13,005 bases of DNA from Acidimicrobiia bacterium (GTDB taxonomy: Bacteria; Actinomycetota; Acidimicrobiia; IMCC26256). The translations under genes were made by a program, and so were the position numbers. Position 1 is the stretch's first letter; each line of letters starts with the position of its first letter. The stretch spans positions 1-13,005 of the forward strand of contig JALRDW010000039.1 in the NCBI GenBank assembly GCA_023262065.1, given 5' to 3'. Below the pieces are notes generated by a model, which was not told where the DNA came from, searched no databases, and worked only from the letters and a program-made list of their open reading frames with translations. This document shows positions 1 to 13,005 of the stretch, piece by piece.

Positions 1-2
1 TG

Positions 3-311
3 GGCCGGGCCTGGGCCTACACGATCCAGTGGCCGATCATCGGTGCGTTCGCCGTCGTCGTCTGGAACCGCTATCGCAGGCACGGCAGCATCACCCGGTC
101 CGTCTCGACCTACTTCCGCAATCGGGTGGCCCGGTTCGAGGCCGAGGCGCTGGCAGAGGAGGAGCGGCAGCGCGCGTCGCAGGAGACCCGGCACGATGCC
201 CCGCCTGCACTTGAGGACCCTGACGAGCGTGCATGGCGTGAGCACGTGCGACGCCTGCACCAGCAGGATCCACCCGGAGGACCCCCCGCGCAGCGGCGCA
301 GCGATCGCTAG
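3..311 (+). CDS. C-terminal end of a small membrane protein (5' end outside window)
   Basis: The frame is open from the left edge to TAG at 309-311, giving about 102 visible residues. It begins with a hydrophobic stretch containing W-A-Y-T-I-Q-W-P followed by I-I-G-A-F-A-V-V-V-W, which reads as a final transmembrane helix. A basic stretch (NRYRRHGSITR) and a long charged, Glu/Arg-rich, probably cytoplasmic tail follow. A C-terminal aromatic 'WxYxxQWP' helix is reminiscent of short conserved actinobacterial membrane proteins of unknown role, which are sometimes annotated with the weakly supported name of glucitol operon activator. I cannot assign a function. It ends 9 bp before the GTG of the MFS transporter in the same direction, so the two are probably co-transcribed. 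Confidence 0.6.
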   Translation, partial: GRAWAYTIQWPIIGAFAVVVWNRYRRHGSITRSVSTYFRNRVARFEAEALAEEERQRASQETRHDAPPALEDPDERAWREHVRRLHQQDPPGGPPAQRRSDR

Positions 312-320
312 CCTGCAGCA

Positions 321-1844
321 GTGACGATCAGCCGACGGTGGGGTGCCCTCGCCGTCCTCTCGGGAGCCCTCGCCCTGATCTCGCTCGACAACACGATCGT
401 CAACGTGGCACTTCCCAGCATGCAGGAGAGCCTCGATGCGACCACCTCCGCGCTCCAGTGGGTCGTCGACGCCTACTCGGTCCTGTTCGCCGGGAGCCTG
501 CTGCTGGCCGGAAGCCTCGGCGACAGGTTCGGCCGTCGCCGGATCCTGATGATCGGCCTGCTGGTCTTCGGTGCGGGATCCCTCGCGGCCGGCCTGGCTG
601 CGGATGTGAACGTGCTGACGCTGTGCCGGGCGGTCATGGGCGTGGGCGCCGCGTTCATCATGCCGTCGACCCTGTCGATCGTCGTGCAGGTGTTCCGAGA
701 GCCACGGGAGCGGGCGCAGGCGATCGGCATCTGGTCGGCCGTGGCCGGCGTCGGGGTCGCCCTCGGTCCGATCATCGGCGGCCTGCTCCTCGAGCGGTTC
801 ACCTGGCACGCCATCTTCCTCGTCAACCCGCCGCTCATCGTGCTCGTCCTGCTCGCTGTCCTCCTGGTCGTTCCCGAGTCCCGGGACGACTCCCGGCCCC
901 AGCTGGACATGCGGGGGGCGGCGCTGTCGTCGCTCGGCCTGGTCGCCCTCATCGTGACGATCATCCAACTGCCCGAGCAGGGGGTGGCCGTCACGACCGT
1001 GCTGTCCTTCGCGCTTGCTGCAGCAGCCCTGATCGCGTTCGTGTGGTGGGAGGGCCGGGCGCCGCGCCCCCTCCTGCCGATGGACCTGTTCCGTCATCGG
1101 ACATTCGTCATCTCCGTCGTCACGGTCGGGCTCGTCTACTTCGCGCTGATGGGGGCGACCTTCCTGCTGCCGCAGTTCCTGCAGCTGGTTCAGGACATGT
1201 CGCCGCTGGAGTCGGGCATCGCCCTGCTGCCGGGTGCCGGCGGGTTGTTCGTGGCCTCGCTGGGGAGTCCGGCACTGGCCGCGCGGCTCGGCCCTCGAGC
1301 CACCGTCGTGACCGGCCTGGTGCTCGTCATGCTCGGACTGGGACTCGCGAGCTTCTTCACGGCGGGCACGAACTACGGATTCGTGGCGCTCGCGCTCGGG
1401 CTGGTCGGCGTCGGCATGGGGTGTGCCCTGCCCCAGGCGACGAACGCGGTCCTCGGCAGCGTGCCCCGCGAGCGCGCCGGCATGGGCTCTGCGGTCAACG
1501 ACGCGGTGGGCGAGTTGGGCGGCTCGATCGGCGTCGCCGTCATCGGGGCCCTGATGACCGTCTTCTACCGCGCGCGGATCGACGAGGCCGTGGCGGCGCT
1601 CGGGGAGCGGGCCTCGCAGGTCCCGGCCGAGGTGATCGCCGGAGTGCGCGAATCCCTGGTGTCCGCGTACCTGACTGCGTCGAACCTGTCGACAGCCGAT
1701 GCGGCAGAGGTGCGTGTGACCACTGGGGCTGCATTTGTCGACGGCATGACCTTCGCCCTGCTCATCGGCGCGGTGGTCGTGGCGGTGGGCGTCGTCCTGG
1801 CGTGGCGGCTGTTCCCCACGCGGGTGGACCACGTGGCCGAGTAG
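321..1844 (+). CDS. DHA2-family (EmrB/QacA-type) MFS efflux transporter
   Basis: This 507-residue protein is predicted to be an inner-membrane proton-driven drug or metabolite exporter with 14 TM helices. The family signatures are visible: L-D-N-T-I-V-N-V-A-L-P at residues 22-32 (DHA2 motif in TM1), the motif-A loop G-D-R-F-G-R-R-R at 67-74, and the antiporter motif C G-V-G-V-A-L-G-P-I-I-G-G at 143-154. A P-R-E-R-A-G-M-G-S-A-V-N motif lies in the second half. Length fits the family. The GTG start places the N terminus just before TM1; no strong Shine-Dalgarno is seen, and the upstream gene stops 9 bp earlier. The substrate is unknown. Codons ending in A or T appear somewhat freely, for example GCG-CTT-GCT-GCA-GCA from 1011, whereas the genes to the right seem more strictly C/G-ending. 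No regulator gene is visible nearby. Confidence 0.9.
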   Translation: MTISRRWGALAVLSGALALISLDNTIVNVALPSMQESLDATTSALQWVVDAYSVLFAGSLLLAGSLGDRFGRRRILMIGLLVFGAGSLAAGLAADVNVLTLCRAVMGVGAAFIMPSTLSIVVQVFREPRERAQAIGIWSAVAGVGVALGPIIGGLLLERFTWHAIFLVNPPLIVLVLLAVLLVVPESRDDSRPQLDMRGAALSSLGLVALIVTIIQLPEQGVAVTTVLSFALAAAALIAFVWWEGRAPRPLLPMDLFRHRTFVISVVTVGLVYFALMGATFLLPQFLQLVQDMSPLESGIALLPGAGGLFVASLGSPALAARLGPRATVVTGLVLVMLGLGLASFFTAGTNYGFVALALGLVGVGMGCALPQATNAVLGSVPRERAGMGSAVNDAVGELGGSIGVAVIGALMTVFYRARIDEAVAALGERASQVPAEVIAGVRESLVSAYLTASNLSTADAAEVRVTTGAAFVDGMTFALLIGAVVVAVGVVLAWRLFPTRVDHVAE

Positions 1845-1866
1845 TCGGGAAATCCTGCCGAACCGG

Positions 1867-2973
1867 TCATGGCCAGGCCGCGATCGCCACGCTCCCCTCG
1901 AACGACGCGACCGTCGACCGGAACGCCTCGACGAGGTCGGTGCCCTCGCCGAGCGCCCGCGACACCAGGGTCGGGATCACCTTGGCGTCAGTGGTGATCT
2001 CGGGGGCGATGCCGAGGCCGTGCCGGGTGACGAGTTCGAGGTGGTTGTCGACGTCCCCGTTGAGCGCCGCCGCCACGTACGGTCCGGTCGGGCCCCCGGT
2101 CTCCTCGTGGTTGAGCGGATGCGCGTTCGCCTCGGAGATGATCCCCACACTCGCCCAGCGCGTGTGTCCGAGGACGACCACCTCCGGGTGCGCGCCGGCG
2201 AGCGCGAGGTGGAGCAGGTCGTCGTCGGTGATCGCCGCGCGCAGCGCAGCGACGTTGTCACCGAGTTCACCGATCTCGGCTGCGGCCTTGTAGACGAACG
2301 CCAGCGCATCGCCCACGGCGCGCACCGACCGGTTCCGCAGCAGCGGGTCCGCCGAACGGTCGTCGATGCGTCGTCGCACCGCCGGGTCGGCGAGGTCGAG
2401 GCCGTGCCCGCGGACGTGCAGGTGGAGGCCGGCCGAGTCGCGGCCGCGCACCTCGAGGCGGTCGATGGCGCTGAGCGCGACCTGCACCGAGTGGAACCCG
2501 GCGATCGCCGGGTGGTGGGAGGCCGGGTCGAGACCGGCGAGCAGTCCGTGGATCGCGTCAGCGGTCCGGAGCCGGTCACGGGCCACCGCCCACGCCGCGT
2601 CCTTCGCCGCGACGAGGGCCTCGTTGACCGGTTCGACGTCATCGGCGTCCACGGCACCCGCGTCGAGCGCCGCCTCGAGGCGAGCGAGGAGCGGGCCGAG
2701 CGCCTCGGCGTCGTCGCGCACCCGCACCGCACCCCGGCGGTCGGCGAGCAGGGCCGTCGCCCCCGGCACCCCCCGCAGCGCGGCGTCGACCGCAGCCGCG
2801 TGCTCGGCCGCATCCCGGAGGTGGGCCGCGCCGAGCGCGCCGTCGCCGGCCTCCACCGCCGTGAGGGCGGCGGTGAGGTGGCCGCGGGCCGTGACGAGCT
2901 CGGCGGCGAGGCCGGGGAGGTCGGGCAGGGCCCGGTCAGAGGGGCGCCGCAGGACGGCGATGATTCCGCACAC
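1867..2973 (-). CDS. glmS: Truncated glucosamine-6-phosphate synthase: glutaminase domain only
   Basis: GlmS makes glucosamine-6-phosphate from fructose-6-phosphate and glutamine, the first step to UDP-GlcNAc. The 368 residues contain only the class-II glutamine amidotransferase half. Cys2 (M-C-G-I-I) is the N-terminal nucleophile; R-G-R-D-S-A-G lies at 176-182, G-H-T-R-W-A-S-V-G at 269-277, N-A-H-P-L at 283-287, L-N-G-D-V-D-N at 304-310, and T-D-A-K-V-I-P at 328-334. The frame ends F-E-G-S-V-A-I-A-A-W-P-stop, in the strand that normally leads on to the linker and two SIS domains. No SIS sequence is found in any frame to the left, where the antisense of the MFS gene begins. About 145 extra, mostly helical residues separate Cys2 from the RGRDSAG motif, far more than in E. 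coli GlmS. The start is GTG, 46 bp after glmM. As it stands it cannot make glucosamine-6-phosphate. Confidence 0.85.
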   Translation of the reverse strand: MCGIIAVLRRPSDRALPDLPGLAAELVTARGHLTAALTAVEAGDGALGAAHLRDAAEHAAAVDAALRGVPGATALLADRRGAVRVRDDAEALGPLLARLEAALDAGAVDADDVEPVNEALVAAKDAAWAVARDRLRTADAIHGLLAGLDPASHHPAIAGFHSVQVALSAIDRLEVRGRDSAGLHLHVRGHGLDLADPAVRRRIDDRSADPLLRNRSVRAVGDALAFVYKAAAEIGELGDNVAALRAAITDDDLLHLALAGAHPEVVVLGHTRWASVGIISEANAHPLNHEETGGPTGPYVAAALNGDVDNHLELVTRHGLGIAPEITTDAKVIPTLVSRALGEGTDLVEAFRSTVASFEGSVAIAAWP

Positions 2974-2983
2974 GAGGACCGCG

Positions 2984-2989
2984 AGCCTA
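2984..2989 (-). promoter_or_regulatory. Possible -10 element for a near-leaderless glmS transcript
   Basis: On the minus strand the short glmM-glmS gap reads CCGGTAGGCT followed by ten bases and then the GTG. TAGGCT would place transcription start about four bases before the start codon, so glmS could have its own promoter in addition to read-through from glmM. No -35 element is recognisable. There is also no Shine-Dalgarno in the gap, which fits near-leaderless initiation. Inferred from sequence only. Confidence 0.35.
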
Positions 2990-3019
2990 CCGGCCCCCGA
3001 GCGGGTGGCCTCCCAGCGC

Positions 3020-4351
3020 TCAGGCGGTCCCGAGGGCGGCGGTGAGAGCCGCGACGAGCCGGTCGGCCGCGGTGTCGGCGACGCCCGGGGCGAGCGCCTC
3101 GACCATCACCCGCACCACCGGCTCGGTGCCCGATGGGCGGACGAGCACCCGACCGTCATCGCCCAGGTCGGCCTCGACCGCGGCCACCTCGGCCCAGAAC
3201 GCTGCGGCCTGCTCGAGCCCGTCGCGATCCGCGACCCGCACGTTGCGCAGCACCTGGGGCGCCTTCTGCACCTCGCGGGCGAGCACGTCGAGCGGGAGGC
3301 CCGAGCGGGCGACCACGTCGAGCACCGCGATCCCGGTGAGCGTGCCGTCGCCCGTCGTCGCCAACGCGCCGAGGATGATGTGTCCGCTCTGCTCACCCCC
3401 GAGCACGAGCCCACGCTCGTCCATGGCCGCCTTGACGGCACGGTCGCCGACCGGGGTCTCGACCACCTCGATGTCGTGCGCCGCGAGTGCACGCCGCAAC
3501 CCGAGGTTGGCCATGACGGTGGTGGCGATCGCCCGGTGCCGGAGTGCGTCGCGGGCCGCCAGGTCGAGCGCGAGCACCGCGAGGATCTCGTCGCCGTCGA
3601 CGATCGCGCCCCGCGCGTCCACCATGACGATCCGATCCGCATCGCCGTCGAGGGCGAGGCCCGCATCGGCCCCGCTCTCCACGACCGTGCGGGCGAGCGC
3701 GCCCGGATCGGTGGAACCACAGCCGTCGTTGATGTTGCGACCGTCGGGCGCGTCGTTGAGCACGTGCACCGTCGCACCGAGCGCTCGCAGCGCCCGCGGT
3801 GCGACCGCGTACGCAGCGCCGTGACCGCAGTCGACCACGACCGAGAGCCCCTCGAGCCGACGTCCGTCGAGCGAGCGGACGAGTCGGGCCACGTAGTCGT
3901 CGGCCGCAGCCGGTGCCGATGGGGGCGGGGGGCCGTCGACCTCGGGGGAACCGGCGGCGAGCACCGCGTCGAGTTCGGTCTCGATCGCGGCCTGCTGCTC
4001 GTCGGAGACCTTCGTGCCCCCGCGTGCGAACACCTTCACGCCGTTGTCGCGCCACGGGTTGTGACTGGCCGAGACCATCGCCCCCGGCATCCCGCGGGTC
4101 GCGGCCAACCCGGCGAGCCCGGGGGTGGGGAGCACCCCGCACGAGGCCACCGCGGCGCCCTCGGCGGCGAGGCCCGCGGCGAGGGCGGCCTCGAGGGCCG
4201 GGCCCGACTCCCGGGTGTCGCGGGCGGTGAGGTACGGGTCGGCCGTGCCGAGCACCCGCGCGACGGCGCGACCGAGTGCGTGGACGAATCCCGTCGTGAG
4301 GTCGACGTGGGCCTCGCCGCGGACGCCGTCGGTGCCGAAGCGCGGGGGCAT
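3020..4351 (-). CDS. glmM: Phosphoglucosamine mutase GlmM
   Basis: GlmM converts glucosamine-6-phosphate to glucosamine-1-phosphate in the cytoplasm, on the way to UDP-GlcNAc for peptidoglycan. The 443-residue length is normal. Four signatures of the alpha-D-phosphohexomutase family are intact: F-G-T-D-G-V-R-G near the N terminus; the phosphoserine loop S-A-S-H-N-P at 94-99 with Ser96 as the phosphorylated residue; the Mg-binding loop D-G-D-A-D-R at 235-240; and the sugar-binding G-E-Q-S-G-H at 319-324. The phosphate-binding R-P-S-G-T-E-P is at 405-411. ATG start. It begins 26 bases after the rpsI stop without a clear ribosome binding site, so it is probably translated from the rplM-rpsI message. 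It lies directly upstream of glmS, the enzyme that supplies its substrate. Confidence 0.97.
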   Translation of the reverse strand: MPPRFGTDGVRGEAHVDLTTGFVHALGRAVARVLGTADPYLTARDTRESGPALEAALAAGLAAEGAAVASCGVLPTPGLAGLAATRGMPGAMVSASHNPWRDNGVKVFARGGTKVSDEQQAAIETELDAVLAAGSPEVDGPPPPSAPAAADDYVARLVRSLDGRRLEGLSVVVDCGHGAAYAVAPRALRALGATVHVLNDAPDGRNINDGCGSTDPGALARTVVESGADAGLALDGDADRIVMVDARGAIVDGDEILAVLALDLAARDALRHRAIATTVMANLGLRRALAAHDIEVVETPVGDRAVKAAMDERGLVLGGEQSGHIILGALATTGDGTLTGIAVLDVVARSGLPLDVLAREVQKAPQVLRNVRVADRDGLEQAAAFWAEVAAVEADLGDDGRVLVRPSGTEPVVRVMVEALAPGVADTAADRLVAALTAALGTA

Positions 4352-4377
4352 GGCGCGGACGCGGCGGCGGGGACCGG

Positions 4378-4770
4378 CTAGCGCTTCGAGTACTGCGGAG
4401 CCTTGCGGGCCTTCTTGAGGCCGTACTTGCGCCGCTCCTTCTCACGCGAGTCACGCGTGAGGAGGCCCGCCTTCTTGAGCGCGGGGCGCTGCTCCGGGTC
4501 GAGCGCGGCGAGGGCCCGGGCGATGCCGAGCCCGAGGGCACCGGCCTGGCCGGAGATGCCACCGCCGTCGATCGTGGCGTCCACGTCGTAGACGTCGGCG
4601 GTCTGGGTCAGACGGAGCGGCTCGGTCGCGGCCATGCGGTGGGTCGCGATCGAGAAGTAGCGCTCGACCTCACGGCCGTTGATCGTGACCTTGCCCGAAC
4701 CGGGGCGCAGGCGCACGCGGGCCACGGCCTCCTTACGACGTCCGGTGGTCTGGATGAGCGGCTTCGGCAC
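4378..4770 (-). CDS. rpsI: 30S ribosomal protein S9 (uS9)
   Basis: This is a 130-residue ribosomal protein of the small-subunit head whose basic C-terminal tail reaches toward the P-site tRNA. Diagnostic segments are [11 protein letters not shown] near the N terminus, [11 protein letters not shown] in the middle, and the terminal [12 protein letters not shown], whose final S-K-R is the classic S9 ending. The frame stays open upstream through rplM, so the start must be chosen. GTG at 4770 gives the normal length and N terminus and has an AGGA-type ribosome binding site a few bases before it. It follows rplM with a 20-base gap, the near-universal L13-S9 pairing. Confidence 0.97.
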
Positions 4771-4775
4771 GAGGG

Positions 4776-4782
4776 TTCCTTC
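4776..4782 (-). promoter_or_regulatory. Ribosome binding site deciding the rpsI start
   Basis: The minus strand reads GAAGGAA five bases before the GTG at 4770. It supports that start over the longer open frame, which continues far upstream through rplM. Confidence 0.7.
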
Positions 4783-4790
4783 GCTGGTCG

Positions 4791-5252
4791 TCACTGGGCC
4801 TTGCGGGCGCGGGCCGGCAGGGCGTGGTCGACGGGGTTCTGGGCGGCGTGCGGGTGCGCGGCGCCCGGGTAGACACGCAGCTTCTTGAGCATCGCCCGGC
4901 CCAACCGGCCCTTGGGCAGCATGCCCTTGACCGCGAGCTTGATGACGCGGTCGGGGTGGCGCTCGATCATGTCCTGCAGGGAGGACTGCTTGAGGCCGCC
5001 CGGGTAGCCGGAGTGCCGGTAGTACTGCTTCTCCACCGCCTTGCGGGCCGAGATGTCCAACTTGGCCGCGTTCACCACGATGACGTGGTCGCCCGTGTCG
5101 ACGTGGGGCGCGTAGATCGGCTTGTGCTTGCCGCGGAGGAGGTTCGCGACCTCGGTCGCGAGGCGCCCCAGGACGGCGTCCTCGGCGTCGACGACGTGCC
5201 AGGCCCGCTGGATGTCGGACGGCCGGGGGGTGAAGGTCTTGGCGGAGGACAC
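4791..5252 (-). CDS. rplM: 50S ribosomal protein L13 (uL13)
   Basis: L13 is an early-assembling large-subunit protein. The 153-residue product has the typical order: a short N-terminal tail with T-F-T-P-R-P and [50 protein letters not shown]; the signature [12 protein letters not shown]; and [16 protein letters not shown]. Length is normal. GTG start, preceded by a purine-rich GAAGAGA. It is the first gene of the rplM-rpsI-glmM-glmS unit, with a recognisable promoter about 110 bases upstream. Confidence 0.97.
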
Positions 5253-5360
5253 GTTGGAGTCTCTTCGGGTTCGTGGGGCGTCGGCCGGACGGCGCGGACG
5301 CAGGGGTGCTGGGCGTTCGGGGTCTCCGGGGACCGTGCGGTCGCCGGACGCGGAGGGAGC

Positions 5361-5390
5361 ATCCTAGCGATGCCCCTGAGGGCCCGACAA
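5361..5390 (-). promoter_or_regulatory. Sigma-A-type promoter for the rplM operon
   Basis: On the minus strand TTGTCG (5385-5390) and TAGGAT (5361-5366) are separated by 18 bases, close to the housekeeping -35/-10 consensus. Transcription would start near 5354 and give a leader of about 100 bases before the rplM GTG. This is the best promoter match I found in the window. Confidence 0.6.
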
Positions 5391-5532
5391 TCCGGGACCG
5401 CGGCAGCCCGACCGGGCGCCGACGGCCGAGTTCACCAGTTCTTGGGTGGCGCGTCGGGTCTCGGCGGCCGACACTGCCCGTGGACCCTCGGAACCGGGCC
5501 GGGGCGCGGATCGTTGTCCCGGTGGACGGCGG

Positions 5533-5538
5533 TACCAT
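5533..5538 (+). promoter_or_regulatory. Possible -10 element for the secreted-protein gene
   Basis: CGGTACCAT contains TACCAT here, matching the CGGTA(C/G)NNT form seen before other genes in the window. TTGTCC at 5514-5519 is only 13 bases upstream, too close for a normal -35, so only the -10 is proposed. It would give a leader of about 75 bases. Confidence 0.35.
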
Positions 5539-5553
5539 CCGCCCCCGTTCGCA

Positions 5554-5574
5554 GGCCGGGCCGGGCCGGGCCGG
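5554..5574 (+). repeat. Short CCGGG tandem repeat
   Basis: Three perfect CCGGG units plus a partial CCGG, preceded by GG, lie in the presumed leader of the secreted-protein gene. Because it is non-coding and short, it may be simple GC-rich drift. Length variation here would alter the leader, not the protein. Confidence 0.55.
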
Positions 5575-5620
5575 ACGGGTGCGGGACGAGGGACACGAGG
5601 CACGGGGGATCAGGACCGCG

Positions 5621-8443
5621 GTGAGCAGTCGGATGAGCAGGTACCGGCACCGGGTCGGCGGGGCGCTGGCCGCGCTGGCCCTCGTCGCGACCGGATCCAC
5701 CGGGCTCCTCGTCGGCCTCGACCCGGCCCCCGCCGGCGCCGCCATCCCGGACGCCGCGGCGGGCGGGTTCACGGGGGTCACGCCGGTGCGGCTCCTCGAC
5801 ACCCGGAACAACCCGGCCGGTCCGACCGGGGCCGCCACCGGCTGCGTGTCGGGGGCCCGGGCCCTGCGGGTGGTCGGCGACGGCTCGCCCGCCCCGGTGA
5901 CGGCGGCCGCGGTGGCGCTCAACGTGACCGTCGTGAGCCCGAGCATCCCGGGCTTCGTGACCGTGTACCCCGGCGGCACGCCGCTGCCCCCGGCCTCCTC
6001 GCTGAACTACGTGGGCGGCCAGGTCGTCCCGAACAACGTCATCGCGAAGGTCGGCGGGTTCGGCGTGGTGAACCTGTACGCGAGCGGCGGGTGCCCCCAC
6101 CTCGTGGTCGACATCGTCGGGTACTTCGCGACCGGCACGCCGGCCGCCGGCGGGATCACGGGCATCGAGCCCGAACGACTCCTCGACACCCGGTCGCCGG
6201 GTGACGGCCCCTGCGTGAGCGGGGTGCGCACCACCCAGGTGGCGGGCCGGCCGTTCTCGGCCGTGCCCGCCGACGCGTCCGCGGTCGCGCTCAACGTCAC
6301 GGTCGTCGGGCCGGGCCTGCCCGGGTACCTCACCGTGTACCCGAAGGGTGCCGTGCCGCCGACGGCCTCGACCCTCAACTACACCCCCGGTCAGGTCGTG
6401 CCGAACGGCACGGTGGTCAAGGTCGGGGCCGACGGGTCCATCGCGCTGTTCGCGAACGCCGGGTGTCCGAACGTCATCGTCGACGTGGTCGGGTACTTCG
6501 CGCCCGGTGCGCCCACGAGCGCGGGCGGGTTCTTCGGCGTGAACCCGTTCCGGCTGCTCGACTCCCGCAACGCCGGCCAGGTCCCGTGCATCGGCGGCAC
6601 CCGCTCCTACTCGCTCACGGTCGCGGGCGTCGATGGGTCCGCCGTGCCCGCCGAGTCCCGGGCGGTCGCGCTCAACGTGACGGTCACCGGAGCGTCGGTC
6701 CCCGGCTACATCACGGTCTACCCGTCGGGCTCACCCCGACCCACCGCATCGAACCTCAACTACGTCGGCGGTCAGACCGTGCCGAACGGCGTGCTGGTGA
6801 AGGTCGGCACGGGCCAGAGCATCGAGCTGTTCGCGAGCGGAGGCTGCCCGGATCTCATCGTCGATGCGGTCGGCGGCTTCACCGCGACCCCGATCCCGCT
6901 GGTCGACGGCTGCACCGCGTCGGAGGCGCTCGTGACGGCCTGTCGCTGGTACCAGCAGACGAGCATCGCCCCGCCGAGCACCGCGATCGGTGAGGTGGTC
7001 GGCCGCCAGGCGGTGAGCGCGGACGGGCGCTACGTGGCGTTCGCCTCGGGCACCACCTCGCAGATCTTCCACCGCGACCTCGCCACCGGCCTGACCCGCC
7101 TCGTGAGCCACGGACCGACCGGCGCGCTCGGTGACGACTCGTCCTACGAACCGGCGATCAGCGCGAACGGGCGCTACGTCGTGTTCATCTCGGACGCCAC
7201 GAACCTCACCGGGATCGAGAAGACGAACTTCGTGCAGGAGGCCTACCGGTGGGACGCGACCACCGACACGCTCCTGCGCATCGGGTACGACCCGGCCCGG
7301 GTCGGTGACGAGGAGCCGAACGGCGACGCGTGGAGCCCGAGCATCAGCGACGACGGCGATCGCATCTGCATCATCTCGGACGCGGACAACCTCGCGGTCA
7401 TCGAGAACCCGAGCCTCATCGGCGAGGCGCTCGTGTACACCGTCTCCACGGACACCTGGGTCGACGCGTCCAAGCAGCCGCTCATCATCTCGCCGCCGGA
7501 CGGCGTCGACTCGGCACAGATCAGCGGCAACGGTCGCTACGTGACCTTCATGTCCGACGACCCGAACGCCACCTTCGACACCAACGAGGCACCCGACGTC
7601 TACCGGCGCGACCTCACCACGCTCACGACCGAGTGGGTGACCCGCCGTCCCACCGGCGGTCCCGCAACCGAGGGCGGGGGCGACCCGGCGATCTCAGCCG
7701 ACGGGCGCTACGTCGCGTTCGTGTCCCTCTCGAACCAGTGGGACTTCGACGGCACCGACGTCGGCTTCACCTACGACGTGTTCGTGCGCGACATGGCGAC
7801 CTCGGCGGTCACCCGCGTGAGCCGCACGCCGGCCGGCGCGGTGCTGAACGGCGACTCCTACGCCCCGCTCATCAGCGCCGACGGCCGGTACGTCGCGTAC
7901 CTCACCGACGCCACCAATGCGGTGGCGGGCGATACGAACGGGGTGACGGACCTCATCGTGCGCGATCTGGCCGCGAGCACGAACCTGCGGGCCTCGGTCA
8001 CCCCGGCCCTCGGCCAGCTCGCGAGCGGCGTGTACGACCCGGTGTTCACGGCCGACGGCAAGTACGCGGGCTGGTCGACCGCCGAGGCCCTGTTCCCGAC
8101 CGAGGACCACGCGGGGCCCGACTCCGTCCTGCGGTTCCTCGCCGCCACGCCCACGATCGCGACCGTGACGCCGACCTCCCTCGGCGCCGGCACCGCACCC
8201 ACCATCACCGTCACCGGTTCCGGGTTCGCCGCCGACGCGGTCCCGGTGGTCGACGGCGAGGGCGTGACCGTGAGCGGGGTCGCCGTGAACGCATCCGGCA
8301 CCCAGATCACGTTCACGCTCACCGTCGCGGCGAGCGGGGCGGTCGGACGCCACGACCTGTGGATCCGCAATCCGGGCGGGGTCGGGTTCCCGTACGGCGG
8401 GTCGGTGACGGTCGGGCGCACGGGGCTGCTGCGCGTCACCTGA
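5621..8443 (+). CDS. Secreted modular protein: three RLLDTR repeats, seven PD40-like repeats, IPT/TIG domain
   Basis: The 940-residue protein starts with a basic then hydrophobic signal peptide (residues 7-40, ending A-P-A-G-A) and is predicted to be exported. Three repeats of about 125 residues follow, marked by R-L-L-D-T-R or R-L-L-D-S-R at 57, 186 and 311. Each also carries A-L-N-V-T-V, a G-x-x-T-V-Y-P segment, L-N-Y-x-x-G-Q and V-D-x-V-G, with two cysteines placed alike. Seven [13 protein letters not shown] PD40/TolB-type motifs begin at 464, 512, 574, 633, 690, 750 and 808, matching a seven-bladed propeller. An IPT/TIG domain fills about 844-930. There is no C-terminal anchor or sorting motif. 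GTG at 5621 is chosen because AGGA lies five bases upstream; ATG at 5633 is the alternative. RLLDTR repeats occur in many actinobacterial surface proteins, but the ligand is unknown. Surface binding is inference. Confidence 0.85.
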
Positions 8444-8457
8444 CCGGCGGCCCCCGG

Positions 8458-8463
8458 TACCCT
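8458..8463 (+). promoter_or_regulatory. -10 element of a probable leaderless promoter
   Basis: TACCCT, within CCCGGTACCCT, ends seven bases before the A of the ATG at 8470. That is the spacing expected if transcription starts at the start codon itself. The 26-base gap from the previous gene has no Shine-Dalgarno sequence, which supports leaderless translation, common in actinobacteria. No convincing -35 is visible. Confidence 0.5.
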
Positions 8464-8469
8464 GCGGAC

Positions 8470-10017
8470 ATGACGCAGGCCGACCCCCCGCCCCGCCCGA
8501 CCACCGAGCTCGCGCCCGAACGCGCCGCTTCGGCGGCCGCGGCTCTCGACGTGCTCCTCGACTCGGCGCTCGAACCGATCGTCGACATGGTGCTGCTGGC
8601 CCGGGACGGCGGCTACGAGGCCCTGACCCACGACGGGTCGACCCGGTTCCGCCGCGTCGGCCCGGGGCCCGAGGACTTCGAGGTGATCGCCACCGAGGGG
8701 ATCGACCCCCTCGCCGACCGCTCGACGGACCGATTCGCCCCGCTCGAGGCGGAGACCGCGAACCTCCACCCCCACCGCTCCGAGAACGCGTACCCCCACG
8801 CGTTCGACCAGGTCGCGCAACTCTTCGACCACCCGGCCGCGCCGGACCTCGCGGTCATCCACTCGGCGGCCCACAACTGGGAGGACCAGGGCGGACACCT
8901 CGGGGAGCACGGTTCGATCGGGATCGTGCAGGCCCGGGCCCCCTTCATCGTCGCGGGCGCCGGGGTGCGCGCCGAGGGGTTCGTGCCCCGCAGCGCCCGC
9001 CTCGTCGACGTCGCCCCGACGGTCGCGCACCTGCTCGGGTGCGCGCCGCTCGACGACGCGGGCACCTACGTCGCCGGTCAGGACGGCGAGGTCCGCCTCG
9101 ATCTGATCGACGACGGCGCGGCGCGCCCGAAGCACGTCGTGCTCGTGCTGTGGGACGGCACGAACCCGAACGTCCTGTACGACATGGCGCGGCGCGGCGA
9201 GGCCCCGAACGTCGCCCGCCTCATCGGCATGGGCACCGCCTACGAGCACGGCGCGATGTCGGGCCTGCCGACCGTGACCCTGGCCAACCACACCTCGATC
9301 GCCACCGGCCGCCTGCCCGGCCACCACGGGATCCTGCACAACGCGTGGTACGACCGGGCCCGGGCCACCCAGGTCATCACGAACTCCGAGCTCACCTGGG
9401 CCACTGCGATGGACCACTGCTTCCCCGGGGTCGAGTCGATCCACACCGCCGTGCACCGCACCTGGGCCGACGCGTTCACCGCCTCGATCAACGAGCCCTG
9501 CGACATCGACGCGGACTTCTCGACCTTCGGCTTCTTCCGCCGGGGTGAGGTCCCTCCGATCCCGAAGTCCCCGCTCGGACTGCCCCACACCACCGAGCGG
9601 TTCGTGCGGCCGTCGAAGGACTACGCGTGGTCCTCGATCATGGACCACATGAGCGCCGAGCAGGCCACGGGGATCTGGAGCGGGCACTACCGCGACGTCA
9701 CCTACGAGCGGCCCCGGTTCATGTTCGCGAACTTCACGCTCACCGACGCGGCGATGCACGAGGGTGGCCCGCACTCCGAGATGGCGGCCGCCGCCGTCCG
9801 GGACTCCGACGCCCGGCTCGGCGACCTGCTCGCGGCGGTCGAGGCGGCCGGAGCGTTCGACGAGACCGCGTGGGTGCTCGTGGCCGACCACGGCATGGAG
9901 GAGAGCGACCGCGCCGTGACCGGCGACTGGGGGGTGGCCCTGCGCGAGGCCGGGGTCACCTTCCGGGACGAGGGCTACTCGTTCCTCTACCTGGACGAGG
10001 AGTTCGCCGGGTCCTGA
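8470..10017 (+). CDS. Alkaline phosphatase superfamily (nucleotide pyrophosphatase/phosphodiesterase-like) protein with permuted motif order
   Basis: The 515-residue protein has no signal peptide or TM segment and is probably cytoplasmic. The C-terminal half carries the start of an NPP-like fold. Asp229 lies in L-W-D-G-T-N; the presumed nucleophile Thr270 is in L-P-T-V-T-L-A-N-H followed by T-S-I-A-T-G-R-L-P-G-H-H-G-I; Asp426 and His430 are in T-D-A-A-M-H; and Asp473-His474 are in A-D-H-G-M. The piece that normally follows A-D-H-G is instead at the N terminus: the L-A-R-D-G-G-Y strand near residue 40, then G-H-L-G-E-H-G-S with His143/His147, then A-P-F-I-V-A-G-A-G-V and D-V-A-P-T-V-A-H-L-L-G. 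All expected metal ligands are therefore present, but in circularly permuted order. It probably hydrolyses a phosphodiester or phosphomonoester; the substrate is unknown. The gene starts 26 bases after the secreted-protein gene. Confidence 0.85.
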   Translation: MTQADPPPRPTTELAPERAASAAAALDVLLDSALEPIVDMVLLARDGGYEALTHDGSTRFRRVGPGPEDFEVIATEGIDPLADRSTDRFAPLEAETANLHPHRSENAYPHAFDQVAQLFDHPAAPDLAVIHSAAHNWEDQGGHLGEHGSIGIVQARAPFIVAGAGVRAEGFVPRSARLVDVAPTVAHLLGCAPLDDAGTYVAGQDGEVRLDLIDDGAARPKHVVLVLWDGTNPNVLYDMARRGEAPNVARLIGMGTAYEHGAMSGLPTVTLANHTSIATGRLPGHHGILHNAWYDRARATQVITNSELTWATAMDHCFPGVESIHTAVHRTWADAFTASINEPCDIDADFSTFGFFRRGEVPPIPKSPLGLPHTTERFVRPSKDYAWSSIMDHMSAEQATGIWSGHYRDVTYERPRFMFANFTLTDAAMHEGGPHSEMAAAAVRDSDARLGDLLAAVEAAGAFDETAWVLVADHGMEESDRAVTGDWGVALREAGVTFRDEGYSFLYLDEEFAGS

Positions 10018-10026
10018 CCGACGCGT

Positions 10027-10054
10027 CCTGACGTTCCCGGGACGCCGGTAGATT
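10027..10054 (+). promoter_or_regulatory. Weak promoter candidate for the SGNH-MBOAT pair
   Basis: TAGATT (10049-10054), within GCCGGTAGATT, has a good -10 shape. CCTGAC at 10027-10032 is a poor -35 at 16-base spacing. The implied leader is about 50 bases and ends in a GAGGGGG ribosome binding site four bases before the ATG at 10109. Confidence 0.4.
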
Positions 10055-10108
10055 CAGGCTCCTCGAGGGGCCCGGACCGCGTGGCTCCGGTACGGCCGAG
10101 GGGGACCG

Positions 10109-11143
10109 ATGCGGGAGCAGGGGCCGGACTCCGAGCGCGCCGCAGGTCGCCGGCGCTGGCTCGGGGTGCTCGCCGGCGCGCTCGTCGTCCTCGTGCTCGC
10201 CGAGATCGGTGTCCGCCTCATCGAACCCCGCCTCCCGGAGCCACGCGACTGGTTCTCCCCATCGGCGGCCCGCCTCGTGCGCGAGATGGACGCCGCGGCC
10301 ACCGACGGTGCCACCGGCGGCTTCGTCGTGGCCGGTTCGTCGATGGCCGGGCGCGACCTCGTCCCCGACCGCGTCGTCACGGACCCCGAGGTCCCCACGG
10401 GCAGCGTCGCACTCGCCGGGGGCGGGCAGACCACGGTGCAGGAGCGGTGGCTCACCGAGGAGGTCGGGCCCCGTCTCCGCCCGGGCGCCGTGCTCTGGGG
10501 CATCTCATCGCTCGACTTCAACGCGACCCGGCGGGCCGACACGATCGACCGGTACGCGTCGGCCCGGGCCACGCGCACCGATCGGTTCGGCGCGGCCGAT
10601 CGGGTGCTGGCCCGGTACTCGGCGCTCGCCCGCAACCGGGACTCCCTGCGGGACCCCTACCTCATGCTGCAGGTCCTCACCGGGGCCGACGAGTCCGACG
10701 CGCTCCCCGATCGACGCGGCGACGCGGCGCTCGGGTTCGCCCGCGGGTACCGCGAGGTCCCCCCGGAGACCCTCGCCCGCCTACGGGCCGCGGAGGCGGC
10801 GTTCGCCCGGGACACCCAGTTGCGGGGGTTCCGGATCGGACGCGAGGAGGTCGCGGCCTACCGGCGCACGCTGCGCGCGCTGCGGCGCACGACCGACCGC
10901 GCCGTGGTGGTGATCATGCCGGTGACCCGGGAGTACATCGACGCGCACCCGAACGGGTCGCGGGACTACGAGCGCTGGGTGCGGGTGGTCACCCGGGTCG
11001 CCCGCGAGGAGGGCGTGCCCCTCCTCGACGAGACCCGCGCGATGCCCGAGTCCGCGTTCCGGGACCTCGAGCACCTCGACGAGGCCGGGGCCGAGGCGTT
11101 CTCCGACCGGCTGCGCACGACGCTGGACGGGATGGGGTGGTGA
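10109..11143 (+). CDS. Membrane-anchored SGNH/AlgJ-DltD-like protein, partner of the MBOAT
   Basis: The 344-residue protein has a short basic cytoplasmic start, one TM helix at about 17-34 and a large domain presumably outside the membrane. Two weak SGNH-type signatures are visible. A-G-S-S-M-A at 75-80 follows a hydrophobic strand, as in the G-D-S or G-S-S nucleophile loop. D-L-E-H-L at 319-323, with Asp319 and His322, resembles the C-terminal D-x-x-H dyad. In known systems (AlgJ/AlgX of alginate, DltD of teichoic acids, PatB-like proteins) such partners receive acyl groups passed across the membrane by an MBOAT and transfer them to polymers. It starts at ATG with GAGGGGG upstream and ends one base before the MBOAT GTG, which implies translational coupling. 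The family assignment rests largely on this context plus the two motifs; the substrate is unknown. Confidence 0.7.
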   Translation: MREQGPDSERAAGRRRWLGVLAGALVVLVLAEIGVRLIEPRLPEPRDWFSPSAARLVREMDAAATDGATGGFVVAGSSMAGRDLVPDRVVTDPEVPTGSVALAGGGQTTVQERWLTEEVGPRLRPGAVLWGISSLDFNATRRADTIDRYASARATRTDRFGAADRVLARYSALARNRDSLRDPYLMLQVLTGADESDALPDRRGDAALGFARGYREVPPETLARLRAAEAAFARDTQLRGFRIGREEVAAYRRTLRALRRTTDRAVVVIMPVTREYIDAHPNGSRDYERWVRVVTRVAREEGVPLLDETRAMPESAFRDLEHLDEAGAEAFSDRLRTTLDGMGW

Positions 11144-11144
11144 G

Positions 11145-12563
11145 GTGAGCTTCAACTCGCTGCAGTTCATCCTGCTGCTCGTCCTCGTGGTGCTCACCTA
11201 CTGGCGACTGCGACTCCGGGGCCAGAACCGACTCCTGCTCCTCGCGTCGTACGTGTTCTACGGCTGGTGGGACTGGCGGTTCCTGCTGCTGCTCGTCGTC
11301 ACGACGGTCATCGACTTCGCGATCGGCATCCGGATCGAGGAGGCGGTGGGCGAGCGGGCGAAGCGGGTGTGGCTCGTCTCACAGCTCGTCTTCAACCTCG
11401 GGATCCTCGCGTTCTTCAAGTACGCGAACTTCTTCATCGACTCGGCCCAGCAGGTCGCCGATGCGCTCGGCCTCGAGTGGAGCGCGCCGGTGCTGCGGAT
11501 CATCCTCCCCGTGGGGATCTCGTTCTTCGTGTTCCACGAGATCTCGTACGCGGTGGACATCTTCCGGGGTCGCCTGCGGGCCGAACGCAGCCTCGCCACC
11601 TACGCACTGTTCATCGCGTACTTCCCGCTGCTCGCCGCGGGTCCGATCGAGCGGGCCTGGCACCTGCTCCCCCAGTTGCGGACCGAGCGCCGGCGGCCGA
11701 ACCGCGAGCAGGTGTACTCGGGGATCCTGCTCATCATCACCGGCATCTTCAAGAAGGTCGTGATCGCGGACACCGTCGCCGTGGTCGCGAACGCGGTGTT
11801 CGCACGGCCCGAGGGGCGCGGGTTCATCCCGCTCGCGGTCGGCGCGGTGGCGTTCGCGATCCAGATCTACGGCGATTTCTCCGGGTACACCGACGTCGCG
11901 CGCGGGACCTCGCGCCTGCTCGGCATCGAGGTGTTCCGCAACTTCGAGCAGCCGTACCTGTCGACCTCCATCACCCAGTTCTGGCGCACCTGGCACATCT
12001 CGCTGTCCTCGTGGCTGCACGACTACCTGTACATCCCGCTCGGCGGCAACCAGCGCGGTCGGTTCGGGACCTACCGCAACCTGTTCCTCGTCATGCTCAT
12101 CGGTGGGCTCTGGCACGGGGCGGCGTGGACGTTCGTCATCTGGGGCGGGCTGCATGGCGTGGCCCTCGCCGTGCACCGGGCGCTCGGCGCCTACGAGCCG
12201 CGGGGCCGACCGGGCGTCCCGGGCCTGCGCGATGTGCCGAAGATCCTCGGCACGTTCACCCTCGTCACCGCGCTCTGGGTGTTCTTCCGGGCCGAGAGCC
12301 TCGGCGACGCCTTCGCGTTCTTCCGCAACATGACGAACGGCCCCATCGGATCGGTGCCCGGGGCGTGGAAGGCCGACCTCCTCACGGTCGGCCTGTTCGC
12401 CGTGCTCGTGCTCGCGATGGACCTCGTCGACCGCCGGCGCGCGGTGCTGCGACCGCTGCAGTGGTCGCCGGTCCTCCAGGGCGCACTCGTGGGCGCCGCC
12501 CTCGTCGGCATCCTCGTGTGGTCCGGCACCGCACCGGTGCCGTTCATCTACTTCCAGTTCTGA
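11145..12563 (+). CDS. MBOAT family O-acyltransferase (AlgI-like)
   Basis: This 472-residue multi-pass membrane protein is of the type that moves acyl groups, usually acetyl, across the membrane for O-acylation of surface polymers. Family landmarks appear in order: S-Y-V-F-Y-G-W-W-D-W in the N-terminal helices; P-V-G-I-S-F-F-V-F-H-E-I-S-Y; F-P-L-L-A-A-G-P-I-E; Q-I-Y-G-D-F-S-G-Y-T-D-V-A-R-G; W-R-T-W-H-I-S-L-S-S-W-L-H-D-Y-L-Y-I-P-L-G-G with His284; and G-G-L-W-H-G-A-A-W with the presumed catalytic His324. F-F-R-A-E-S at the C-terminal side is also typical. Length fits AlgI homologues. The GTG start is separated by one base from the stop of the SGNH-like gene. No alginate or other polymer synthesis genes are in the window, so the acceptor cannot be named. 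Confidence 0.93.
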   Translation: MSFNSLQFILLLVLVVLTYWRLRLRGQNRLLLLASYVFYGWWDWRFLLLLVVTTVIDFAIGIRIEEAVGERAKRVWLVSQLVFNLGILAFFKYANFFIDSAQQVADALGLEWSAPVLRIILPVGISFFVFHEISYAVDIFRGRLRAERSLATYALFIAYFPLLAAGPIERAWHLLPQLRTERRRPNREQVYSGILLIITGIFKKVVIADTVAVVANAVFARPEGRGFIPLAVGAVAFAIQIYGDFSGYTDVARGTSRLLGIEVFRNFEQPYLSTSITQFWRTWHISLSSWLHDYLYIPLGGNQRGRFGTYRNLFLVMLIGGLWHGAAWTFVIWGGLHGVALAVHRALGAYEPRGRPGVPGLRDVPKILGTFTLVTALWVFFRAESLGDAFAFFRNMTNGPIGSVPGAWKADLLTVGLFAVLVLAMDLVDRRRAVLRPLQWSPVLQGALVGAALVGILVWSGTAPVPFIYFQF

Positions 12564-12570
12564 TCCGACC

Positions 12571-12592
12571 CGGCCCACGGGGACCGGGGCCG
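12571..12592. terminator. Weak hairpin between convergent genes
   Basis: CGGCCC and GGGCCG form a 6-bp stem around a 10-base loop in the 30-base gap between the MBOAT stop and the convergent stop of the last gene. It could work in both directions, but there is no T-tract and chance pairing is likely in DNA this GC-rich. Confidence 0.2.
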
Positions 12593-12593
12593 C

Positions 12594-13005
12594 TCAGGCC
12601 GGGAGCGGACCCCAGGTCGCGAGCACGCGGGCGAGATCGCGTTCGGCGAGCGTCGTGCGGAACCGCAGCGAGACGCCGTCGACGGTGAGGCCCCCGATGG
12701 TCGCCGCACCGTCCTGCCCGATCCACCCCACGTTCGCACCGGCGGTGAAGCGGGCGGATCCGGTCGCGGCCGGCGTCGGGCAGCCCGGCGCCTTGAGGTA
12801 CACCGCGAGGTAGCCGGCCGCGAGCGGCTCGCCGGCCGGCGCGTAGAGGGTGAGCACCTGCTGGCAGGTGCCGTCCCCCTGGCTCGGGGTGATCCCGACG
12901 ACGCTGCGCAGGCTCCAGCCCGCCGGGAGGGCCACGGGCGCCCGCCGCACCGCGGCGTCCAGCGCGCCCGCCTGCGGATCGCGGACACCGTCGACGGGCA
13001 CCGCG
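12594..13005 (-). CDS. C-terminal part of an unrecognised protein (5' end outside window)
   Basis: About 136 residues are visible; the frame runs off the right edge, so the start is unknown. A GTG at 13001 is in frame but there is no reason to prefer it. The segment is small-residue and beta-rich. It includes S-V-V-G-I-T-P-S-Q-G-D-G-T-C-Q-Q-V-L-T-L-Y-A and L-A-V-Y-L-K-A-P-G-C-P, whose two cysteines could form a disulfide. It then has G-W-I-G-Q-D-G-A and V-S-L-R-F-R-T-T-L-A-E-R-D-L-A-R-V-L before ending W-G-P-L-P-A. The look is of an exported or lipoprotein C-terminal domain, but that is inference and I recognise no family. Of the overlapping frames, this one is chosen for its plausible composition and its stop just past the MBOAT stop. 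Confidence 0.6.
   Translation of the reverse strand, partial: AVPVDGVRDPQAGALDAAVRRAPVALPAGWSLRSVVGITPSQGDGTCQQVLTLYAPAGEPLAAGYLAVYLKAPGCPTPAATGSARFTAGANVGWIGQDGAATIGGLTVDGVSLRFRTTLAERDLARVLATWGPLPA

Follow-up and report, generated by a model that had tools for sequence, protein, structure and literature searches.

Chimeric contigs that arise by misassembly are an error class of metagenome-assembled genomes (MAGs) treated in the GUNC paper (PMC8201837). As far as the accessible part of that paper goes, misassemblies are relatively rare and misbinning is the major source of error. Two protein families provide the other points of comparison for the locus described here, the bacterial glutamine-fructose-6-phosphate transaminase GlmS (TIGR01135, NF001484) and the DHA2-type efflux permeases of the MFS (TIGR00711).

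The window, by which we mean the whole stretch of 13,005 bases analysed, is the entire contig C130 of assembly G000, a MAG of 2.10 Mb in 300 contigs that is 79.28% complete and 1.28% contaminated. We hold with high confidence that C130 is a chimeric metagenome contig in which a misjoin near the left end, within 1845-1875, cuts glmS. In its fragments from two sources, and in the switch of gene lineage at one point, it resembles the class in the accessible part of PMC8201837, and we noted no difference in kind. Both the 5′ part of glmS in the window and a further part on contig C33 match the bacterial GlmS family, and the whole protein of a congener covers model positions 66-589 of 607. In contrast to that family, the congener protein has ~1,167 residues and scores 206 bits against a cut-off of 418, and the window contains one piece only. 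The MFS protein of the window is predicted to be a DHA2-type efflux permease (254.8 bits against a cut-off of 230.2), with no differences from the family noted.

Layout of the contig and the break in glmS

The features of the contig are collected in Table 1. Because the named relatives of the GlmS piece among the best 120 are mostly Acidimicrobiia, Acidimicrobiales or unplaced Actinobacteria (the odd names being one Gaiellaceae and one cyanobacterium TDX16), we regard the host as Acidimicrobiia-like. No relative more than 66% identical to the glmS 5′ part was found among the best 120; the probe was 652 residues long and the candidates at most 1,141 amino acids, so that this search is silent on full-length copies from the same species. 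The extra gene at 8470-10017 encodes 515 amino acids and has weak matches, every one far under its cut-off, to models for alkaline phosphatase PafA and for phosphonoacetate hydrolase; a counterpart is absent at the matching place in congener G003 (L024).

Table 1 Features along contig C130
Feature	Position	Strand	Remarks
Small gene, 3′ part	3-311	+	Start outside the contig; regarded as foreign to the host
MFS transporter gene, complete, DHA2 efflux-type	321-1844	+	TIGR00711; judged foreign to the host
Join zone	1845-1875		Join placed to within this zone, between the MFS stop, which ends at 1844, and the end of GlmS homology at the Ala codon 1876-1878, the last family-shared residue
glmS, 5′ part, long-type	1867-2973	-	Open frame, stop just past the join
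glmM, intact	3020-4351	-	TIGR01455, 460.2 bits (cut-off 447.55); gene order shared with L024 and L025
Ribosomal protein genes	4378-5252	-	rplM at 4791-5252 (TIGR01066); presumably also rpsI, named by eye; collinear with L024 and L025
Remaining host part of the contig	5273-13005		Collinear with L024 by tblastn of the window's frames, except for one extra gene, 8470-10017

A preliminary description of this DNA had reported a glmS frame that tracks its family as far as FEGSVAIAA and then reads Trp-Pro-stop, an MFS gene on the opposite strand ending 22 bases from that stop, an intact glmM beside the broken gene, and no isomerase-half sequence to the left. All of this holds: the glmS frame encodes 368 amino acids and breaks off as stated, glmM stands in the place expected from the congeners, and neither the glmS family nor the full GlmS of a congener, searched against the whole genome, places a GlmS piece left of 1867 on the contig. 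At the break point, three congeners (L005-L007) read ...FEGSMAIAAHSG(T/A)DPNQLLLALRGSG..., their residues beyond the break being H-S-G-(T/A)-D-P-N-Q-L-L-L-A-L-R-G-S-G. The gene had also been described as cut in half; it is indeed truncated, to what is nearer a third (366 residues against 1,167 in the congener protein). The window piece spans positions 11-97 of the 130 of GATase_6, with positions 98-130 missing, whereas the congener GlmS has positions 12-130 plus a SIS domain. As the cut falls inside the glutaminase domain, the domain is incomplete in the window piece.

A repeat at the junction was considered and rejected, since a DNA search of G000 with 1780-1960 gave, besides the region itself, short matches only. 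HflX GTPase genes on C273 and C255 gave the two best of these (92% and 91% over 30-35 bases), and the longest shared exact word, of 24 bases, is at 1912-1935, away from the join. A 27-base pattern from 1848-1874, which would mark the same join elsewhere, had no match in viral contigs, a poor place to look. In their first 400 bases, C273 (L161) and C255 (L162) both begin inside HflX-type GTPase genes; the two pieces overlap at model positions 243-280 and their sequences differ, as expected from two lineages in one bin.

The rest of glmS on a second contig

The preliminary description had proposed a search of the rest of the assembly for the 3′ half of glmS. With the full GlmS of the congener as query, G000 contains two matching places, C130 (congener residues 8-403, 62% identity) and C33 (residues 594-1186, 74% identity), the frame on C33 being open to the contig end and the match beginning eight residues in from it. 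The missing half is thus on C33, and the usual next genes are present: glmS is followed by the gene for NAD(P)H-hydrate dehydratase/epimerase and then by alr, in the same order as in the congeners G003 and G002. On C130, the genes after glmS (glmM, rplM and others) are arranged as in G003, and also as in G002 as far as the G002 contig extends. In the one-contig congener G003 (L024), the counterpart of the C130 piece ends at 7284 and that of the C33 piece starts at 6704, and ~0.56 kb of glmS is in neither contig of G000. Apart from an assembly gap, the glmS neighbourhood is in normal order. The host glmS very probably runs on through the ~0.56 kb missing from the assembly and then along C33; we infer this continuity, as the middle of the gene was found on no contig of G000 in the search with the congener's full GlmS. 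The concern that a genome without the isomerase half would hardly be viable is answered by C33.

In congener G001, glmS is likewise split over two contigs, C283 (L163) and C207 (L164). The ends of these contigs share an overlap of 788 bases (96.8% identity), the pattern expected of two strains in one bin.

In this order, GlmS reaches roughly double the usual length. A match to the window GlmS piece was found in 39 of 40 other genomes, in a frame of more than 600 codons in 38 of them and of 1,115-1,327 codons in 29, against a model of 607 positions. The exception is G022, with a 363-codon frame; the frames in G007, G009 and G020 (622-626 codons) gave weak matches only. The preliminary description had allowed for a family of homologues that naturally ends at the break; none was seen among the 39 matching genomes, the match in G022 stopping at residue 309. 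In the GlmS of G003 (L024:4929-8489), the glutaminase match does not begin until residue 287, and beyond the last model match, at 868, the protein extends for ~320 more residues.

Affinity and composition of the left end

Within the order, the best full-length matches to the window MFS protein in 20 other genomes are 45-47% identical, and the higher figures come from fragments (57% over ~140 residues in G008 and G017, 54% over 69 residues in G014). The best matches within the genus reach 41% (G003), 30% (G002) and 52% over 203 residues (G001), the last being a fragment that the MFS tree groups with the G003 protein. Outside the order, relatives are 84% identical in a protein collection, 62-63% for those named ‘Candidatus Nanopelagicales’ and 60-66% in the MAGs L049-L052 and L055. 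A tree of 56 rows, built by a quick method with 20 own-order rows (one of which comes from G000 itself), five of these 20 being long branches and three of the five very long, places the window protein in a clade of 26 rows (support 99) that includes none of the 20 own-order rows and whose named members are Nanopelagicales and Actinomycetales MAGs. Forcing the window protein together with the own-order rows cost 474 log units (AU p 0.00013).

Four of the eight genomes with near MFS relatives have a GlmS over the TIGR01135 cut-off (one partial), unlike the long type of the host. The others comprise one genome without a GlmS match, two with fragments or weak matches, and G048, a counter-example that combines a 57% MFS relative with a 1,168-codon GlmS-like frame. 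Given this combination, it is possible that such an MFS gene occurs in a host-type genome, or that the G048 bin is itself mixed. Four MAG records with near MFS relatives (L049, L050, L051 and L056, the last being G048) are titled Bifidobacterium breve, and these titles look wrong. Among plasmids, the left segment matched 83 records, all at 60-80% identity and none covering 80% of the query in one place.

The small gene was found in none of the 57 other genomes of the order at a threshold of E 0.001, gave no Pfam or NCBIfam match and was without a relative in the rest of G000, where a single further row had E 3.3. Its relatives are mostly 125-150 amino acids long, and a named one (P0184, 48%) comes from an ‘Actinomycetales bacterium’ MAG. 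It was found in seven of the nine genomes carrying near MFS relatives, two of the seven with an internal stop. No MFS gene adjoins it in any of L129-L135 (0 of 7); for the nearer relatives, the adjacency of the two genes is suggested by equal longest-contig sizes, the sole basis for it (P0019 and P0145, 9,096; P0014 and P0146, 4,765; P0012 and P0147, 10,136; P0009 and P0152, 5,020).

The codons of the MFS gene had been thought less strictly C/G-ending, which is right in direction and slight in size, with a GC3 of 0.907 against 0.921 for glmS and 0.914 for glmM; four other MFS matches in the bin have values of 0.915-0.943. A comparison of composition on the two sides of the break, also proposed earlier, used as reference 89 chunks, each of 1,866 bases, taken from C33, 19 host contigs and the window's right part. 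On this scale, the left end lies at the compositional edge of the bin, with only 3 of 89 chunks scoring lower at order 2 and 2 of 89 at orders 3 and 4; when an all-N contig is counted, the figures are 3-4 of 90, and 5 of 90 by tetranucleotide distance. The difference between left and right is mild, and so is the support that it lends to a foreign left part, short of proof.

Origin of the join

Real recombination and a wrong join near 1866-1876 had been offered as alternatives. We favour a wrong join at that place over recombination, because the other half of glmS lies on C33 in conserved order and the near relatives of the left 1.84 kb lie outside the host's order. To the right of about 1876, the contig would be DNA of the host, whose genome is Acidimicrobiia-like and whose glmS is of the ordinary long type. 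To the left of about 1844, it would be DNA of another actinobacterial lineage, comprising the small gene's 3′ part plus the MFS gene and attached to the host DNA within the join zone. The genes on the two sides of this point differ in lineage, on the left by the MFS tree and the order-wide search for the small gene and on the right by collinearity, with G048 as a possible exception. Since most of the missing part of glmS, all but ~0.56 kb, is present on another contig of the same genome in its normal context, an ordinary assembly error is indicated. The sequences show that glmS lies in two pieces, both collinear with two congeners, that the left part has foreign affinities and that the cut is in mid-domain. 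A single misjoin, as one such error, would account for all of this, and the join was very probably made in the computer, not in the cell. Against a misjoin, nothing of the MFS gene is missing, and the point directly behind its stop, where the join falls, is one at which a functional insertion could likewise finish. We withhold certainty in part because misassemblies, in the accessible part of PMC8201837, are relatively rare compared with misbinning.

A real event would mean that a segment of another lineage, carrying both the small gene and the MFS gene, recombined into glmS and disrupted it, either in this strain or in a part of its population. The sequence is joined without N, and the MFS gene has its own stop. 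MFS genes are commonly transferred between lineages, and the overlap between the G001 glmS contigs indicates that strain mixtures occur in such bins. Yet such an event would have destroyed the one glmS that was found in the bin, and on C33 the 3′ half still stands with its neighbours in the usual arrangement. The remaining GlmS piece stops inside a domain, and two host contigs end or break within one gene, C33 among them, as an assembly gap would give. A family search recognised no mobility gene in 1-1866, though just 1.87 kb of the segment is in view before the contig ends. We consider recombination of this kind improbable. There is only a slim chance that a recent transfer from another actinobacterial lineage really cut the host's only found glmS and left the strain reliant on another source of glucosamine-6-phosphate; if this were true, the strain must obtain the compound by another route or from its neighbours.

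A naturally split GlmS, with the glutaminase and isomerase parts as two separate genes in this species, would agree with the location of the parts on different contigs and with the open C33 frame, whose start is out of view. It is highly unlikely, as the 5′ part lacks the end of the glutaminase profile, a single frame of more than 600 codons is the rule in the other matching genomes, and the break is also the point at which the DNA turns foreign-looking; we rejected a natural short or split form on the mid-domain cut and because none of the 39 matching genomes showed a GlmS with its end at this point. A base-calling error that put a false stop into a continuous glmS has practically no probability: nothing was found in its favour, and it is contradicted by the sequence, which past 1876 leads through an intergenic gap into the oppositely oriented MFS gene, both GlmS searches of the genome having placed nothing there.

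From a biological perspective, the chimeric reading means that bases 1-1866 of C130 are not to be taken as host DNA, nor glmS as lost in the species. Left unmarked, the join would produce a spurious gene loss as well as a spurious gene transfer; for the biology it makes no difference.
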